This document shows positions 1-64,000 of a stretch of DNA of 64,000 nucleotides, piece after piece (within the stretch, counting starts at the first letter, position 1; each line of letters starts with the position of its first letter). The DNA lies in NCBI GenBank assembly GCA_005888745.1, contig VBBS01000029.1, positions 75,709 to 139,708 of the forward strand. The letters are read 5' to 3'. A program made the translations under genes and the position numbers. Origin of the DNA: Candidatus Bathyarchaeota archaeon (GTDB lineage: Archaea; Thermoproteota; Bathyarchaeia; 40CM-2-53-6). Below the pieces are notes generated by a model. It did no database searches, had not been told where the DNA came from, and was given only the letters and a program-made list of their open reading frames with translations.

Positions 1-65
1 GAAACATTGGACTCCGTTAGAATACTTCTCTTGAATCCGGGACTGAAATCCTAGGATATTCTCGC

Positions 66-1019
66 TTGTCTAGCCCTTCTATTGAAGCCGTAAATCTGTC
101 AAAACGGTACGGGTCGTTTTCCGCCTTATCCAATCTGAACCTGAAGATTGAAGGTTCGAAATGCGTCGGTTTTCTCGGGCCGAACGGAGCTGGAAAGACA
201 ACTACTCTGAAGCTCTTCACTGACATGATTAGAGCATCCGAGGGGAAGGCCCTAATCAACGGGATCTTGGTGCACGAGAATAAGAAGAAGGCTCTTGCCT
301 CCGTCGGATCGCTTATCGAGAGCCCGGAAATCTATCCCGCACTAACCCCGAGAGAGGCGCTCTCCATGGTCGCGGAAATTAGAGGACTGCCCCGTTCAGA
401 AAGGAAGAAGAGAATCGAAGAAGCTGTTGCGGAGGTGAAGATGGAAGAGTGGTTAGACAAGAAAGTCGGAAAATTTTCCAAAGGAATGAAACAGCGAATC
501 AACATCGCCGCAGCCCTTCTATCCCAACCTGAAATTCTCCTACTAGACGAGCCGAGCACTGGACTCGACCCTAGAGGAATGTCTGAAGTTAGGGAAATCG
601 TAAAGTCGCTCAAACACAAGAATCGGCTTATCTTTATGAGCTCCCATCTCCTGAACGAGGTTTCCGACATCTGCGACGAGGTCGCGATGATAGACCACGG
701 AAAGCTGCTTGTCTATGACAAGCTTGGCAATGTTGTGTCGCGGTTTTCCGGTGACGGAGGCGCGATCATCATCGACGTGGGGCTATCCAGAGATATCGAT
801 GATCAAACAGTGAGCAGGACTATATCCTCGTTGCCTGGAGTAATTTCGGCCGAAAAACTGGAGGGAAAGAACTTGCGCCTACGGTTCTCTGGAGGTCCGG
901 AGAATCAGGAAAGACTTCTATCGGACCTTGTAGTGATGAAAATCGGCTTGATCAGTTTCCATCCATCCTCTTCAGCTCTCGAGGACACGTACCTGAATCT
1001 GATCAAGGCAACGCTGTGA
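66..1019 (+). CDS. ABC transporter ATP-binding protein
   Basis: Walker A GPNGAGKTT, signature FSKGMKQR, Walker B ILLLDEPSTGLDP; overlaps downstream permease. Confidence 0.95.
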   Translation: MSSPSIEAVNLSKRYGSFSALSNLNLKIEGSKCVGFLGPNGAGKTTTLKLFTDMIRASEGKALINGILVHENKKKALASVGSLIESPEIYPALTPREALSMVAEIRGLPRSERKKRIEEAVAEVKMEEWLDKKVGKFSKGMKQRINIAAALLSQPEILLLDEPSTGLDPRGMSEVREIVKSLKHKNRLIFMSSHLLNEVSDICDEVAMIDHGKLLVYDKLGNVVSRFSGDGGAIIIDVGLSRDIDDQTVSRTISSLPGVISAEKLEGKNLRLRFSGGPENQERLLSDLVVMKIGLISFHPSSSALEDTYLNLIKATL

Positions 1020-1888
1020 GGGAAATGAGCGAGCCATCTCTCAAGTCTGTCGAGCCCGTAGGAGTGCCCAGTCTCCCGAGCAGCATTGCTCAAGTGGGAA
1101 CGATCACCAAATACGAACTGCTGAACTATTTCAGATCGCGAAGATTCTTCGTTCTTCTGATAATCGGGGTAGCCATCAGCGCACTTCTCACAGCGCTAGT
1201 GGCGTACTACGGGGTTGGCAGCTTTGCAGCCTCGGCCTTAGGATTCTACTCCTTCTGGTGGGGCAATTCCATCACCTTGGTCGTCATACTATCAGGAATA
1301 TTCTTCGGGGGAGACGCAATATCCGGCGAGTTCCAGAACAAGACAGGATATTTCCTCGTCGGGAACCCGCTTCGCCGATCCTCAATCTACATCGGCAAAT
1401 GGGTTGGTGCACTGACAGCATCCTTAATCATATTCGCCATCTATGCCGCAATTGCCGTAGGCAATGGCATCTACTACTTCGGCGCGAACATTCCCTACCA
1501 ATTCGGCCAGTCACTCATCTTCTCCGTGCTCTATCTGATTGCCGTACTCGGGTTCACCTTCTTCTTCAGTTCGCTTTTCAAGAGCAGCTCTATGTCCATT
1601 CTCGTGACTGCGATCCTCCTTCTCTTTGCCTTCTCGCTCATCCAAGTAATTGTCTCAACACTTGCCCAGGTAGAACCTTGGTTCATTATTACCTATGCTT
1701 CAGGAATAATCGGCAACGTGCTCACAGATCCGTACCCGACAACTCAGACCGTCAGAGGAGGATTCCGAGGAGACACTTCGAGGGTATTCGCTGTGAGTAT
1801 CCCAGAAGGAATCGCGATACTAGTTGGCTACTTCGTTATCACCGCATTAATCGGCCTTCTGGTCTTTGAGAGAAAGGAATTCACATAA
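1016..1888 (+). CDS. ABC-2 type transporter permease
   Basis: Multiple hydrophobic segments, GEFQNKTGYFLVGNPLRRSSIYIGKW ABC-2 pattern; overlaps ATPase gene by 4 nt. Confidence 0.9.
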   Translation: MREMSEPSLKSVEPVGVPSLPSSIAQVGTITKYELLNYFRSRRFFVLLIIGVAISALLTALVAYYGVGSFAASALGFYSFWWGNSITLVVILSGIFFGGDAISGEFQNKTGYFLVGNPLRRSSIYIGKWVGALTASLIIFAIYAAIAVGNGIYYFGANIPYQFGQSLIFSVLYLIAVLGFTFFFSSLFKSSSMSILVTAILLLFAFSLIQVIVSTLAQVEPWFIITYASGIIGNVLTDPYPTTQTVRGGFRGDTSRVFAVSIPEGIAILVGYFVITALIGLLVFERKEFT

Positions 1889-2125
1889 CCGAATCTTTCA
1901 AACGCAATACCTGAAACCGCAAACTTGATCAGCTCCAGTATTCGCCCCGCCTCTCCATCCTTCGACATTCCACACACGCACCGACACACATTGAAAAGTC
2001 TCGATCGCACGATCTCCAGGCATACCCAATCACAGCTCATCACGACCATCCCCGAAAGTCCCGCCACTAGCGATCTTGCTATTAGCTGCCCGAATTCTCA
2101 CGAAATAATTATGGCGTATTCATGG

Positions 2126-2242
2126 TGGGGCGGGTGGGATTTGAACCCACGATCACTGGTGCCCGAGACCAGTATCGGAGCCGGGTTTTGATGCCCTTTG
2201 ACCAAGTTGTCCCTGCCTCTCGGCAGCCTGGACCACCGCCCC
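2126..2242 (-). tRNA. tRNA-Pro (anticodon CGG), 117 nt, apparently containing two non-canonical introns
   Basis: Acceptor GGGGCGG/CCGCCCC + discriminator A, T-arm GTGGG-TTCAAAT-CCCAC, anticodon arm CTGGT-CTCGGGC-ACCAG; 40 nt in excess of a 77-nt tRNA. Confidence 0.85.
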
Positions 2243-2276
2243 CAAGACCCGGAATAATCACGGGAAAATAAGTCCT

Positions 2277-3014
2277 TCAGACGGTCCGAAATGGTCCGAA
2301 ATTATGCCAGCGAAGCCCTTTCTTCCGAGAATAGTGTTTCCTCCACTCAACCGCGGCACGTGAAGAACCTATAGTTCGGTTCAAAAGGATCGCTTGCTCA
2401 GCAACGTGCTGTTTTCTAGCGATTACGAAACCAATCTTATCGACGAACACTCGCACATCATGTGCTCTTTGAATCTGAAGAGCATACGCGTCTTTCCTCA
2501 GGACGACGGTCTTGCTGCCATTCTTCCATGTAGATCCTTTTCTCTTCCTAAGGTACGTATTGGAATGTAACCGGAAATGTGATTGAAGCAAGAACCTCAC
2601 CAATCCTAACAATTCTGGATCTGAATTGCAGAGTATGATCTGAAGCCTCAGACAGCCATGATCAACGTAAACGCCCGCGCAGCCATCTGCAGAGAATATG
2701 CCGCGCAAGAAATCCGCCGGATAAGCATCTGCAAAAGGCCTAAGCTCCTCTAGCGGAGAACTGAGGAATAATCCCAAGGAACGCGAGGAGTACTTGGATT
2801 CATAGTATACTTTGCCTAAATCGTGTGTTATTACTAGCTTGTTTGTTTTCCGACCGAGAATATGACCGACTGCAGATTGAAGGCTTCTGCAAAATCGCGG
2901 TCTCGAACAGCTAATTTTACGTGGTGATGGTAAGCGGAGTCTTCGACCAAAGCTGCCATCACCGAGGAAAGATCCAATTACGAAGCTTAGGCCTTCAGAG
3001 GGTTCAAAATTCAA
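2277..3014 (-). CDS. LAGLIDADG family homing endonuclease
   Basis: Two LAGLIDADG-like motifs: LSFVIGSFLGDGSF and FLRGIFSADGCAGVY; TTG start. Confidence 0.85.
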   Translation of the reverse strand: MNFEPSEGLSFVIGSFLGDGSFGRRLRLPSPRKISCSRPRFCRSLQSAVGHILGRKTNKLVITHDLGKVYYESKYSSRSLGLFLSSPLEELRPFADAYPADFLRGIFSADGCAGVYVDHGCLRLQIILCNSDPELLGLVRFLLQSHFRLHSNTYLRKRKGSTWKNGSKTVVLRKDAYALQIQRAHDVRVFVDKIGFVIARKQHVAEQAILLNRTIGSSRAAVEWRKHYSRKKGLRWHNFGPFRTV

Positions 3015-3194
3015 GACATTGTTACAGCCTCCGCTTGGCTACATAGCCAGTAGTGATTGACGAAAGTGTTTGCTCTGGATAAACCAAGAAATCATGGCGT
3101 TACATAACTGGGAGATAAGGCATTCAACTGTTGTCGTCGGCCGATTGTAACTGGCCGTACTTGGCTTGATGTGCTTTCTTGGATGGTGATCGTG

Positions 3195-3527
3195 TTATTT
3201 CGATTGCTTTCGATCCGCTGGGGCTTTCTTGTGTCCATTGAAGTAAGTTCGTACTAGATGTTCGAAGAAGATACTGAAACCCCCGGTCCTACCGTAGTAC
3301 ACCTTGTCAACTTCTTGCCTTACCAGCTGTTCTGCTTCGGACGATAGAGAGATCATTACTTTGCCCATGGTATCTCTAGACTCCTGCAGATAGCTCTGGG
3401 CCGTTTTATGCTTATCCCCTGCAGCCGCTCCAATCGGCAAAGAATAAGAACCGCAAACAGAAGGTTGGCCGTCTAAGCCAATTTCTGCAGTAGCCTGCCA
3501 ACTGCCGTCACTGCGACCAGGGTGCAA
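3195..3527 (-). CDS. small hypothetical protein, likely starting at internal MGKVMISLSSEAEQLVRQEV
   Basis: C-terminal part reads as a short helical, possibly ribbon-helix-helix-like protein; N-terminal extension doubtful. Confidence 0.4.
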   Translation of the reverse strand: MHPGRSDGSWQATAEIGLDGQPSVCGSYSLPIGAAAGDKHKTAQSYLQESRDTMGKVMISLSSEAEQLVRQEVDKVYYGRTGGFSIFFEHLVRTYFNGHKKAPADRKQSK

Positions 3528-3787
3528 ACGGTGAGTCCTAACTGATCGTTAAGAGCCAGGGCCAGGACCGCGGTGATGCTTCCGGCTATGAAGTCTCGGA
3601 AGAGCCCCTTACTCTTGTCAGAGGTATCAAAAACATCGGAGCCAAGCACGAGTAGCAGTGTCAGGAAGTAGACTGGTTCTTGGCTTATGGCGTTGGCTAT
3701 TACGAAGCTGGCTACCCATGCCGCAGACTCGGCCACGGGGCGTAGGGCTGGTCGTAGCTCTGCCAGCTTGTACGACAGATCGCTCAT
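3473..3787 (-). CDS. small membrane protein, hypothetical
   Basis: 104-aa ORF with hydrophobic segments; overlaps the next ORF. Confidence 0.45.
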   Translation of the reverse strand: MSDLSYKLAELRPALRPVAESAAWVASFVIANAISQEPVYFLTLLLVLGSDVFDTSDKSKGLFRDFIAGSITAVLALALNDQLGLTVCTLVAVTAVGRLLQKLA

Positions 3788-3914
3788 GTTGTATGACTGC
3801 TATAAGGGATAGAAAAGGCGACCCGACTTTTTCTACTGCGTCCCAGTCGAACAACGAAAATGTCAATTCGTTGAGCGGAAAAATTCAATTCATGACGCGG
3901 GTCGCAGAACGATC

Positions 3915-4448
3915 GTGAAGGAGAGCGTAGGCAAAGGGAAAAGTATCTACTGGGGGCCTTTCTTTCATATCTTGCCAACGCTCAAAATCTACAAAGCGAT
4001 GGAAATGGCTCCGGGAATGGACCAGTCTGAGATTGACGCGTTTCTAGCGGGCAGTAAGACACCACTCCGACTCGGAACCACTAACTCGAAAGGCGAGCCC
4101 AACATACACCCAGTGTGGTACCACTATCTGACAAACAAGCTCTATTTCATGAGCTACAAGGACGCGGTGAAAGTCCGGAATCTAGAGCATAACAAGACGG
4201 TCTACTTTTCGGTCGATACGGACGCGATGCCCAACACGGGAGTAAAAGGAAGAGGAACTGCCATCATAGTAAAGGACACAGGTAAAGCATTGTCGCTATT
4301 GGAAAAGATCATTGCGAAATATCTGGGTGACCTAAACAGCACTATGGCGAAGAATATGGTAGACGGGGTAAAGAAGGGCTCGGAAGTCCTCGTAGAGATT
4401 ACCCCTCAATACTTCTCGACCTGGGACTATAGCAAATCGAAATTCTAG
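3915..4448 (+). CDS. pyridoxamine 5'-phosphate oxidase-like (FMN/F420-binding split barrel) protein
   Basis: LRLGTTNSKGEPNIHPVWYHYLTNKLYFMS...VRNLEHNKTVYFSVDTD pattern. Confidence 0.85.
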   Translation: MKESVGKGKSIYWGPFFHILPTLKIYKAMEMAPGMDQSEIDAFLAGSKTPLRLGTTNSKGEPNIHPVWYHYLTNKLYFMSYKDAVKVRNLEHNKTVYFSVDTDAMPNTGVKGRGTAIIVKDTGKALSLLEKIIAKYLGDLNSTMAKNMVDGVKKGSEVLVEITPQYFSTWDYSKSKF

Positions 4449-4480
4449 CCCGATCACTCGGGGAACCCGTAGAGACGGGC

Positions 4481-5956
4481 TTAGACGATCTCTATGAGAT
4501 CGAGGGACGGGTACCCCTTGTCGAAGTTGAAAGTGGCCCCGTGAATATGGGTGAAAGGTTTCACGCCGTAGATTAGAAGATGACCGTTCCAGTTTTGGAC
4601 CTTTATGTGATAGTCGGCTTGTCTGAGAAACTCATCGCGCACCTTGGTGGGACGTGACGATAATCCGATGCTGAAGGCTCCTTCGTCCCGCAAACCTTCT
4701 CCTATCTCTGTAAAACCTGGAAGTGTCAACTCCTCTCCGTAGACCTGCACGAGCTTGTCAAAGTTCATAGTTAACATCATGCCGCTTGACGTTTCTTTCA
4801 AGGCGTTCCATGTTTTGTAGAATTCTGCAAGATCACTCATTAGCTGGCCCCTCAACTTTAGCCTCCAGGCTTTCGAAGGTAGCTGCGAGTTGAATTCGAC
4901 TATCCGAACTTTCTCTGCCAAGGCTTTGTCGCCTACATAGGGTCTCAGTGCTTCCGCCGAGGATTCCGAGCTAAAGGTTCCCGTTGAAACACTGAAGCAG
5001 GCCCCGCCCTGGTTGACGAAATTAGACCTGATCATATTGATCAATAATCTCAGCGACTGCGGGGAAACGTTGCTCTCCGTGTCGATCATGAAGAAAGCAC
5101 CTTTCCTAATTCCGCCTCCCAGTAGCCGGTCGAGTTCCCTGCTCCCGGTGGAGTAGTGGGTTTCTGTGTGTTGAACTTTCTCTGGACTTCTGACTATGCT
5201 CGGTAGGCCGTTTTCATATTCTTCGTCCAGGAAGGTGAACCTTCCCTTTTCCAAGGAGAATGGAAAGTGTTGGCTCTGGACTCTGAATCCTCTTAGCTTG
5301 TCTATTCCGAGGGACCTAATTCTCCTTCCATCTAGCTCGCTCTGTTCGAGGGTTACTACTCCGTCGACCAGGTAGCCAAGGTTGTCGGCTCGTTCGGCCT
5401 CACTGACGAGAATCACGCTTACTTTTGTCTGATCTAGTTCGGACATAATGGCTGACTCAAGCATTTTTCGTCCTTCAGGTGTCGCGTTTCTCAACGCTCC
5501 TTCCCAGCTATCTACGACAAGGATTGATTTCTGTTTGGCCTGTTTCAGGCGTACGATCTTCGAAAAGACACTGTCGGTATCAGAGCCTCGGAGGTCGTGG
5601 AATTCGTCATTCCAGCTGGCCTTAGAGGATCTCCCGGACATAGAATCAATGACCTCATCGATCCAAGGAAACTGTATGCGCAACTTCACCGGTGAGACCC
5701 TGCTGGACGCGTAGACCCTGCGCGAGTCCGCAACAGCATTCAGGATCTCGAACGCGAGAGTTGTTTTCCCGGTGCCGGGTGCTCCTTGGATGAGCAGGAC
5801 GTTTCCGGGAACTTCGAGAAACTCCAAGAACATGTTCATCATAGGGGACGATGTCGCACGGACTACGGAAGGTTCGAGAGCTTGAGGATCGGATTTCGTT
5901 CCCGAGGCTATCAAGTTATTACAACACGAAGTGAGAAGGAGCGTGAAAGATTTCAA
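4481..5956 (-). CDS. RecA/KaiC-superfamily ATPase, GvpD-like, two-domain
   Basis: Walker A GAPGTGKTTLAFEIL in first domain; second domain GSRELDRLLGGGIRKGAFFMIDTESNVSPQSLRLL. Confidence 0.75.
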   Translation of the reverse strand: MKSFTLLLTSCCNNLIASGTKSDPQALEPSVVRATSSPMMNMFLEFLEVPGNVLLIQGAPGTGKTTLAFEILNAVADSRRVYASSRVSPVKLRIQFPWIDEVIDSMSGRSSKASWNDEFHDLRGSDTDSVFSKIVRLKQAKQKSILVVDSWEGALRNATPEGRKMLESAIMSELDQTKVSVILVSEAERADNLGYLVDGVVTLEQSELDGRRIRSLGIDKLRGFRVQSQHFPFSLEKGRFTFLDEEYENGLPSIVRSPEKVQHTETHYSTGSRELDRLLGGGIRKGAFFMIDTESNVSPQSLRLLINMIRSNFVNQGGACFSVSTGTFSSESSAEALRPYVGDKALAEKVRIVEFNSQLPSKAWRLKLRGQLMSDLAEFYKTWNALKETSSGMMLTMNFDKLVQVYGEELTLPGFTEIGEGLRDEGAFSIGLSSRPTKVRDEFLRQADYHIKVQNWNGHLLIYGVKPFTHIHGATFNFDKGYPSLDLIEIV

Positions 5957-6077
5957 GAAATTGTTTCCTTTGCAGTCTTTGGGCGGGAACTAATGTGACT
6001 GTCATGTCACGTTGACCTTCCACACGGTAGGAACTCGCTAGACCCTAGTCTTCAAAGCCTAGAGAGCGAAGTGCATA

Positions 6078-6332
6078 GTGGATAACGTGCCAAAACTCAA
6101 GTTCAGCAAAGAATACCTCCAGCGTTTGACGAAACCTATTCCAAAGAAAGACCCGAACATGCGAGCGGCAACATCGACCGAGACCCTGTCAGAACCGCGG
6201 CATCCCACGGGATTCCATCAGTACTGTACGAGTTGTGGGCGGGAACAGCTTTTCAGCGTGGACACACTAGGCTGGAAAACCTGCACCGCATGTCGCCGAA
6301 CCGCTCCGGACAGAAGCCAGAGTCCAATATGA
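6078..6332 (+). CDS. small zinc-ribbon protein
   Basis: CTSCGREQLFSVDTLGWKTCTACRR. Confidence 0.6.
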   Translation: MDNVPKLKFSKEYLQRLTKPIPKKDPNMRAATSTETLSEPRHPTGFHQYCTSCGREQLFSVDTLGWKTCTACRRTAPDRSQSPI

Positions 6333-6390
6333 GAGGTCCCCAAGTACAATTTTTTAAACAGGTTTGGGGTAGAAGACTCTTGACCTTTTC

Positions 6391-8634
6391 TTGCAGCGAT
6401 CCTACGAACGCTTCAGTTCGGATGTTCTAGACGCTGCTTCTGCCCCGGTTCGTCTTCACATTCTCAAGCTGTTAGTCTCCAAAGGTCCCCTTCCGTACAC
6501 TGAGATAATGTACGAGGCGAAGATGGATCCTGTGCGGGACGCTGGAAAGTTCGTCTATCATCTCAAAACCCTTCGTAAGGCTGGTTTAGTTGCGATCGAA
6601 AAAGGCACGAAAAAGTACAGCATAACAGACCTCGGCAAAATACTCGTCGAGTTCTCGCGCGACCTGGAAGAGTGGGTTGCCGTTAAGCGAGGCCGCCTCT
6701 TCGTCCGAACCTCCAAGATGACAATCGAGGAATTTGACCGGACCCGGATCGCTTCTTCCCTCGTCACCGAAGCCGGGATGCCCCAAAGCCTGGCAGACGA
6801 GATAGCCTCAGAAGCCGAAGAAAGACTTCTGCGGTTCGGAACAACCTATCTCACAGCGCCCTTAGTCCGTGAACTCGTCAACACCATCCTCGTCGAGAGA
6901 AAACTCGAAGAATACCGCCACAAGCTAACTCGACTGGGACTTCCAGTCAACGATGTAACAATCCTCCTTAAGGAAGCCGGCCGAAAACACCTCGATTCGG
7001 CCTGGGTACAACAATCTGCAGGGGCTGCTGTCACCGAAGAATATGTCCTGCTAAACAGCCTCCCCCGGCCCCTAGTCGACGCCCACTTCACCGGACAGAT
7101 CCACCTAGAAGACGCAGAGTCATGGATACTCAAGCCCAGCATATTCTTCCATGACCCCCGTCCCTTCCTACGAAAAGGACTCCCACGATCCACGCCACCA
7201 GTCTCTTTCGAAACCGCGCTCGGAGCATTACTCCGACTAGCCCGCATAACCGAAGGACAAGTAGCAAGTGAGCAAGTCTTCGACCACATCAACGTCCTAC
7301 TGGCACCGTTCATCCGAGGGATCCCGACCGAAAGAGTCCAAGAAGCGATGAGACTATTTCTCTACCAACTCAACTGGGACGGTTTCTCAAACAGCCTTCC
7401 CTTCCGAACTACAATCGGACTCGACCGAACGATTCCCAGTTCTCTCGAGAAATCAGAGGCAGGAGCACCCAACGGCAAGAGAGAGGGGGTGTTCGGCGAC
7501 TACGCCCACGAGGCCGAAGAATTGTTCCGGACAGTCATAGTTGCAAGTATGGAAATTGCAAGGAACAATCTCCTCGTCAACCCTTCAGTCACAGTGAACC
7601 TCAGCCGAGAAAGACTGTCTGAGCCTGACAGCCTCCTATCGATGACCTATGACGCGTCCCTGAAATATTCTATCCCAAACTATAGGATTCAAGATCCTGA
7701 ACAGACCGTTACCGTATCCTCTGACGGCAATGCCATGGTCACCGATGACACGAATAATATTGCAGGTGGAGCAGTGGTGGGAACCGTCCAAGTCAATCTC
7801 CCAAGAATATCATACGAGGCAACGGGAAAAGACGAGCGATTTCTCCAAGGAGTTCAGAACGCTGTTGATGAAGCGGTGAAGGCCCTAGAGATTCGTGGAC
7901 AAGCCATACAAGAAAGAATGAAAGAGGGACTTCTGCCACTCCTTTCATGGGAAACTGACGGGAACGCGTATTATAGATCCCAACCAATGGCGGAGATCGG
8001 CCTCCTAGGGCTAAACGAGGCCGTTAAACATCACACAAAGAAAGATGTCGATGCCAAAGATTCACTCGCCTTTCTCAAAAAGATCATCGAAGCAACACGA
8101 CGCGCCATCTCGGAAAGCGATAATCCCACACTCAGAATCCGCGTCGGGCTTCATCCCTCTCCGGAAGCATCCTCGAGACTCGCGAGCATCGACGCTGAAA
8201 AATACGGATTCTCCACAATAGTCTACCAGGGGTCCAAACGGCACCCCTACTACACGGATGTACCCTTGATTCCGTTGACCCATAAAATACCGCTATCTTC
8301 ACGCGCGTTTCTTGAGGGGGAAGCTCAGAAACTCCTCGATGGAGGGACAATCCTCCCGCTAGTCATGGGGGAAAAACCAGGGGCCGCTGGGTTGGCGAGA
8401 GCATCTCAATTACTCGCAGATTCAGGCGTCAAACACTTCACCTTTTCCAACATGCTTTCACGGTGCCAGTTCTGCTATCAAGTCGATACCGGAGTTCATA
8501 CAAAATGCGCGAATTGCGGTTCAGACAAACTGACAGTCGTGGCGAAATACGCAGGTAGATTGATTCCCCTCGACTTATGGACCGAGTCAAGGCGGAGAGA
8601 CCTGGACAGGATCGCAGGCTACGTTTTCTCGTAG
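6391..8634 (+). CDS. HTH (ArsR-like) + ATP-cone + anaerobic ribonucleotide reductase (NrdD)-like fusion protein
   Basis: N-terminal winged HTH (VRLHILKLLVSKGPLPYTEIM...FVYHLKTLRKAGLV), ATP-cone (VRTSKMTIEEFDRTRIASSLVTEAGMPQSLADEIASEAEERL), NrdD-like GTVQVNLPRISYEA, Zn ribbon CQFC...CANC and C-terminal DRIAGYVFS. Confidence 0.8.
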   Translation: MQRSYERFSSDVLDAASAPVRLHILKLLVSKGPLPYTEIMYEAKMDPVRDAGKFVYHLKTLRKAGLVAIEKGTKKYSITDLGKILVEFSRDLEEWVAVKRGRLFVRTSKMTIEEFDRTRIASSLVTEAGMPQSLADEIASEAEERLLRFGTTYLTAPLVRELVNTILVERKLEEYRHKLTRLGLPVNDVTILLKEAGRKHLDSAWVQQSAGAAVTEEYVLLNSLPRPLVDAHFTGQIHLEDAESWILKPSIFFHDPRPFLRKGLPRSTPPVSFETALGALLRLARITEGQVASEQVFDHINVLLAPFIRGIPTERVQEAMRLFLYQLNWDGFSNSLPFRTTIGLDRTIPSSLEKSEAGAPNGKREGVFGDYAHEAEELFRTVIVASMEIARNNLLVNPSVTVNLSRERLSEPDSLLSMTYDASLKYSIPNYRIQDPEQTVTVSSDGNAMVTDDTNNIAGGAVVGTVQVNLPRISYEATGKDERFLQGVQNAVDEAVKALEIRGQAIQERMKEGLLPLLSWETDGNAYYRSQPMAEIGLLGLNEAVKHHTKKDVDAKDSLAFLKKIIEATRRAISESDNPTLRIRVGLHPSPEASSRLASIDAEKYGFSTIVYQGSKRHPYYTDVPLIPLTHKIPLSSRAFLEGEAQKLLDGGTILPLVMGEKPGAAGLARASQLLADSGVKHFTFSNMLSRCQFCYQVDTGVHTKCANCGSDKLTVVAKYAGRLIPLDLWTESRRRDLDRIAGYVFS

Positions 8635-8752
8635 ACAGGCCAAGCTTCTCGGAACTTCGCCGTTGACGATAGGATGGTGCAAGTGGGCCTGATAGGACCC
8701 AATTGAGTTTATCTCATTGACCCCTTGACCAGGCGAGTGGGGAAGAGACACC

Positions 8753-11700
8753 TTGACAGAGATCCGAGTTGGTTCGAGGAGGCCCTTCAGAATTGGTCTC
8801 CTAACTGGAGGTCTCGCCATCATCGCCGTTCTCGGAATACAGCTCATCTTACTCAGACAACTCTCCGTCTTCAACACAGGGCTCGGCCTCTGGGTCCTCG
8901 CCACAGAGTTCGTTTCCACTGCCGCCCTGCTCCTGGCCTTGGTGTTTGTCGGCTCATTTTTCTCCGCAAGAATTCAACGCCAGTCGGGCTCTCGGACCCC
9001 CTGGGTTGTCTACTGCGTTCTTCTCGGTCTCGCCTGCTTCGCAGCATTCACACTCGGCATGAACAACGGCCTGACCTTCGACGTGAAATACTCAACCTAT
9101 GCCACAAAAGCAGGAATTAACTTTCTCAACCTTCAGTACCTAAACGGGGCAGTCATCTGGACAACTCTCCTCCTAACAGCTCTATTCATGCTCAGCGACC
9201 CGAGAATCTCCTCAGTCAAGGGAAGCGATGGGAAGAGACATTTCTACATGCACAGCAAACTCCTCGGAATTCTTCGACTACTATCCAAGACCAACCTGGG
9301 AGCGATCTTACAAACTACCAGAAGAAGCTACTATGAGTCATCCAGCCCTAGACCATCCTTCGACTGGGACATTGGAGAGACCCTTGACCATGCAGTCCTA
9401 TCGAAGAGTGGCAAATTGCAGTGGAACGACAAGTTTCCCGTCTCCTATCCCCCATTCCTCGCCTGGACAACGATCAAGTTTCTCCTCGCCCTAGGAATCG
9501 CGGCAACCATCGCAATTGACGTTGCTCTAAGATTCGTCACCATACAGAATTATCTTGTCCAAACAAACAGCACCTGGTTGGCGCAGGTACAGAACTACTT
9601 CTCAATACTAGCAATGAGACTTTCTGGAACTTACCAGGTGTCGTCGACTTTCGGCATCGACAACGTCTTCACATTTGAAGTCTTCAAGTTCATCCTATCA
9701 CTAATCGGCCTAGCCTTTGCTGTTGTAGGAACCAGACTTGGAGTCGCGCTCCTTGCAAACGCTATGGTGGGACTTTCCAAGAGAGCGTTCGGGATGTCCC
9801 GGATCGCGCTCAGCAACGTATTCGTCATTGCCGCGCTACCAATTATCTTCGCAGTTTTGGGCAGCGGGGCCTGGGTCTATGACGTAGGCACATCCTTCAT
9901 TCTCTCCACCCTGTTCATCGTGATGATCGGAATAGCGTTCATGGCCGGGTATACACGAACCCAGAGAATCCTGCGCATTAAGATCACCCGCGTCAAGGGT
10001 CTCATAATACTCGCAATCGTCTTGGTCTCTACGATCACGCTTCCCGTGTACGGAACCTATCTCCGGGCCCAGTCTGGCCAATACATCAACTACCAATGGA
10101 ATCCAGCTTACGTCCCAACAATTCAGTACACCCGCTGGGCGTACGGAGTGGATTCGGTCACCAGCGCCGACAAAGCTCTCATAACAAGTTCGGGAACCCA
10201 GACCAATACGCTAGATCACATCCGAATATTCACAAACGAATCGGCCCGGCTGAACATGAAACCGCTAGTCGGGGTCAACTGGATGTCCATCGACAACGCT
10301 CCTGTAGACATCATCTTCATCAACGGCACCGAATACTGGGTGTCCGTCCTCCAGCTCGTACAGGCAGGCCTCCCGAACGACCCCGACGTCTGGCGTACTC
10401 AACATCTCCTGCTAACTCATTCGGAGAAAATTCTAGCGGTAAACGCTGCAACGACTGAGGCGGTGGACATAGCCAAAATCTGGAACCTAACTCAGTCTCC
10501 CCAGATCTACTACGGCGAGGGTGGATTATGGCGAACGGCTGACGAGGTCTACCTGAACATTCCAGGCTTCAACGAGACCCACCTATCCGCGTACACAGGA
10601 CCTCCTTCCTACAGTGGAGTACCGGACTATACGTACAAGGGTTTCTGGCTGTACTGGAAGTTCTTCTGGCAGGGAAGGTTCGACTTCGCCAACGGAGCTT
10701 ACGGTAATATCAAGGCGCTCGAGTACCGAGACGCAGACATCAGAATCTCTAACATTCTATTACCGAACATGCAGTTAGACCCGGACCCCTATCCTGTAGT
10801 AGACAAACAAGGGAACATCTATTTGTTGCACTGGGTTTGGATCAACTGGCAGAGTCCCAGCGACTTCGCGGACTACCCCGACCACACCGACACATCGATC
10901 CTTCGATTGTTCGCAGCAACGCTTACAGACATGAAAACCGGAGACGTCACCGGGTACCTGTACGAGAACGGGAAGACCGATTACGTCAGGTCGTTCTACA
11001 ATTCCATGTATCCTCAGTGGAAACAGCAAATGCCCTCTTGGCTTCTCCCCCAGCTGAGATATCCTGAAACATACTTCAACACTCAACAAGACGTGTACAA
11101 TTTCTACTTCCAAACAGACCCATTACAATGGCAGAGAAACGTCTTCCTGCAATCAGCAGAAACCACTCGGTTCATTATCACACCGATTAATGGAACTCTA
11201 ACGTGGGCCGCAGTTAGGCTGGTAGAAATTTACCACAGCCCATCTCAAAACCTGGCAGGCCTCTACGTTGCTCCAGCAGGAGCACGGACAGGACAAGTTT
11301 ACCTTATCAGGTTCCCGGAGGGTACTACCGTCATCGGACCCAATTCGGCCGTCTCAGCTGTGACAACCGACCCGCAGATCAAGACTCAGCTAACTCTCCA
11401 TCCAGATTGGACTCTTGGAAACATACTCTTGTATTCTGTAAACGGCCGTTTGATCTACGTCATTCCGTATTATGGAACGCAAGGCATCCTTACTGTACCA
11501 GAGATGGTGACGGTGGTTGACGGCTCCACGAAACAAGTTGGGCATTATTTTATTGTAAAGCCTACTGACTCCATCGAAGTAGGAGGCGCAACGACCAAGG
11601 CGGTCAATAGCATCGGTATATCGACCACCCAGATAACCATCAGCGGCAACCTGACCTCAAGAGACCAGTACGTGGATGGGGGAAACAGCCGTTGGATTCT

Positions 11701-11860
11701 CGGAATAAGCACGACCGCGGGACCCATTCATGTCCTAGCGAAACAAGAGATTTTGACAACAGCCGATAAAGTCACAATAACTACTTCGCCCCTTGGAAAA
11801 CCAATTACGCTCGTAGTGGACAACACCACGGACCCCTACACCGTTTTGAGCGTTCAATGA
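8753..11860 (+). CDS. UPF0182-like large membrane protein
   Basis: N-terminal multi-TM half followed by long extracytoplasmic domain; start may be slightly upstream. Confidence 0.6.
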   Translation: MTEIRVGSRRPFRIGLLTGGLAIIAVLGIQLILLRQLSVFNTGLGLWVLATEFVSTAALLLALVFVGSFFSARIQRQSGSRTPWVVYCVLLGLACFAAFTLGMNNGLTFDVKYSTYATKAGINFLNLQYLNGAVIWTTLLLTALFMLSDPRISSVKGSDGKRHFYMHSKLLGILRLLSKTNLGAILQTTRRSYYESSSPRPSFDWDIGETLDHAVLSKSGKLQWNDKFPVSYPPFLAWTTIKFLLALGIAATIAIDVALRFVTIQNYLVQTNSTWLAQVQNYFSILAMRLSGTYQVSSTFGIDNVFTFEVFKFILSLIGLAFAVVGTRLGVALLANAMVGLSKRAFGMSRIALSNVFVIAALPIIFAVLGSGAWVYDVGTSFILSTLFIVMIGIAFMAGYTRTQRILRIKITRVKGLIILAIVLVSTITLPVYGTYLRAQSGQYINYQWNPAYVPTIQYTRWAYGVDSVTSADKALITSSGTQTNTLDHIRIFTNESARLNMKPLVGVNWMSIDNAPVDIIFINGTEYWVSVLQLVQAGLPNDPDVWRTQHLLLTHSEKILAVNAATTEAVDIAKIWNLTQSPQIYYGEGGLWRTADEVYLNIPGFNETHLSAYTGPPSYSGVPDYTYKGFWLYWKFFWQGRFDFANGAYGNIKALEYRDADIRISNILLPNMQLDPDPYPVVDKQGNIYLLHWVWINWQSPSDFADYPDHTDTSILRLFAATLTDMKTGDVTGYLYENGKTDYVRSFYNSMYPQWKQQMPSWLLPQLRYPETYFNTQQDVYNFYFQTDPLQWQRNVFLQSAETTRFIITPINGTLTWAAVRLVEIYHSPSQNLAGLYVAPAGARTGQVYLIRFPEGTTVIGPNSAVSAVTTDPQIKTQLTLHPDWTLGNILLYSVNGRLIYVIPYYGTQGILTVPEMVTVVDGSTKQVGHYFIVKPTDSIEVGGATTKAVNSIGISTTQITISGNLTSRDQYVDGGNSRWILGISTTAGPIHVLAKQEILTTADKVTITTSPLGKPITLVVDNTTDPYTVLSVQ

Positions 11861-11888
11861 GGGGTTATGCAAAAAATCGTCGAATGCG

Positions 11889-12839
11889 CTAGACGGCTCC
11901 AAAGACCAAGCCTAGCAGTGCCATCCTCAGCACCACGCCGTTCCCGACCTGTGGGAAATATTTCGCGTGGCTCGTTGAGTCGACACTAGAGTCTATCTCA
12001 TCGACCCTTGGCAATGGGTGCATGACTATCGAGCTCTTCTTTGCTCGTGCGAGCTCATCTGATGTCAGCCGGTAGGACCCCTTGACCTTCTCGTACTCTG
12101 CTAGATCCCCGAACCGTTCCTTCTGGACCCTAGTCATGTAGATCACGTCCAACTCTTTCAGATACTGCTGCAACGAAGTGGTCTCTTCAACCTCTATTTT
12201 CTTCGAGACCTCTTCCAAGACCTCTCTCCTCATCTTTAGTATCTCTGGGGAGATGAGGACCAATTTCACCTTGTATTTCGCTAGCGCGTACGCGAGCGAG
12301 TGAACCGTCCTGCCGTATCGGAGATCCCCGATCAGTCCGATGCTTAGACCATCAATGGCCCCGAGTTCCTTCTTGATCGTGTACAAGTCGAGCAGCGCCT
12401 GGGTGGGATGCTCCTCCGCACCAGATCCGGCGTTAATCACTGGAACCTTCGAGAACTCGGCAGCCATTCTCGCCGCCCCCTCTAGGGGATGCCTGACCAC
12501 GAGCACGTCGGCATAGTTTTCGACAACTCGCACGGTATCTGCAAGGTTCTCTCCCTTCTCGACCGATGTCCCCTTCGTCTCTGCAAATCCGAGAGCGGTC
12601 CCGCCGAGCCTCGTCATCGCGGACTCGAAGCTTAGCTTCGTGCGTGTGCTCGGTTCGTAGAATAAGGTTGCCATTATCTTTCCATGAAGCATATCGGACC
12701 TGGTTTTCACAAGTGGCTCCATGACCTGGGCCATGTCCAGAATGTGATCGATCTCTGACCGGGAGAGGTCGCGGACGCTGACTATGTCTCTGCCAGCAAA
12801 GTTAGATGTGGGCGGCATTCCGATTCCTAGCCGAGTCAA
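11889..12839 (-). CDS. pyrB: aspartate carbamoyltransferase catalytic subunit
   Basis: FYEPSTRTKLSFESAM, HPTQALLDLYTI, MHPLPRVDEI motifs. Confidence 0.97.
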   Translation of the reverse strand: MTRLGIGMPPTSNFAGRDIVSVRDLSRSEIDHILDMAQVMEPLVKTRSDMLHGKIMATLFYEPSTRTKLSFESAMTRLGGTALGFAETKGTSVEKGENLADTVRVVENYADVLVVRHPLEGAARMAAEFSKVPVINAGSGAEEHPTQALLDLYTIKKELGAIDGLSIGLIGDLRYGRTVHSLAYALAKYKVKLVLISPEILKMRREVLEEVSKKIEVEETTSLQQYLKELDVIYMTRVQKERFGDLAEYEKVKGSYRLTSDELARAKKSSIVMHPLPRVDEIDSSVDSTSHAKYFPQVGNGVVLRMALLGLVFGAV

Positions 12840-12870
12840 GGAGTCCTATAACTATCTTCAGAGTGAACCA

Positions 12871-13239
12871 ATGATGGCTGTACAAGTTCTCACGATAACT
12901 TCAGACCTGTTCCTCCAGTCAAGAATCATAGAGCTTGCAAAGTCATTGGGCGCAATTGCCAAGACGGTTACAAGTGAGGAAGCTCTGATCAGAGAGGCGA
13001 ACTCATCGCGTCCGAACTTGGTCATACTCGACCTAGCCGCATCGGACTATGATCCGTTCTCATGTGCCAAACGGCTGAAAACTATGACACCTAAACCTAA
13101 GATCTTGGCCGTATTCCCTCATATCAGAACGGATCTCAAGCTGAAAGCTGAGACTGAAAAGGTCGATTACATTATCCCCAATTCCAGTTTCCTCAAGACT
13201 CTGAAAAGCATCCTGGAGAAAGAGGCCCGCGCCAAGTGA
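12871..13239 (+). CDS. response-regulator receiver-like protein
   Basis: VQVLTITSDLFLQSRIIELAKSLG...PNLVILDLAASDYDPFSCAKRLK receiver-like fold pattern. Confidence 0.6.
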   Translation: MMAVQVLTITSDLFLQSRIIELAKSLGAIAKTVTSEEALIREANSSRPNLVILDLAASDYDPFSCAKRLKTMTPKPKILAVFPHIRTDLKLKAETEKVDYIIPNSSFLKTLKSILEKEARAK

Positions 13240-13709
13240 GCTGGATCGTCAAAGACCTCTGGGACACGCTAGGCAAACGTCGCCGAGAATTCGAGAGTCT
13301 CTGGCAAGATCGTACTCTGCGAGCCTTTGAAACCATCAACTGGATTGCCAACGAAGTCGGCGAACGCTGGGGAGTTCTAATACAGATCAACTTTCCACCT
13401 GGCCAGGAGAGACCGGACGTCGCCCGCCTTGGGCACAGAAACCTGAGCATCCTAGTAGACAAGAATAGGAAGAAGTTCGAATCGGTAACCGAGGATGAGG
13501 TGAAGCAGGCGGCTCAGCGGATGAACCCACTCTCGTTTGATCCGGCTCGCTTTGGTCATGAAGGATTCAGAGCAAAAATAGCATCTGGGCGGATAGACTG
13601 TTTGCCAAGCGGGGTCCATCTATGGTGCGACATAACACCCGAGGTCTTGGATTTCCTCGATTGGATCTTCGAAAACGGTTACGGACTGAACCCTGAGTCT
13701 AGTGCCTAG
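13236..13709 (+). CDS. conserved hypothetical protein
   Basis: 157-aa ORF overlapping upstream gene by 4 nt (operon). Confidence 0.6.
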   Translation: MSWIVKDLWDTLGKRRREFESLWQDRTLRAFETINWIANEVGERWGVLIQINFPPGQERPDVARLGHRNLSILVDKNRKKFESVTEDEVKQAAQRMNPLSFDPARFGHEGFRAKIASGRIDCLPSGVHLWCDITPEVLDFLDWIFENGYGLNPESSA

Positions 13710-14044
13710 GAAACCGACATTAGCTTCTTGCCCAGTCTTCTCTCAATATCCATCTTGGCCCGCTTCAGCTGTCTAGCACGCTTGAGCAACTCGATCAAAT
13801 AGTCCAAGTCAACTATTGGACGCAAAGCTGGATATTCCCATGGAGTCTTGTTGATCTCGTCAGGATAGATCATGTACCCGTTAGGATAGTGAGTCAGCAG
13901 TATCCCCGTCGGATCTGTCTCTAGGACCTTGGAGAACTCTCGTAGGGTGTAGCCTGCCTTCTTGAGCTGTTCCAGCGCTCTGTCGAGCTCATCGCTGGCC
14001 CTCTCCAGCTCGGCAAACATCTCTCCCCTATCGCCATCTCCCAT
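13706..14044 (-). CDS. hypothetical protein
   Basis: 112-aa ORF, MGDGDRGEMFAELERASDELDRALEQLKKAG coiled-coil start. Confidence 0.6.
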   Translation of the reverse strand: MGDGDRGEMFAELERASDELDRALEQLKKAGYTLREFSKVLETDPTGILLTHYPNGYMIYPDEINKTPWEYPALRPIVDLDYLIELLKRARQLKRAKMDIERRLGKKLMSVS

Positions 14045-14183
14045 AGAATATCTGCCCCGACCCTGTTCGCGAGAAACGAGGGCTCACGGCGGGCATAAGC
14101 GTTCCTTAACCCAGACGCCCTCTCCCCCGAAACAAAGAGCTCTCTCACGATGGGGGCGAAGGGCCAAGGGCCCAGCGCCACGA

Positions 14184-16163
14184 TCAGTTGTTCGACTCTG
14201 ACTTTGCCTCGGATCGTCTTCGAGTGAGAACAAGTTTCCATACAATAAGGACCCCTCCAACGATCGCTGCCAGGGCCGGTCCTACGTACCCTGCGAGGAA
14301 GTAACCTAGAGGCGACGCGTTATGGCTTATCCATTGCTGCATGAAATAGTTCGACTGGTATTCGTTGGAGATAGCAACAAGGAGACTTACTGTGATCGCG
14401 AATTGAGTGATGATGATAGTGGTTACGGCTCGCGATGCTCCTCGACGACTAGCTCTCGCGACGATGACGGCTTTCCCGGTCTGGGATAACTTTGGGTTCG
14501 GGATTAGTAGAGAGCTGATGGCTCCAAGCGAGACGAAGATGCCGGCCGTAAAAGCTGCCCAGCGTGCTCCCTGCGTAATTGCATCGTACAGGATTGATAG
14601 AACGGCGGGTACGTTCTTGCCAAAGAGGGCGAGAAAGGATGGGTCGATCCCTCCAGAAAGTCCCGAGTTTAGGGCGGCTGTCAACGCGGCCCTTTGCTGC
14701 ACGCTGAAACCAGCAGTACTAGTTGCGAGGTCGGCCAGTCCCACCGTGGAAATTTGGGCCACCAGAACTGCGCCAATTACAGCGATTCCGAAGGCTGAAC
14801 CAATCTGCCTGACGGTATTGTTGGCTCCTGATCCTACTCCGGCCTTCTGCCAAGGTATACTCTGCAAGACGGTACTCGTAAGCTGACTAATCGCCAGACC
14901 AACCCCCGCGCCATAGATGACGAGGATCGGATACATGTAGTAGACAGGATTCGCAACGCTGATGATCTGAGACAGGCTGAAGAGCGCAATGGCCTCAAGA
15001 GCCATGCCAGTGGTGACAACCCACTTGGGTCCAAACCTAGTCGCCAGAATACCGGCTACCGGCGCAAAGATGAACACTGAGATCGCCATGGGCAGGAAGG
15101 TGAGACCAGCATTGAATGCCGATAGCCCCTTGACAGTTTGAAGAAATATTGAGATGATGAATACTGCTCCGAACTCGCCCATAGCAACAATCGTGACAGT
15201 GAATAGGCCGTACCTGAAACCCTTGAATTTGAGGAGACTGAAATCAAAGAGGGGAACCTTCCCCATCCTCAGCCGGTGGACCTCGTAGAAAGCAAACATG
15301 GAAAGTAAAACAAGCCCCGTTATGATCGAAACTAGAGGAAGTGATACCGGGTTTGAGACCGACCACGAGAACCCTCCCGCTGCGAATTCACTGTTCGGAA
15401 CAATCCAACCATAGGTCTGAGCTTCAATAAAGCCGAACAAGAGACTGGACAGACCAAGAGTGATGAAGATCAGTCCGAGGTAGTCTGTGGTGTATTTTGG
15501 ATCCTTGAATCGAGTTTCCTTAATCGCGAATGCGGCCCCGACGAGAGCTGTGATCCCTATCGGGATGTTGATGAAGAATGCCCATCTCCAAGTAAAATTC
15601 GGATCACTTGTGAAGTATCCTCCTAAGACTGGACCCAGAACTGCTGCGGCGCCTGCGGTTGCGCCCCATATTCCGAAGGCGACGCCTCGCGCTTTGCCGG
15701 TGAAAGTAGTCGTCAGGATTGATAGGGTGGCGGGGGATGCCATTGCGGCACCGAATCCTTGGAGCACTCGGCCCACAAGGATCTGGGTCAGATCTTGAGA
15801 GAATCCATCAATGATCGAACCGACAATGAATAGAGAGATTCCGGCGACGAAGATCCGTCTTCTGCCGAACTCATCACTTAGCTTTCCCCAAGTGAGAAGG
15901 AACGAACCGAAGACCAACGCATAGAGAGAGGTGATCCATTCTAGATCCTTCAGATTGATCTTGAAGTCTACCGAGATTTGATACTGAGCGACGATCACTA
16001 TTGTCGCATCAATTACGATGATTGCGAGGGAGAGGCTCAACACGAGCAAGATGAGGAGCTGCTTGGGCTCGACCTTGACCGACCCTCCAGCCGGCGTTGT
16101 ACCGGCTGGACTTGCTCCCTCCCATGTACGGCCGGATGGTTTATCCTGGCTCTCTCCTGACAT
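14184..16163 (-). CDS. MFS (DHA2-type) drug efflux transporter
   Basis: ATIVIVAQYQISVDFK..., LTWGKLSDEFGRRRIFVAG, RVLQGFGAAMASPATLSILTTTF; start chosen at MSGESQDK. Confidence 0.92.
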   Translation of the reverse strand: MSGESQDKPSGRTWEGASPAGTTPAGGSVKVEPKQLLILLVLSLSLAIIVIDATIVIVAQYQISVDFKINLKDLEWITSLYALVFGSFLLTWGKLSDEFGRRRIFVAGISLFIVGSIIDGFSQDLTQILVGRVLQGFGAAMASPATLSILTTTFTGKARGVAFGIWGATAGAAAVLGPVLGGYFTSDPNFTWRWAFFINIPIGITALVGAAFAIKETRFKDPKYTTDYLGLIFITLGLSSLLFGFIEAQTYGWIVPNSEFAAGGFSWSVSNPVSLPLVSIITGLVLLSMFAFYEVHRLRMGKVPLFDFSLLKFKGFRYGLFTVTIVAMGEFGAVFIISIFLQTVKGLSAFNAGLTFLPMAISVFIFAPVAGILATRFGPKWVVTTGMALEAIALFSLSQIISVANPVYYMYPILVIYGAGVGLAISQLTSTVLQSIPWQKAGVGSGANNTVRQIGSAFGIAVIGAVLVAQISTVGLADLATSTAGFSVQQRAALTAALNSGLSGGIDPSFLALFGKNVPAVLSILYDAITQGARWAAFTAGIFVSLGAISSLLIPNPKLSQTGKAVIVARASRRGASRAVTTIIITQFAITVSLLVAISNEYQSNYFMQQWISHNASPLGYFLAGYVGPALAAIVGGVLIVWKLVLTRRRSEAKSESNN

Positions 16164-16736
16164 TTGAAACGGCCCACATTTGTTCGGGGTAATCAAACAT
16201 TCCCGTCGGGGAAGCCGGGCGGACCTACGAGGTGTGAAACATCTAAGAACTCGCTGGAAAGGCAGCATCTCAGATTGCCAAAGGATCTTCACACACACCG
16301 CTATAGAATCCCTCCAGGACATGAAGTTCGTCTGAAATATGTTGACCCAAACGATACTTCCGGTTTCGCGGGAAAAGATGATGATGAACTGAAAGAGTCA
16401 AAGAAACTCAACGAGAAGCTTGGGCAGCTTCAAGAGATGCTTTACGCAGAGCACGAACAGAAAGTCCTAGTTGTTCTACAAGCTGTTCTACAAGCGATGG
16501 ATACTGGCGGTAAAGACGGAGTCATAAACCGGGTTTTTCAGGGACTCAATCCCCAGGGAGTCGGCGTCGCACACTTCAAAGAACCAACTCCTAGGGAACT
16601 AGATCCTGGTTTCCTGTGGCGAGAACACAAACAAGTGCCCGGAAAGGGAGAACTAACGATTTTCAATCGAAGTCATTACGAAGGCGTCCTAATCGAGAGA
16701 GTTCACAACCTTGTTCCTGTACGCCTGGGACCGTGA
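16164..16736 (+). pseudogene. polyphosphate kinase 2 (PPK2) family, N-terminal half only
   Basis: RIPPGHEVRLKYVDPNDTSGF...QAMDTGGKDGVINRVFQGLNPQGVGVAHFKEPTPRELDPGFLWR...IFNRSHYEGVLIERVHNLVP then unrelated sequence and stop. Confidence 0.8.
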
Positions 16737-17052
16737 CGAAACAGTGACCCCGCCATTCGTGTTCGAGACTGTCATCGAGGAAGGGTCGTTGCCGCTCTGG
16801 GAAACCGAGGATTGATAGGGAGTAAAGTTCTTCCTGGTAAGTGAGACGGATGGGCCGAGGAACATGAGCTCGAAGCTGAGGCTAAGCCGCCTTCCTTAAG
16901 CCTCTTTCCGGGCAGTACGACCGTCAGCGCAAATCGTTCTCTTCTTCGTAACTATTTTTCGAACATTCCTTTTCATAGTGACCCCCCGGGGGCGGTCGAT
17001 TTTCCTACGCCCACCCTTCACGAAACACTCTAGATTTGAGTCAACCTGGAAC

Positions 17053-18288
17053 ATGGGTGAAAGACAACGCGTCCGGGGAAACCTGCACGGGGCACGGGGC
17101 CTTCAAATAAGCGCCAGCTATGATTCTAGCGGTAAGTCTTCTCGAATGCGGACCCTCGTAGCAGAATGCAAGATTCCCACAGCTCCCTCCCGGTACGAGG
17201 AGGTTGAGACCATGGCCGAGAGCATAGGTTACGAGGTAATCGATACCATCGTCCAGCACCGGAAAAGTCTTCACCACACCTACTGCGTTGGACCCGGAAA
17301 ACTGGAAGAGATCAAAATGCTCGTCGTCGAGAACGATATCGAAGCAGTTGTCTTCGCCAACACTCTCCCAAGCGCGCAAGTTTTCAAGATCCAGCGGGTC
17401 CTCGGCGGAACAGACATCAAAGTAATCGACCGCAATCTCCTCATCCTCGAGGTCTTCGATAAGCGCGCCATGACAAAAGAGGCAAAACTACAGATCGCCC
17501 TGGCAAAGCTCCGGTACACCTTCTCCTGGGGCAGAGAATTCCTAAGACTCGAAGGCATTCTAGGGGGACAGGTCGGGTGGAGCGGGCCCGGAGACTATCC
17601 CTACCACGACTATGAGAGGACGGCCAAAAAGCGGATCGCGAACATGGAGAAGGAACTGAGAGACGTCTACTCAAAAAAGAGCCTGCTCAGAGACCACCGG
17701 CGAGAACGAGGCTTCCCAATAGTAGCGTTAGCCGGCTACACGCAGAGTGGAAAAACCACGTTCTTCAACCGAATGTCCGCCGAACACAAAGACACTGGCC
17801 TAGGACCCTTTACCACCCTGTCCACGTTCGCAAGAAGAATTGACCAGAACAACGGTGGTGACAATTTCAGTTTCATACTCATCGACTCGATCGGCTTCAT
17901 CGAAGATATGCACCCGACAATCCTTAAAGCATTCAACACGACCCTCGGCGAGATATCGAATGCAGACCTAATCCTCCTATTCGTCGACGTCAGCGAGGAC
18001 CTTGAATCGGTCTTCAGAAAACTGACGGCCTCAAAGGAGATTCTCGAGAAGATAGCTGCCAAGGTTCCCTTGGTCATCTGCGCGAACAAAACAGACCTCT
18101 GCAATGACAGCCGGCTTAAAGAGGGAAAGAAACTGATTTCCCGGACATTCGAGGGGGTTACACTCGTCGAGGTAAGCGCTTTGAAGGGGAACAATACTGA
18201 GGAGGTTGTAAGGCAGGCCTACAATCACCTCAATGGATCTGTCTCTCTTGCTCCTAGCAGCTCTCTAGAGTTGCACTCCTCTCCATAG
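17053..18288 (+). CDS. hflX: GTPase HflX
   Basis: HflX N-domain (VGPGKLEEIKMLV...IKVIDRNLLILEVFDKRA), G1 AGYTQSGKTTFFN, ANKTDL. Confidence 0.93.
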   Translation: MGERQRVRGNLHGARGLQISASYDSSGKSSRMRTLVAECKIPTAPSRYEEVETMAESIGYEVIDTIVQHRKSLHHTYCVGPGKLEEIKMLVVENDIEAVVFANTLPSAQVFKIQRVLGGTDIKVIDRNLLILEVFDKRAMTKEAKLQIALAKLRYTFSWGREFLRLEGILGGQVGWSGPGDYPYHDYERTAKKRIANMEKELRDVYSKKSLLRDHRRERGFPIVALAGYTQSGKTTFFNRMSAEHKDTGLGPFTTLSTFARRIDQNNGGDNFSFILIDSIGFIEDMHPTILKAFNTTLGEISNADLILLFVDVSEDLESVFRKLTASKEILEKIAAKVPLVICANKTDLCNDSRLKEGKKLISRTFEGVTLVEVSALKGNNTEEVVRQAYNHLNGSVSLAPSSSLELHSSP

Positions 18289-18347
18289 TAGATCTCGGGA
18301 AATCCTAAAATTCTTCATTGCTATTAGTTGGAGATGGGATGTTCTAA

Positions 18348-19316
18348 GTGGAATTAAGGAAACTTCAGCGAACACCAGATGGAACTTTCCTGGTCACCAT
18401 CCCTAAGGCATGGGCCAAACGCGTCGGACTCGACCAAGGGTCCGTCGTTTCCTACGAAGAACGACAGGACGGGAGACTCCTCCTGTCCCCGAGAATTGAC
18501 GAGGAGAGGCCCCCCCTCGAGGTCATATTGGAAGCATCTCCCTTCGTCAGACGGGAGATAATCGAGCGATATCTTCTCGGATACGACATAATCCGGATTC
18601 AATCGAAGGACAGTTTGTCGCCAGAGACAAGGGACGAGGTCCGCAAAACGACGAAACGGCTTGTAGGGCTGGAGGTGTTAGAGGAGGACGCGAAGAAGAT
18701 CTTATTGCAATGTCTGATGGAGCCTTCGCTACTCAACCCGGAGCGTATACTGCGAAGGCTGGAAATGCTGTCCATGCCCATGCAGATAGATGCTGTCCAA
18801 GCCTTTGTAGATTCCAACGCCGAGCTTGCTAACGGTGTCGTTGAGAGAGATGAGGAAGTGGACCGATGGTACTTTCTTTTAGTCCGACTGGTCAGAGCGG
18901 CTATCGCCGACACGTACCTGCTCGAGAAGATCAAGGTCTCCTCAGTCGACTGCCTAGACTTCCGCCTCCTAGCAAGCTACATCGAAACATTCGCTGACTA
19001 CTCCGTAACCGTCGCCGAGAACACCCAAGACAAGATACCTGTTCCAAAGGAACAACAGACGCTATTCCAGAAGATCGGAGCCTCGGTGAGTACGATGTAC
19101 AAGGACGCGGTCGGGTCTGTCCTCTCACGAGACCTCAAGCTGGCCTCATCCGTAAGTCCGAGGTTCAAAGAGACCAAGAAGATCCTTGCGGAGGCTGAGA
19201 CAAGCATAGCAAGAGCCCCGCGTCCCATTGTCAACCACCTCGTCGCCGCACTCATAGCCCTGAATAGAATGTGCGAGGTTTCCGTGGACATATCCGACCT
19301 TACGATTACAAGGTAA
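18348..19316 (+). CDS. AbrB-N / PhoU domain phosphate uptake regulator
   Basis: MELRKLQRTPDGTFLVTIPKAWAKRVGLDQGSVV SpoVT/AbrB plus PhoU-like helical C-terminus. Confidence 0.88.
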   Translation: MELRKLQRTPDGTFLVTIPKAWAKRVGLDQGSVVSYEERQDGRLLLSPRIDEERPPLEVILEASPFVRREIIERYLLGYDIIRIQSKDSLSPETRDEVRKTTKRLVGLEVLEEDAKKILLQCLMEPSLLNPERILRRLEMLSMPMQIDAVQAFVDSNAELANGVVERDEEVDRWYFLLVRLVRAAIADTYLLEKIKVSSVDCLDFRLLASYIETFADYSVTVAENTQDKIPVPKEQQTLFQKIGASVSTMYKDAVGSVLSRDLKLASSVSPRFKETKKILAEAETSIARAPRPIVNHLVAALIALNRMCEVSVDISDLTITR

Positions 19317-19388
19317 CAGACGCTGGCCTCGCGATAACCGGATAAACCGCAGTTACGTATCAGATAGGGTTTCCAGGAAAGGGTCGCG

Positions 19389-20897
19389 ATGTCTGAAGAG
19401 AGGAAGAGGGCAATCAGCACCATACTGGAAGCAGGTTTCCAGATGGAAAGCGACGCTTTCAAAGCCCTAATGGAGCTCAGCGCCGCTGGCCAACTCGACC
19501 CTCTAGTCAAAGAGGTCCTTCGAGTCGCCGGAACCGTGGAACCACGACCCTCATCCATAAGCAGAGATCTCGTTCTCAAAGCGGCCGAACAGCTAGACCT
19601 CTCCGGGAAGGGCGTGAAGACAGAGGGTGCTGGTTTGGGACATGGCCGACGTTTTGCTGAGGATCTTGAGTCTCGACTAGAAGTTGTCTCGGACCCTACG
19701 GGCAAACTCGGAACGACCGGCGCATTCGATGACTTTCTCCATTATTTCAGAAACCGTTTCGACAAGATGAGCCTCCTCTTCAGGCAGAGAATGGACACCC
19801 GAAACGCCGGAACAATTTCTGACGCGCTTTCAGGCGGATCAAATGGTCGAGGCCGTTTCATCTGTATGGTCCTCGACAAGAGAGAGAAAGGCGACAGGAT
19901 CTTTCTGACAGTTGACGACTATGAGGATGAAGCCACTGTACTCGTTGGGCGGCAGAACTCCGCGGTGTATGAGATGGCGAGGAAGATAGTCAGGGACCAA
20001 GTCATCTACATCCAGGCCCGGAAGAGCGCCGGTCCTCTTTTGATCGCGGAAAGCATCGTCCTCCCGGAGGTACCGGATAGAAAACCGGCCCACTCCAACG
20101 AGGAGGTCTTTGCCGCGCTAGTGTCTGACGTTCACGTCGGAAGCAAGGTGTTTCTCGAGGACGAGTTCCGCCGGGTTCTAAGCTGGTTGAAAGGAGAAGT
20201 CGGCACACCGAACCAGCGCGAAGTCGCCGAGAGAGTGAAGTATGTTCTGATCGGGGGTGACCTTGTCGACGGGATCGGAATCTATCCTCGCCAAGAGGTG
20301 GACCTAGCTGTCCCCGACATCTATGAACAGTATCGATTGGCAGCTAAATTCGTCAGTCAGATCCCAGAGTACATGGAAGTGGTCCTGATACCTGGAAACC
20401 ATGATGCGGTACGCCAGGCGCTGCCGCAACCTGCTATCCCGAAGGATTTTGCTGGACCTGTTTATGACTCGCGGAAGATTGTTTCGCTCGGGGATCCAGC
20501 GGAGGTTCGCTTGCACGGGGTCCACTTTCTACTCTACCATGGAACTAGCCTCATGGATATTCTCAGCGGGGTTCCTGGCCTAGACTATCAGCGTCCAGTA
20601 GAGGTTATGGAGTATCAGCTACGGGCCCGGCATCTATCTCCGGAGTATGGGAAAACGACTCCGATCGGTCCCGAACAGGAGGACTTCCTAGTGGTGGATC
20701 GGGTTCCAGATGTTTTCACATCAGGACACATTCATGTTTCAGGAGCCGGCGTTTACAGAGGAACAACAATAGTCAATAGCGGTGCATGGCAGGGGCAGAC
20801 GGACTATCAGAAACGGATGGGATTAGTCCCCAAGCCGGGAATCCTTCCCGTTGTTAACCTGAAAACCCTTGATGTCAAGATGATTAACTTCCAGTAG
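19389..20897 (+). CDS. DNA polymerase II (D-family) small subunit DP1
   Basis: Calcineurin-like motifs ALVSDVHVGSK, GGDLVDGIGIYPRQ, IPGNHDAVR, TSGHIHVSG. Confidence 0.95.
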   Translation: MSEERKRAISTILEAGFQMESDAFKALMELSAAGQLDPLVKEVLRVAGTVEPRPSSISRDLVLKAAEQLDLSGKGVKTEGAGLGHGRRFAEDLESRLEVVSDPTGKLGTTGAFDDFLHYFRNRFDKMSLLFRQRMDTRNAGTISDALSGGSNGRGRFICMVLDKREKGDRIFLTVDDYEDEATVLVGRQNSAVYEMARKIVRDQVIYIQARKSAGPLLIAESIVLPEVPDRKPAHSNEEVFAALVSDVHVGSKVFLEDEFRRVLSWLKGEVGTPNQREVAERVKYVLIGGDLVDGIGIYPRQEVDLAVPDIYEQYRLAAKFVSQIPEYMEVVLIPGNHDAVRQALPQPAIPKDFAGPVYDSRKIVSLGDPAEVRLHGVHFLLYHGTSLMDILSGVPGLDYQRPVEVMEYQLRARHLSPEYGKTTPIGPEQEDFLVVDRVPDVFTSGHIHVSGAGVYRGTTIVNSGAWQGQTDYQKRMGLVPKPGILPVVNLKTLDVKMINFQ

Positions 20898-21141
20898 TCC
20901 ATACCCCCACCCCAAGGTTTCCAGTGCAAATCCTCAACTCACTGAAGAATGGATATTCTTGCTTCTAGAAACTTACTGGTAAGGTTAACTTGTATTCTGA
21001 TGATTTATGGGGACCTATACATTTTCCAGCACTAATCCGTCTCCGATTTTGTATAAGACCGCGAACTTTGAAGATCGCTGCTGAGGGTTCTTACAGCTCT
21101 CCAGAGGAAGGAGGGGGGTACGGGTACGAGTCCCAGGTCTA

Positions 21142-21567
21142 TTACTCGCCAACTAGCTGAACAATGACTGTTCTGTCTCTTGGTCTGACGTCCAGCTCTA
21201 CAAAGACGATTTGTTGCCAGGTTCCCAGCAATAGCTTCTTGTCTAGAAATGGCACCGATAAGTCTGGTCCTATAATGGATGCCCGGATGTGTGAGTGTCC
21301 GTTGCCGTCATGCCACCGATTCTCATGCTCGTAAGACCCCCTCTTAGGCGCAAGTCTTTCAAGGGCTAAGGGAAAGTCGGTTAGAAGTCCGGGCTCGAAT
21401 TCAATTGTTGTTAGAGCTCCAGTCGACCCGGGCACGAAGAGCGTTGCGACTCCATCCTTCACCTTTGAAGATGTAACTATTCTCTGGATCTGATCTGTAA
21501 TGTCAAGAATTTCTCCTTCGCGGTGAGTCCGAAACCTCAACTCTTGACAGTCGACAGTCATTGTCAC
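21142..21567 (-). CDS. YjbQ family (secondary thiamine-phosphate synthase-like) protein
   Basis: GVATLFVPGSTGALTTIEFEPGLL...HENRWHDGNGHSHIRASIIGPDLSVPF. Confidence 0.92.
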   Translation of the reverse strand: MTMTVDCQELRFRTHREGEILDITDQIQRIVTSSKVKDGVATLFVPGSTGALTTIEFEPGLLTDFPLALERLAPKRGSYEHENRWHDGNGHSHIRASIIGPDLSVPFLDKKLLLGTWQQIVFVELDVRPRDRTVIVQLVGE

Positions 21568-22104
21568 CTCCGTCAGGTTTCAGGCAAGGAATTAAGAATG
21601 AAACCTAGCCGTTGCCGGACGGGATCAAGCCTGTCCAAAGGAATCTCCCCGAAAGAGCTCTACGTGAAGAAGATCCGCAACGGAACTGTGATTGACCATA
21701 TTCTGGCAGGTCATGCTTTGGACGTGCTCAAGATTCTTGGAATAGACGGGGGCGAAGGACATATCGTAAGCGTGGCGATGAACGTAATCTCGAAGAAACA
21801 GAACAAGAAAGATATCGTCAAGGTTGAGAATCGAGAGCTCGAGCCTGGTGAAGTGGATAAGATCGCGCTGATAGCGCCGAGCGCAACGATTAGTATTATT
21901 CGAGACTATGAGGTTGCTGAGAAAACTAGGGTCAAGCTACCGGATTCCATCAGGGGAATTGTTCGATGTTCAAATCCTGCCTGCGTGTCGAACGCTGAGC
22001 CCGTCGAGCCAAAGTTCAGCGTTGAAAGACAGGACCCTCTACGGCTTCGCTGTTACTACTGTGTCCGGATAATGGAGAAGACCGATGTCCTCAAGCAATT
22101 CTAG
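21523..22104 (+). CDS. pyrI: aspartate carbamoyltransferase regulatory subunit
   Basis: VKKIRNGTVIDHILAGHALDVLKILGI...IALIAPSATISIIRDYEV...CSNPAC...CYYC; real start may be ~21598. Confidence 0.95.
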   Translation: MSPKPQLLTVDSHCHLRQVSGKELRMKPSRCRTGSSLSKGISPKELYVKKIRNGTVIDHILAGHALDVLKILGIDGGEGHIVSVAMNVISKKQNKKDIVKVENRELEPGEVDKIALIAPSATISIIRDYEVAEKTRVKLPDSIRGIVRCSNPACVSNAEPVEPKFSVERQDPLRLRCYYCVRIMEKTDVLKQF

Positions 22105-22771
22105 CACGGAGCTCTCTCCGTTGGAGCAGAAAAAAGCCGTTGAAGAGCTACAGGCACTCTACGGTGAGAGACGCAGTGCTATTCATCAACGTCTGCGAGA
22201 ATTCAGAGAGATTCTCGATCACAATGATGACGATGTTTTTGCTGAACTCTGCTTCTGCCTACTGACTCCGCAGTCGTCTGCGAAAACCTGCTGGGCAGCG
22301 GTGTCCCGGCTCAGAGAACGAAGCCTTCTCTTTAAAGGAGAGGCTAACGAGATTCAACTCCAACTAAACGACGTCCGGTTCGGTGACAGTAAGGCGAAGT
22401 ATATTGTCGAAGCTCGAGCAACGTTCACTAAGGATGGCAAGCTCCACCTCAAAACCCACCTCTCCAGCTTCACAAACCCGTTCGAGTTGCGGGAATGGAT
22501 GGTGGAGAACGTGAAGGGATTAGGGTACAAAGAGGCCAGCCATTTTCTCCGCAACATCGGGCTCGGCGAGGAATTTGCCATCCTTGATAGGCACATTCTG
22601 AGAAACCTCAAAAGGCTGGAGGTCATCACCGAGGTGCCGGTTTCGATCACGAAGAAGCGCTATCTCGAGATCGAGGAGAAGCTCCGCCATTTCTCGCGGG
22701 AAGTAGGAATACCGTTAGCGGACCTTGATCTCCTATTCTGGTCGCGCGAAACAGGCTGGATATTCAAGTAG
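22085..22771 (+). CDS. ogg: N-glycosylase/DNA lyase (8-oxoguanine DNA glycosylase, archaeal Ogg type)
   Basis: HhH-GPD: VKGLGYKEASHFLRNIGLGEEFAILDRHILRNLKRL; LCFCLLTPQSSAKTCW. Confidence 0.9.
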   Translation: MSSSNSSTELSPLEQKKAVEELQALYGERRSAIHQRLREFREILDHNDDDVFAELCFCLLTPQSSAKTCWAAVSRLRERSLLFKGEANEIQLQLNDVRFGDSKAKYIVEARATFTKDGKLHLKTHLSSFTNPFELREWMVENVKGLGYKEASHFLRNIGLGEEFAILDRHILRNLKRLEVITEVPVSITKKRYLEIEEKLRHFSREVGIPLADLDLLFWSRETGWIFK

Positions 22772-22992
22772 GGGTTCTGTGGCTCTACCAAGCCCCTGGT
22801 CGCACGGCTTTGCTCTTATCGGTGGATTGACTTAGCTTGCCTCTATCGACTTTGAGGATTAGGCCCGCTTTCTCCGGTTCCCGTTCCTCTACACAAACAT
22901 GACTAACACCCAGAATCCATATCGTCTGGAAAGGAGTCAACAACCGCCTAATCCAACAAAGAGTTAACAGTGCTCAAGTAGGTAGGCGCGCC

Positions 22993-23313
22993 ATGGGAAA
23001 GATTGGGGTTATGGCGGACAAGGAGACGGCGATCTACTTCAAGCTCGGCGGGGTCAACAACAGCTGGGTTGTGAGATCAGAGGATGAAGCTGTCAAGACG
23101 TTTGAGGACATCAAGAAAAAACAGACGGTCTCTCTTGTCATCGTCACCGACACGGTCTTCGACTGGATCAAAGACAAGGTTGGGCAGGGCAAGAAGGAAA
23201 TCGAACTCCCGTTGGTCGTGTCTATTCCAACGAGGCGCGGCGGCAAGTCTCAAGTTGACCTACTAGCCGATCTGATCAAGAGAACCGTCGGCGTCGAGAT
23301 CAGAGTCCAATAG
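22993..23313 (+). CDS. small conserved hypothetical protein
   Basis: 106-aa ORF, charged soluble protein. Confidence 0.6.
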   Translation: MGKIGVMADKETAIYFKLGGVNNSWVVRSEDEAVKTFEDIKKKQTVSLVIVTDTVFDWIKDKVGQGKKEIELPLVVSIPTRRGGKSQVDLLADLIKRTVGVEIRVQ

Positions 23314-23525
23314 TAAAGCACCACCAAAAAAGAAGGGGTATTGGGGAGCATCTCGGGACGCAGAAATGGGCGAACAGTATTGTTCAGACATCTTAGGTAG
23401 AACGAGTGGTTTCCCCGGGCTTTAGCTGCGACGATCGAGTTTTTGGTTTGTCCAGTTGAAATCATTGTACGAGAACCCTTAATTCCACTGGAAGCCGGCT
23501 CGCAGAAAACCGGACTGTTTCAGAC

Positions 23526-24773
23526 TTGTCACAGCAAGGATTGGATCTCATCTTCGAAAGGGTCCTGGCAGGAGGAGAAGTCTTCCGCGACAGAAACCTC
23601 CTCAGACATGACTACATGCCTGCAACCCTTCCACACAGAGAAGAGCAGATCCGCCGGCTGGGATCCGTGCTCGCTCCAGCTCTAACAAAAGACCGAGTGT
23701 CGAACCTTTTCGCCTACGGCAAAACCGGAACAGGAAAGACAATCGTGACCAAATTCGTTCTAGATCGGCTACAGCGGAAGGCTCGCGAACACGGACTAGC
23801 CCTCGATACGAGCTACGTCAACTGCCGTCTGGCGGGAACAAACTACAGAGTCATTGCGGACCTGTGCAGATCTCTCGGTCGAGAAGTCCCATTTACCGGA
23901 CTCGCCGTAGGCGAGCTCCTAGATCGGTTTAGAAACGCTCTCCAATCACGCGGCTCCGCATTCCTCGTGGTCCTGGATGAGATAGACGCGTTGGTGAAGA
24001 AAAGCGAAGACGATAGTCTACTCTACGAGCTAACCAGGATAAACGAGAAACTGACCGACGGCTGGATCGGACTCATAGGAATATCCAACGACCTCCACTT
24101 CAAAGACTTCCTGGACCCGAGAGTCCTAAGCTCACTAGGTGAGGAGGAAGTCGTGTTCAAACCCTACACCTCAGACGAACTACATGACATTCTAAAGGAA
24201 CGGGCACAACTCGCCTTCCGCTCCGGAGTTCTAGATGAAGGCGCTCTCCATCTTTGCGCGGCCTTGGCCGCAGGAGAACACGGTGACGCACGACGCGCAC
24301 TCGATCTCCTCAGAGTAGCCGCCGAAATTGCCGAAAGATCACGCGAGCTACGTGTCGGCGAAAACCACGTCCGCGAAGCACAACAAAAAGTCGAGCACGA
24401 CCGTGTGACAGAAGCCCTATCATCCCTCCCGCTCCACTCCCGAATCCTTCTAATCTCGGTCATGCAGCTCGGGAATACTAGGAAAGAGAGCTCGGTAACA
24501 GGTGACGTGTACGAGGTTTATCGAGAGCTGTGCAGCGCCGGTTCAGTCGAACCTCTCACCCAACGAAGAGTAAGCGGACTGCTCAACGAGCTGGACATCA
24601 TGGGCGTACTAAACGCGCGAGTAGTAAGCTTCGGCAGGTACGGTCGTACAAAGAAGATACGGCTAGGTGTCGAAGCCCGATCGGTGACAGCTTCATTCAA
24701 CGGGGACGAGATGGTTCGAGGACTGCTTAGCTACGTTCCACGGAGCGTCCTCAAACATCAAACCAATCTATAG
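23526..24773 (+). CDS. cdc6: Orc1/Cdc6 replication initiator
   Basis: AYGKTGTGKTIVTKFVLDRL, VVLDEIDALVKK, GDARRALDLLRVAAEIAE, C-terminal winged helix; TTG start. Confidence 0.95.
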   Translation: MSQQGLDLIFERVLAGGEVFRDRNLLRHDYMPATLPHREEQIRRLGSVLAPALTKDRVSNLFAYGKTGTGKTIVTKFVLDRLQRKAREHGLALDTSYVNCRLAGTNYRVIADLCRSLGREVPFTGLAVGELLDRFRNALQSRGSAFLVVLDEIDALVKKSEDDSLLYELTRINEKLTDGWIGLIGISNDLHFKDFLDPRVLSSLGEEEVVFKPYTSDELHDILKERAQLAFRSGVLDEGALHLCAALAAGEHGDARRALDLLRVAAEIAERSRELRVGENHVREAQQKVEHDRVTEALSSLPLHSRILLISVMQLGNTRKESSVTGDVYEVYRELCSAGSVEPLTQRRVSGLLNELDIMGVLNARVVSFGRYGRTKKIRLGVEARSVTASFNGDEMVRGLLSYVPRSVLKHQTNL

Positions 24774-25353
24774 ATGTATTGGTATCGATGACGGCCCGTT
24801 TACGCCTAAAACTGATGCTAAGATCAGACACGCTCCACTCCTAGCCGTCTGGCTGAAAGGTCCTCACCTGCATCGATTCAGAGCTGACTGGATTACCGTT
24901 GACGGGCTCGACGCAACTCGGACAGCCGAGCTTCTACTCAGAGGTTCCGTGCATACTCCGGTATTGCTCTCGGGCGTGACTTTCGGAGGGTTCAACCTCA
25001 TCGACCCTTGGAAGGTCCAGAAATTGTGCAACGCGCCGGTAATCGTGGTTGTAGGGTCCCGGCCTGATAACTGGGCTGTGAAGCGTGCCCTGTTCAGGCA
25101 CTTTCCTGATTGGAAGAAGAGATGGGAACTGATAAGATCACTTGGGCCATTACACAAAGTTCGGACAATGCATAGTGAAGGTCCCGTGTTCTTTGAACGG
25201 TTCGGATCCTCAACTCGTGAAGCCGCCTTGATTCTGAAAGCTTCGGCATTCGTTTCGCGAGTGCCTGAACCCTTGCGGGTTGCGGGTATCCTTGCTAGAG
25301 GTCTGTTCTCATCGGAACCTTTCGGTTGGGTTTCTAGTTACAGGAGCCTTTAG
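24772..25353 (+). CDS. DUF99 (endonuclease V-like fold) protein; 5' end lacks a canonical start codon
   Basis: My translation upstream of the tracked ORF reads RCIGIDDGPFTPKTDAKIRHAPLLAVWLKG...DWITVDGLDATRTAELLLRGSVHTPVLLSGVTFGGFNLID, a DUF99 signature. Confidence 0.75.
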   Translation, partial: RCIGIDDGPFTPKTDAKIRHAPLLAVWLKGPHLHRFRADWITVDGLDATRTAELLLRGSVHTPVLLSGVTFGGFNLIDPWKVQKLCNAPVIVVVGSRPDNWAVKRALFRHFPDWKKRWELIRSLGPLHKVRTMHSEGPVFFERFGSSTREAALILKASAFVSRVPEPLRVAGILARGLFSSEPFGWVSSYRSL

Positions 25354-25612
25354 TCGTCCCGTTGAGGCTGCTGTGGAGAGTCAACGTAAGAGTTCATGGG
25401 TTTTGTGCTGGTGAGTTCGGCATGACCGGGAAAAAGACCAATCGAGAGAATCAGTTGAACGATTACTTCCGCAGGCGATGTCGCAATTACGATGACTTCA
25501 CCTGCGACCGCGTCTGGGAGTGCGCGCTGTGCGCCCGCCAGTCCGTGAAGATTGAGCCAATAATGGATGAAATCGAGTCGACAACCATGACTTCTCGGAG
25601 GAGGTGAGTTGA

Positions 25613-25834
25613 ATGGAGACTTTACGTGAGGAAGAGGTTCTCCGTCTCGAGGAGGCACTACTGAAGAGGATGGAAGAAAGGCTTACCCCTTTGATGGAGC
25701 AGGCCGCACGAGATGCCGCTCGAGCAGCGATGCAAAGGCTGCGGTTGGACATGATGGCTCACATCAGTAGGCATGAAGAGACGATACAACAGCTCGCCAA
25801 GGCGGCACTGGCTGAAAACCACATTCCCAGATAG
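25613..25834 (+). CDS. small helical hypothetical protein
   Basis: 73-aa charged coiled-coil-like ORF. Confidence 0.45.
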   Translation: METLREEEVLRLEEALLKRMEERLTPLMEQAARDAARAAMQRLRLDMMAHISRHEETIQQLAKAALAENHIPR

Positions 25835-25938
25835 CCACCTGGTTCCTATCCCATTATAGCCGATGAAAGTAATCATGTTCGTGGTTACTAAGCAAGATTG
25901 AACGAATCACTGCGCAGCAATAGGAGAGATCCCCTTCT

Positions 25939-27045
25939 CTAGGCGTTCTTGCATGTCGGGCAAAGAGGTATCTTGTTTACGATCCCCTTCGTCACCACGC
26001 AATCCGTACAAAGGTGCTTGCGGCAGGAGCTACAAGTTCTCTCATGCTCACTACATACAGTCCCACCACAGACTTCGCATATCGCCCTCGACTTTTGATC
26101 ACAAAATGAACACTTCTGAGTATCGTCCCAGATCATCTTTCCTGTAGCGGCCTGAAGGATCTTTCGATACGACTTGCCCGCAGCAAGCATCTCTACTGTC
26201 ACAATAGGAACATGAAGCAGTTGAACCCCTGTTACAGTCGCATCGTCGTGACCGCTCACTACAGCCTTGGTCTTAGATCGAATCATGTCCTCGGTCACTC
26301 CTGCTGGCGCGACGGTGACAGTGTTCTTCATCTCAAGTTCGGGAGGCAGCTTCGGCATGGAACCTGTTGACGGTTCGATCTCGAGACAATCGACAAAGAG
26401 CCCTGTTGATGGAAGATCGTCCATGTGTCCTTCGAAGAGGGCTGCGTCGCACACTCGTCCATCTACACCGTCAAACACGAGAACTCCCTGGGCCAGTTTT
26501 TTCCTCTGACTATCAATCTGGAAATTGGCAAAGAAATATGGTCGAAACTCAAGCTTCGGCATTGAGGATAGTTTGAGGAAAGTGCCGTTCGCTAAGCCAT
26601 GAGCCAAGAGGCGAGATGCCGCAGCTCTGGCGACCGGTAGGGTTCCCGGAACTTTGTGTCTCTCTGGAGCTTTGATATTCTCTACCCTCTCCTTTAGCTT
26701 AGCTAGATCCCAAAGCTCGACGCCAAGTTTGCGGGCCATGAATTCGGCGTTGCCCCCAAACCCTTTGGGAGAAACATAGATTCCGCTTTGAATTCCTAGG
26801 GTTTTCAAGCGGGCCGCGAACTTCTCGACTTCCCGTCCCTCAACCTGACTAGTTCCTTCCCAACACTCAAAGGCGACCTTCTGTATCTTCTTACCCTTCT
26901 TCCTAGAAGCGAGAATGTCCACAAAATGGGTCGGCGAATCGTCTGTCTGCGCGTTCTTCTCCACTTCGAAGCCCTCGACTCGGCAAACGTCACAGACCAT
27001 GTCAACCACGAAATTTCCTGATTCCGTTCTTGCATCTGTGGTCAT
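25939..27045 (-). CDS. Mrr/restriction-endonuclease-like domain fused to C-terminal multi-Cys zinc fingers
   Basis: FVDILASRKKGKKIQKVAFECWEG...GIYVSPKGFGGNAEFMARKLGVELWDLAKL; C-terminal CSFC..CEVC..CSEHERTCSSCRKHLCTDC..CPTC. Confidence 0.7.
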   Translation of the reverse strand: MTTDARTESGNFVVDMVCDVCRVEGFEVEKNAQTDDSPTHFVDILASRKKGKKIQKVAFECWEGTSQVEGREVEKFAARLKTLGIQSGIYVSPKGFGGNAEFMARKLGVELWDLAKLKERVENIKAPERHKVPGTLPVARAAASRLLAHGLANGTFLKLSSMPKLEFRPYFFANFQIDSQRKKLAQGVLVFDGVDGRVCDAALFEGHMDDLPSTGLFVDCLEIEPSTGSMPKLPPELEMKNTVTVAPAGVTEDMIRSKTKAVVSGHDDATVTGVQLLHVPIVTVEMLAAGKSYRKILQAATGKMIWDDTQKCSFCDQKSRAICEVCGGTVCSEHERTCSSCRKHLCTDCVVTKGIVNKIPLCPTCKNA

Positions 27046-27167
27046 GTAAGACCCGCGTCTGACTAGTTCGAAGGTGTCAAAGTTGCGGAATAAGCGTGAT
27101 GTAACTTGCCAACATCGTTAAGCGAGGCTGAGCAAGACACAATAGTGACGAATACAAAACCGTATCC

Positions 27168-27659
27168 ATGGAGAATTCTGAGAAGCTCAAGGAATGGCAT
27201 GAGGGAACGCGCGCGGTTATCGAGGAAACGCTTCGAGATAGAATACTATCAGCATTATTGCAGCGTAGCAATCTAACTGGAGCACAGTTCGAAACGCTTC
27301 TGGTAGACCAGCTTGGACATGATATGGCGAATAAACGCCTAACGCGCGACGATATGGCTCAATTGCGGGGAGATGAGAGGGGAATCAGCCGCGGATCCTT
27401 CAATAGGACCCTAAGACAGGCGCGAGAAAACGTTGTGGAGGCAATTCATACTGTTCTACTTCTCGGCTACAGTGGGCTATCAGAGTCTCCGAGTATCGCT
27501 CCATTCCTCGAAGCTTCGGAGCGTCTGAAAGGTCAAACCTCTCAGCTACGAGATGCGGCCCAAAATGAGCCCGAAGTCTATGGGAGAACCGTGGATTCTA
27601 TCATCGAGGATCTTGAGCAGGCTTTTAGAGCAATGTTCGGAAGAAACCGTGATACGTGA
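27168..27659 (+). CDS. conserved hypothetical, DNA-binding-like
   Basis: 163-aa ORF, ISRGSFNRTLRQARENVVEAIHTVLLLGY. Confidence 0.6.
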   Translation: MENSEKLKEWHEGTRAVIEETLRDRILSALLQRSNLTGAQFETLLVDQLGHDMANKRLTRDDMAQLRGDERGISRGSFNRTLRQARENVVEAIHTVLLLGYSGLSESPSIAPFLEASERLKGQTSQLRDAAQNEPEVYGRTVDSIIEDLEQAFRAMFGRNRDT

Positions 27660-27902
27660 CGTCACAGAAGTGACTGGGCATCACAGACATCACGGCCGTC
27701 AATCCTATCCATTGGGGTTCGTTCGGCTAGGTTGAGGTAGAAGTAACTTGGCACGTCATGTGCCTGATGTCATGATGCAACACCGGAATCACGCCTCCAT
27801 CACTCGTGACGGCACTTCCTCTGGATCAACGTCATAATCGTTAGTGTTAAATGCAAAGGTCGAGCCTACAGTGACGTCACAACTCATATCGCGTGATGTC
27901 AC
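27656..27902. promoter_or_regulatory. repeated palindromes GTGACGTCAC (27656-27665, 27871-27880) and GTGATGTCAC (27893-27902)
   Basis: Read directly; two exact 10-bp palindromes plus a one-mismatch variant around the 5' end of an HTH gene. Confidence 0.5.
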
Positions 27903-28584
27903 AGAGATGTTTGGGATAGGGAAACGGTCAAGCGGAACTGGGGTCAATGGCTACACTGAAAATGGGGATGTTGCGAAGCTGTTCTTCGACGTATTCTCTT
28001 CCAGGCTCAGCTCTTTCGAAGAGAGCTTGAAGGACCACGCCATTGAGGTTGAAAAGCTCAAGATTTCGGGCGAACAGTCCAAGCTCTCCGATTTAGTGTT
28101 GCTTGAGCGGCTGCAAAAAACGGAGAAGCTTCTGGGAGAGTCGCTGAACTGGATAAAGGAGGTCGCTGATGAAGTTCTGCGCGCTTCGGCGGCGATCCCA
28201 ACCGCGACTAAGGAGGACGAAAAGGAGTCTGAACGCACAAGACCCAGCGTGCAGCAAAGCGCGGTTCAGTCTCCAATTCGGACAGACCCTTCCGTCGTAC
28301 AGCCGGGTTCGTTAAACTCGATAACGACTCCCACAGAGCTTCAGGTGCTTACTCTTTTAGCGGCTGAGGGGCCAAAGTCGGCGCCAGAAATAGGGAAAGC
28401 TGTGGGACGGTCCAGGGAACATACGGCGCGTTTGATGAAGAAGCTCTTCGATGAGGGGTATGTTCGAAGGGACCAGACTCGGATCCCGTTTCGATACTCG
28501 ACTGTGGAGCGTGTGAAGCAGAGCCTTACGAAGGCTGAAGGGAAGGAGCAGGAGCGAGAGACTGTTTCTGCTCATCAAGCTTGA
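27844..28584 (+). CDS. HTH (winged helix) transcriptional regulator with coiled-coil N-terminus
   Basis: TELQVLTLLAAEGPKSAPEIGKAVGRSREHTARLMKKLFDEGYVRRDQ; GTG start, ATG at 27907 possible. Confidence 0.75.
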   Translation: MLNAKVEPTVTSQLISRDVTEMFGIGKRSSGTGVNGYTENGDVAKLFFDVFSSRLSSFEESLKDHAIEVEKLKISGEQSKLSDLVLLERLQKTEKLLGESLNWIKEVADEVLRASAAIPTATKEDEKESERTRPSVQQSAVQSPIRTDPSVVQPGSLNSITTPTELQVLTLLAAEGPKSAPEIGKAVGRSREHTARLMKKLFDEGYVRRDQTRIPFRYSTVERVKQSLTKAEGKEQERETVSAHQA

Positions 28585-28951
28585 CCCGATACGCTAGACC
28601 GAGTTTTTCCTGGTGTCTCTCAAGGACTCCTCGATCTGTTAGCCTCGTCAGATAGGTGGACACTGTGCTCAAGGGTATCGTTTCACTAAAAGTAGTCTCG
28701 AACATCTTTCTTGCCTCGCGCGACGTGAAGCTTCTTCCTTTCAGCTGAGATATGACGGTGCTGGCGAGTCGGTCGAATTTTCTGGGGGAGAGTCCAAGAG
28801 CTGTAGCCGACGTTTGAGGCGTTCCGGACATCAATTCAACAAGGTCCAATATTCTTGCCACCTTCTCCTTCGTCACAGGACCGTCGATCGCGATAGAGTG
28901 CCGAACCCCTTCAGGGTCGTAGAATTCCACCTTCAATCGTCGTGGTCTCAT
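28526..28951 (-). CDS. HTH-domain hypothetical protein
   Basis: FTSREARKMFETTFSETIPLSTVSTYLTRLTDRGVLERHQ winged-helix-like; convergent overlap with 27844 gene. Confidence 0.6.
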   Translation of the reverse strand: MRPRRLKVEFYDPEGVRHSIAIDGPVTKEKVARILDLVELMSGTPQTSATALGLSPRKFDRLASTVISQLKGRSFTSREARKMFETTFSETIPLSTVSTYLTRLTDRGVLERHQEKLGLAYRVKLDEQKQSLAPAPSLQPS

Positions 28952-29210
28952 CTTGGTTCCTCGAGAAAACTGTGGGATTCACAGTTCGCAGCTCACATGT
29001 AGAAAAGGCTCACGCATCATCGTCTAGGTCGGATGTGAACATGCTTCGCCGGGCAATCAGGTCGTTTTCCATAGGCTCCAGTGGAAATGAGGGGGGTTTG
29101 AGGGGCTTCATAAGTAGTGAAGCCATTCTAAGGCGACATTCAGAAAACAAACTATGGAATGAGGCCGCATTTAGAGTGAAAATGCCGATTCTACATGTTG
29201 TGAAGGCTGT

Positions 29211-31865
29211 TCAAGGAGCTTTGGAGCTAGGAGGGTCGGCGGGTTTGTCCGGTCCCGCTTGAGCAGGCGCGGGCGGTGGTATGTTTTGAGGTCCAGTAGG
29301 ACCGTTGATCCAGGGTTCGGGTTTTTTCTTTCGATGCCTTCCGGCAAGTTTCAGGGTTTCAATGATTGGTGTGAGTAGAAGAGGGAGAAGGAGGAGGTAG
29401 GAGTAGGGTTGGAGGTCGGTGAACGTTCTTGTGAACTGTGTCAAGGGTCCGCTTGATGATGAGATCAGAGGCTTGTCGGTGGTAGCCGTGTATCGGATCC
29501 GTGTTCCGTTCGGTCCTTGCCAGACAAACTCTGCGGTCGCGGGTGATAGAACGTAGGTTCCGCTGCTTTTTGTTGTTGCTGTGTAGCTGAGGAATTGTGT
29601 CTGGCCTGGAGGGAAACTGGCGAACTGGCCGGTTTGTACGCCGCTAGGCAAGATCTGAAGCGTCTTCTGGTATGAGGATGGCGCTTCGTCATCGGTGACG
29701 TTGAGGTTTGTGACGGTGACGTTGTCGAAGTTCTGGACCATAACAACGATGTTGTGGCTAGTGCCTAGAGGCCCGCTGGATGGGCTGACGGTTTTCTGTA
29801 TGGTTATGTTTGGGGCGAATGGATATGTGAAGTTCGCTGCAAAGTCTGATCTCGGTGTGATGGTGGCATTGTAGATGTATGTCGATGTGAAGTTCTCATA
29901 GATTGGATTGGAAGGGGGCACCTGGCCCAGCGGGCTATAGAGAGCTGTTCCTCGTTGGAAGCTGATGGAGACAATGGACGCGTTTGAGTTGGTATCTCCT
30001 ACGATTCCGGTTTGGAATCCAAGTAGTGTTTTCAGGCTCAGGTAGTGTTGTCCTGCTTTGTAGAACTGGCGTGGAAATTGGGTGTTGAGGACGAAGCTGA
30101 ACGCTTTGGTGGGCGTTTTTTTGAGTGGGGCTGGGAGGCTTATGCTTGCGAGGCCTATTGCCGCGAAGTATTGTAGGTCTTGGAGATTGGCTGGTTTGAC
30201 GAGTGTTGAAAAACTTGAGCTGGGTAGGAGGCCGAGGACTCGTGTGAGGGCGTCGTTGTTTGTGAGTTCAGGGTTTGGCGCGTAGATCGTGACACTTCCT
30301 TGACCGGAGGGAAGAGCGAATGCTTTGGTGAAGCTGACGCCTAGGGCTTGGGAGAACTGGGTTGCGACAGTGTCTGATTCCGCTCGGATCGTGGCCTGGT
30401 CTCCGGTGTAGAATGTGATCAGGGCGGGCTGTGAGAACAGTCCGAGGATGAGGCTTGGAATGCCAAGGCCGGAGTCGGTGCCCAGGGATTGTGAGTAGTT
30501 GTTGTTGATTATGAAGAGTGAGAGGTTGTTTCCGGCGTAGTTGTTGTCGAGGACGAGGCCTTTGCTTGATAGGTCGAGATTTGTCATTCGTAGGCTGGCG
30601 TTGGGGGCGCCGAGCATGTCTAGTCCTATGGCTAGGTTTTGCTGGTAGGGCCCGCTCGGTGGAGCTTGGGTTATCGACGGTGAATCAACCGAGTGATATG
30701 CCGGGATCAGAAGGAGGATTGCCAGTGTGAGTAGGAGGATTCCCTTTTTCGAAAGATCACCCGCGTTCTCCGGCAGAGCCGGTTTCTTTGTCTTGATCAT
30801 ATTCCAGATTGTTTTGAGAATGAAAACGTCTCCCTGCCAGAAGAGGGACGCCGCTCGACCGGATATTGTGACTACGACGAAGACGAGGCCAGCGTTTCTC
30901 ATCATGGTGAGTATGACGTCTTGAATGACCATCTGGCTTGTCGGAGAGGAGGTCTGTATGAGGATCGGGATGATGTCGCCTGCGACGGGTCCTGTGGTGG
31001 CGCTGATGATCGAGAAGCCTGGTGGAGGAGACGGAAGGCCAGAGAGTGTTGAGAGATCGACTTTCTGGTAGATTGCGAGGGCTGCTAATCCTAGTGCTCC
31101 GAGGGTTGAGAGGTATACTGTCATGCCGACTAGGAAACCTCGTCTGATTTTTCCGCCGGCAATTAGGCCGCCGAGGAATCCTGTGAAGGTCCAGAGGTAG
31201 AGTAGGGGCGGGTAGGTTAGGGGGTTTGTGAAGACGAGGAATAGGGCAACGATCATCGTGTTGAAGTGGACGCCTAGGACTGGGGAGAGCCAGTCGCTTA
31301 CTTCGCGGAGGCCTGGTGATAGTTGGGTGTAGCCGATGTAGAGAACGAGGAGATATGCTGCGATCCATCCGAGGTATCGGCCGAGGAACATTCCTTCGCT
31401 GGGGTGTGGGAGGAGGTAGACTGTTTTTGGGTCGTCCGGTGTCCGTTTGACCATGACGTCGCCTATGCGGGTGTAGAGGTAGATGTAGAATAGTCCGGGG
31501 ATGATACCGCCGATTATGAATCCTAGGATGGCGGTGGTGAATGTGCTGCTGCGGGCTTTTTCGAATTGTCGTTCTGCGATCTCTTCTCTTATCCGGCTGC
31601 CTTTGCGTGAGACGATTATGGAGCCGATTGTGAGGACGAGGAGTGCGACTGGTATGGTCTGGTAGGCGAGGAGGCCTGGGATCCATGTTGGGAGTGTGGC
31701 TATGATTAGGGTGGTGGATAATAGTCCGAGGGCACGGCTGGATGCGCTGGAAATCTGGGCGACGGTGGCGGCTCGCCGGATCTGGACTGGCGCGTCTTTC
31801 AGAGCCATGTAGGGCAGAGGCTGGGCCACGTGTCCCTCATCTCGGAAGGATGGTTCCGGGGGCAA
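29211..31865 (-). CDS. large membrane protein with extracellular C-terminal beta-sandwich-like domains
   Basis: Multiple TM N-terminal half, then S/T/N/P-rich extracellular region and C-terminal TM + KKKPEP tail. Confidence 0.7.
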   Translation of the reverse strand: MPPEPSFRDEGHVAQPLPYMALKDAPVQIRRAATVAQISSASSRALGLLSTTLIIATLPTWIPGLLAYQTIPVALLVLTIGSIIVSRKGSRIREEIAERQFEKARSSTFTTAILGFIIGGIIPGLFYIYLYTRIGDVMVKRTPDDPKTVYLLPHPSEGMFLGRYLGWIAAYLLVLYIGYTQLSPGLREVSDWLSPVLGVHFNTMIVALFLVFTNPLTYPPLLYLWTFTGFLGGLIAGGKIRRGFLVGMTVYLSTLGALGLAALAIYQKVDLSTLSGLPSPPPGFSIISATTGPVAGDIIPILIQTSSPTSQMVIQDVILTMMRNAGLVFVVVTISGRAASLFWQGDVFILKTIWNMIKTKKPALPENAGDLSKKGILLLTLAILLLIPAYHSVDSPSITQAPPSGPYQQNLAIGLDMLGAPNASLRMTNLDLSSKGLVLDNNYAGNNLSLFIINNNYSQSLGTDSGLGIPSLILGLFSQPALITFYTGDQATIRAESDTVATQFSQALGVSFTKAFALPSGQGSVTIYAPNPELTNNDALTRVLGLLPSSSFSTLVKPANLQDLQYFAAIGLASISLPAPLKKTPTKAFSFVLNTQFPRQFYKAGQHYLSLKTLLGFQTGIVGDTNSNASIVSISFQRGTALYSPLGQVPPSNPIYENFTSTYIYNATITPRSDFAANFTYPFAPNITIQKTVSPSSGPLGTSHNIVVMVQNFDNVTVTNLNVTDDEAPSSYQKTLQILPSGVQTGQFASFPPGQTQFLSYTATTKSSGTYVLSPATAEFVWQGPNGTRIRYTATTDKPLISSSSGPLTQFTRTFTDLQPYSYLLLLPLLLTPIIETLKLAGRHRKKKPEPWINGPTGPQNIPPPAPAQAGPDKPADPPSSKAP

Positions 31866-31994
31866 GGGAAGAAAGGGGTTCTGATACCCAGGTTCGCTCT
31901 CCGGAAGCGTGGACTGGAGCAGGGTCTAGTGCGTTTCACGGAGGGCGGGCAAAGAGGTTATCTGGGAAAAGGCGTTTTTGTGATCGAGCTTATG

Positions 31995-32270
31995 CTTTTG
32001 ACACAGATTTCCTATGAGAACATAATTCAGGCCCTAAACGATCTCAAACACGAAGTTCTGTCTCATCAAGTGTTTCTGAGCTGTTTCTCCAGTGCGGTTA
32101 GGAGAGGAGAAGTCAAAGGTTTGACAAAATCTTCTCTCTTCCGCATGACTCTAGCCTATTTTCTCTTGGTTCCAGATGCAAAAGAGAAGTTCCTGAGAGA
32201 ATTAGAGAAGCAATTGAAGAGCAACTATACTGTTCTGGGGAAGCAGAACTTACATAGGATGCCTGATTAG
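31995..32270 (+). CDS. hypothetical protein
   Basis: Helical protein MLLTQISYENIIQALNDLKHEVLSHQVFLSCFSSAVRRGEVKGL; longer upstream ORF antisense to neighbour is doubtful. Confidence 0.5.
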   Translation, partial: LLTQISYENIIQALNDLKHEVLSHQVFLSCFSSAVRRGEVKGLTKSSLFRMTLAYFLLVPDAKEKFLRELEKQLKSNYTVLGKQNLHRMPD

Positions 32271-32342
32271 AAATCGTCAGAACTGAGATAGTAAGGGCGG
32301 TCTCTCACGGAGTGATTGCGTCGTTCAGGACTGGATTCAATC

Positions 32343-32477
32343 CTAGTTCTCGGTTGTTGCTTCTTTCCACGTTGACCCGCAGAAGCGGCAGTCGTGGTAT
32401 CTGAAAGGAGCGCTCGAAGGAGGTCCGGAATAGATGCAGGGGCTTATGCTTCCGCATACAGGACACGTATGGCTCAT
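32343..32477 (-). CDS. 44-aa zinc-ribbon protein, not in ORF track
   Basis: Translation MSHTCPVCGSISPCIYSGPPSSAPFRYHDCRFCGSTWKEATTEN; starts 11 nt after trxA stop. Confidence 0.65.
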   Translation of the reverse strand: MSHTCPVCGSISPCIYSGPPSSAPFRYHDCRFCGSTWKEATTEN

Positions 32478-32487
32478 GGCCAATGCC

Positions 32488-32868
32488 TCACTCGTGGTTC
32501 TCTGACTGGCGCTTGGGAACTAATGCGTTATCAATGCGTTGCCGGTAGGCGGAGGCCGGATAAGCGCCCATGAGACTGTCTCTGACGGTTCCGTTCTCGA
32601 ACAACATGCCCGTGGGGATGCTCATGATATCATACTTCATCGCCAGCTGCTGGTTATTGTCAACGTTGATCTTAACGAACTTGACCTTTCCCTCGTACTC
32701 TTCTGACAAAGCTTCGATGGTTGGCGCGATCATGTTGCAGGGTCCGCACCAGTCGGCGTAGAAATCGACAAACACTGGAACCTCGGATCGGAGGACAGCG
32801 GAATCGAAGTCGGTCTCGGTTACTGGAATTACTTTCTTGCTACTCATGTCTTCTTTACTCATACTCAC
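32488..32868 (-). CDS. trxA: thioredoxin
   Basis: VFVDFYADWCGPCNMIAPTIEAL...IMSIPTGMLFENG. Confidence 0.95.
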   Translation of the reverse strand: MSMSKEDMSSKKVIPVTETDFDSAVLRSEVPVFVDFYADWCGPCNMIAPTIEALSEEYEGKVKFVKINVDNNQQLAMKYDIMSIPTGMLFENGTVRDSLMGAYPASAYRQRIDNALVPKRQSENHE

Positions 32869-32883
32869 TTGATCTGGCTGATC

Positions 32884-32903
32884 TTAATATAAACGTATTG
32901 ATG
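32884..32903 (-). promoter_or_regulatory. candidate promoter/operator CATCAATACGTTTATATTAA upstream of trxA
   Basis: Same box as 33337-33353; contains TATA-like TTTATATT. Confidence 0.55.
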
Positions 32904-33012
32904 AATGTCTATACGCGGTTCCAGACAGGTTCAACGGGACAAAGATGCCTAGTCCGAGCTCATAGATACATATCGACATGTTAATACGCACGCTGGGAGC
33001 TAGACATGGTTA

Positions 33013-33321
33013 ATGAAGCTCGCAACCGAAGAGTTCGACAGGATCAGCAAAGCCCTAGCCGACCCACAGCGACGCGAGATCCTACAGAAACTCGTCGCAA
33101 GGCGGATGAACTGCTCAGACGTTCATGCCATGTTCAACGTTTCGCAACCCACCGTATCCCACCACCTGAAGGAACTAGCTACCGCCGGGATCTTGGACAA
33201 GGAAAAACAGGGCCAATTCTGCTTCTACCAAGTGAAGGCAGATGTCTTATCCGCCTACGTTACAGAGCTGCAGCGACGCCTAGGCTTGGGAGCCATCACG
33301 GTCGCTCCGAGAATAAAGTAG
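33013..33321 (+). CDS. ArsR family HTH transcriptional regulator
   Basis: KALADPQRREILQKLVARRMNCSDVHAMFNVSQPTVSHHLKELATAGILDKEKQGQFCFYQV. Confidence 0.93.
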   Translation: MKLATEEFDRISKALADPQRREILQKLVARRMNCSDVHAMFNVSQPTVSHHLKELATAGILDKEKQGQFCFYQVKADVLSAYVTELQRRLGLGAITVAPRIK

Positions 33322-33336
33322 GAGTGCATAGACGCT

Positions 33337-33353
33337 CATCAATACATTTATAT
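33337..33353 (+). promoter_or_regulatory. candidate promoter/operator CATCAATACATTTATAT upstream of small ORF/MFS operon
   Basis: 16/17 identical to box upstream of trxA, same orientation relative to the gene. Confidence 0.55.
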
Positions 33354-33376
33354 GTTTACGACACACATATCCGGAC

Positions 33377-33580
33377 ATGTCTGAACATTCAGAACCTCAC
33401 GAGTCATTACACCTGACCGTCATGCGGGAGTCAGCCAAGAATTACCAGTCATTCATCCGCCAGAAGAAGGACCAAACTGAGAAACGTTCGATAATGTCGA
33501 TGATACGAAGACTGTTTGCTGAAGAGTTAGAACCGAACAAGCAGCACCCACACTCTGCGGACGCTGCAGGGTTCAACTAA
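33377..33580 (+). CDS. small hypothetical protein
   Basis: 67-aa ORF between ArsR and MFS genes. Confidence 0.5.
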   Translation: MSEHSEPHESLHLTVMRESAKNYQSFIRQKKDQTEKRSIMSMIRRLFAEELEPNKQHPHSADAAGFN

Positions 33581-33608
33581 GATTCCACACTTTATCGAGC
33601 GAGACGAC

Positions 33609-35084
33609 ATGGAACAGGTAGCAATCCAGAGGAGCGAAGGCGCTAATCTTAGAGTCCCCGCTCTCAACAAGTCTCGCACCCGACTTATTCTCGGATTGAT
33701 TATCGCGGCAGGATTTCTTGACGTCATTGATTTCTCCATCGTCCAAGTTGCACTACCAACAATACAGACGGAACTAGTTGTCTCCCTGGCGGAGAGCCAG
33801 TGGATCATTGGAGCATACGGACTCACGCTGGCGGGCTTTCTGCTGCTCAGCGGTAGAGCTGGGGACATTTACGGTCAAAAGAGACTATTCGTTTCTGGAA
33901 TTGTCCTATTTACAGTAGCCTCCTTTACCGGGGGATTGGCTCCGTCACTCGTGTCGCTGATTGTGTCAAGGGCAATTCAGGGTATAGGAGCTGCCATCTC
34001 CACCGCCACCGCCTTCGCGATCCTCGTGACGACCTTCCCTGAAGGGAAAGAACGGAACCGCGCGCTCGGGATCTTCGTCTCTGTACTATCGGCAGGTTTC
34101 GCTGCAGGGTCGGTCTCTGGAGGTGTCCTCACAGCTGCGTTTGGCTGGCGGTCGGTCCTGTTTGTTAACGTCCCAATTGGTATCGTCGCTGCTGTCCTAT
34201 CTCAGAAGTTCCTAGTTAGCAATCCCGGGCGAGCGGCGGACAAACACCTAGATCTGCCCGGCGCGTTGTCTGTGACAAGCGGGTTGATACTGCTTGTATA
34301 TTCATTGACAAACGCTGCGACTGACGGATTCGCCTCCCTCTATACAATTGTGCCTCTTGCGGTCTCTGCTCTAATCCTGGCAGGGTTTCTAGCTATAGAA
34401 TATCGATCGGAGTCTCCGTTGATGCCGTTGGGGTTCCTGCGTCGGGGCACAGTCTTTACCGCGAACGTCCTCGCCCTCATACTAACTTCGTCAGCTGGAG
34501 GAGTAGTCTTCCTACTGACCATCTATCTTCAGCGAGTGTCCGGTTACTCGCAATTGGCTGCTGGCCTTGAGTTTGTCCCGCCTGCAATGATCTTCTTCTC
34601 TGTGGGCGGCTGGGGGTCATCATGGCTGGTGAACCGTGTTGGCCTAAAACTGGTCTTGGTAACTTCAATGTCGTTCATCACCCTTGGGTCCGCGCTACTT
34701 ACTCGGATTACCGTTACTAGCGGCTACCTTGGAATATTGCCTGGTATGCTTCTTTGGTCCTTTGGAGCGAGCATTGGGTTTCCCGCGCTGAACATTGCTG
34801 CACTCGCCGGGACAAAGCCAGGGGAAGAAGGCCTCGCCTCAGGGATAATTGGCACTTCCCAGCGTGTCGGATTCCCTGTCGGACTCGCCATATTACTGAC
34901 GATTGCAACTGTTACAGACCCGCCTCCAGTTGGAGTTGCAAGTCAATTAGGGTCACTGGCGGGTGTCGTCACCGGATTCCAATACGCATTCCTCGCCTCC
35001 ACAATCATTAGCGCAATCGGATTATTGATCGCTCTGCGCGTCAAGAACCCGAGAATGATGTTTGAACAGCCTATCTTCGGCTAG
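33609..35084 (+). CDS. MFS (DHA2-type) transporter
   Basis: DFSIVQVALPTIQTEL, LLLSGRAGDIYGQKRLFVSG, RAIQGIGAAISTATAFAILVTTFPEG. Confidence 0.92.
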   Translation: MEQVAIQRSEGANLRVPALNKSRTRLILGLIIAAGFLDVIDFSIVQVALPTIQTELVVSLAESQWIIGAYGLTLAGFLLLSGRAGDIYGQKRLFVSGIVLFTVASFTGGLAPSLVSLIVSRAIQGIGAAISTATAFAILVTTFPEGKERNRALGIFVSVLSAGFAAGSVSGGVLTAAFGWRSVLFVNVPIGIVAAVLSQKFLVSNPGRAADKHLDLPGALSVTSGLILLVYSLTNAATDGFASLYTIVPLAVSALILAGFLAIEYRSESPLMPLGFLRRGTVFTANVLALILTSSAGGVVFLLTIYLQRVSGYSQLAAGLEFVPPAMIFFSVGGWGSSWLVNRVGLKLVLVTSMSFITLGSALLTRITVTSGYLGILPGMLLWSFGASIGFPALNIAALAGTKPGEEGLASGIIGTSQRVGFPVGLAILLTIATVTDPPPVGVASQLGSLAGVVTGFQYAFLASTIISAIGLLIALRVKNPRMMFEQPIFG

Positions 35085-35132
35085 AAAACACTGTTCCTAT
35101 TTCATCGGGAAAACTTGATCATAATTCCAGTC

Positions 35133-35618
35133 CTAGTTCTCGGCGTTCATAATGTTGGAGACGTAATCCATGAAGGGCTTGTCATACATTCCTTCCCCTG
35201 TCCTATGAACATCTTTGAACAAGGGGTGTTTCGCCACTACTTCTAAGAAAGTAGACCACTGATTCCAAGTCTCTTGATCGATCCATTTCTTTCTGTAAAG
35301 GAGGTGTGTTCTCTCAAAAAGTCCGTAGAGCAGCATGAGATAGTTTCGAGCCGTCATGTCTTCCGGTGAGAGTGACGCAATGTTCGAACCTGGTATGGCA
35401 GCCCTCGCCATTTCGCTTTGAAGCTTGGCCAGCTCGGGCTTGTCTACAAGCATTCTGAACGCGTCAGTATAATCATCCAGGACCTTCTGATATGCGGCTT
35501 CTTTGTTGGCATTGTTTTGGCTTCGGAAAGACATTATGAAAATAAACAGGGTGAGGGTCAAAACGGCCGTCTGTGCGATAGTGCTCAGCACTACCGGATC
35601 GGCTATGTCTACGGTCAA
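35133..35618 (-). CDS. membrane-anchored hypothetical protein
   Basis: N-terminal TM (VLSTIAQTAVLTLTLFIFIMSF) plus soluble helical domain. Confidence 0.65.
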   Translation of the reverse strand: MTVDIADPVVLSTIAQTAVLTLTLFIFIMSFRSQNNANKEAAYQKVLDDYTDAFRMLVDKPELAKLQSEMARAAIPGSNIASLSPEDMTARNYLMLLYGLFERTHLLYRKKWIDQETWNQWSTFLEVVAKHPLFKDVHRTGEGMYDKPFMDYVSNIMNAEN

Positions 35619-35645
35619 GGCTACAGTCCCTACCTATCACCTCTA

Positions 35646-35910
35646 TCATGAAATGAGGCTGAGTTTTATTGTATCCATCGCGCCACTTTTTGAATCGGTT
35701 CCTTGGACTTTCGGGCCCAGAGCGATCTTGTCGATGACCGCATCCATGATTTCAATATCGATTCCTTCCACAAGCGCGATCACGTCAGGCGTGCCGAACA
35801 GCGCATCTGCCTTGACGACTCCCCGAATCTTCTGGATAGACTGGACAACCGTTCGCGGTTCTCTCGTGGTTACAAAAAACGTAAGCCCAAACCTTTCCCA
35901 AAATCTCCAT
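35646..35910 (-). pseudogene. Lrp/AsnC ligand-binding (RAM) domain protein disrupted by a frameshift in a T6 run
   Basis: Hand translation MEILGKVWAYVF / FVTTREPRTVVQSIQKIRGVVKADALFGTPDVIALVEGIDIEIMDAVIDKIALGPKVQGTDSKSGAMDTIKLSLIS*; frames differ at A6 on + strand 35874-35879. Confidence 0.7.
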
Positions 35911-36270
35911 TCCTCCTAACGATTTCTTGACTCAAGATGACCGAATAAGCCCTTCGAGACAATGGCGATGCCTCGACGGCTCGTAAGAAGTAACCCGACG
36001 ACCACATTTCTCTTTCGAAGACTATGATTGCCTAAAACTGGGTTTCAACACGCATATGAGCCGGATTCGCCGCGCCCCTTTCAAGTTCAACCTGCTTCGG
36101 GCGCCAGCCAGTGTCAGAGAACCCCGGAGAGAGTATTTCGAAATTCTACCCGGCCCTCGGCAATCCTTACCGTCGACAGATTGTTCAGCAAGAGCTGGCA
36201 CTGAGTACTCGATCATCGTAGCACGAGTGGCAAGTTCCTGATATCAGGCACAGTCCCCTTCTAAGGTTCT

Positions 36271-36756
36271 ATGCAGTTCCCGAGTTATTCCGCATTTCGA
36301 GGTTTGAAGGCTGGAGCGATAGGCGGGATTATAGGCGCTCTAGCTCTAGGCACTCTCGCAGGCCTCAGCGCGTTCGTTCTCGACCGGGAAATATTCTATG
36401 TGACCATCGCCCGGAAACTTGGTCTGGCCTCTCCACTATTGACTGGCTGGGCCTTACACTTCCTCGTAGGACTCATCGCTGGCGGAATATTCATCGCAAC
36501 CACTGCTCTGTTTAAACGGTTCGCTCTTGATACAACGCGGAAGAGCTTCTGGGTAGGCCTACTGGGCGGAATCGCAGTCTGGATACTAGTCTACGTACCG
36601 ATAACGGATCTTCTCGCCCCCGCCGACCTATCGAACCTGATGTTCGATGGAGGCAGCTTCATCTTCCACCTGGTCTACGGGGTTGTGACAGCCCTCGTCT
36701 CCCTCTCTCTGATACGCAGGAGTGTCAGGACGAGAACACCGGCCCTCACCCGCTAG
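36271..36756 (+). CDS. membrane protein, hypothetical
   Basis: Four hydrophobic segments. Confidence 0.65.
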   Translation: MQFPSYSAFRGLKAGAIGGIIGALALGTLAGLSAFVLDREIFYVTIARKLGLASPLLTGWALHFLVGLIAGGIFIATTALFKRFALDTTRKSFWVGLLGGIAVWILVYVPITDLLAPADLSNLMFDGGSFIFHLVYGVVTALVSLSLIRRSVRTRTPALTR

Positions 36757-36763
36757 AGTTGGA

Positions 36764-37213
36764 CTAGGTCGCTTTGATAGTGACGACTTGGAGCGAGTCC
36801 ACTTTGTTTCCGTCAGCGTCGAAAAGTGTAGCCATATCCCCTTCGTTGTTCCAGACGAAAGCATACCTTCCCCAGTGTAGGATCCACTTTGACGGGTTAC
36901 CTTTCTCGAACGAATCTTCACCCGCCCCTGTGTGAATGTAGGTCTTCTCACGTGAGGAAAGGGAGACTGCTTGCGGAAACCTGTAGACGTGGCGTCTCGC
37001 TCCGGTAGCAGTCTCGTCGGTCAGGGTCCAGCCCGCCAGCGAGATTTTCTCGGTTCCCTCGTTTTCGAGAACGACAAATTCCTCGTTTAGCTTATCGGAA
37101 GCATCTTTTCCATGCGGATTATGGTTGATGTGTTCGATGATAACTCGATTAGAGGACTTCACAAGGACGAGTATTGGGGAAAATCCCATATAAGCGTTGA
37201 AAAGCCATGCCAA
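36764..37213 (-). CDS. lamin-tail-domain (LTD) protein
   Basis: NEEFVVLENEGTEKISLAGWTLTDETATGARRHVYRFPQAVSLSSREKTYIHTGAG...YAFVWNNEGDMATLFDADGNKVDS. Confidence 0.8.
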   Translation of the reverse strand: MAWLFNAYMGFSPILVLVKSSNRVIIEHINHNPHGKDASDKLNEEFVVLENEGTEKISLAGWTLTDETATGARRHVYRFPQAVSLSSREKTYIHTGAGEDSFEKGNPSKWILHWGRYAFVWNNEGDMATLFDADGNKVDSLQVVTIKAT

Positions 37214-37334
37214 TTATTTCAGAATCCTAGTTCTGCCTTGCTTAAGTAGAACTCGCCAGAAAAACGAAGGGTCTCTAGGGATTCGGGGGTTCGAGCGGCG
37301 CTTTGTCCAAGGATAGTTCCTCAGCACGTTCGCC

Positions 37335-37574
37335 ATGATTGTGACGATATACTATCTGATACCCGGTTTGCGTGATCTGGTTTCATTTCCAACGTTTCCA
37401 GGAGGCTCAGGGATTCTCCTGGTTGGTGGAGGCTGGGTGTTGGGGAAAGTGTTGGTGAAACGGTTCAGGATCCAGCCGATCGAGAATTACATCTCAAGTG
37501 ATGCTACCCTGTTTACGAACGCCGCGTTGACAGCTAAGGAGCGAGGATATTGGAACTTCTGGTCTTCTCGCTGA
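37335..37574 (+). CDS. small membrane-associated hypothetical protein
   Basis: 79-aa ORF with one hydrophobic segment. Confidence 0.35.
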   Translation: MIVTIYYLIPGLRDLVSFPTFPGGSGILLVGGGWVLGKVLVKRFRIQPIENYISSDATLFTNAALTAKERGYWNFWSSR

Positions 37575-37792
37575 AGAAGGAGATGGCGAGGACACCGGAT
37601 GCTGAGGTGCAGAAGTGCGTTGAACCGATGAAGATGTACGTCAACGGCCAGGTCCCCTTCAACTTTGATGAGCTTGACAATTTCCAGCTAGGCGAACAGC
37701 AGGACCTCAGCGCACCCTTATCGAAGAAGGTGACGAGATTGTCTATGGCCACAGATCTTGACGACGGCCTCGAAACTGCAGTGAAAGGATGA
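37550..37792 (+). CDS. small hypothetical protein
   Basis: 80-aa acidic soluble ORF. Confidence 0.4.
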   Translation: MELLVFSLKKEMARTPDAEVQKCVEPMKMYVNGQVPFNFDELDNFQLGEQQDLSAPLSKKVTRLSMATDLDDGLETAVKG

Positions 37793-37861
37793 AGAGCTAA
37801 CTTCGACGCGTCCGCATCCTAAACCCTATTATTGCAAAACTAATTCTCGCAGATTCCAATA

Positions 37862-38893
37862 ATGTTCCGAAGGCTTCACATAGGCACGTTTCGTCCGGCC
37901 CTTTCCTTCATCGGTCTATTATCATTCATAATCAGTTTCTTCGGGTCACGGCTCTTTGCAACACTCAATCCGACGATCGTGATCCAACAACAAGGAATTC
38001 ACTTCCACCACTTCTGGTATGGGATAGCTCTGATGGGAATCGCAGGATGGCTTGCGATCACTTGGAAGAGTGAGCGGCTCGACCGAGCCTACGCGGTTAT
38101 GTATGGTCTCGGAGCAGGGTTCATTGGTGACGAGGTTGGACTCCTGCTTACCCTCGGCAACTATCAGTCTGAACTAACGTATGATTTTTTCATCGGAGCG
38201 ATTTCGGCTAGCATACTGCTTCTCTTGGTCATCAGGTATCGCAGTCTATTGAGGAGGGAGATGACGTATCTGATGACCCGTGAAGGGCTGGCCCTTCTAG
38301 GCGTGTTCGTTACAGGATTCTCTTTCATTCTCTTCGCGTTCGGGTCGTTGAGCTTTGGAACGCCTCTCGCTCTTGTCGGGATTGTCGTTATTCTGAGAGA
38401 GGTGTTCGTGAAGCCCGACACTGTTCTTGAGGGTAGGATGCCTAGAGGCGTCACCATCATCGCGGCCCTGTCTATTCTCGGTGGGGCAAACCTCATACTT
38501 GCGGGGGTCGGAAACATCCTCTTTCCGCCGGTCATCAATGCGTCTGACTTTGCAGGAATAGGCCTCCCGGCCGGAACTATTGGACTAGTCTCAACAATAT
38601 TTTTGCTTCTAGCGATCGTCGCACTGGGGCTTGGATCCCTTAAGATTCTGGCGGGGCTGGTTCTCCGTACAGGCAACAGCTGGGCTTGGAGTCTTGGAAT
38701 CGCAACAAGCATATCTTCGATTTTCCTGGATGCATCCTCGCTGGGTGCAAGTCCTGAACTGCTCTCTGGATTGCTCACAGGGAACGGTATCGAGTTCCCC
38801 ACTTCCATCATCGCGATTATCTATCTTACGAGACCGTATGTGAAAGCCTTCTACAGAAATGTCCCGGACCCAGGTACGAAGGAAAAGCTCTGA
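37862..38893 (+). CDS. multi-TM membrane protein, hypothetical
   Basis: Many hydrophobic segments over 343 aa. Confidence 0.75.
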   Translation: MFRRLHIGTFRPALSFIGLLSFIISFFGSRLFATLNPTIVIQQQGIHFHHFWYGIALMGIAGWLAITWKSERLDRAYAVMYGLGAGFIGDEVGLLLTLGNYQSELTYDFFIGAISASILLLLVIRYRSLLRREMTYLMTREGLALLGVFVTGFSFILFAFGSLSFGTPLALVGIVVILREVFVKPDTVLEGRMPRGVTIIAALSILGGANLILAGVGNILFPPVINASDFAGIGLPAGTIGLVSTIFLLLAIVALGLGSLKILAGLVLRTGNSWAWSLGIATSISSIFLDASSLGASPELLSGLLTGNGIEFPTSIIAIIYLTRPYVKAFYRNVPDPGTKEKL

Positions 38894-39181
38894 CTAGGGG
38901 AACTCTCGACTCTACGTTTTTCACGGCCAGGTATCTGATCTCATACCACTTTTCGCGCGGAAGATTTCTAGGACCCACGCATCCGATCGCAGAGCCATTC
39001 TTCTCAGCGATAAATGATCCTTCACGGTTAAAGTACGGTCCAGTTATCTCGGCCCTTAGGCGCGGAGATATTCGAGTGATGTGAATGAATTTTTCAGAAG
39101 CTCGAAGAATAGGTTTTCGTCTCCAGCTCGAAAACCTCTAACTGTTATCTCCGAAACATCCTGAACTTCCATCACGGTCAT
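38890..39181 (-). pseudogene. GNAT acetyltransferase remnant (frameshifted, truncated)
   Basis: MTVMEVQDVSEITVRGFRAGDENLFFELLKNSFTSLEYLRA* continues in another frame as AEITGPYFNREGSFIAEKNGSAIGCVGPRNLPREKWYEIRYLAVKN. Confidence 0.6.
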
Positions 39182-39242
39182 GTTGTAATTTGATGGGCTC
39201 TCATGATAATAAGAGAACCGCTTGGTATCAGTTTGAGGCGAG

Positions 39243-40172
39243 GTGTTCGTGGTCGAGCTAGCCGATGGAAGCATGAGGAAAACCAGTCTTCCAGACTTTG
39301 ACAGCCTCTGGGATTATGACCATCCAGGCGCAACCGAAAGAAAGTTCCGCGAACTTCTTCCTCCCGCGGCCCAGGATTCAAGGGACCTCGCGTATCTCGC
39401 GCAGCTTCTAACCCAGATAGCAAGAACGGAGGGCCTTCAAAGAAAATTCCAAGATGCCCACAAAACTCTGGATCGCGTCCGAAAGGCACTGGACAAAACC
39501 GATGATAGGACAAGGGTTCGGTACTTGCTCGAGCGGGGAAGGGTCTTCAATTCGTCGAGTAAGCCGGACGATGCTCGGCCTCTGTTCCTTGAAGCGCTAG
39601 ATCTTGCCGTCAAGTCCAAAGACGACTTCAACGCGGTGGACGCCGCTCACATGATGGCGATTGTCGAGCCGACCGAAAAACAGTTTCAGTGGAACCTGAA
39701 GGCGCTAGATCTTGCCGAGAACTCCGCGGAAGAAAGGGCGAGGAAATGGAGGGGCAGCCTCTACAACAATATTGGTTGGACCTATTTCGAGCAACAACAA
39801 TATGAAGAGTCCCTGCTCATGTTCGAGAAGGCTCTAGAGTTCCGGGCAAGAGAAGGCGACATGGGCAAGATCATGATCGCAAAGTGGTGCGTTGCGAAGG
39901 CTCTCCGGATGATGGATCATACAGAGGAGGCTCTGGAAATGCAGCGGAACCTGTTCGAGCAGTATCAGGTGGCCGGCAAGAAGAGTGGATACGTCTACGA
40001 GGAGATTGCCGAGTGTTTGATGGTAATGGGTCAGAACCATGAGGCTCAGGGATGGTTCGCGGCTGCATATGGGGAGCTCTCAAAGGACCCAGGGCTCGCA
40101 GACGAGCAGGACAGGCTGAACCGGCTTAGAGATCTGGGAAAGGTTGGAATGTCAGAAACATCGGGGAATTAG
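39243..40172 (+). CDS. TPR-repeat protein
   Basis: NNIGWTYFEQQQYEESLLMFEKALEFRAREGD and neighbouring helical repeats. Confidence 0.8.
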   Translation: MFVVELADGSMRKTSLPDFDSLWDYDHPGATERKFRELLPPAAQDSRDLAYLAQLLTQIARTEGLQRKFQDAHKTLDRVRKALDKTDDRTRVRYLLERGRVFNSSSKPDDARPLFLEALDLAVKSKDDFNAVDAAHMMAIVEPTEKQFQWNLKALDLAENSAEERARKWRGSLYNNIGWTYFEQQQYEESLLMFEKALEFRAREGDMGKIMIAKWCVAKALRMMDHTEEALEMQRNLFEQYQVAGKKSGYVYEEIAECLMVMGQNHEAQGWFAAAYGELSKDPGLADEQDRLNRLRDLGKVGMSETSGN

Positions 40173-40214
40173 AATAATGGCCTATGAGACTGCTGGTTCC
40201 GGAGAACCCGTCTT

Positions 40215-41195
40215 TTGATCATGCCTATCGAAGAACTAGGACTCGCTGCTCTATTCGCACTCGCCTTCGCTAATGGGGCCAACGATGCTGGAAAGAGTGT
40301 GGCGTCGCTGATGATGCCGGGCGTCCTGGATACGCCTCCAAGGCGCAAAGCGTTGTTGTGGGGAGGCTTCTTCACAGGCATCGGAAGTGTCACGGCAATC
40401 CTGATCTCCGGCAGACTCTTTTCCGTCTTCACCCCGCAGAGTCTTCTACGGAACACGCCGCAGTCCACTTTTGTCCTAGCGGCACTTGCGGGCGCAACGT
40501 TGTGGATTCTCGCGGCCACCTTTCTACGGCTTCCGGTCTCCTCGACACATGCAATTGTTGGAGCTATTGTTCTGCTGGCGGTCTACCTGTTCGGAATATC
40601 AGGGGTCCAGTGGAGTTTCCTGCTGTACAGAGTCGTCCTGCCCCTAGCGGCGGGACCTATAGGAGCGATGATAGCCGTTTACGTTCTGGATCGATTGACT
40701 CGTCGACCAACAACTCCGGGTAAGCAGAGGCCTCGGCTGACGCGAATTGCGCACTGGGGATCCGGGGCGGCGACTGCTTATGCACGAGGGATTAACGATG
40801 CTCCGAAGATGGCAGCTCTTGGCGCATTCTTTCTTCTCGCGAATCCTTCCGAGGCGGTATGGCTTCCTTATTCCGTGGTTGCCGTAGCGGTGTTCTTCGG
40901 TTCGCTTGTCCTCGGACATCGTGTGGCGGTGACTGTTATGGGAAAGCATTCTTTCCTGGACCAGGTTCAGAGGTCGAAAGCGGGCGCAGCCACCGCTCTA
41001 GTGGTGTCCGCCGGGGCTCTTCTCGGAGCTCCCTTATCCACGACCCAGATTCACGAGGGTTCAAACGCTGGGATAGGCGGACGAGCGAGCGTTGTCAGGT
41101 CAACGTTGAAGGGGATGCTCCTGGCTTGGCTTGTGACCTTGCCCGGCGCAGGCATCTTTGCTATCGCTATGTCATATCTCAGTGCAATGATCTAG
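40215..41195 (+). CDS. inorganic phosphate transporter, PiT family
   Basis: ALAFANGANDAGKSVASLM, LPVSSTHAIVGAI, ARGINDAPKMAALG, GAPLSTTQIHEGSNAGIG. Confidence 0.93.
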   Translation: MIMPIEELGLAALFALAFANGANDAGKSVASLMMPGVLDTPPRRKALLWGGFFTGIGSVTAILISGRLFSVFTPQSLLRNTPQSTFVLAALAGATLWILAATFLRLPVSSTHAIVGAIVLLAVYLFGISGVQWSFLLYRVVLPLAAGPIGAMIAVYVLDRLTRRPTTPGKQRPRLTRIAHWGSGAATAYARGINDAPKMAALGAFFLLANPSEAVWLPYSVVAVAVFFGSLVLGHRVAVTVMGKHSFLDQVQRSKAGAATALVVSAGALLGAPLSTTQIHEGSNAGIGGRASVVRSTLKGMLLAWLVTLPGAGIFAIAMSYLSAMI

Positions 41196-41287
41196 AGTAC
41201 AGATCCGATGAGGAAATTGATGCGTTGGATACAGAACGCCCATAAGATCAGTTTCAGGTCCTTCTTGCCGATTGAGGCTGAGCGTTA

Positions 41288-41788
41288 TTGGTGTTCGGCA
41301 TTTTCATCGATGTTCCATTGATCGTGGGAGGGTTCCTCCTAATGTTCCGTTTCAGGAAAAAGCTTGCTCTTGACATATTGAGAGTGAAGCTTCCGGCTCT
41401 AGCACTCTATCTGATACTGTCTGTTCCATTGATCATTTTCGAGGAACAGATCAACTGCATGCTCGCATGGTGTGGTGCGGTCACGATACCGCCCACTCTC
41501 CCGTTTATCCTGGTCGAAATGTTGGTGCTTGGAGGAATAGTATTGTGGCGACACGCGAAGAATGTCTTGCGTGTCACGCTTTTCTTCAGCATCTTTGGAG
41601 TATTATGGGAGATCTTCCTTGGCGGGCTCGTCGGAGCTCCCCTTATCATCATCGCTGTTCTCGCTCCATATGTCGGAGTCAGCTACGCGTTCATATCGAT
41701 GCTACCGCTCACAGTTCTGACTGAAAGAGAGACAGCTTCTAGAGATGGAAAGGCAAGTTTGTCCCCCCTGCCCCTACCATCTTTGTAG
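41288..41788 (+). CDS. membrane protein, hypothetical
   Basis: 166 aa, several TM segments. Confidence 0.6.
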   Translation: MVFGIFIDVPLIVGGFLLMFRFRKKLALDILRVKLPALALYLILSVPLIIFEEQINCMLAWCGAVTIPPTLPFILVEMLVLGGIVLWRHAKNVLRVTLFFSIFGVLWEIFLGGLVGAPLIIIAVLAPYVGVSYAFISMLPLTVLTERETASRDGKASLSPLPLPSL

Positions 41789-41868
41789 AATCCTATCCGT
41801 CGAACTAGGCCCCTTCTTCCTATCTGCCGATTAGAAAAAGAAAAAAAGGGAGGTTTGATGGGAGCCGT

Positions 41869-44091
41869 CTAGTGCTTAGTTATCGTCAGTGTTATTGTGG
41901 TTGAGTGGGTGAGAGTGCCGCTTGTCCCGGTTACGGTGACGGTAAAGGTTCCCGTTGCCGTGCCTCCGCCGTGTCCCGTGAACGTTAACGTGGATGTTCC
42001 GCTTCCGCCTGAGGCTATCGTCACGCTGGTTGGGTTGAGGGTTGCAGTAACTCCTGCGGGTAGCGCGCCGGTGGACAGTGACACGGTGCCGCTGAAGCCA
42101 TTCAGCGATGTTATGGTGGTGGTTGTTGATGCTGATCCGGATCTAGTCATTGTCAGGCTGGAGGGGGATGTGCTGATGCTGAAGTCGCCTGTTACCTGAC
42201 CGGTAACGGTGAGGGTGTAGATGGCGCTGTGGGAGAGTGTTCCGCTTGTGCCCGTTACCGTTATGGAGTAGGTTCCTGTCGGAGTGCTGGTTGTTGTTGA
42301 GATCGTCAGCGTGCTCGTGAAGGTGGGTGCTCCGCTTGTCGGGTTCACGGTGGCGGTGAGGCCTGTAGCTGATGGATTGATGCTTGTGCTGAGAGAGACT
42401 GCTTGACTGGTTCCACTGACGAGGCTGACTGTTACGGTCGAGGTTGTGCCTGATCCCTGGACGACGGATCCGCTTGATGGGTTGAGGCTTACGCTATAGT
42501 CGAATGTTCCTGGCGCGCTGAATGAGGCGATTTGTCCGATGACTGTGTTCCAGTTCTGGAATGTGGTTGATTTGCGGTATTCGCCTGCGACCCAGAAGGT
42601 TGAGGACGAGGTCGGGGTCGGGTCTGTGGCGGCCCCGAAATAGTCACCGTAACGGCCACTAGTGTCAGCGGTCGTGCCTGCTCTGATCACGACGGGTGCT
42701 TGTAGCGTGTTCACAGGATCGCTGGAGGCGCGTCCTGTGACCATGGCTGAGGGATAGATGCTGCTGGATGATGTGCCGAACGAGACCACTAATTGTCCCT
42801 GATAGCTTGAGACTGCTGGGTAGAAGTAGTACTGGCCGTTGGCAGAGAAGTCGAAGTCCTGAGCCTTCGTTGCCGTCGCGCCTGAGGTTGTCGCCTGGAC
42901 TAGGCGTAGACATGTTCGAGTCGCAGAGTCGCCGCTGGGAATGCACGCGTCGTTCCATGAGGCCCATAGACTGTTCGATTCCCATACAACGCTCTCGACA
43001 CGGTTATCGTTCGTGGCTAATGTCGTGCTGGTGCCGGGTTGGGCCGCGTTAGGTCCGATAGCACTTGTTGCGATTGAGAAGCTGCTGGAGCTGACTGTTA
43101 CGGTCGCAGGCGGAACACCTGTTAGAGAGACTACCGTTTCGGTATTGGTCTGACTTCTCGGACTTGGGATGCATGTTCCTGTACAGTCAGTTACCATGTA
43201 GAAGGTCGTGGACGAGGAGAGATGTTCTGCGGGGTGCAGTGAGAACATGTTCGGGTCCGGAGTGTTTGTAGCAAAGTGGATCGTTGAGGCTCCGGCAACA
43301 AGTTCTGACTTGTTAAGGGCCCAGTAATGGACGCCGATATAGGAAGTGCCGGCGGTGTTGAAATCATTCACGGATATTACGTACTTGTCATCGTTGGTTC
43401 CGGTGACAGGCTGGTCAGGAAGACGCCCGGTGTCCGAGACGGAGTAAAGGTTGAAAGTGCCTGTGGGATCATTGCTTGTTGATACGGCGAAGACGACTCG
43501 GCTGTTGGGAACGTCAATGATCGACGCGAACCATCGTCCACTGCTGGCGTCATAGGAGACTTGCGGGTCTGACATTGACGAGGCGGGTAGGTTGAAGAAA
43601 GTGGTGAGACCGAAAGTGGCCTTGGCAACTGCTCCAGCCCTCGTGTAGATTATGCCGGCAAGGTTGACCATTTCGAAGACATGGTTTGGCCCAGCGCCGA
43701 CAATTACGTCCGGAGGTGAACAACCACAGGGATTCGGTGATCCGCCTGGGGCTCCCTCGAGGATGAGACCGACTGTCGTAGTCTGTGGTGAGGGAGTGCT
43801 CGGTGCGGTTGTAACGGTCTTTGCAGCCTCGTTTGCTGGGACATAAACGGTTTGTGCAGCTTCTGCTTTGGCCTGGTCGTAGGCTTGGAGGCCTTGTGAA
43901 TGCAGGCGTGCCTGGTTCGTGTTGCTGGTGGATTGGCCGGTCTGCTGAAGAGTGCTAACGTCCACGGTGCCGATTAGATTGGCGGTTCCTGGGGTCAGTG
44001 TGATTGATGCGGCTGCTGCTCGCGGCGATGCGGTTGGAACTAGTAGGAGAATGCTGGCGAAAAGGAGGAGTAGTACGCGACTATTTTTCAT
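41869..44091 (-). CDS. secreted protein with tandem C-terminal Ig-like repeats
   Basis: Signal peptide MKNSRVLLLLFASILLLVPTASPRAAA; repeats ...GTYSITVTGTSGTLSHSAIYTLTVTG / GTFTVTVTGTSGTLTHSTTITLTITKH. Confidence 0.8.
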   Translation of the reverse strand: MKNSRVLLLLFASILLLVPTASPRAAAASITLTPGTANLIGTVDVSTLQQTGQSTSNTNQARLHSQGLQAYDQAKAEAAQTVYVPANEAAKTVTTAPSTPSPQTTTVGLILEGAPGGSPNPCGCSPPDVIVGAGPNHVFEMVNLAGIIYTRAGAVAKATFGLTTFFNLPASSMSDPQVSYDASSGRWFASIIDVPNSRVVFAVSTSNDPTGTFNLYSVSDTGRLPDQPVTGTNDDKYVISVNDFNTAGTSYIGVHYWALNKSELVAGASTIHFATNTPDPNMFSLHPAEHLSSSTTFYMVTDCTGTCIPSPRSQTNTETVVSLTGVPPATVTVSSSSFSIATSAIGPNAAQPGTSTTLATNDNRVESVVWESNSLWASWNDACIPSGDSATRTCLRLVQATTSGATATKAQDFDFSANGQYYFYPAVSSYQGQLVVSFGTSSSSIYPSAMVTGRASSDPVNTLQAPVVIRAGTTADTSGRYGDYFGAATDPTPTSSSTFWVAGEYRKSTTFQNWNTVIGQIASFSAPGTFDYSVSLNPSSGSVVQGSGTTSTVTVSLVSGTSQAVSLSTSINPSATGLTATVNPTSGAPTFTSTLTISTTTSTPTGTYSITVTGTSGTLSHSAIYTLTVTGQVTGDFSISTSPSSLTMTRSGSASTTTTITSLNGFSGTVSLSTGALPAGVTATLNPTSVTIASGGSGTSTLTFTGHGGGTATGTFTVTVTGTSGTLTHSTTITLTITKH

Positions 44092-44253
44092 GAAAAACCG
44101 TGGCGTATCCGGTTTCGAATTTAACGGTTCCGGAATACCTGATCATCCATGTAGTGGTCAGAGTGTTACTGTGTGTGTTAGACGCAGAATCTAACGTAGA
44201 TTTTTCGAATCGTAATCCAGTTTTGTTTTTGATTCCTATAGTGTCTCTCATTT

Positions 44254-46218
44254 CTACAGGCAAGCAGCAGGCTTCGACTCACTTACCAGGTTATCTATCA
44301 TGATTGGTTCTACCTGGTCTGCAAGGTTGAACCGGAATATTTTCGAGTAGAAGTACAGTTCCGCCTCGTAGGATCTTTTGATGTTCTCTGCGAGTCGGAA
44401 GCCGTGTTGTTCCCACTCATATGCAAGGTAAGCGACTGGTAGGCCCTTCGCCTTGACTGCTTGGTAGATCTTCTCTGATTGATCGGGTGGTACAACCTTG
44501 TCTTCTAGTCCTTGGAAGAGAATTAGAGCCGAAGATATTTGATCGGCATGGTCTATCGGTGATCTCGCGCGATAAACGTCCCGGCGCTCGGGGTAGGGTC
44601 CGACTAGCTTGTCAAGGTATCGCGACTCGAACTTGTGGGTCTGCTTGGCTAGGAGCTCTAAGTCGCTGACGCCGAAGTAGCTTGCTCCCGCCTTGAATGT
44701 GTCTGTGAAGGCGAGGGCGCAGAGGGTTGTGTAGCCTCCGGCACTTCCTCCGCGTATACCAAGTCTCTCTCCATCCGCTTCGCGACGACTGGCAAGATAT
44801 CGGGTGGCGTTGACGCAGTCTTGTACGTCAACGATTCCCCAGTTATCGTTGAGTCTCTTGCGATAGTCTCTACCATATCCAGTGCTGCCGCCGTAGTTTA
44901 CGTCTACGACTCCGAATCCACGGCTAGTCCAGTATTGTATCTCATATCGTAGGATGGCTGGGCTGGCGCTGGTGGGACCGCCATGACTCACAACAAGAAG
45001 AGGCGGCTTCTCGCCGTGCGGTGCTTCGAAGTCAGGGTTCTTTGGAGGGTAGAAGAAGGCGAAACTAGTTTGACCATTCTCAGTGGGGAACCTGATCGTA
45101 CTCGGGATCGACAGGTAATCTCTGTTGAAATTAATTTCTCGTGATCGGTGCAGGATCTTCGTCTCTTGAGAAGAGAGGTCTATCTGCACAATGGACGATA
45201 GTTCAGTGGCTGATCCTCCGATGAGGAAGACTTGTCCATTTCTCGCGGCTAGGTTGCCCCGGATAATCTGTTTGATCGATGTCTCAATAGGTTCGAGAGT
45301 CTTCTTCGTCGGGTCGAGGCTGGCAAGATGCCAGAGCCCATTATGTGTGTAAGCACAGATGATTCGATTTGGAGAGTCGAAGACGAAGGTGTGAGATCCG
45401 AATCCCCACTGGGGCAGGCCGAACTCCGCCTCCATTGCATATAGAGGCTCGATCTCGTTGTTGCGCCAGCGATAGAGGTTCCACCATCCTGTGCGGTCGG
45501 AGCTGAAGTATAGCTCGCCGTCGGGAGACCATTCCGGCTGAAAGATTGACTCTTCCAGTCCGCCGGCCACCTTCTCGGGTTTTTCCAAAGAACCGTCAGG
45601 TTTGACTTCGGCAACCCAGAGCCCTGTTCCGTCCCAGGGCATGTTGGGATGGTTCCAGGTGAGCCAGGCTAGCCTGGACTCGTCGGGGCTCATGCGTGGT
45701 GTTGAGTAGAAGTCGTTTCCGGAGACAAGGATCTCGCCTTCGCCCTCCTTCTCCAGACCGAGGCTGACGATGGTGGTGACAGCCTGCGGAGCCTTGATAC
45801 TATGATCTTCACGTATAGAGATTATGCGGTTTCTCTTCTGATCGATGATCCCGTCTGCGTATCTCATGTCTACTGGAGGTGTTAGGGGCATCGGATCTTT
45901 GCCGAGGTCTTGCCGGTAGAGACGCTGGTCGGTATAGTTGGAAAAGTAGACTGTTCCGTTCTGGACCAGATAGCATGCACCTCCGTATTCGTGAACTCGT
46001 GTTCGGGCGCTGAAACCTGGAGGAGTGATATCGGTCAGCGTGACGTCCGGTTTTCTCCGGACGATAACGTTGCGGCCTTTGTCATTTGCACGGAGTTCAT
46101 TCCAGTAAATATCATCGCCGTCAATTCTAAGCTCGTCTAGGGCTACATATGTTGAGGCGAGGAGGTCTGCGGTGATGGGTGATTTCCAGGAACCGTATGG
46201 AGATACCTGTCTCGCCAT
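44254..46218 (-). CDS. S9 family prolyl oligopeptidase-like peptidase
   Basis: VVSHGGPTSA, YGGSTGYGRDYRKRLNDNWGIVDVQDC, IRGGSAGGYTTL, FQGLEDKVVPPDQ. Confidence 0.95.
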   Translation of the reverse strand: MARQVSPYGSWKSPITADLLASTYVALDELRIDGDDIYWNELRANDKGRNVIVRRKPDVTLTDITPPGFSARTRVHEYGGACYLVQNGTVYFSNYTDQRLYRQDLGKDPMPLTPPVDMRYADGIIDQKRNRIISIREDHSIKAPQAVTTIVSLGLEKEGEGEILVSGNDFYSTPRMSPDESRLAWLTWNHPNMPWDGTGLWVAEVKPDGSLEKPEKVAGGLEESIFQPEWSPDGELYFSSDRTGWWNLYRWRNNEIEPLYAMEAEFGLPQWGFGSHTFVFDSPNRIICAYTHNGLWHLASLDPTKKTLEPIETSIKQIIRGNLAARNGQVFLIGGSATELSSIVQIDLSSQETKILHRSREINFNRDYLSIPSTIRFPTENGQTSFAFFYPPKNPDFEAPHGEKPPLLVVSHGGPTSASPAILRYEIQYWTSRGFGVVDVNYGGSTGYGRDYRKRLNDNWGIVDVQDCVNATRYLASRREADGERLGIRGGSAGGYTTLCALAFTDTFKAGASYFGVSDLELLAKQTHKFESRYLDKLVGPYPERRDVYRARSPIDHADQISSALILFQGLEDKVVPPDQSEKIYQAVKAKGLPVAYLAYEWEQHGFRLAENIKRSYEAELYFYSKIFRFNLADQVEPIMIDNLVSESKPAACL

Positions 46219-46346
46219 TGGAACTCTCTCTGGCTTTGGCAGTTCCGAAATAAGAGTGTACCTGAAAACGAAGCAACGTACGCTCGAGTCTAAGCCGGAC
46301 GCTAGGTACAATCCGCTTAACTGGCCGAAACAGAACGGGTTCTGTA

Positions 46347-47090
46347 GTGACGGCTTTGGAGCCGACCGGCATCAAGGTCCTCGATGATCTTCTAGGAGGC
46401 GGGTTTCCCAGACCCTCGGCCATCGGAATAACAGGCCCGGTGGGCAGCGGCAAGTCGACCCTTGTGAAGCAGATAGCTGCTGCCGCCTTGGAACGTGACT
46501 TCCGAGTTCAGTACTTTGCCGTTGACGAGTCTGCCGAGGACGTTAGGGACAGTATTGCTTCTTGGGAGGTGGATGTGAGCCAGTACGAGTCTGAGGGGAA
46601 GCTCTCTTTTGTCGACATGTTCGCGCTGGGAGTTGAGAGGCTTGCAGAATCGTTTCCTTTGGAGCAGCCCGACCAGATCATCGACAGTACAATGAGGTTC
46701 TCCGACCTCATAGCCCAGGGCAGAAGCTTCACGCTGAAACATCTGGGCAAGAAGACGATGGGAATAATGGACTCGTTGACGCCCTTCTTCCTCATGGTCG
46801 AAGCGAAGAAGGTATTCCAGTACGGACAGGTTCTGAAGTATGCTACCAGGTTCGCAAAGTCAATTGGTATCGCGACCCTTCATACCAGTGTTCTGGACGA
46901 GACGATTGAGAATGCAATGGTCAATTTCGCCGATATCGTCTTGGATATGGAGAAACGGAAAAGTGAAGGACCCAGTCATGGTGGTACGTTGAGGCTTGTC
47001 AAGATGGGCAAGGCACCTCTTCCCTCGCGGGGTTACTACTATGAAATGACGTCGAAGGGAATCGACATCAGCACCGCACCAGTAATATAG
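46347..47090 (+). CDS. KaiC-like / RAD55-type RecA-superfamily ATPase
   Basis: TGIKVLDDLLGGGFPRPSAIGITGPVGSGKSTLVKQIA. Confidence 0.88.
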   Translation: MTALEPTGIKVLDDLLGGGFPRPSAIGITGPVGSGKSTLVKQIAAAALERDFRVQYFAVDESAEDVRDSIASWEVDVSQYESEGKLSFVDMFALGVERLAESFPLEQPDQIIDSTMRFSDLIAQGRSFTLKHLGKKTMGIMDSLTPFFLMVEAKKVFQYGQVLKYATRFAKSIGIATLHTSVLDETIENAMVNFADIVLDMEKRKSEGPSHGGTLRLVKMGKAPLPSRGYYYEMTSKGIDISTAPVI

Positions 47091-47139
47091 CAACGCGATT
47101 CTCCTTCCTCCCTGTCATTTTGTGCCGTGATGACAGATT

Positions 47140-48105
47140 CTATGCGATATTGATTGTGATGTCCATGCGCGTGCCTGGGAAGTCGAACGAGTTCACGCTC
47201 CGGGGATAGGCCTCGATGGTGATACGGTCAACCTCTGGAGCATCGCTTGAAAAGGCCGTGACAATGATCGTCGTGCTGTTTGAGTTCCCGGGTTTCAATG
47301 TAATACTTGGCGGGCTAAATGTCGCGTTCACAGAGACAAAATTGGGTCCCCCAGAAACAAAGGTAATTCCGTAGCTAAAGGAAACATTTCCGCTGAACCC
47401 TCCTTCTGACGTCAGTGTTACTGTTGACGTTGATTTCTGTCCTGGTGAAATGGTCAGTAGAGACGGTGACGCAGAGATCTTGCAACATGGATCAGGCCAA
47501 GGAGACGATGTCCATTCTATTGTGAAGCCGTCAACGGGCCCAGCTTGGTTCGTGACTATCGCGCAGTAGTTGTATGACCAAAACCCCACAAGTGTCATGG
47601 GTTTTCCGTTTGTCAAGGGGATGAGGTTCTGTTTCGTGCAGTCACCGTTGACGTAGCCTTCGAAGTTGAGATACAGTCTCGTGTAACTCGGCGGGAGGTT
47701 GAAGGTGGGAACAACCCTGACGGCTGCGGGAAACGCGGCTGTCGATTCGAGCAACGGTGGTTCCATTTGAATGGCTGGGCGGCCTGAGCATGTGAAGACG
47801 ACAGTACGATTCTGGGAGTTCTGGGACACAATGGCGGCGGTGAGAGTTGGGCATTCGGGTTTGAAATACTGGAACAGCGAGATTGCAGGAAAACCCTGTC
47901 TTCCGATATTGGACACGATAACGAGGAAGATCATGATTGAGGTTTCAACGATCAGGACAATGATCATAGCTACGAAGAGCGCTAGGAACCATTTGTTCTG
48001 GAAGAGTTTGTTGAAGCTTGTCGCTGACCAGCCCACAGGTCCCAAACTATGACAATCCGTTGTAAAAGCATTAGGGAAGTCGACGAGGGTGTGAAAGACT
48101 TTCAT
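47140..48105 (-). CDS. membrane-anchored secreted protein with Ig-like domain
   Basis: TM LALFVAMIIVLIVETSIMIFLVIV; SPSLLTISPGQKSTSTVTLTSEGGFSGNVSFSYG. Confidence 0.65.
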   Translation of the reverse strand: MKVFHTLVDFPNAFTTDCHSLGPVGWSATSFNKLFQNKWFLALFVAMIIVLIVETSIMIFLVIVSNIGRQGFPAISLFQYFKPECPTLTAAIVSQNSQNRTVVFTCSGRPAIQMEPPLLESTAAFPAAVRVVPTFNLPPSYTRLYLNFEGYVNGDCTKQNLIPLTNGKPMTLVGFWSYNYCAIVTNQAGPVDGFTIEWTSSPWPDPCCKISASPSLLTISPGQKSTSTVTLTSEGGFSGNVSFSYGITFVSGGPNFVSVNATFSPPSITLKPGNSNSTTIIVTAFSSDAPEVDRITIEAYPRSVNSFDFPGTRMDITINIA

Positions 48106-48204
48106 GGCGTCCCTGTTATTTCCTGTGGCGGAAGATGGGAGCTTCAGCGGGCCTCTTTTCCCAGCTATGCTTTTATCAAGCCATGACCATGTCGTTTTTC
48201 GACC

Positions 48205-48657
48205 TTGCAATCTGTCACTAGTAAAGTGAAGCCTATTCCTGAGGGCTATCATTCCCTCACTCCTATAGTTAGTGTTGAAGGTGCATCGAGCTTGATAGAC
48301 TTCCTCCGGCAGGTGTTTGACGCGGAGGAAGAAGAGAGGTTCACTGGGTCCGATGGTCGAATACGTCACGCCGAAGTGAGGATCGGCGACTCAATCATAA
48401 TGATAAATGATGCAACTCCAGAATTCCCAGCGGTTCCTGCAATGATCAACGTGTACACCGAGGATGTTGATGCCGCCTACAAGCGAGCGCTCGGGGAAGG
48501 TGCAACCTCGCTGAGGGAGCCGTCTGACCAGTTCTACGGAGACCGGACAGGAGGCGTCAAAGACCGGTTCGGAAACCAGTGGTGGATCGCCACACACGTG
48601 GAAGACGTGCCGCAGGAAGAGCTAGAGAGACGGATGAGGGCCCGCGAATCCCAATAG
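48205..48657 (+). CDS. VOC/glyoxalase-like (PhnB-type) protein
   Basis: LTPIVSVEGASSLIDFLRQVFDAEEEERFTGSDGRIRHAEVRIGDSIIMINDA...DRFGNQWWIATHVED. Confidence 0.92.
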   Translation: MQSVTSKVKPIPEGYHSLTPIVSVEGASSLIDFLRQVFDAEEEERFTGSDGRIRHAEVRIGDSIIMINDATPEFPAVPAMINVYTEDVDAAYKRALGEGATSLREPSDQFYGDRTGGVKDRFGNQWWIATHVEDVPQEELERRMRARESQ

Positions 48658-48972
48658 CCCGTCCTGTCATATGATCGATTGTTCTAGTTGAGATCAGCCC
48701 ATATGAGACCAGTAACAGCCACAATCCTGCGCGACGACGAGTAAACAAGAGAATGGCCGCGGTGATTGGGACAATAATCGGTGTTACCACGAACACTGAC
48801 TGGAAATCTGACAAGACTACGCCAGGCATCGAGTGGGTCGCAGCATGCACGCTCAGAAGAACAAAATGCGCAGGACAAGTACTTCGAGTTTTCGTGGGTC
48901 GTTTACAACTCCTCGGAGGGTTCATTTGCCAGTCGCTCGTTATTGGTACCCGTTGCGCTTCTCTATTTCCTA

Positions 48973-49362
48973 TCAGGCTTTCTGGAGCTGTTGGAAAGCC
49001 TGGTCCCAGCTCGGGGGCACGTCAGAACCAAGGAGCGTCCATCTCACAAACTTTCTCTCTTCTCCAAGCTCAGGACCCATACTCTTCATAGTGTCAACAT
49101 GAGGAGCCTTCCGCACGAATTCTCCTAACGCATCCTCGTCCTCCCAGACTGACAGAGTCCAGGCTTTCTTGCCTAGCAGTTGGGCTCTGAGAGAATAGCC
49201 TACAAGTCCCCTAGAGTCCTTCAACTGGTTCCGAATCGCACCAGTCTTACGAAAGAACCCGAAGACGGATCGATAACTCTTCCGCGGAAGGTATGTGACT
49301 AGAGCAAGATATTCGCGTCTAGGATCTACACTGGTGAGAGAGATCCAGGAGACCTCTACCAT
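48973..49362 (-). CDS. DUF3291/monooxygenase-like protein
   Basis: RAQLLGKKAWTLSVWEDEDALGEFVRKAPHVDTMKSM dimeric alpha/beta-barrel-like pattern. Confidence 0.6.
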   Translation of the reverse strand: MVEVSWISLTSVDPRREYLALVTYLPRKSYRSVFGFFRKTGAIRNQLKDSRGLVGYSLRAQLLGKKAWTLSVWEDEDALGEFVRKAPHVDTMKSMGPELGEERKFVRWTLLGSDVPPSWDQAFQQLQKA

Positions 49363-49368
49363 CCATCA

Positions 49369-49815
49369 TCAGCCGAAACCGCTCGACACTCTCGAGCTCA
49401 GAGGTCTCTTTGCCTTCAAGTAAGGTAAAGGGTGGACGATGCTTGGGGTCCACTTCTCTCCCCATCTTCGGTACGCGGACAAGATATCTCCGAGGTCTCG
49501 TCCTTTCTCTGTGAGGCTGTAGACGACTGAGAAGGGTTCTGTCCCGGTTACTCTTCTCTCAACGATTCCCATATTCTGCAAATACTTGAGAGTTCGAGAG
49601 AGAGTGCGCGCGTTTAGATCGTCAGGCTTGCCTTTTCTCAGTAGATCGTTAAATCTAAGAGGGTTGTCGAGGAGGTAGTATGAGATGAGAATTCTCCATT
49701 CTGAGCCCAGCTTCCTCACCGCTTTGATGACCGCGCAGATGTCTCTTCTGCAAAGTTCACCTTTTCCCGAGATGATGCTTGAGAGGTCGGGTTGGCAGCT
49801 AGACAGCTTACTCAA
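49369..49815 (-). CDS. HxlR family transcriptional regulator
   Basis: LGSEWRILISYYLLDNPLRFNDLLRKG...LNARTLSRTLKYLQNMGIVERRV...VVYSLTEKGRDL. Confidence 0.9.
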   Translation of the reverse strand: MSKLSSCQPDLSSIISGKGELCRRDICAVIKAVRKLGSEWRILISYYLLDNPLRFNDLLRKGKPDDLNARTLSRTLKYLQNMGIVERRVTGTEPFSVVYSLTEKGRDLGDILSAYRRWGEKWTPSIVHPLPYLKAKRPLSSRVSSGFG

Positions 49816-49876
49816 TGTTATCTACTGCAACCTGGTTCATTCTCCGATATAAGCAGCAAGGGGACAATGACGTTAG

Positions 49877-50296
49877 TTGACACCTGAACAGGTCGCGCGA
49901 AAATCCATTGATGCTTTCAACCGCCATGACCGTGCGGCTTATGCTGCGTTGATTGCACCAGATGTCGTGGCTTATGACCCAGTGTATCCAGAGCCACTGC
50001 GGGGCAAGAAGGCAATAATGAGGGACTTGGATGCCTCATTCGCCGCGATTCCCGATGTCCATTATGAAATCCTGAAACTCTTAACCAAGGATAGGGACGG
50101 TGTGATTGAGTTCAGGATTTCAGGGACCCATACCGGTGCGATTGAGGGGCCTTCGGGATCTATTCCAGCCACCAACAACAAGGTTAGCTGGATCGGAGCC
50201 GAGTTCTTTCGAATCGATTCAAAGGGTCTGGTCGTCGAGGAGCGGCGGTACTTTGACTCAGAGTCTCTGCGCAAGCAATTTGGGCTGGCAAGATAG
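49877..50296 (+). CDS. SnoaL-like / ester cyclase (NTF2-fold) protein
   Basis: AFNRHDRAAYAALIAPDVVAYDP...GKKAIMRDLDASFAAIPDVHYEI...GTHTG. Confidence 0.88.
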   Translation: MTPEQVARKSIDAFNRHDRAAYAALIAPDVVAYDPVYPEPLRGKKAIMRDLDASFAAIPDVHYEILKLLTKDRDGVIEFRISGTHTGAIEGPSGSIPATNNKVSWIGAEFFRIDSKGLVVEERRYFDSESLRKQFGLAR

Positions 50297-50419
50297 CTCA
50301 ACCTTCGACCGGATTATTTCCTCCCGCATAATTTTTCGATAACATTCGGGTCCGCTGCGGACTTGAGTTTCCGCTCAGAATTATTAGCGTCTGACGCACG
50401 TTACTGCTACTGAGAAAAA

Positions 50420-50704
50420 ATGAACAGTGCTTGTTTGGGACCCTGCGCCCATGACGTTGGTTGCAAAAAGGCCGGACTGACCTCCAGCGGACTCGATGTT
50501 CGCGGGACCACGTTCTTCGACAAATTGCGACCGATACCCAACGATCCGAATGCCACCAGGCGAGTGGGATTCAATCTTGGAGACGCCCAGACTAGGGCGT
50601 TCCGTGATTTCCATAATTCACGCGTGATGAAGAAAATGCGGCCACGAATAGAGTATTGGAAATACTCTGCCCAGCGTTACGCATCGAGAAACTCGATTAG
50701 ATAG
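50420..50704 (+). CDS. hypothetical protein
   Basis: 94-aa ORF upstream of MtrA-like gene. Confidence 0.4.
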   Translation: MNSACLGPCAHDVGCKKAGLTSSGLDVRGTTFFDKLRPIPNDPNATRRVGFNLGDAQTRAFRDFHNSRVMKKMRPRIEYWKYSAQRYASRNSIR

Positions 50705-50722
50705 GAAAGGTGATCTTGAGCG

Positions 50723-51964
50723 ATGAGCAACAAGAGCGGCGCAGCATGGCCTGTCATGCCTGGCACCTACCAGGTTGGCGATCCGAATGGTCCAGTCGCC
50801 GTCTGTGCGCTTACATCAGAACGTTTGATCGGTCCCCTTGTGGCTCTTCCTGGAGTGGCCATTGTGGGCATGGTCTACACTGCTAACCTTGGAATTACCC
50901 GAATTATTGTCAACATCACGTCTAATCCTGCGATTCGATTCCTACTCATCTGCGGCAAAGACTCCGCACTATTCAAGCCGGGACAATCTCTTGTCGCTCT
51001 GGCTGAGAAGGGTATTGATGACAAGAGACGGATCATCGATGCGGCTGGGTATGATCCTGTTCTACCATCAATTGATCCCGAGCAAGTAAAACAGTTCAGG
51101 AAACAGATCGAAATTCTTGACTGGACCGGCGAAGAAGATCTCCAAGTCTTACAAGAACGGGTGAAGAGTCTCTCGGATCGCAACCCTGGCGTTTTCGCGA
51201 CAAGACAAAAGGAAACTGCTGAAACGAGAAAGCTGGAAGAGTTTGTGTCTATCCGGCCTGGGGGTCAGCGTGAGCCGCTGTTGTATGATCCGAAGGGATA
51301 CTTCGTCATCACAATCGAGCCTGAGCAAAAAGAGATTCTGCTACGACACTACTTGCCTGATCATAAGCCAGCTCATGAGATGCGGGGACGCGGAGCAACC
51401 TCGATGCTACTCGGTCTATTGCGTGACGGACTTGTTACACAGCTCAGTCATGCTGGCTACTTGGGCGAGGAACTGGCCAAAGCACAGACTGCACTACAGT
51501 TTGGACTACGATATGATCAAGATAGGCCATTGAGGCCACGCGAATCTCCGGCTCAACAAGCGGTTCAGGAAACACAAACCACCGCGCCGGGACCTCAAGC
51601 ACCTCCGAAGACTCCAAGAGTTCAAGCACATACTCTGAAACAGCTAGGGGAAATTGTCCCCGGGACTATGGTGGATCTCTTCTTTTCCGTAACAGATCTA
51701 CCGCGAGACCAAGTTTTGGGAGGGCTGTTCCTCGAACCAGATGAAACTGGAACTTTCCAAGCGTTTACTCGATCATCGCAGCGTATCGAGGTTGAATGGG
51801 GGCCGTCTAGTAAATTGATCATGGGCGGAGCAACCGACCTGGTCGTGGGAGCCCTCTTGCGGGTCGTTGGCAAGCTCGATGAGAACCATCTGATCTACGG
51901 AGAACAGCTTGTGGTCCTGACGCGTGTTGCCAAGATCCTAGGACAAGGATTGGAAGAGAGGTGA
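50723..51964 (+). CDS. MtrA-like (tetrahydromethanopterin S-methyltransferase subunit A family) / DUF4346 protein
   Basis: PVAVCALTSERLIGPLVALPGVAIVGMVYTANLGITRIIVNITSNPAIRFLLICGKDS; DPKGYFVITIEPEQKEILLRHY. Confidence 0.8.
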   Translation: MSNKSGAAWPVMPGTYQVGDPNGPVAVCALTSERLIGPLVALPGVAIVGMVYTANLGITRIIVNITSNPAIRFLLICGKDSALFKPGQSLVALAEKGIDDKRRIIDAAGYDPVLPSIDPEQVKQFRKQIEILDWTGEEDLQVLQERVKSLSDRNPGVFATRQKETAETRKLEEFVSIRPGGQREPLLYDPKGYFVITIEPEQKEILLRHYLPDHKPAHEMRGRGATSMLLGLLRDGLVTQLSHAGYLGEELAKAQTALQFGLRYDQDRPLRPRESPAQQAVQETQTTAPGPQAPPKTPRVQAHTLKQLGEIVPGTMVDLFFSVTDLPRDQVLGGLFLEPDETGTFQAFTRSSQRIEVEWGPSSKLIMGGATDLVVGALLRVVGKLDENHLIYGEQLVVLTRVAKILGQGLEER

Positions 51965-51974
51965 CATCGTTAGT

Positions 51975-52178
51975 ATGTCTGAAGTTGTGATAAAGTCAAC
52001 TGAGAATGGTCCCAACCTTATCATCGTCAACGGGAAAGTTGTTCAGGCCTGGTGCCGGTGCGGCGGGTCCACGCTGATGCCTTTTTGCGACGGTACACAC
52101 AAGAAGAACAGGTTCCTGGCCAAAACACATGAGGTCAAGGTTCCTTTAATGAAGCCATTGGAAGACCGCGACGGTTGA
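51975..52178 (+). CDS. CDGSH iron-sulfur domain protein
   Basis: WCRCGGSTLMPFCDGTH. Confidence 0.93.
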   Translation: MSEVVIKSTENGPNLIIVNGKVVQAWCRCGGSTLMPFCDGTHKKNRFLAKTHEVKVPLMKPLEDRDG

Positions 52179-52375
52179 GGTCGAGCCGCGGAGGCTGGTT
52201 CCGACAAAAAACAGAATGATACTCATAGCCTGACGAAGCGAGGAACACGGTCGCCATGAAGTCCGATCGCCTGCTCGTCGCGGTGTTATCGCAATGACTG
52301 GCCGATCTGGCGCGCCCAGATTAGATGCCTAGCATTGTTGTTTCCTAGACTTGCTCTAACCTCGACCAGTCCCGT

Positions 52376-52594
52376 ATGGGTCCATGCAGATACTGCGCCT
52401 ACCGGAATATTCAGAATAACCCGATGGTTCCTCAGCCGAATCAGGCCCGACAGAGCTGGTCGCTACTCGTCCAGAGCAACCTTCAGGCGCTGGGCATCGA
52501 CGCGCAGAGAGTTGTTCTTGACTGGTCCACGACATACGATAGGGCGCTCACGCCTGCTTCTGAGCAGCTGCACGTCGAATCGGGACACACATGA
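52376..52594 (+). CDS. small hypothetical protein
   Basis: MGPCRYCAYRNIQNNPMVPQPNQARQSWSLLVQSNLQALGIDAQRV. Confidence 0.4.
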   Translation: MGPCRYCAYRNIQNNPMVPQPNQARQSWSLLVQSNLQALGIDAQRVVLDWSTTYDRALTPASEQLHVESGHT

Positions 52595-52624
52595 ACAAGG
52601 AAGATTCTTCCTACGAGGTGACTA

Positions 52625-53917
52625 TTAGTTGTGAGTTGGTAGCAGTTCGAGATATGAGTGTGTTAGGATTTTTGTGACGCTCACTAGGTCGTTTATGCGG
52701 ACGTGTTCGTCTATTCCGTGAATGTTGCTGTCCTGTCGTGTTGCGCCCAGCACGGCTACTGGTATGCCTAGTTTGCTGACAACTGCCATGTCAGTCGACC
52801 CCTGACTTCCAGCTGGCGGCGTGTCCCGTCCCAGAACTTTTCGCGCCTGTTTCCTGACTATTCTGACCAGCTTGTGGTTGGGAGGCGTGATCATCGGATC
52901 ATATCCTAAAATTTTCTTCATCGAAATCTTCGCTGGACTCGTTTTTGCGAACTCTCTCACAACCCTGCCGATCTCTTTCTCAACCTCTCCCGCTTTCTCT
53001 TCGGGTATGAATCGTCGGTCGACTAGGATCTCGCATGTATCTGGTATGATGTTGCCTTTCAAGCCGCCTTTGATCATGTTCACGTAGAGGCCTGGCCGCA
53101 TCATCTTCGTCCCATACAATGGCTCCGCCGGAATCCTCGACCTCCTCTTCCCAATCTCCCCACCCAGAACCTTCAATTTCTCGATCAAACCAGCAGCCTC
53201 TTCAATCGCGTTGATACCGGTCCAGCCACGGCCCGAATGCGCTGCCTCGCCCTTGACAGTGATGACAAACTCGGAATCACCAAGACTCGCCACATGAAGC
53301 ACCTCTATCCCGCTATCAGTCGAAATGCAATAGTCAATGTCCGCCGTTATCACATGTTTGTCGACAAGATGGTTGACGCCCGTGTACCCTCCTACCTCCT
53401 CGTCCGTGGTAAAAGTGGGAATAATCGACCCGCCAAAATTCACGCCAGTCTCAACCAACGCCTTCAACGAAAAAATCGTAGAAGCGTCCGAGCCTTTCAT
53501 ATCAGCCGCGCCCCGTCCATAGATCTTACCACTCCTAATCGTCGGCTCAAACGGGTCGTTGGTCCATCCTGACGGATCCGCTGGGACAACATCCACATGC
53601 CCGTTGAGAAGTATCTTCGGACCTTCACCCTCACCCTTGAGAGTCGCATACGTATTCGGTCTAGGACCCTTCAGCCCAACCTCAGGGCTAACCCTCCTTT
53701 TGATCGTGACCTCGGGAATATGGCTCACAGAAGGCGTAACCCCCAGCTCTTTGAGCTCGCCTGCAAGAATCTGCGAGATCTTCGGATAGTTCAGACCCGG
53801 AGGAACAGTAGTATCAATTTTGACAAGGCGGCAGGTAAGATCGACTAGATCCTTCTTGTGAGCATCAATCCAGCGGTCAACTTGTCTCCTAACAGCTTGA
53901 GATGCCAAGGGTTTCAC
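52625..53917 (-). CDS. M20 family peptidase (ArgE/DapE-like)
   Basis: LLNGHVDVVP, GRGAADMKGSDAS, TDEEVGGYTG, GEAAHSGRGWTGINAIE. Confidence 0.94.
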   Translation of the reverse strand: MKPLASQAVRRQVDRWIDAHKKDLVDLTCRLVKIDTTVPPGLNYPKISQILAGELKELGVTPSVSHIPEVTIKRRVSPEVGLKGPRPNTYATLKGEGEGPKILLNGHVDVVPADPSGWTNDPFEPTIRSGKIYGRGAADMKGSDASTIFSLKALVETGVNFGGSIIPTFTTDEEVGGYTGVNHLVDKHVITADIDYCISTDSGIEVLHVASLGDSEFVITVKGEAAHSGRGWTGINAIEEAAGLIEKLKVLGGEIGKRRSRIPAEPLYGTKMMRPGLYVNMIKGGLKGNIIPDTCEILVDRRFIPEEKAGEVEKEIGRVVREFAKTSPAKISMKKILGYDPMITPPNHKLVRIVRKQARKVLGRDTPPAGSQGSTDMAVVSKLGIPVAVLGATRQDSNIHGIDEHVRINDLVSVTKILTHSYLELLPTHN

Positions 53918-54018
53918 TCAGAAGCAAGATAGTCCAGGCTTAATTGGTTTTCACCAACTCGGTCGTTAAGTATCGCTAATCGTTCTAGATCACCTATTCT
54001 TCGGAGGGAGTCAACGCG

Positions 54019-54774
54019 ATGGTCGAGATATCTATCGAAAACCTGACCAAAAATTACGGAACCCTGGTGGCTCTGGATAACGTCTCTCTCAAGATAGGTT
54101 CAGCCGAGGTCTTCGGGCTTCTCGGACCAAACGGCGCTGGTAAGAGTACTCTTCTGAAAATCCTGGTCGGAATACTCAGGCCAACCAGCGGGACAATTCA
54201 ACTAGGCGAGTACGACATTCTCGCCAACCCGGAGAAGGCGAAGAAACTGATCGGGTACTTGCCGGAGAACCCCAGCCTATACACCGGTCTAACGACCTTA
54301 GAGTTCCTCCAGTTTGTCGGAAAGATCCGTAGGGTCGCAGATGATCTTCTCGACCAGGAGATTCTTGAATCATTGAAGAGTTTCGAGTTGGAGGAGAAGC
54401 GTAACAGTCTGGTTGGTAGCTTGTCGAAAGGGATGAAGCAGAAGGTGGCGTTGATCGCCACCAGTCTCCACAGCCCCTCAGTTCTTGTCTTGGATGAGCC
54501 GTTGACAGCGTTGGATCCGAAGACTCGGGTTTCGGTGAAGGACTGGATTGGCGGTCAGACGAAGAGAGGCGTTACCACCATCCTGTCGACTCATGACTTG
54601 GATGTTGCTCAGATGCATGCGGGGAAGATTGCGATCATCGACCATGGAAAAATTGTGGCAGTGGGAGACGTTGAGAGTCTCCGGAGAATGGCGAATACGG
54701 CGAGTGATGCGAGATTGGAGGACGTGTTTCTACAGTTGACCGAGGAAAAGGGCGAGGAGCGGACCAGACACTGA
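54019..54774 (+). CDS. ABC transporter ATP-binding protein
   Basis: LLGPNGAGKSTLLKILVG, LSKGMKQKVALIA, VLVLDEPLTALDP. Confidence 0.95.
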   Translation: MVEISIENLTKNYGTLVALDNVSLKIGSAEVFGLLGPNGAGKSTLLKILVGILRPTSGTIQLGEYDILANPEKAKKLIGYLPENPSLYTGLTTLEFLQFVGKIRRVADDLLDQEILESLKSFELEEKRNSLVGSLSKGMKQKVALIATSLHSPSVLVLDEPLTALDPKTRVSVKDWIGGQTKRGVTTILSTHDLDVAQMHAGKIAIIDHGKIVAVGDVESLRRMANTASDARLEDVFLQLTEEKGEERTRH

Positions 54775-54809
54775 GCGTTCCCGGCCCACTAGGGACCATC
54801 GGCACTCTT

Positions 54810-56378
54810 ATGCGATATTGGGTTAAGGGGCGATTCACAAGAGCGACGATTCTGGGCCTCGTTATCGGGGAAGCTTTCTCGGTGATCTTCATTCTTTTCG
54901 GTAGCTCCACGTATCTCTCCTTCTCCAACAGAGTTGGCTTATCGACAGGTCTCTCGGAAGTGGCTCTGAGCCTTTTCCTCGCATTGTTTCTTGTCGGTTT
55001 GATACAGAGCGGCTTCAATGGGAGCGGGCTCCCGTTGAGTGCAAGCGATGTGGATTACGTATTCACTTCTCCCGTACCGCCGCGTGAGGTCTTTGCGGCC
55101 AAAGTCCTGTTGAACTCGCTCACCACTGTACTGTTCGGGTTTCCCCCGATCATCGTGTTATACTCGCGATTTTCCGCGTACTACCACACTTCGTGGTCTG
55201 CAGCTGTCTTGGCCGGGCTCGTGACCCTGGTCTTTCTCGTAATCGGGCTCTTGCTAAGCGCTGACATTACACTCTCACTTGGACATGGGCTGGGCGAGAG
55301 GAAGAAGATGTGGAGGAACCTCTTCATCGTGCTCGTCATGGTTGTCAGCCTGCTCCCCATCACTTTGCTCATTCCCGGAATCCCAGCGGGAATAGCTGAC
55401 GTCACACGGGTCCTGCCGAACGGACTAGCCGCCACGGTAAGCGTAGGTCTTGTAAGCGGGACCGCCGGAGGGCTCACGTATCTTACAGACCTCCTTTTGC
55501 TATTCGCCTGGCTCGGGGTAGTTCTGCTTTTGGGCGTGAGGATGTCGCGCGGGCACTTCTACGACCTCCTCGAAGTGTCATCCACCAATACCGAAAAATT
55601 TGATCGTCCAAATCAGGTCTCTCAGTTGGACCCGAGGGGAAAGTCCATCTGGTCTATCGTGAGACTCAAGGAGAAGATCCTGATAAGCCGTACCAGGGAG
55701 GCGAGAGCGCAGCTCATCAGCATCATCTTTCTCGCAGGCTTCATGATCATCTACGCTCTATCAGGCTCTTTCCAATCCTCCCCAACCTCGTTCCTCTTCA
55801 TCCTCTTCATAATCGGATCCTTCGGCTCCGGAACCGCGTCCAGATGGATAGAGAAAGAACGGCTCTGGATTCTGAAATCGTCCCCAGTAAGCATGCGGAG
55901 ATACGTGAAGGAAGTTTATCGGGCTCGGGCTGCGCCCTTGCTGCTGTATCTTGCCCCAGTGGTCATCGCCGTCGGCGTCCCACTAATTCTCGGAGGCCTC
56001 TCTCAGCCATCATTATTGTTAGGGGTGATCCTCGCGCTGCCAGGAGCACTACAAATTGCTAGTATTACTATGGCAGGAGGGATGTTCTTCGCCTCGAAGT
56101 ACGGACAGAGCTCAACCGAAGACATCCTATCATCTCAAGCACAAGAACTAGCAGACATTCGAAGATTCCTCTTCCAGACAATCATCAACCTCGTAATGGT
56201 TTCACCCGTAATCCTGCTGGTCTTCGTCTCGGCAGGACTCGTGGCCATACTTGGGCCAAGCTATCTCCCAATTCTTGCACTTGGACTCTTATCGATCTCA
56301 ATCATCTTCACTAGTTTCTCGATCAACTTTCTCCTGAACAAAGCCGGCGACGCGGTCACTGGGAGAGAAGACCTGTAG
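54810..56378 (+). CDS. ABC transporter permease
   Basis: Multi-TM protein immediately downstream of ATPase. Confidence 0.85.
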   Translation: MRYWVKGRFTRATILGLVIGEAFSVIFILFGSSTYLSFSNRVGLSTGLSEVALSLFLALFLVGLIQSGFNGSGLPLSASDVDYVFTSPVPPREVFAAKVLLNSLTTVLFGFPPIIVLYSRFSAYYHTSWSAAVLAGLVTLVFLVIGLLLSADITLSLGHGLGERKKMWRNLFIVLVMVVSLLPITLLIPGIPAGIADVTRVLPNGLAATVSVGLVSGTAGGLTYLTDLLLLFAWLGVVLLLGVRMSRGHFYDLLEVSSTNTEKFDRPNQVSQLDPRGKSIWSIVRLKEKILISRTREARAQLISIIFLAGFMIIYALSGSFQSSPTSFLFILFIIGSFGSGTASRWIEKERLWILKSSPVSMRRYVKEVYRARAAPLLLYLAPVVIAVGVPLILGGLSQPSLLLGVILALPGALQIASITMAGGMFFASKYGQSSTEDILSSQAQELADIRRFLFQTIINLVMVSPVILLVFVSAGLVAILGPSYLPILALGLLSISIIFTSFSINFLLNKAGDAVTGREDL

Positions 56379-56743
56379 CTCGTTTCAAAGTCATGCACCG
56401 CTATCTTGTGCTAATCTATCTGTTGGGAGTGCCCATTGTTGCGCTAACTATTCGGTATGAGCTTGGCTCTACCTATTTGTGGTTAGGTTATCTCTTTCTC
56501 TGGGTGAATTGCTTGCGAATCTTGATCGCGGGCCCACTTCACGGTCAGTGCGGTTACTATTACGATTTCCTTGCTCTTTTTCTCGACGTGCTGATCTACA
56601 CAGGTGGGGGGTATTCGCTGCTCGGTTGTTACACTTTTCTCCGAAATGCTAAACGAAAACTCTGAGATGATGAAGGCTCTTTTCGAAGCATTACTACTGC
56701 CTGAGAGAGGCTGAACATTTGTCCGGAGCTCGAAAGGCATAAG

Positions 56744-57190
56744 ATGACGGGTTCCAAGCCGAGCTCGACCATGCAGGCACCGTCAACAGCCGGGACAAAA
56801 CCTGGATTGAGCGCACCTCGGAAGCTCGCGATGACCGGAATAGTTCTCTACATTGTCGGTTTTGCTCTTGGGGGAGTAGGCAACCAGGTTCAAGGAGCCC
56901 TTCCCGTCACACCGTTCGCGGACACGCTCACTGCGCTAGGGTTTGTACTCGCGTTGGTCGCTGCCTCGCGAGCTGGAAGCACTCTCCGAGAAATTCTGAT
57001 AGTTGGGATCGTCTTCGGGATTGGCACGTTTTACATTGGCGAGCCCCATTCGACACACATAGGCTCTGGTCTCGGATTCGGCCTTGAGCACTTGACCCAC
57101 ATCTTTATCGGCCTTGCGTTGATGATGACTGCCACCGCATTATCGGTCGTGCTTACCTTCTATCACTCCAGACACTCGTCTCCTCGATGA
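56744..57190 (+). CDS. membrane protein, hypothetical
   Basis: 148 aa with four TM segments. Confidence 0.6.
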   Translation: MTGSKPSSTMQAPSTAGTKPGLSAPRKLAMTGIVLYIVGFALGGVGNQVQGALPVTPFADTLTALGFVLALVAASRAGSTLREILIVGIVFGIGTFYIGEPHSTHIGSGLGFGLEHLTHIFIGLALMMTATALSVVLTFYHSRHSSPR

Positions 57191-57246
57191 GCCAGTAACA
57201 GATCGTCGTCAGCCCGGATCTGGATTTTTTCATATCAAATAAGACG

Positions 57247-58076
57247 TTACTCAGTTGAACGAGATGCCATGATCGAGTCAATTATTATTGCCATCGCGTC
57301 CGTCCCGTTACAGTCCACCTGAACGTAGTTCTGTTGCCCAGTAGTTATTGCATAATCGACCTCGAATCTACCTTACTGATTTGTTATGTTAGTGAACCCT
57401 GGTACCGAGCCATTTGGATAATGTGGTCCGCAAGGACCAGCGTCGTTTATCGGAATGCTGGCTATCACAAAGTCCTGTGTAGAGGTATGTATGGAGGTAG
57501 AACAAGTGCCATGGGTAAAGCTTGCAGTACAGTCACCGCAGTCAGGACCCGGACAGGAGACAGTTGCAGGAACCGACGGATCCTGATCGAAGATTGTCGA
57601 GGTGTCGGCACCCGAGATGGCGAGAGCTTGCATTCCCCAGACTGAGCAGCAGCATCGATGTGCAACCACCGTGATATTGTCAGAGTCTAACGGTAAGGTA
57701 GCTATGGCATAGTATTCCCAGATTGTTTGAGCCTGGGCTTCATAGGATGTCTGAGAGGCATAAGAGAGACGCTGGGTAAAGGTCAGACCCGTATCGTTGC
57801 TGATTGATAATAGTGAATTGTTACAACATGTTTCAACGATCACGAGAATCACATCGTTCTCTTGGTTGTTGTCAGTAGCTGTGATTCTATGCAAAACTGT
57901 CTTTGACAATGGTTGACTCCCAAGCCATCCAACCCTAGCGATGATTCCGCTCTCACGGATCTGGTTCCGACCCCTACAAGGTTAGCCGACGAGATCAACA
58001 GGGGAAGGAGGGACCAGTAAATCCACTTTCGTGAGCCCACAAGAACAACTTCCAGTTTGTAAGGTAAGGTCACCAA
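57247..58076 (-). pseudogene. secreted Cys-rich protein, disrupted (N-terminal frameshift and in-frame TAA)
   Basis: Signal-peptide-like frame (RKWIYWSLLPLLISSANLVG) then main ORF in another frame; in-frame TAA at 57373-57375 followed by GRFEVDYAITTGQQNYVQVDCNGTDAMAIIIDSIMASRSTE*. Confidence 0.6.
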
Positions 58077-58235
58077 AATATTTCAACGGGCCCTGTACAA
58101 GCGACTAGTGCTAGACACTAAGGACGAGCATGGTGAGCACAAAGGGACGCCAGATCCGTTCGACAGATCGAACTGATCCCGAAAAAACTGCCGGTCTTAT
58201 ATTTATCTGACAATTGTTGGTTCCGTAATCAGGCA

Positions 58236-59174
58236 ATGCCGGACGTGTCGTATCGGAAGGCGAGAGTGGAAGATTTCCCTGTAATCCTTACTCTCATGAG
58301 AAGCTCGTTTGACGTCGTCTTACGGGATCATGGGTTCTTGGACTCGTCACCGTTCGCGTCCTCCCGAATGCCGGCGGTGCCTCAGCAGGGTTTTCCCTGG
58401 TTCGAAATGGGCCTGAAAGAAGACGGCGAGGGGTTCTGGGTGGCAGAGGTTGAAGGAAAGGTCGCTGGAATAACGTTGAGCTGGGTTCGAGGATCACTAT
58501 GGTATCTCGCACACTTGTTCGTTTCCCAAGAACATCAGGGTCTCAACATCGGACAGAACCTGATGGAGATAGCAATGAAACATCACAAGGGGCCGGCTAT
58601 CACGAACCGAGCCTTGGTAACCTTCGCCTACAACCCTGTTTCAATCTCACTCTACGCGCGTTACGGAATCTATCCTCGCGAACCACTATACTGGATGGAA
58701 GGACCAAGCCAACATGTGAAGACTGACATCTCGAATACGAAACTGCGAAGCGAGAAAGTTGTAGATTTTGAGAAGAGCAGAGGCGTTCTCTCCCGGCTCG
58801 ATGAGCTCAATCTTGGCTATGCTCGAGAGAAGAACCACGAGTTTCTGCAGAGCCTTCCCACCGTCCGTTGTCACCTATTCTCCTCCGGAGACAACCCTGT
58901 CGGGTACGCGTATGTATGGCAGAACGGAAGAGTAGGCCCACTAGCGACCATATCGCATGAAACATTTCGAGATGTGTTGAAAGCCGCTTTCAAATTGGCC
59001 GCAGCAGAAGGCGCCCCCAACGTGGGCATTGCAGCAACAGGCTCGAACGAGCAACTGATGCAGGTTGCTCTCGACCAGAAAATGAGAATACTCGACAACT
59101 ATCTCTTCATGTCCTCAAAGCCGTTCCCCAACTTCTCCAACTACGTGTTATACCCAACAGGCGCAATGCTCTAG
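58236..59174 (+). CDS. GNAT family N-acetyltransferase
   Basis: VSYRKARVEDFPVILTLMRSSF...LAHLFVSQEHQGLNIGQNLMEIA. Confidence 0.9.
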   Translation: MPDVSYRKARVEDFPVILTLMRSSFDVVLRDHGFLDSSPFASSRMPAVPQQGFPWFEMGLKEDGEGFWVAEVEGKVAGITLSWVRGSLWYLAHLFVSQEHQGLNIGQNLMEIAMKHHKGPAITNRALVTFAYNPVSISLYARYGIYPREPLYWMEGPSQHVKTDISNTKLRSEKVVDFEKSRGVLSRLDELNLGYAREKNHEFLQSLPTVRCHLFSSGDNPVGYAYVWQNGRVGPLATISHETFRDVLKAAFKLAAAEGAPNVGIAATGSNEQLMQVALDQKMRILDNYLFMSSKPFPNFSNYVLYPTGAML

Positions 59175-59195
59175 AAACGCGGTCACCGATCGACC

Positions 59196-59633
59196 TTGGA
59201 CGATCTTCTCAACAATTTGATCGGACGCTGGTCGCTAACAGGAAAGATGGGCGACGTATCCCTATACCAGGAGGTCAACGCAAAATGGGTCTTGCGGGAA
59301 TTGTTCGTGGAGATGCGCTTCTCCCCAATAAGGGCTGGTGAGGAGGGAAACCCCGACTATGAAGCCCTCTATCTCATCGGATATGACAAGAAAACCAACG
59401 AATACGTTCTGCACCTGTTCGACACGTTCGGGGTGACCTCGAAACCCGTCCCAGGAGTCGGCACTCGCAAGGACAATTCTATTCGTTTCAAGTTCGATTA
59501 TACGATCGGACCGTGGTACAACACGTTCACGTGGAATCCCGACCAGAAGACCTGGAAGAATATGATCATGTATGAACGGAAAGATGGAAGTGAGGGCACC
59601 TTCGCCGTGAAAGAATTGACTCTTATCCAATAG
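59196..59633 (+). CDS. DUF1579-like hypothetical protein
   Basis: LIGRWSLTGKMGDVSLYQEVNAKWVLRELFVEMRF...GYDKKTNEYVLHLFDTFG. Confidence 0.65.
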   Translation: MDDLLNNLIGRWSLTGKMGDVSLYQEVNAKWVLRELFVEMRFSPIRAGEEGNPDYEALYLIGYDKKTNEYVLHLFDTFGVTSKPVPGVGTRKDNSIRFKFDYTIGPWYNTFTWNPDQKTWKNMIMYERKDGSEGTFAVKELTLIQ

Positions 59634-59690
59634 AACGCTGTGGAAAGGTAGAAAAAAAGGGGTTTTTCGGACTGGGATGATCCGTGTTGC

Positions 59691-60020
59691 CTAGGCTGTT
59701 CCAGTGACGTCTACGTCCGAGCTGCTTTCGACATTGTCCGCTTGACCGTTATCTATGTCGGCCACTGTGCCATCGTCCAAGTCAGCTGTGGCATGGTCGT
59801 TCACGTCTGCTCCTGAGCCATTATCCATGTCAGCGGTCGCGCCATCGTCCGTGTCAGCCGTAGCGCCGTCGTCAGTATCCGTGTTGTCATCCGCATCAGT
59901 CGTCTGGTCGGTTGAATCTGTCTTATCGTCAACGTCGTGATTCGGGCCCTTCGGATCGCTTATACTGCTCGTCGGAGCAAGGTGCACGGCATGGCTGATG
60001 GCAATTGCAGGGAGAAGCAT
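59691..60020 (-). CDS. secreted Asp/Thr/Ala-rich low-complexity acidic protein
   Basis: Hydrophobic N-terminus then repeats DDGATADTDDGATADMDNGSGADVNDHATADLDDGTVADIDNG. Confidence 0.65.
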   Translation of the reverse strand: MLLPAIAISHAVHLAPTSSISDPKGPNHDVDDKTDSTDQTTDADDNTDTDDGATADTDDGATADMDNGSGADVNDHATADLDDGTVADIDNGQADNVESSSDVDVTGTA

Positions 60021-60188
60021 GATTGCGGCAGCGAGGAGGATTAGGGCTATCTTATTCGAGATGGTTCACCCCACACGAAGGTAGTATTACGCATAGGCTT
60101 GTTATCGTGAAGGCCCGAAGGATAATCCAATGGTTTTGAACAACTGTTCAAGGACCGTTTTTGGTTCTGATAACTCTTCGGGAGTTAC

Positions 60189-60264
60189 CTTGCTCTCATC
60201 GACTCTGGGGATTACCGTCGTCGTCGGGTTCCCCTTCATTGCTTCACCTGAGAGCCCTTGCGCC
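60189..60264. repeat. dispersed ~76-bp repeat, copy 1
   Basis: cttgctctcatcgactctggggattaccgtcgtcgtcgggttccccttcattgcttcacctgagagcccttgcgcc, ~4 mismatches to copy at 63922. Confidence 0.8.
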
Positions 60265-60636
60265 CTTCATTATTTGGGCCTCGAACGGTCGAACCTCAAC
60301 CGCCCGCTTTCGAGCTATACACTCGGGAGCTTGACATTGCCAGCATGGATTTTACGCTTGTCAGGCAACCTGTTATCCTATATCGCGCCTGTCCCGGATC
60401 GTGGTCACTCCGTCATCTCCGGTAATGACAGGCGTTCATTCGACGACTGCCTAATCGCACCGATCATAACACCATGCAAAATAAGTATAGTGGATAGCGA
60501 AAATGAATATCCCGAAGAGTAATCAGAACGCCGTTTTTCAGGTTCTACTGAACGCGAATCCCCAAGTTCGGGCCATCATGTCGGCTGAAGGGTCCCCGGG
60601 AAAGGATAGGGTAATTGGAATCATGCATGGTCTTGT

Positions 60637-60804
60637 TCAGCAGTCCGCGCATCCAGTTCTTAGAGGTTCGAAGATTGTTTCGCCGCAGTGTTCGCAGACG
60701 AGAATTTTTCCGATGAACTCGTTGTCAGAACGATACATTGTTTCATGAGTCGTAGGAGTGCTGCACGTCCGACAGAACAGCTGAGGCTCTAGACTGCGAT
60801 CCAT
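60637..60804 (-). CDS. 55-aa zinc-ribbon protein, not in ORF track
   Basis: Hand translation MDRSLEPQLFCRTCSTPTTHETMYRSDNEFIGKILVCEHCGETIFEPLRTGCADC. Confidence 0.65.
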   Translation of the reverse strand: MDRSLEPQLFCRTCSTPTTHETMYRSDNEFIGKILVCEHCGETIFEPLRTGCADC

Positions 60805-60894
60805 GAGGACAGATTAGCATTGCACGCGAGAATAAGCAGGAGAGTGCAGGAAATCTAATGTCCGTTGTTTACGCTCCGGAATGTATCTGGCGAG

Positions 60895-61257
60895 CTATGA
60901 TTCGACGATGACTTTGAATCCGCCGTAGACCATGCGTTTCATGTCAAAGGGCATCTGCTCAGGTGGTACGTCTTTCATGAACGGGTCCTTCATCACTCTT
61001 GCATTGACTAGGTCCCGGTGTTTACGGTCCTTGTACATGATATAGGAGAACACGACTGTCTCGCTAGGCTTCGCCTTTACAGTTCTGGGGAACTTGATCC
61101 CGGCCCATTTTGAGCCAAGGTCGTTGCCAACAGCCTCGACATAATCAAGTGCACCGTGTTTCCGCCAGACTTTCGCCGCCTTCTGAGCCAGATGTTTGTA
61201 GGCTCGGATCTTCTTCTTGGGAACGGCTAGGACGAACCCGTCAACGTAGCCTCGCAT
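60895..61257 (-). CDS. DUF1428 family protein
   Basis: YVDGFVLAVPKKKIRAYKHLAQKAAKVWRKHGALDYVEAVGNDL...VVFSYIMYKDRKHRD. Confidence 0.92.
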   Translation of the reverse strand: MRGYVDGFVLAVPKKKIRAYKHLAQKAAKVWRKHGALDYVEAVGNDLGSKWAGIKFPRTVKAKPSETVVFSYIMYKDRKHRDLVNARVMKDPFMKDVPPEQMPFDMKRMVYGGFKVIVES

Positions 61258-61307
61258 GATCTCGGATTATCAGTCGCAGGTATAGATATGATTTTTTGCA
61301 GAGCGGG

Positions 61308-61838
61308 TTAGAGCGGGATTTCTTTTCCGTTGACGAACAGCTTGTCGGTAACTTTCATCGCCTTCACAATCGTTGCGTGCATGGGGCATCCCTTGTGGGT
61401 ACGCCTCGCCACCTCAACAACCTTCTCAACCGAATCTTTCGTGGTTACCTTGGTCTCGACTGTCACGTCTTTGAACGATGGTTCTGCACCACCAATGCCG
61501 TATTGTCCCCTCCGGTCCCAGTGCCCCCTCACAGAGGTTTCCAGAGAGTCGAACTGCAGGTTGAGGAGGGATGCGTGCCGGGTGAACATCACGTTCTCAC
61601 AGAAGCCTATTGCCGACATGAAAAATTCGAGCGGTGTTGCCGCCTTATCCGTCCCTCCGCTCGGCGTTGGTTCATCGCATCCCAAGGTGAACTTGCCAAC
61701 TTTTGCCTCTTGGTACTGTTGTCCGATCAGTTTAACATCGGCCCTCGATGTCCCAAGCGTTTGGCTGGGCTCTGTTGACTCCTCCAATTTGCGTATCACA
61801 TCTTCGACTATGCTGTGAAAATTCATTGTTTGCTCCAA
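61308..61838 (-). CDS. OsmC family protein
   Basis: GCDEPTPSGGTDKAATPLEFFMSAIGFCENVMF...KGCPMHATIVKAMKV. Confidence 0.9.
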   Translation of the reverse strand: MEQTMNFHSIVEDVIRKLEESTEPSQTLGTSRADVKLIGQQYQEAKVGKFTLGCDEPTPSGGTDKAATPLEFFMSAIGFCENVMFTRHASLLNLQFDSLETSVRGHWDRRGQYGIGGAEPSFKDVTVETKVTTKDSVEKVVEVARRTHKGCPMHATIVKAMKVTDKLFVNGKEIPL

Positions 61839-61893
61839 GACGATTCCGGCATCAGCCAGTAGTAATAGGCGTTAGGCTTGTTCCTACAATTTT

Positions 61894-62400
61894 CTATCTC
61901 CCTTGCAGTATTCCGCCTTGGTCTCTGAACTTTTGAGCGCCTGGACCCGCGAAGACGTAGATTCCCAGTCTTCGATAGTTCTTCCGGATCCAGCTATTGA
62001 TCGACTCGAACCAGTTCCTAAACTCTGCAGGCTTCTTAGCCAGATCCTTTCTCTCGTCATCAACATAGTTCATGTCGGCCTGAATCCCGCCTGGCAACAT
62101 GACTTGTGATACCATCCAAGATCGCCAGAACTCGATAACAGGCGATTGAAAACCATCAACCACAAAGACGCCCTTCTCCGGGACATGCTCCGTAACAAGA
62201 GGAATCCCGGTTCCGGTATAGTGCAACCAAAATCTTCTGGTGGACTCGTCCTGCGACGGCTCAGGAAAACTGTCCAAAGGCACAAAATCGGAGCTAGGTG
62301 ACGTACCCGGGAGGATCAGCAGGTTGCCAAGCGATCGCACATACTCGAAGAACTGATCCTCGTCCTCTCTGGACATGTATAGAACAAGTAGTTTAGGCAA
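61894..62400 (-). CDS. hypothetical protein
   Basis: 168-aa ORF, coherent soluble protein in a minus-strand run. Confidence 0.6.
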   Translation of the reverse strand: MPKLLVLYMSREDEDQFFEYVRSLGNLLILPGTSPSSDFVPLDSFPEPSQDESTRRFWLHYTGTGIPLVTEHVPEKGVFVVDGFQSPVIEFWRSWMVSQVMLPGGIQADMNYVDDERKDLAKKPAEFRNWFESINSWIRKNYRRLGIYVFAGPGAQKFRDQGGILQGR

Positions 62401-62413
62401 GGCCAGAAGATCC

Positions 62414-62707
62414 TCATTCGATAGTCGGCTTCTCTGTACTGTATCGATGTTTCAACCTTGACATGACCTTCTCCAGGTCAACCTTGTAGAATACCACTCC
62501 CACAATCAAGAAGACCACTGATAAGAGAATCGATGTTCCTACGCGAGACAATCCCGTCAGTCCCGTGGCTGTGTAAAATCTTCCGAGCCCCGCATACTCT
62601 ATGCCGATTTCGAGGAAACTCTTCAGAACCTTCGCGACGAAAGTGATGATGAACATGCCGGTCAACCTTGAACTGCTCGCTCCTGCTCCCAAGTACACGT
62701 AGTACAT
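62414..62707 (-). CDS. small membrane protein, hypothetical
   Basis: 97 aa with TM-like segments. Confidence 0.5.
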   Translation of the reverse strand: MYYVYLGAGASSSRLTGMFIITFVAKVLKSFLEIGIEYAGLGRFYTATGLTGLSRVGTSILLSVVFLIVGVVFYKVDLEKVMSRLKHRYSTEKPTIE

Positions 62708-62910
62708 TACCGTCGAGAGATGCCGAGGCTGGCTTTCTAGGCTATTTACGCGTGATCATCAGGCTGTTCGTTCGGCGATAGTACCGTTCCAATCTTGTCC
62801 GGATTAGCTGATTCCACAGATCTTTCTGCCTGATGCTTCAGGACATTTAGAGCAAGATTCGGAGTCAAACTACTTAGGATTAAGTTTGAGGTAAATAGGA
62901 GCGTACCCTC

Positions 62911-63876
62911 TTGCCACAAGAAACCGGAGTAGTAGTCAGTTCAATTCGCTCGACGACAGTCGAGACAGAGCATCAGAACTGGGCGGTCTACGCAGGGCTT
63001 GTCCTCACAATGTTCATCTGGGGACTCGCGTGGCCTGTTGGAAGACTCCTCGCAACAAACCTCCCACCTGTCTCTATCGCCGCGATAAGATACGCTGTCG
63101 TCGTCCCCGTACTATTCGCCATCCTCTGGTTCAGAGAAGGCTCATTCAAGATCAATCGATCATGGATACCAACACTCGTCGTAATGGGAATCCTGAACAC
63201 AACCCTCTACCAGATCTTCTTCCTCTACGGCGTCAAATACGCAGCCGCCAGCGACGACTCTCTAGTCATCGGAATAGGGCCGGTACTCATAGCCGTCATG
63301 GCCAGTTTCATTCTGAAAGAACGACTTACATGGACCAAGATTCTCGGCTTCGCTTCCGGGCTAGCAGGTATCATCACAATCTCCATACTTTCTCCTAACA
63401 CTCGAGTTCTCAACAGACCGCTGGGCGTGACTCTCGTCTTCGGGGGCGCAGCCGCATACGCTCTCTACACCGTCCTGCTGAGAAGATTCCTCTCGAAGAA
63501 CCGCGCAGACAATAATGGACCTCAACAATCCTCTCTATCAATCCTAACATGGATCAGTCTCTTCGGTTGGTTCTTCCTAATCCCCTTCTCGCTCCTTGAA
63601 GCACCTTGGACTTACACCTGGAACGCTGGCTCATGGCTCGGAATCATCTACCTAGCAATCCTCTCGACCATAGTCGGATACTTCCTCTACATAGAGGGTG
63701 TCTCGAAGATTGGGGCTGGCAGATCAGCGATCTTCGGCAACCTCGTCCCAGTCTTCGGTGTCCTAACCTCCGTTTTTATCGGTGAAAACCTAAGCCCCTG
63801 GACCGCTGTCAGCTTCTTACTCATCTTCGCGGGGGTCCTCCTTGTCAACCGGCAAGCAAAGAACTCCGGTTCCTGA
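62911..63876 (+). CDS. DMT superfamily (EamA) transporter
   Basis: LTMFIWGLAWPVGRLLATNLPPVSIAAIRY; two EamA halves, FIGENLSPWTAVSFLLIFAGVLLVN. Confidence 0.93.
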   Translation: MPQETGVVVSSIRSTTVETEHQNWAVYAGLVLTMFIWGLAWPVGRLLATNLPPVSIAAIRYAVVVPVLFAILWFREGSFKINRSWIPTLVVMGILNTTLYQIFFLYGVKYAAASDDSLVIGIGPVLIAVMASFILKERLTWTKILGFASGLAGIITISILSPNTRVLNRPLGVTLVFGGAAAYALYTVLLRRFLSKNRADNNGPQQSSLSILTWISLFGWFFLIPFSLLEAPWTYTWNAGSWLGIIYLAILSTIVGYFLYIEGVSKIGAGRSAIFGNLVPVFGVLTSVFIGENLSPWTAVSFLLIFAGVLLVNRQAKNSGS

Positions 63877-63921
63877 GCCCTTTTCGGTTCTGTCCAGTCT
63901 TCGGTTCGCTTGAGGACTCGA

Positions 63922-63997
63922 CTTGCTCTCATCGACTCTGAGGATTACCGTCGTCGGCGGATTCCCCTTCATTGCTTCACCTGAGAGACCTTGCGCC
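63922..63997. repeat. dispersed ~76-bp repeat, copy 2 (may continue past window end)
   Basis: cttgctctcatcgactctgaggattaccgtcgtcggcggattccccttcattgcttcacctgagagaccttgcgcc. Confidence 0.8.
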
Positions 63998-64000
63998 TCA

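Follow-up and report, generated by a model that had tools for sequence, protein, structure and literature searches.

The window, a stretch of 64,000 nucleotides from a Candidatus Bathyarchaeota genome (contig VBBS01000029.1), carries a gene whose product joins a winged helix-turn-helix (HTH), an ATP-cone and a body that resembles NrdD, the class III ribonucleotide reductase (RNR). The initial annotation had described this combination in one open reading frame, and Pfam confirmed it. The features and their coordinates are shown in Table 1. The TTGCA start of the gene was kept in nearly all orthologs of the genus. No RNR gene lies beside it; its neighbors are pyrB and a gene for an UPF0182 membrane protein. 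The latter and a KaiC/GvpD-like P-loop protein flank the gene, and the conservation of both is limited to part of the genus.

Table 1. Features of the locus, with positions in the window
Feature	Position	Strand	Basis or remark
LAGLIDADG homing-endonuclease-type protein	2277-3014	-	by eye (GSFLGDGSF)
KaiC/GvpD-like P-loop protein	4481-5956	-	
GTACAATTTTTTAAAC in the gene's own promoter	6344-6359	+	TATA-like core promoter, 0/500 shuffles
HTH-ATP-cone-pseudo-NrdD gene	6391-8634	+	747 aa, TTG start
Winged HTH, aa ~10-95	6418-6675	+	Pfam DUF7347/HTH_20/HTH_5, alignments, AF2
ATP-cone, aa ~103-192	6697-6966	+	PF03477, conservation by domain
NrdD-like 10-stranded barrel body, predicted dead	7024-8601	+	PF13597, AF2, Foldseek
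I251, place of the N-terminal-barrel reductive Cys of NrdD	7141-7143	+	joint alignment
G446-N447, where NrdD has the CC(R) radical-cysteine pair	7726-7731	+	joint alignment
Zn ribbon CxxC...CxxC (C692, C695, C706, C709)	8464-8517	+	invariant, 55/55 family members
G722 in KYAGRL, where the glycyl-radical Gly of NrdD aligns	8554-8556	+	alignment with NrdD
RIAGY, aa 740-744	8608-8622	+	not conserved, not the glycyl site
UPF0182 membrane protein	8753-11860	+	

Domain composition and fold

The Pfam families DUF7347 and HTH_20 covered aa 11-86 (E 2e-6 and 5e-6), at or above the gathering score. In the AlphaFold2 (AF2) model this region has helices at 19-31, 36-42, and 51-63 and the strands of a wing at 67-69 and 76-78, and family alignments revealed a near-invariant RDAGKF(V/A)YHL within it. 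Profiles and model together identify a predicted winged HTH of the ArsR-like type. The ATP-cone was matched by PF03477 at aa 104-175 (E 7e-5), with 23.8 bits in the protein scan, just below the curated cut-off, and 26.7 bits in the genome search, above it. The NRDD family (PF13597) spanned aa 212-737 (E 7e-57). The NCBIfam equivalog for NrdD, TIGR02487, gave 159 bits and did not reach its curated cut-off of 326.

The structure prediction suggested by the initial annotation returned a confident model (pLDDT 89, pTM 0.77) with the class III NrdD fold, which Foldseek matched to 4u3e (E 3e-26), 4col, and 1h78 of T4 (TMt 0.74). Profiles and model agree in placing the 10-stranded barrel and the C-terminal Zn ribbon of NrdD in the protein. 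A genome scan of soil Bathyarchaeota MAGs recovered 19 orthologs at 40%-92% identity; with these and hundreds more, the fusion is far from a chance event, and its presence in independent genomes rules out an artefact of annotation or assembly.

Catalytic positions and conservation

We aligned 55 members of the family jointly with 13 bona fide NrdDs. The reductive cysteine, the second of the active site, was present in 13 of the 13 NrdDs and in none of the 55 family members. The CC pair of the finger loop was likewise complete in all 13 NrdDs, whereas the family had a cysteine in 1/55 at position 446 and in 5/55 at position 447. It had been claimed from the sequence of the window protein that its cysteines are limited to the C-terminal ribbon and that the active-site cysteine expected before NLPRI is missing. 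Both statements held: the four ribbon cysteines are the only ones in the protein, the CC of true NrdDs falls on G446-N447, and the loss extends through the family. The initial annotation had also considered that the C-terminal pair might contribute the catalytic cysteine. This possibility failed: the four residues align with the Zn-ribbon cysteines of true NrdDs, and these enzymes have the CC pair in addition.

The NxN flap, which in NrdD lies over the substrate (PMC11226230), had both asparagines in 13/13 NrdDs. The window protein has A196 and R198 at these positions, and Asn was not among the common residues of the 55 family members there. One claim had to be given up, namely that RIAGY is a glycyl-radical-like motif. 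The glycyl loop of NrdD, RVTGYY (R-V/I-T/C-G-Y), aligned instead with KYAGRL, in which the Gly is present and the RVxGY context is gone, and RIAGY was replaced by RITDY even in the ortholog at 92% identity and by RIAAY, RVIPY, or RLTVV in others. At the position of G722, Gly was found in 9 of the 55 family members and in 12 of the 13 NrdDs (one NrdD row was truncated), and Tyr was not among the common family residues after it.

By alignment, the catalytic cysteine positions, the NxN flap, and the consensus glycyl loop are lost across the family, which looks dead as a reductase. The sporadic cysteines at 447 and glycines at 722 persist, and they count against the reading of the protein as a regulator. 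The NrdD of T. maritima has Ile359 at the tip of the finger loop and works without a pre-positioned radical cysteine (PMC4493059), so a displaced cysteine alone is no proof of inactivity. That enzyme retains the SCCR motif, the reductive Cys125, and the Gly loop (PMC4493059).

Mean pairwise identity among the 55 diverse members was 63% for the cone, 46% for the HTH, and 32% for the body, versus 44% for the cone and 49% for the body of true NrdDs. Judged by these identities, conservation is inverted relative to NrdD, with the cone best kept and the body least. Several lineages have a further eroded body (proteins of 539-617 aa) and a still recognizable HTH and cone; the NRDD match of two of the loci (L151 and L156) was under the cut-off or missing. 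A 630 aa protein (L164, G352:C2) with an HTH, a Zn ribbon, a weak match to the family body, and no cone is possibly a far-eroded member. The tree of cone and body, built by a quick method and with some long branches, parted the family from NrdD by one branch (SH-aLRT 99). Homology, the lost catalytic positions, and this single branch show, at the level of sequence, that the protein originated from a class III RNR.

Distribution, reductase genes, and promoter elements

A search with the HTH and cone profile found the fusion in 200 of 257 Bathyarchaeia genomes (107 of the 120 good ones) and in about 277 of 398 genomes of Thermoproteota, the latter count being somewhat high because the weakest matches are partly non-members (other HTH proteins and the cones of true NrdDs). 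Four loci (L160-L163) that matched only in the HTH part and had a different C-terminus were set aside as other HTH proteins. Archaeal amoA was detected in 10 of 10 tested genomes of three families that bear the gene (f29, f58, and f61), which are therefore ammonia-oxidizing archaea. The fusion was present in all three sampled families of this group.

The initial annotation had suggested looking for a separate functional RNR in the genome, and we found a single class II nrdJ, unlinked to the pseudo-NrdD gene and without an ATP-cone, unlike the nrdJ of ammonia oxidizers, which has one. The nrdJ of the window genome (G000:C38; L204:4368-8195) carries an intein, with splicing and LAGLIDADG domains, that is missing in many congeners. 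As the window genome is a MAG of 93% completeness, absences from it are not absolute. The searches of this genome returned no NrdD besides the pseudo-NrdD, no NrdR match (TIGR00244), and no second ATP-cone; as NrdJ has no cone, the one in the pseudo-NrdD protein is the only one found there. NrdG2 was also not found above the cut-off (best TIGR02495 match 34 bits vs. 131), with a model of limited sensitivity, which reached its cut-off in just 2 of the 14 genomes used as controls. True NrdR was above the cut-off in 35 of the 398 Thermoproteota genomes, 34 of them in the Bathyarchaeia family f10 and one in f12, a confinement that looks like an acquisition. Weak NrdR matches to the cone part only, in ORFs of ~95-116 aa (e.g., in G270, G316, G368, and G452), are possible stand-alone ATP-cone proteins.

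The gene lies directly upstream of, and on the same strand as, the class II nrdJ in 23 of 23 sampled genomes of the ammonia-oxidizing family f29, and the same operon-like arrangement occurs in f58, f61, f71, and two of the three f18 loci. In 15 loci of f9, f12, f15, f21, f22, f23, and f47, it is placed in this way before a bona fide nrdD. The gaps between the gene and that of the RNR are mostly 70-330 nt, which is promoter-sized. Linkage to an RNR was missing from over half of the family-level groups that were sampled, the gene lying near pyrB or other genes instead, and f10, the holder of true NrdR, had none in 10 of 10 sampled loci. Gene order thus indicates that an association with RNR genes, as known for NrdR, exists at the level of the family and not by adjacency in the window. 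A glutaredoxin-like ORF of ~100 aa with a CTRC motif was often found between the gene and nrdD (L070-L075 and L092), which suggests that these archaeal NrdDs have a reductant of their own.

The nrdJ promoter of the window genome contains TTTATACGATTCTGTACAAA, an inverted repeat (TTTATAC-N6-GTACAAA) directly before the TATA-like CTCTTTAAT. The repeat was kept in the genus and its flanks were variable. A search of the 2.2 Mb window genome with TTTRTAC-N6-GTAYAAA gave one site even with one mismatch allowed, and the reversed control gave none. Across the 257 genomes there were 26 exact sites. All 16 of those in f1 and f6 (16 genomes) lie upstream of nrdJ, before two nrdJ types that are only ~35% identical. 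The other 10 belong to distant families and were not beside an RNR in the loci examined, which include trpB and trpE; those near trpB/trpE in f10 (L236, L237, L238, and L240) are perhaps operators of a tryptophan regulator. By its position the repeat belongs to the nrdJ promoter. Its tie to the pseudo-NrdD protein is suggested by co-occurrence, and another factor could bind it. An Rfam search of the nrdJ leader gave nothing up to E = 1.

A related element, GTACAGAATTTTATAC, was found in the intergenic regions between the gene and nrdD, at no more than 1 in 500 shuffles in five of eight held-out regions; its layout differs from that of the nrdJ repeat. The promoter element GTACAATTTTTTAAAC of the window gene resembles it, which we take as a lead only. 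The motif of the nrdD promoters had no convincing match in the nrdJ intergenic regions of ammonia oxidizers (one weak match in L145). A different block, GTAgcGGTGTnAA...TTGA, is conserved there in f29 (L184-L203), ahead of the TATA box of nrdJ. It is partly palindromic (TCAAT-N3-ATTGA) and is a candidate operator of the f29 ortholog.

Proposed function and relation to known systems

The initial annotation had proposed a reductase-derived regulator similar to NrdR in logic and different in architecture, and of the readings considered this one agrees best with the loss of the cysteines, the conservation of cone and HTH, the linkage to RNR genes, and the promoter repeat. It also fits the presence of the gene in ammonia oxidizers, and, for the window genome, the separate class II RNR and the lack of NrdR or NrdG2 above the cut-off. 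We consider it probable that a class III RNR was duplicated and that the copy became this protein, a transcription factor that acts on RNR promoters. The missing RNR linkage in the window and in many groups, f10 among them, and the different layouts of the nrdJ repeat and the nrdD element weigh against it. In such a mechanism, the winged HTH would bind an operator at RNR promoters, for which TTTATACGATTCTGTACAAA upstream of nrdJ is the candidate in the window genome. By homology, the ATP-cone would report the dATP/ATP ratio. The NrdD body, dead and probably a dimer, would pass a nucleotide-driven rearrangement to the HTH. By analogy with NrdR, the dATP-loaded form would bind the operator and repress the RNR, and the ATP-loaded form would let go. 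The sign of the control could be reversed, and its direction is the least certain step.

It is improbable that the dead body acts as a pseudoenzyme subunit that heterodimerizes with a working RNR and tunes it allosterically, the HTH then serving as a protein-protein or autoregulatory module. The fully retained NrdD fold and the 15 loci in which an active nrdD adjoins the gene would agree with such a role. However, the gene is paired in ammonia oxidizers with NrdJ, an RNR of another class, and it persists where NrdD is absent altogether; the highly conserved HTH and the existence of a repeat in RNR promoters also argue against it.

It is comparably unlikely that the protein is a general nucleotide-responsive regulator that acts mainly on pyrimidine biosynthesis (pyrB/pyrI) or on other targets outside the RNR genes. 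The gene is adjoined by pyrB rather than by an RNR in f10, f35, f50, the window's own group, and others, and f10 has a true NrdR. Nevertheless, in most cases pyrB is encoded on the other strand, the only site of the repeat in the window genome precedes nrdJ, and the linkage to two RNR classes in many groups would be hard to explain otherwise. That the protein, though divergent, still works as a class III reductase by way of an unusual radical relay, for which the retained fold, G722, and the T. maritima enzyme could be invoked, is extremely improbable, and we rejected this identity: T. maritima NrdD keeps the SCCR motif and Cys125, whereas the family has lost the reductive cysteine, the flap, and the consensus glycyl loop, its members occur in amoA-bearing archaea, and no NrdG2 was above the cut-off in the window genome.

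NrdR is a repressor of RNR operons composed of a Zn ribbon and an ATP-cone (PMC9110341, PMC12176259). The proposed regulator resembles it in joining a DNA-binding module to an ATP-cone, in its linkage to RNR genes of different classes, in the palindromic site in an RNR promoter, and in that it can be encoded beside its RNR, as in nrdRJ. It differs by a winged HTH in place of the N-terminal Zn ribbon of NrdR, by a cone that resembles those of archaeal NrdDs, by a whole dead NrdD, and by its size (about 540-800 aa vs. ~150 aa). With NrdD it shares the ATP-cone, the 10-stranded barrel, and the C-terminal Zn ribbon; unlike NrdD, it has an additional HTH and a separate position on the tree, and it is without the reductive cysteine, the radical CC pair, the NxN flap, and the RVTGY loop.

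BirA and PutA are trigger enzymes that keep their activity. As in these, we propose that the fold of a metabolic enzyme reads a metabolite and controls the transcription of the same pathway; the present case differs in that catalysis appears to be lost and that sensing would fall to what was once the allosteric domain of the enzyme. Searches of open-access literature and the paper on RNR family phylogeny yielded no description of an HTH-cone-NrdD protein. Nucleotide-sensing regulators of RNR are already known, and what appears unusual here is that one would have been built from a whole enzyme.

On balance, we lean towards a family of archaeal RNR regulators that is ancient, extends across the phylum, and may functionally replace NrdR in much of Thermoproteota. 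It would have arisen when a winged HTH was fused to a duplicated anaerobic reductase, catalysis being lost afterwards. It would sense dATP/ATP, and possibly also single dNTPs through the former specificity site, and control whichever RNR class is in use, including class II in ammonia-oxidizing archaea.

NrdR is rare in archaea (PMC9110341, PMC12176259), and for this reason it is still mostly an open question how archaea regulate their supply of dNTPs through gene expression. The family offers a concrete candidate regulator, carried by the majority of Bathyarchaeia and by each of the three ammonia-oxidizer families sampled; as some ammonia-oxidizing archaea can be cultured, the candidate is directly testable. 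It would be a complete metabolic enzyme that was converted and now probably regulates the enzymes that succeeded it, with the old allosteric domain as its most conserved part.
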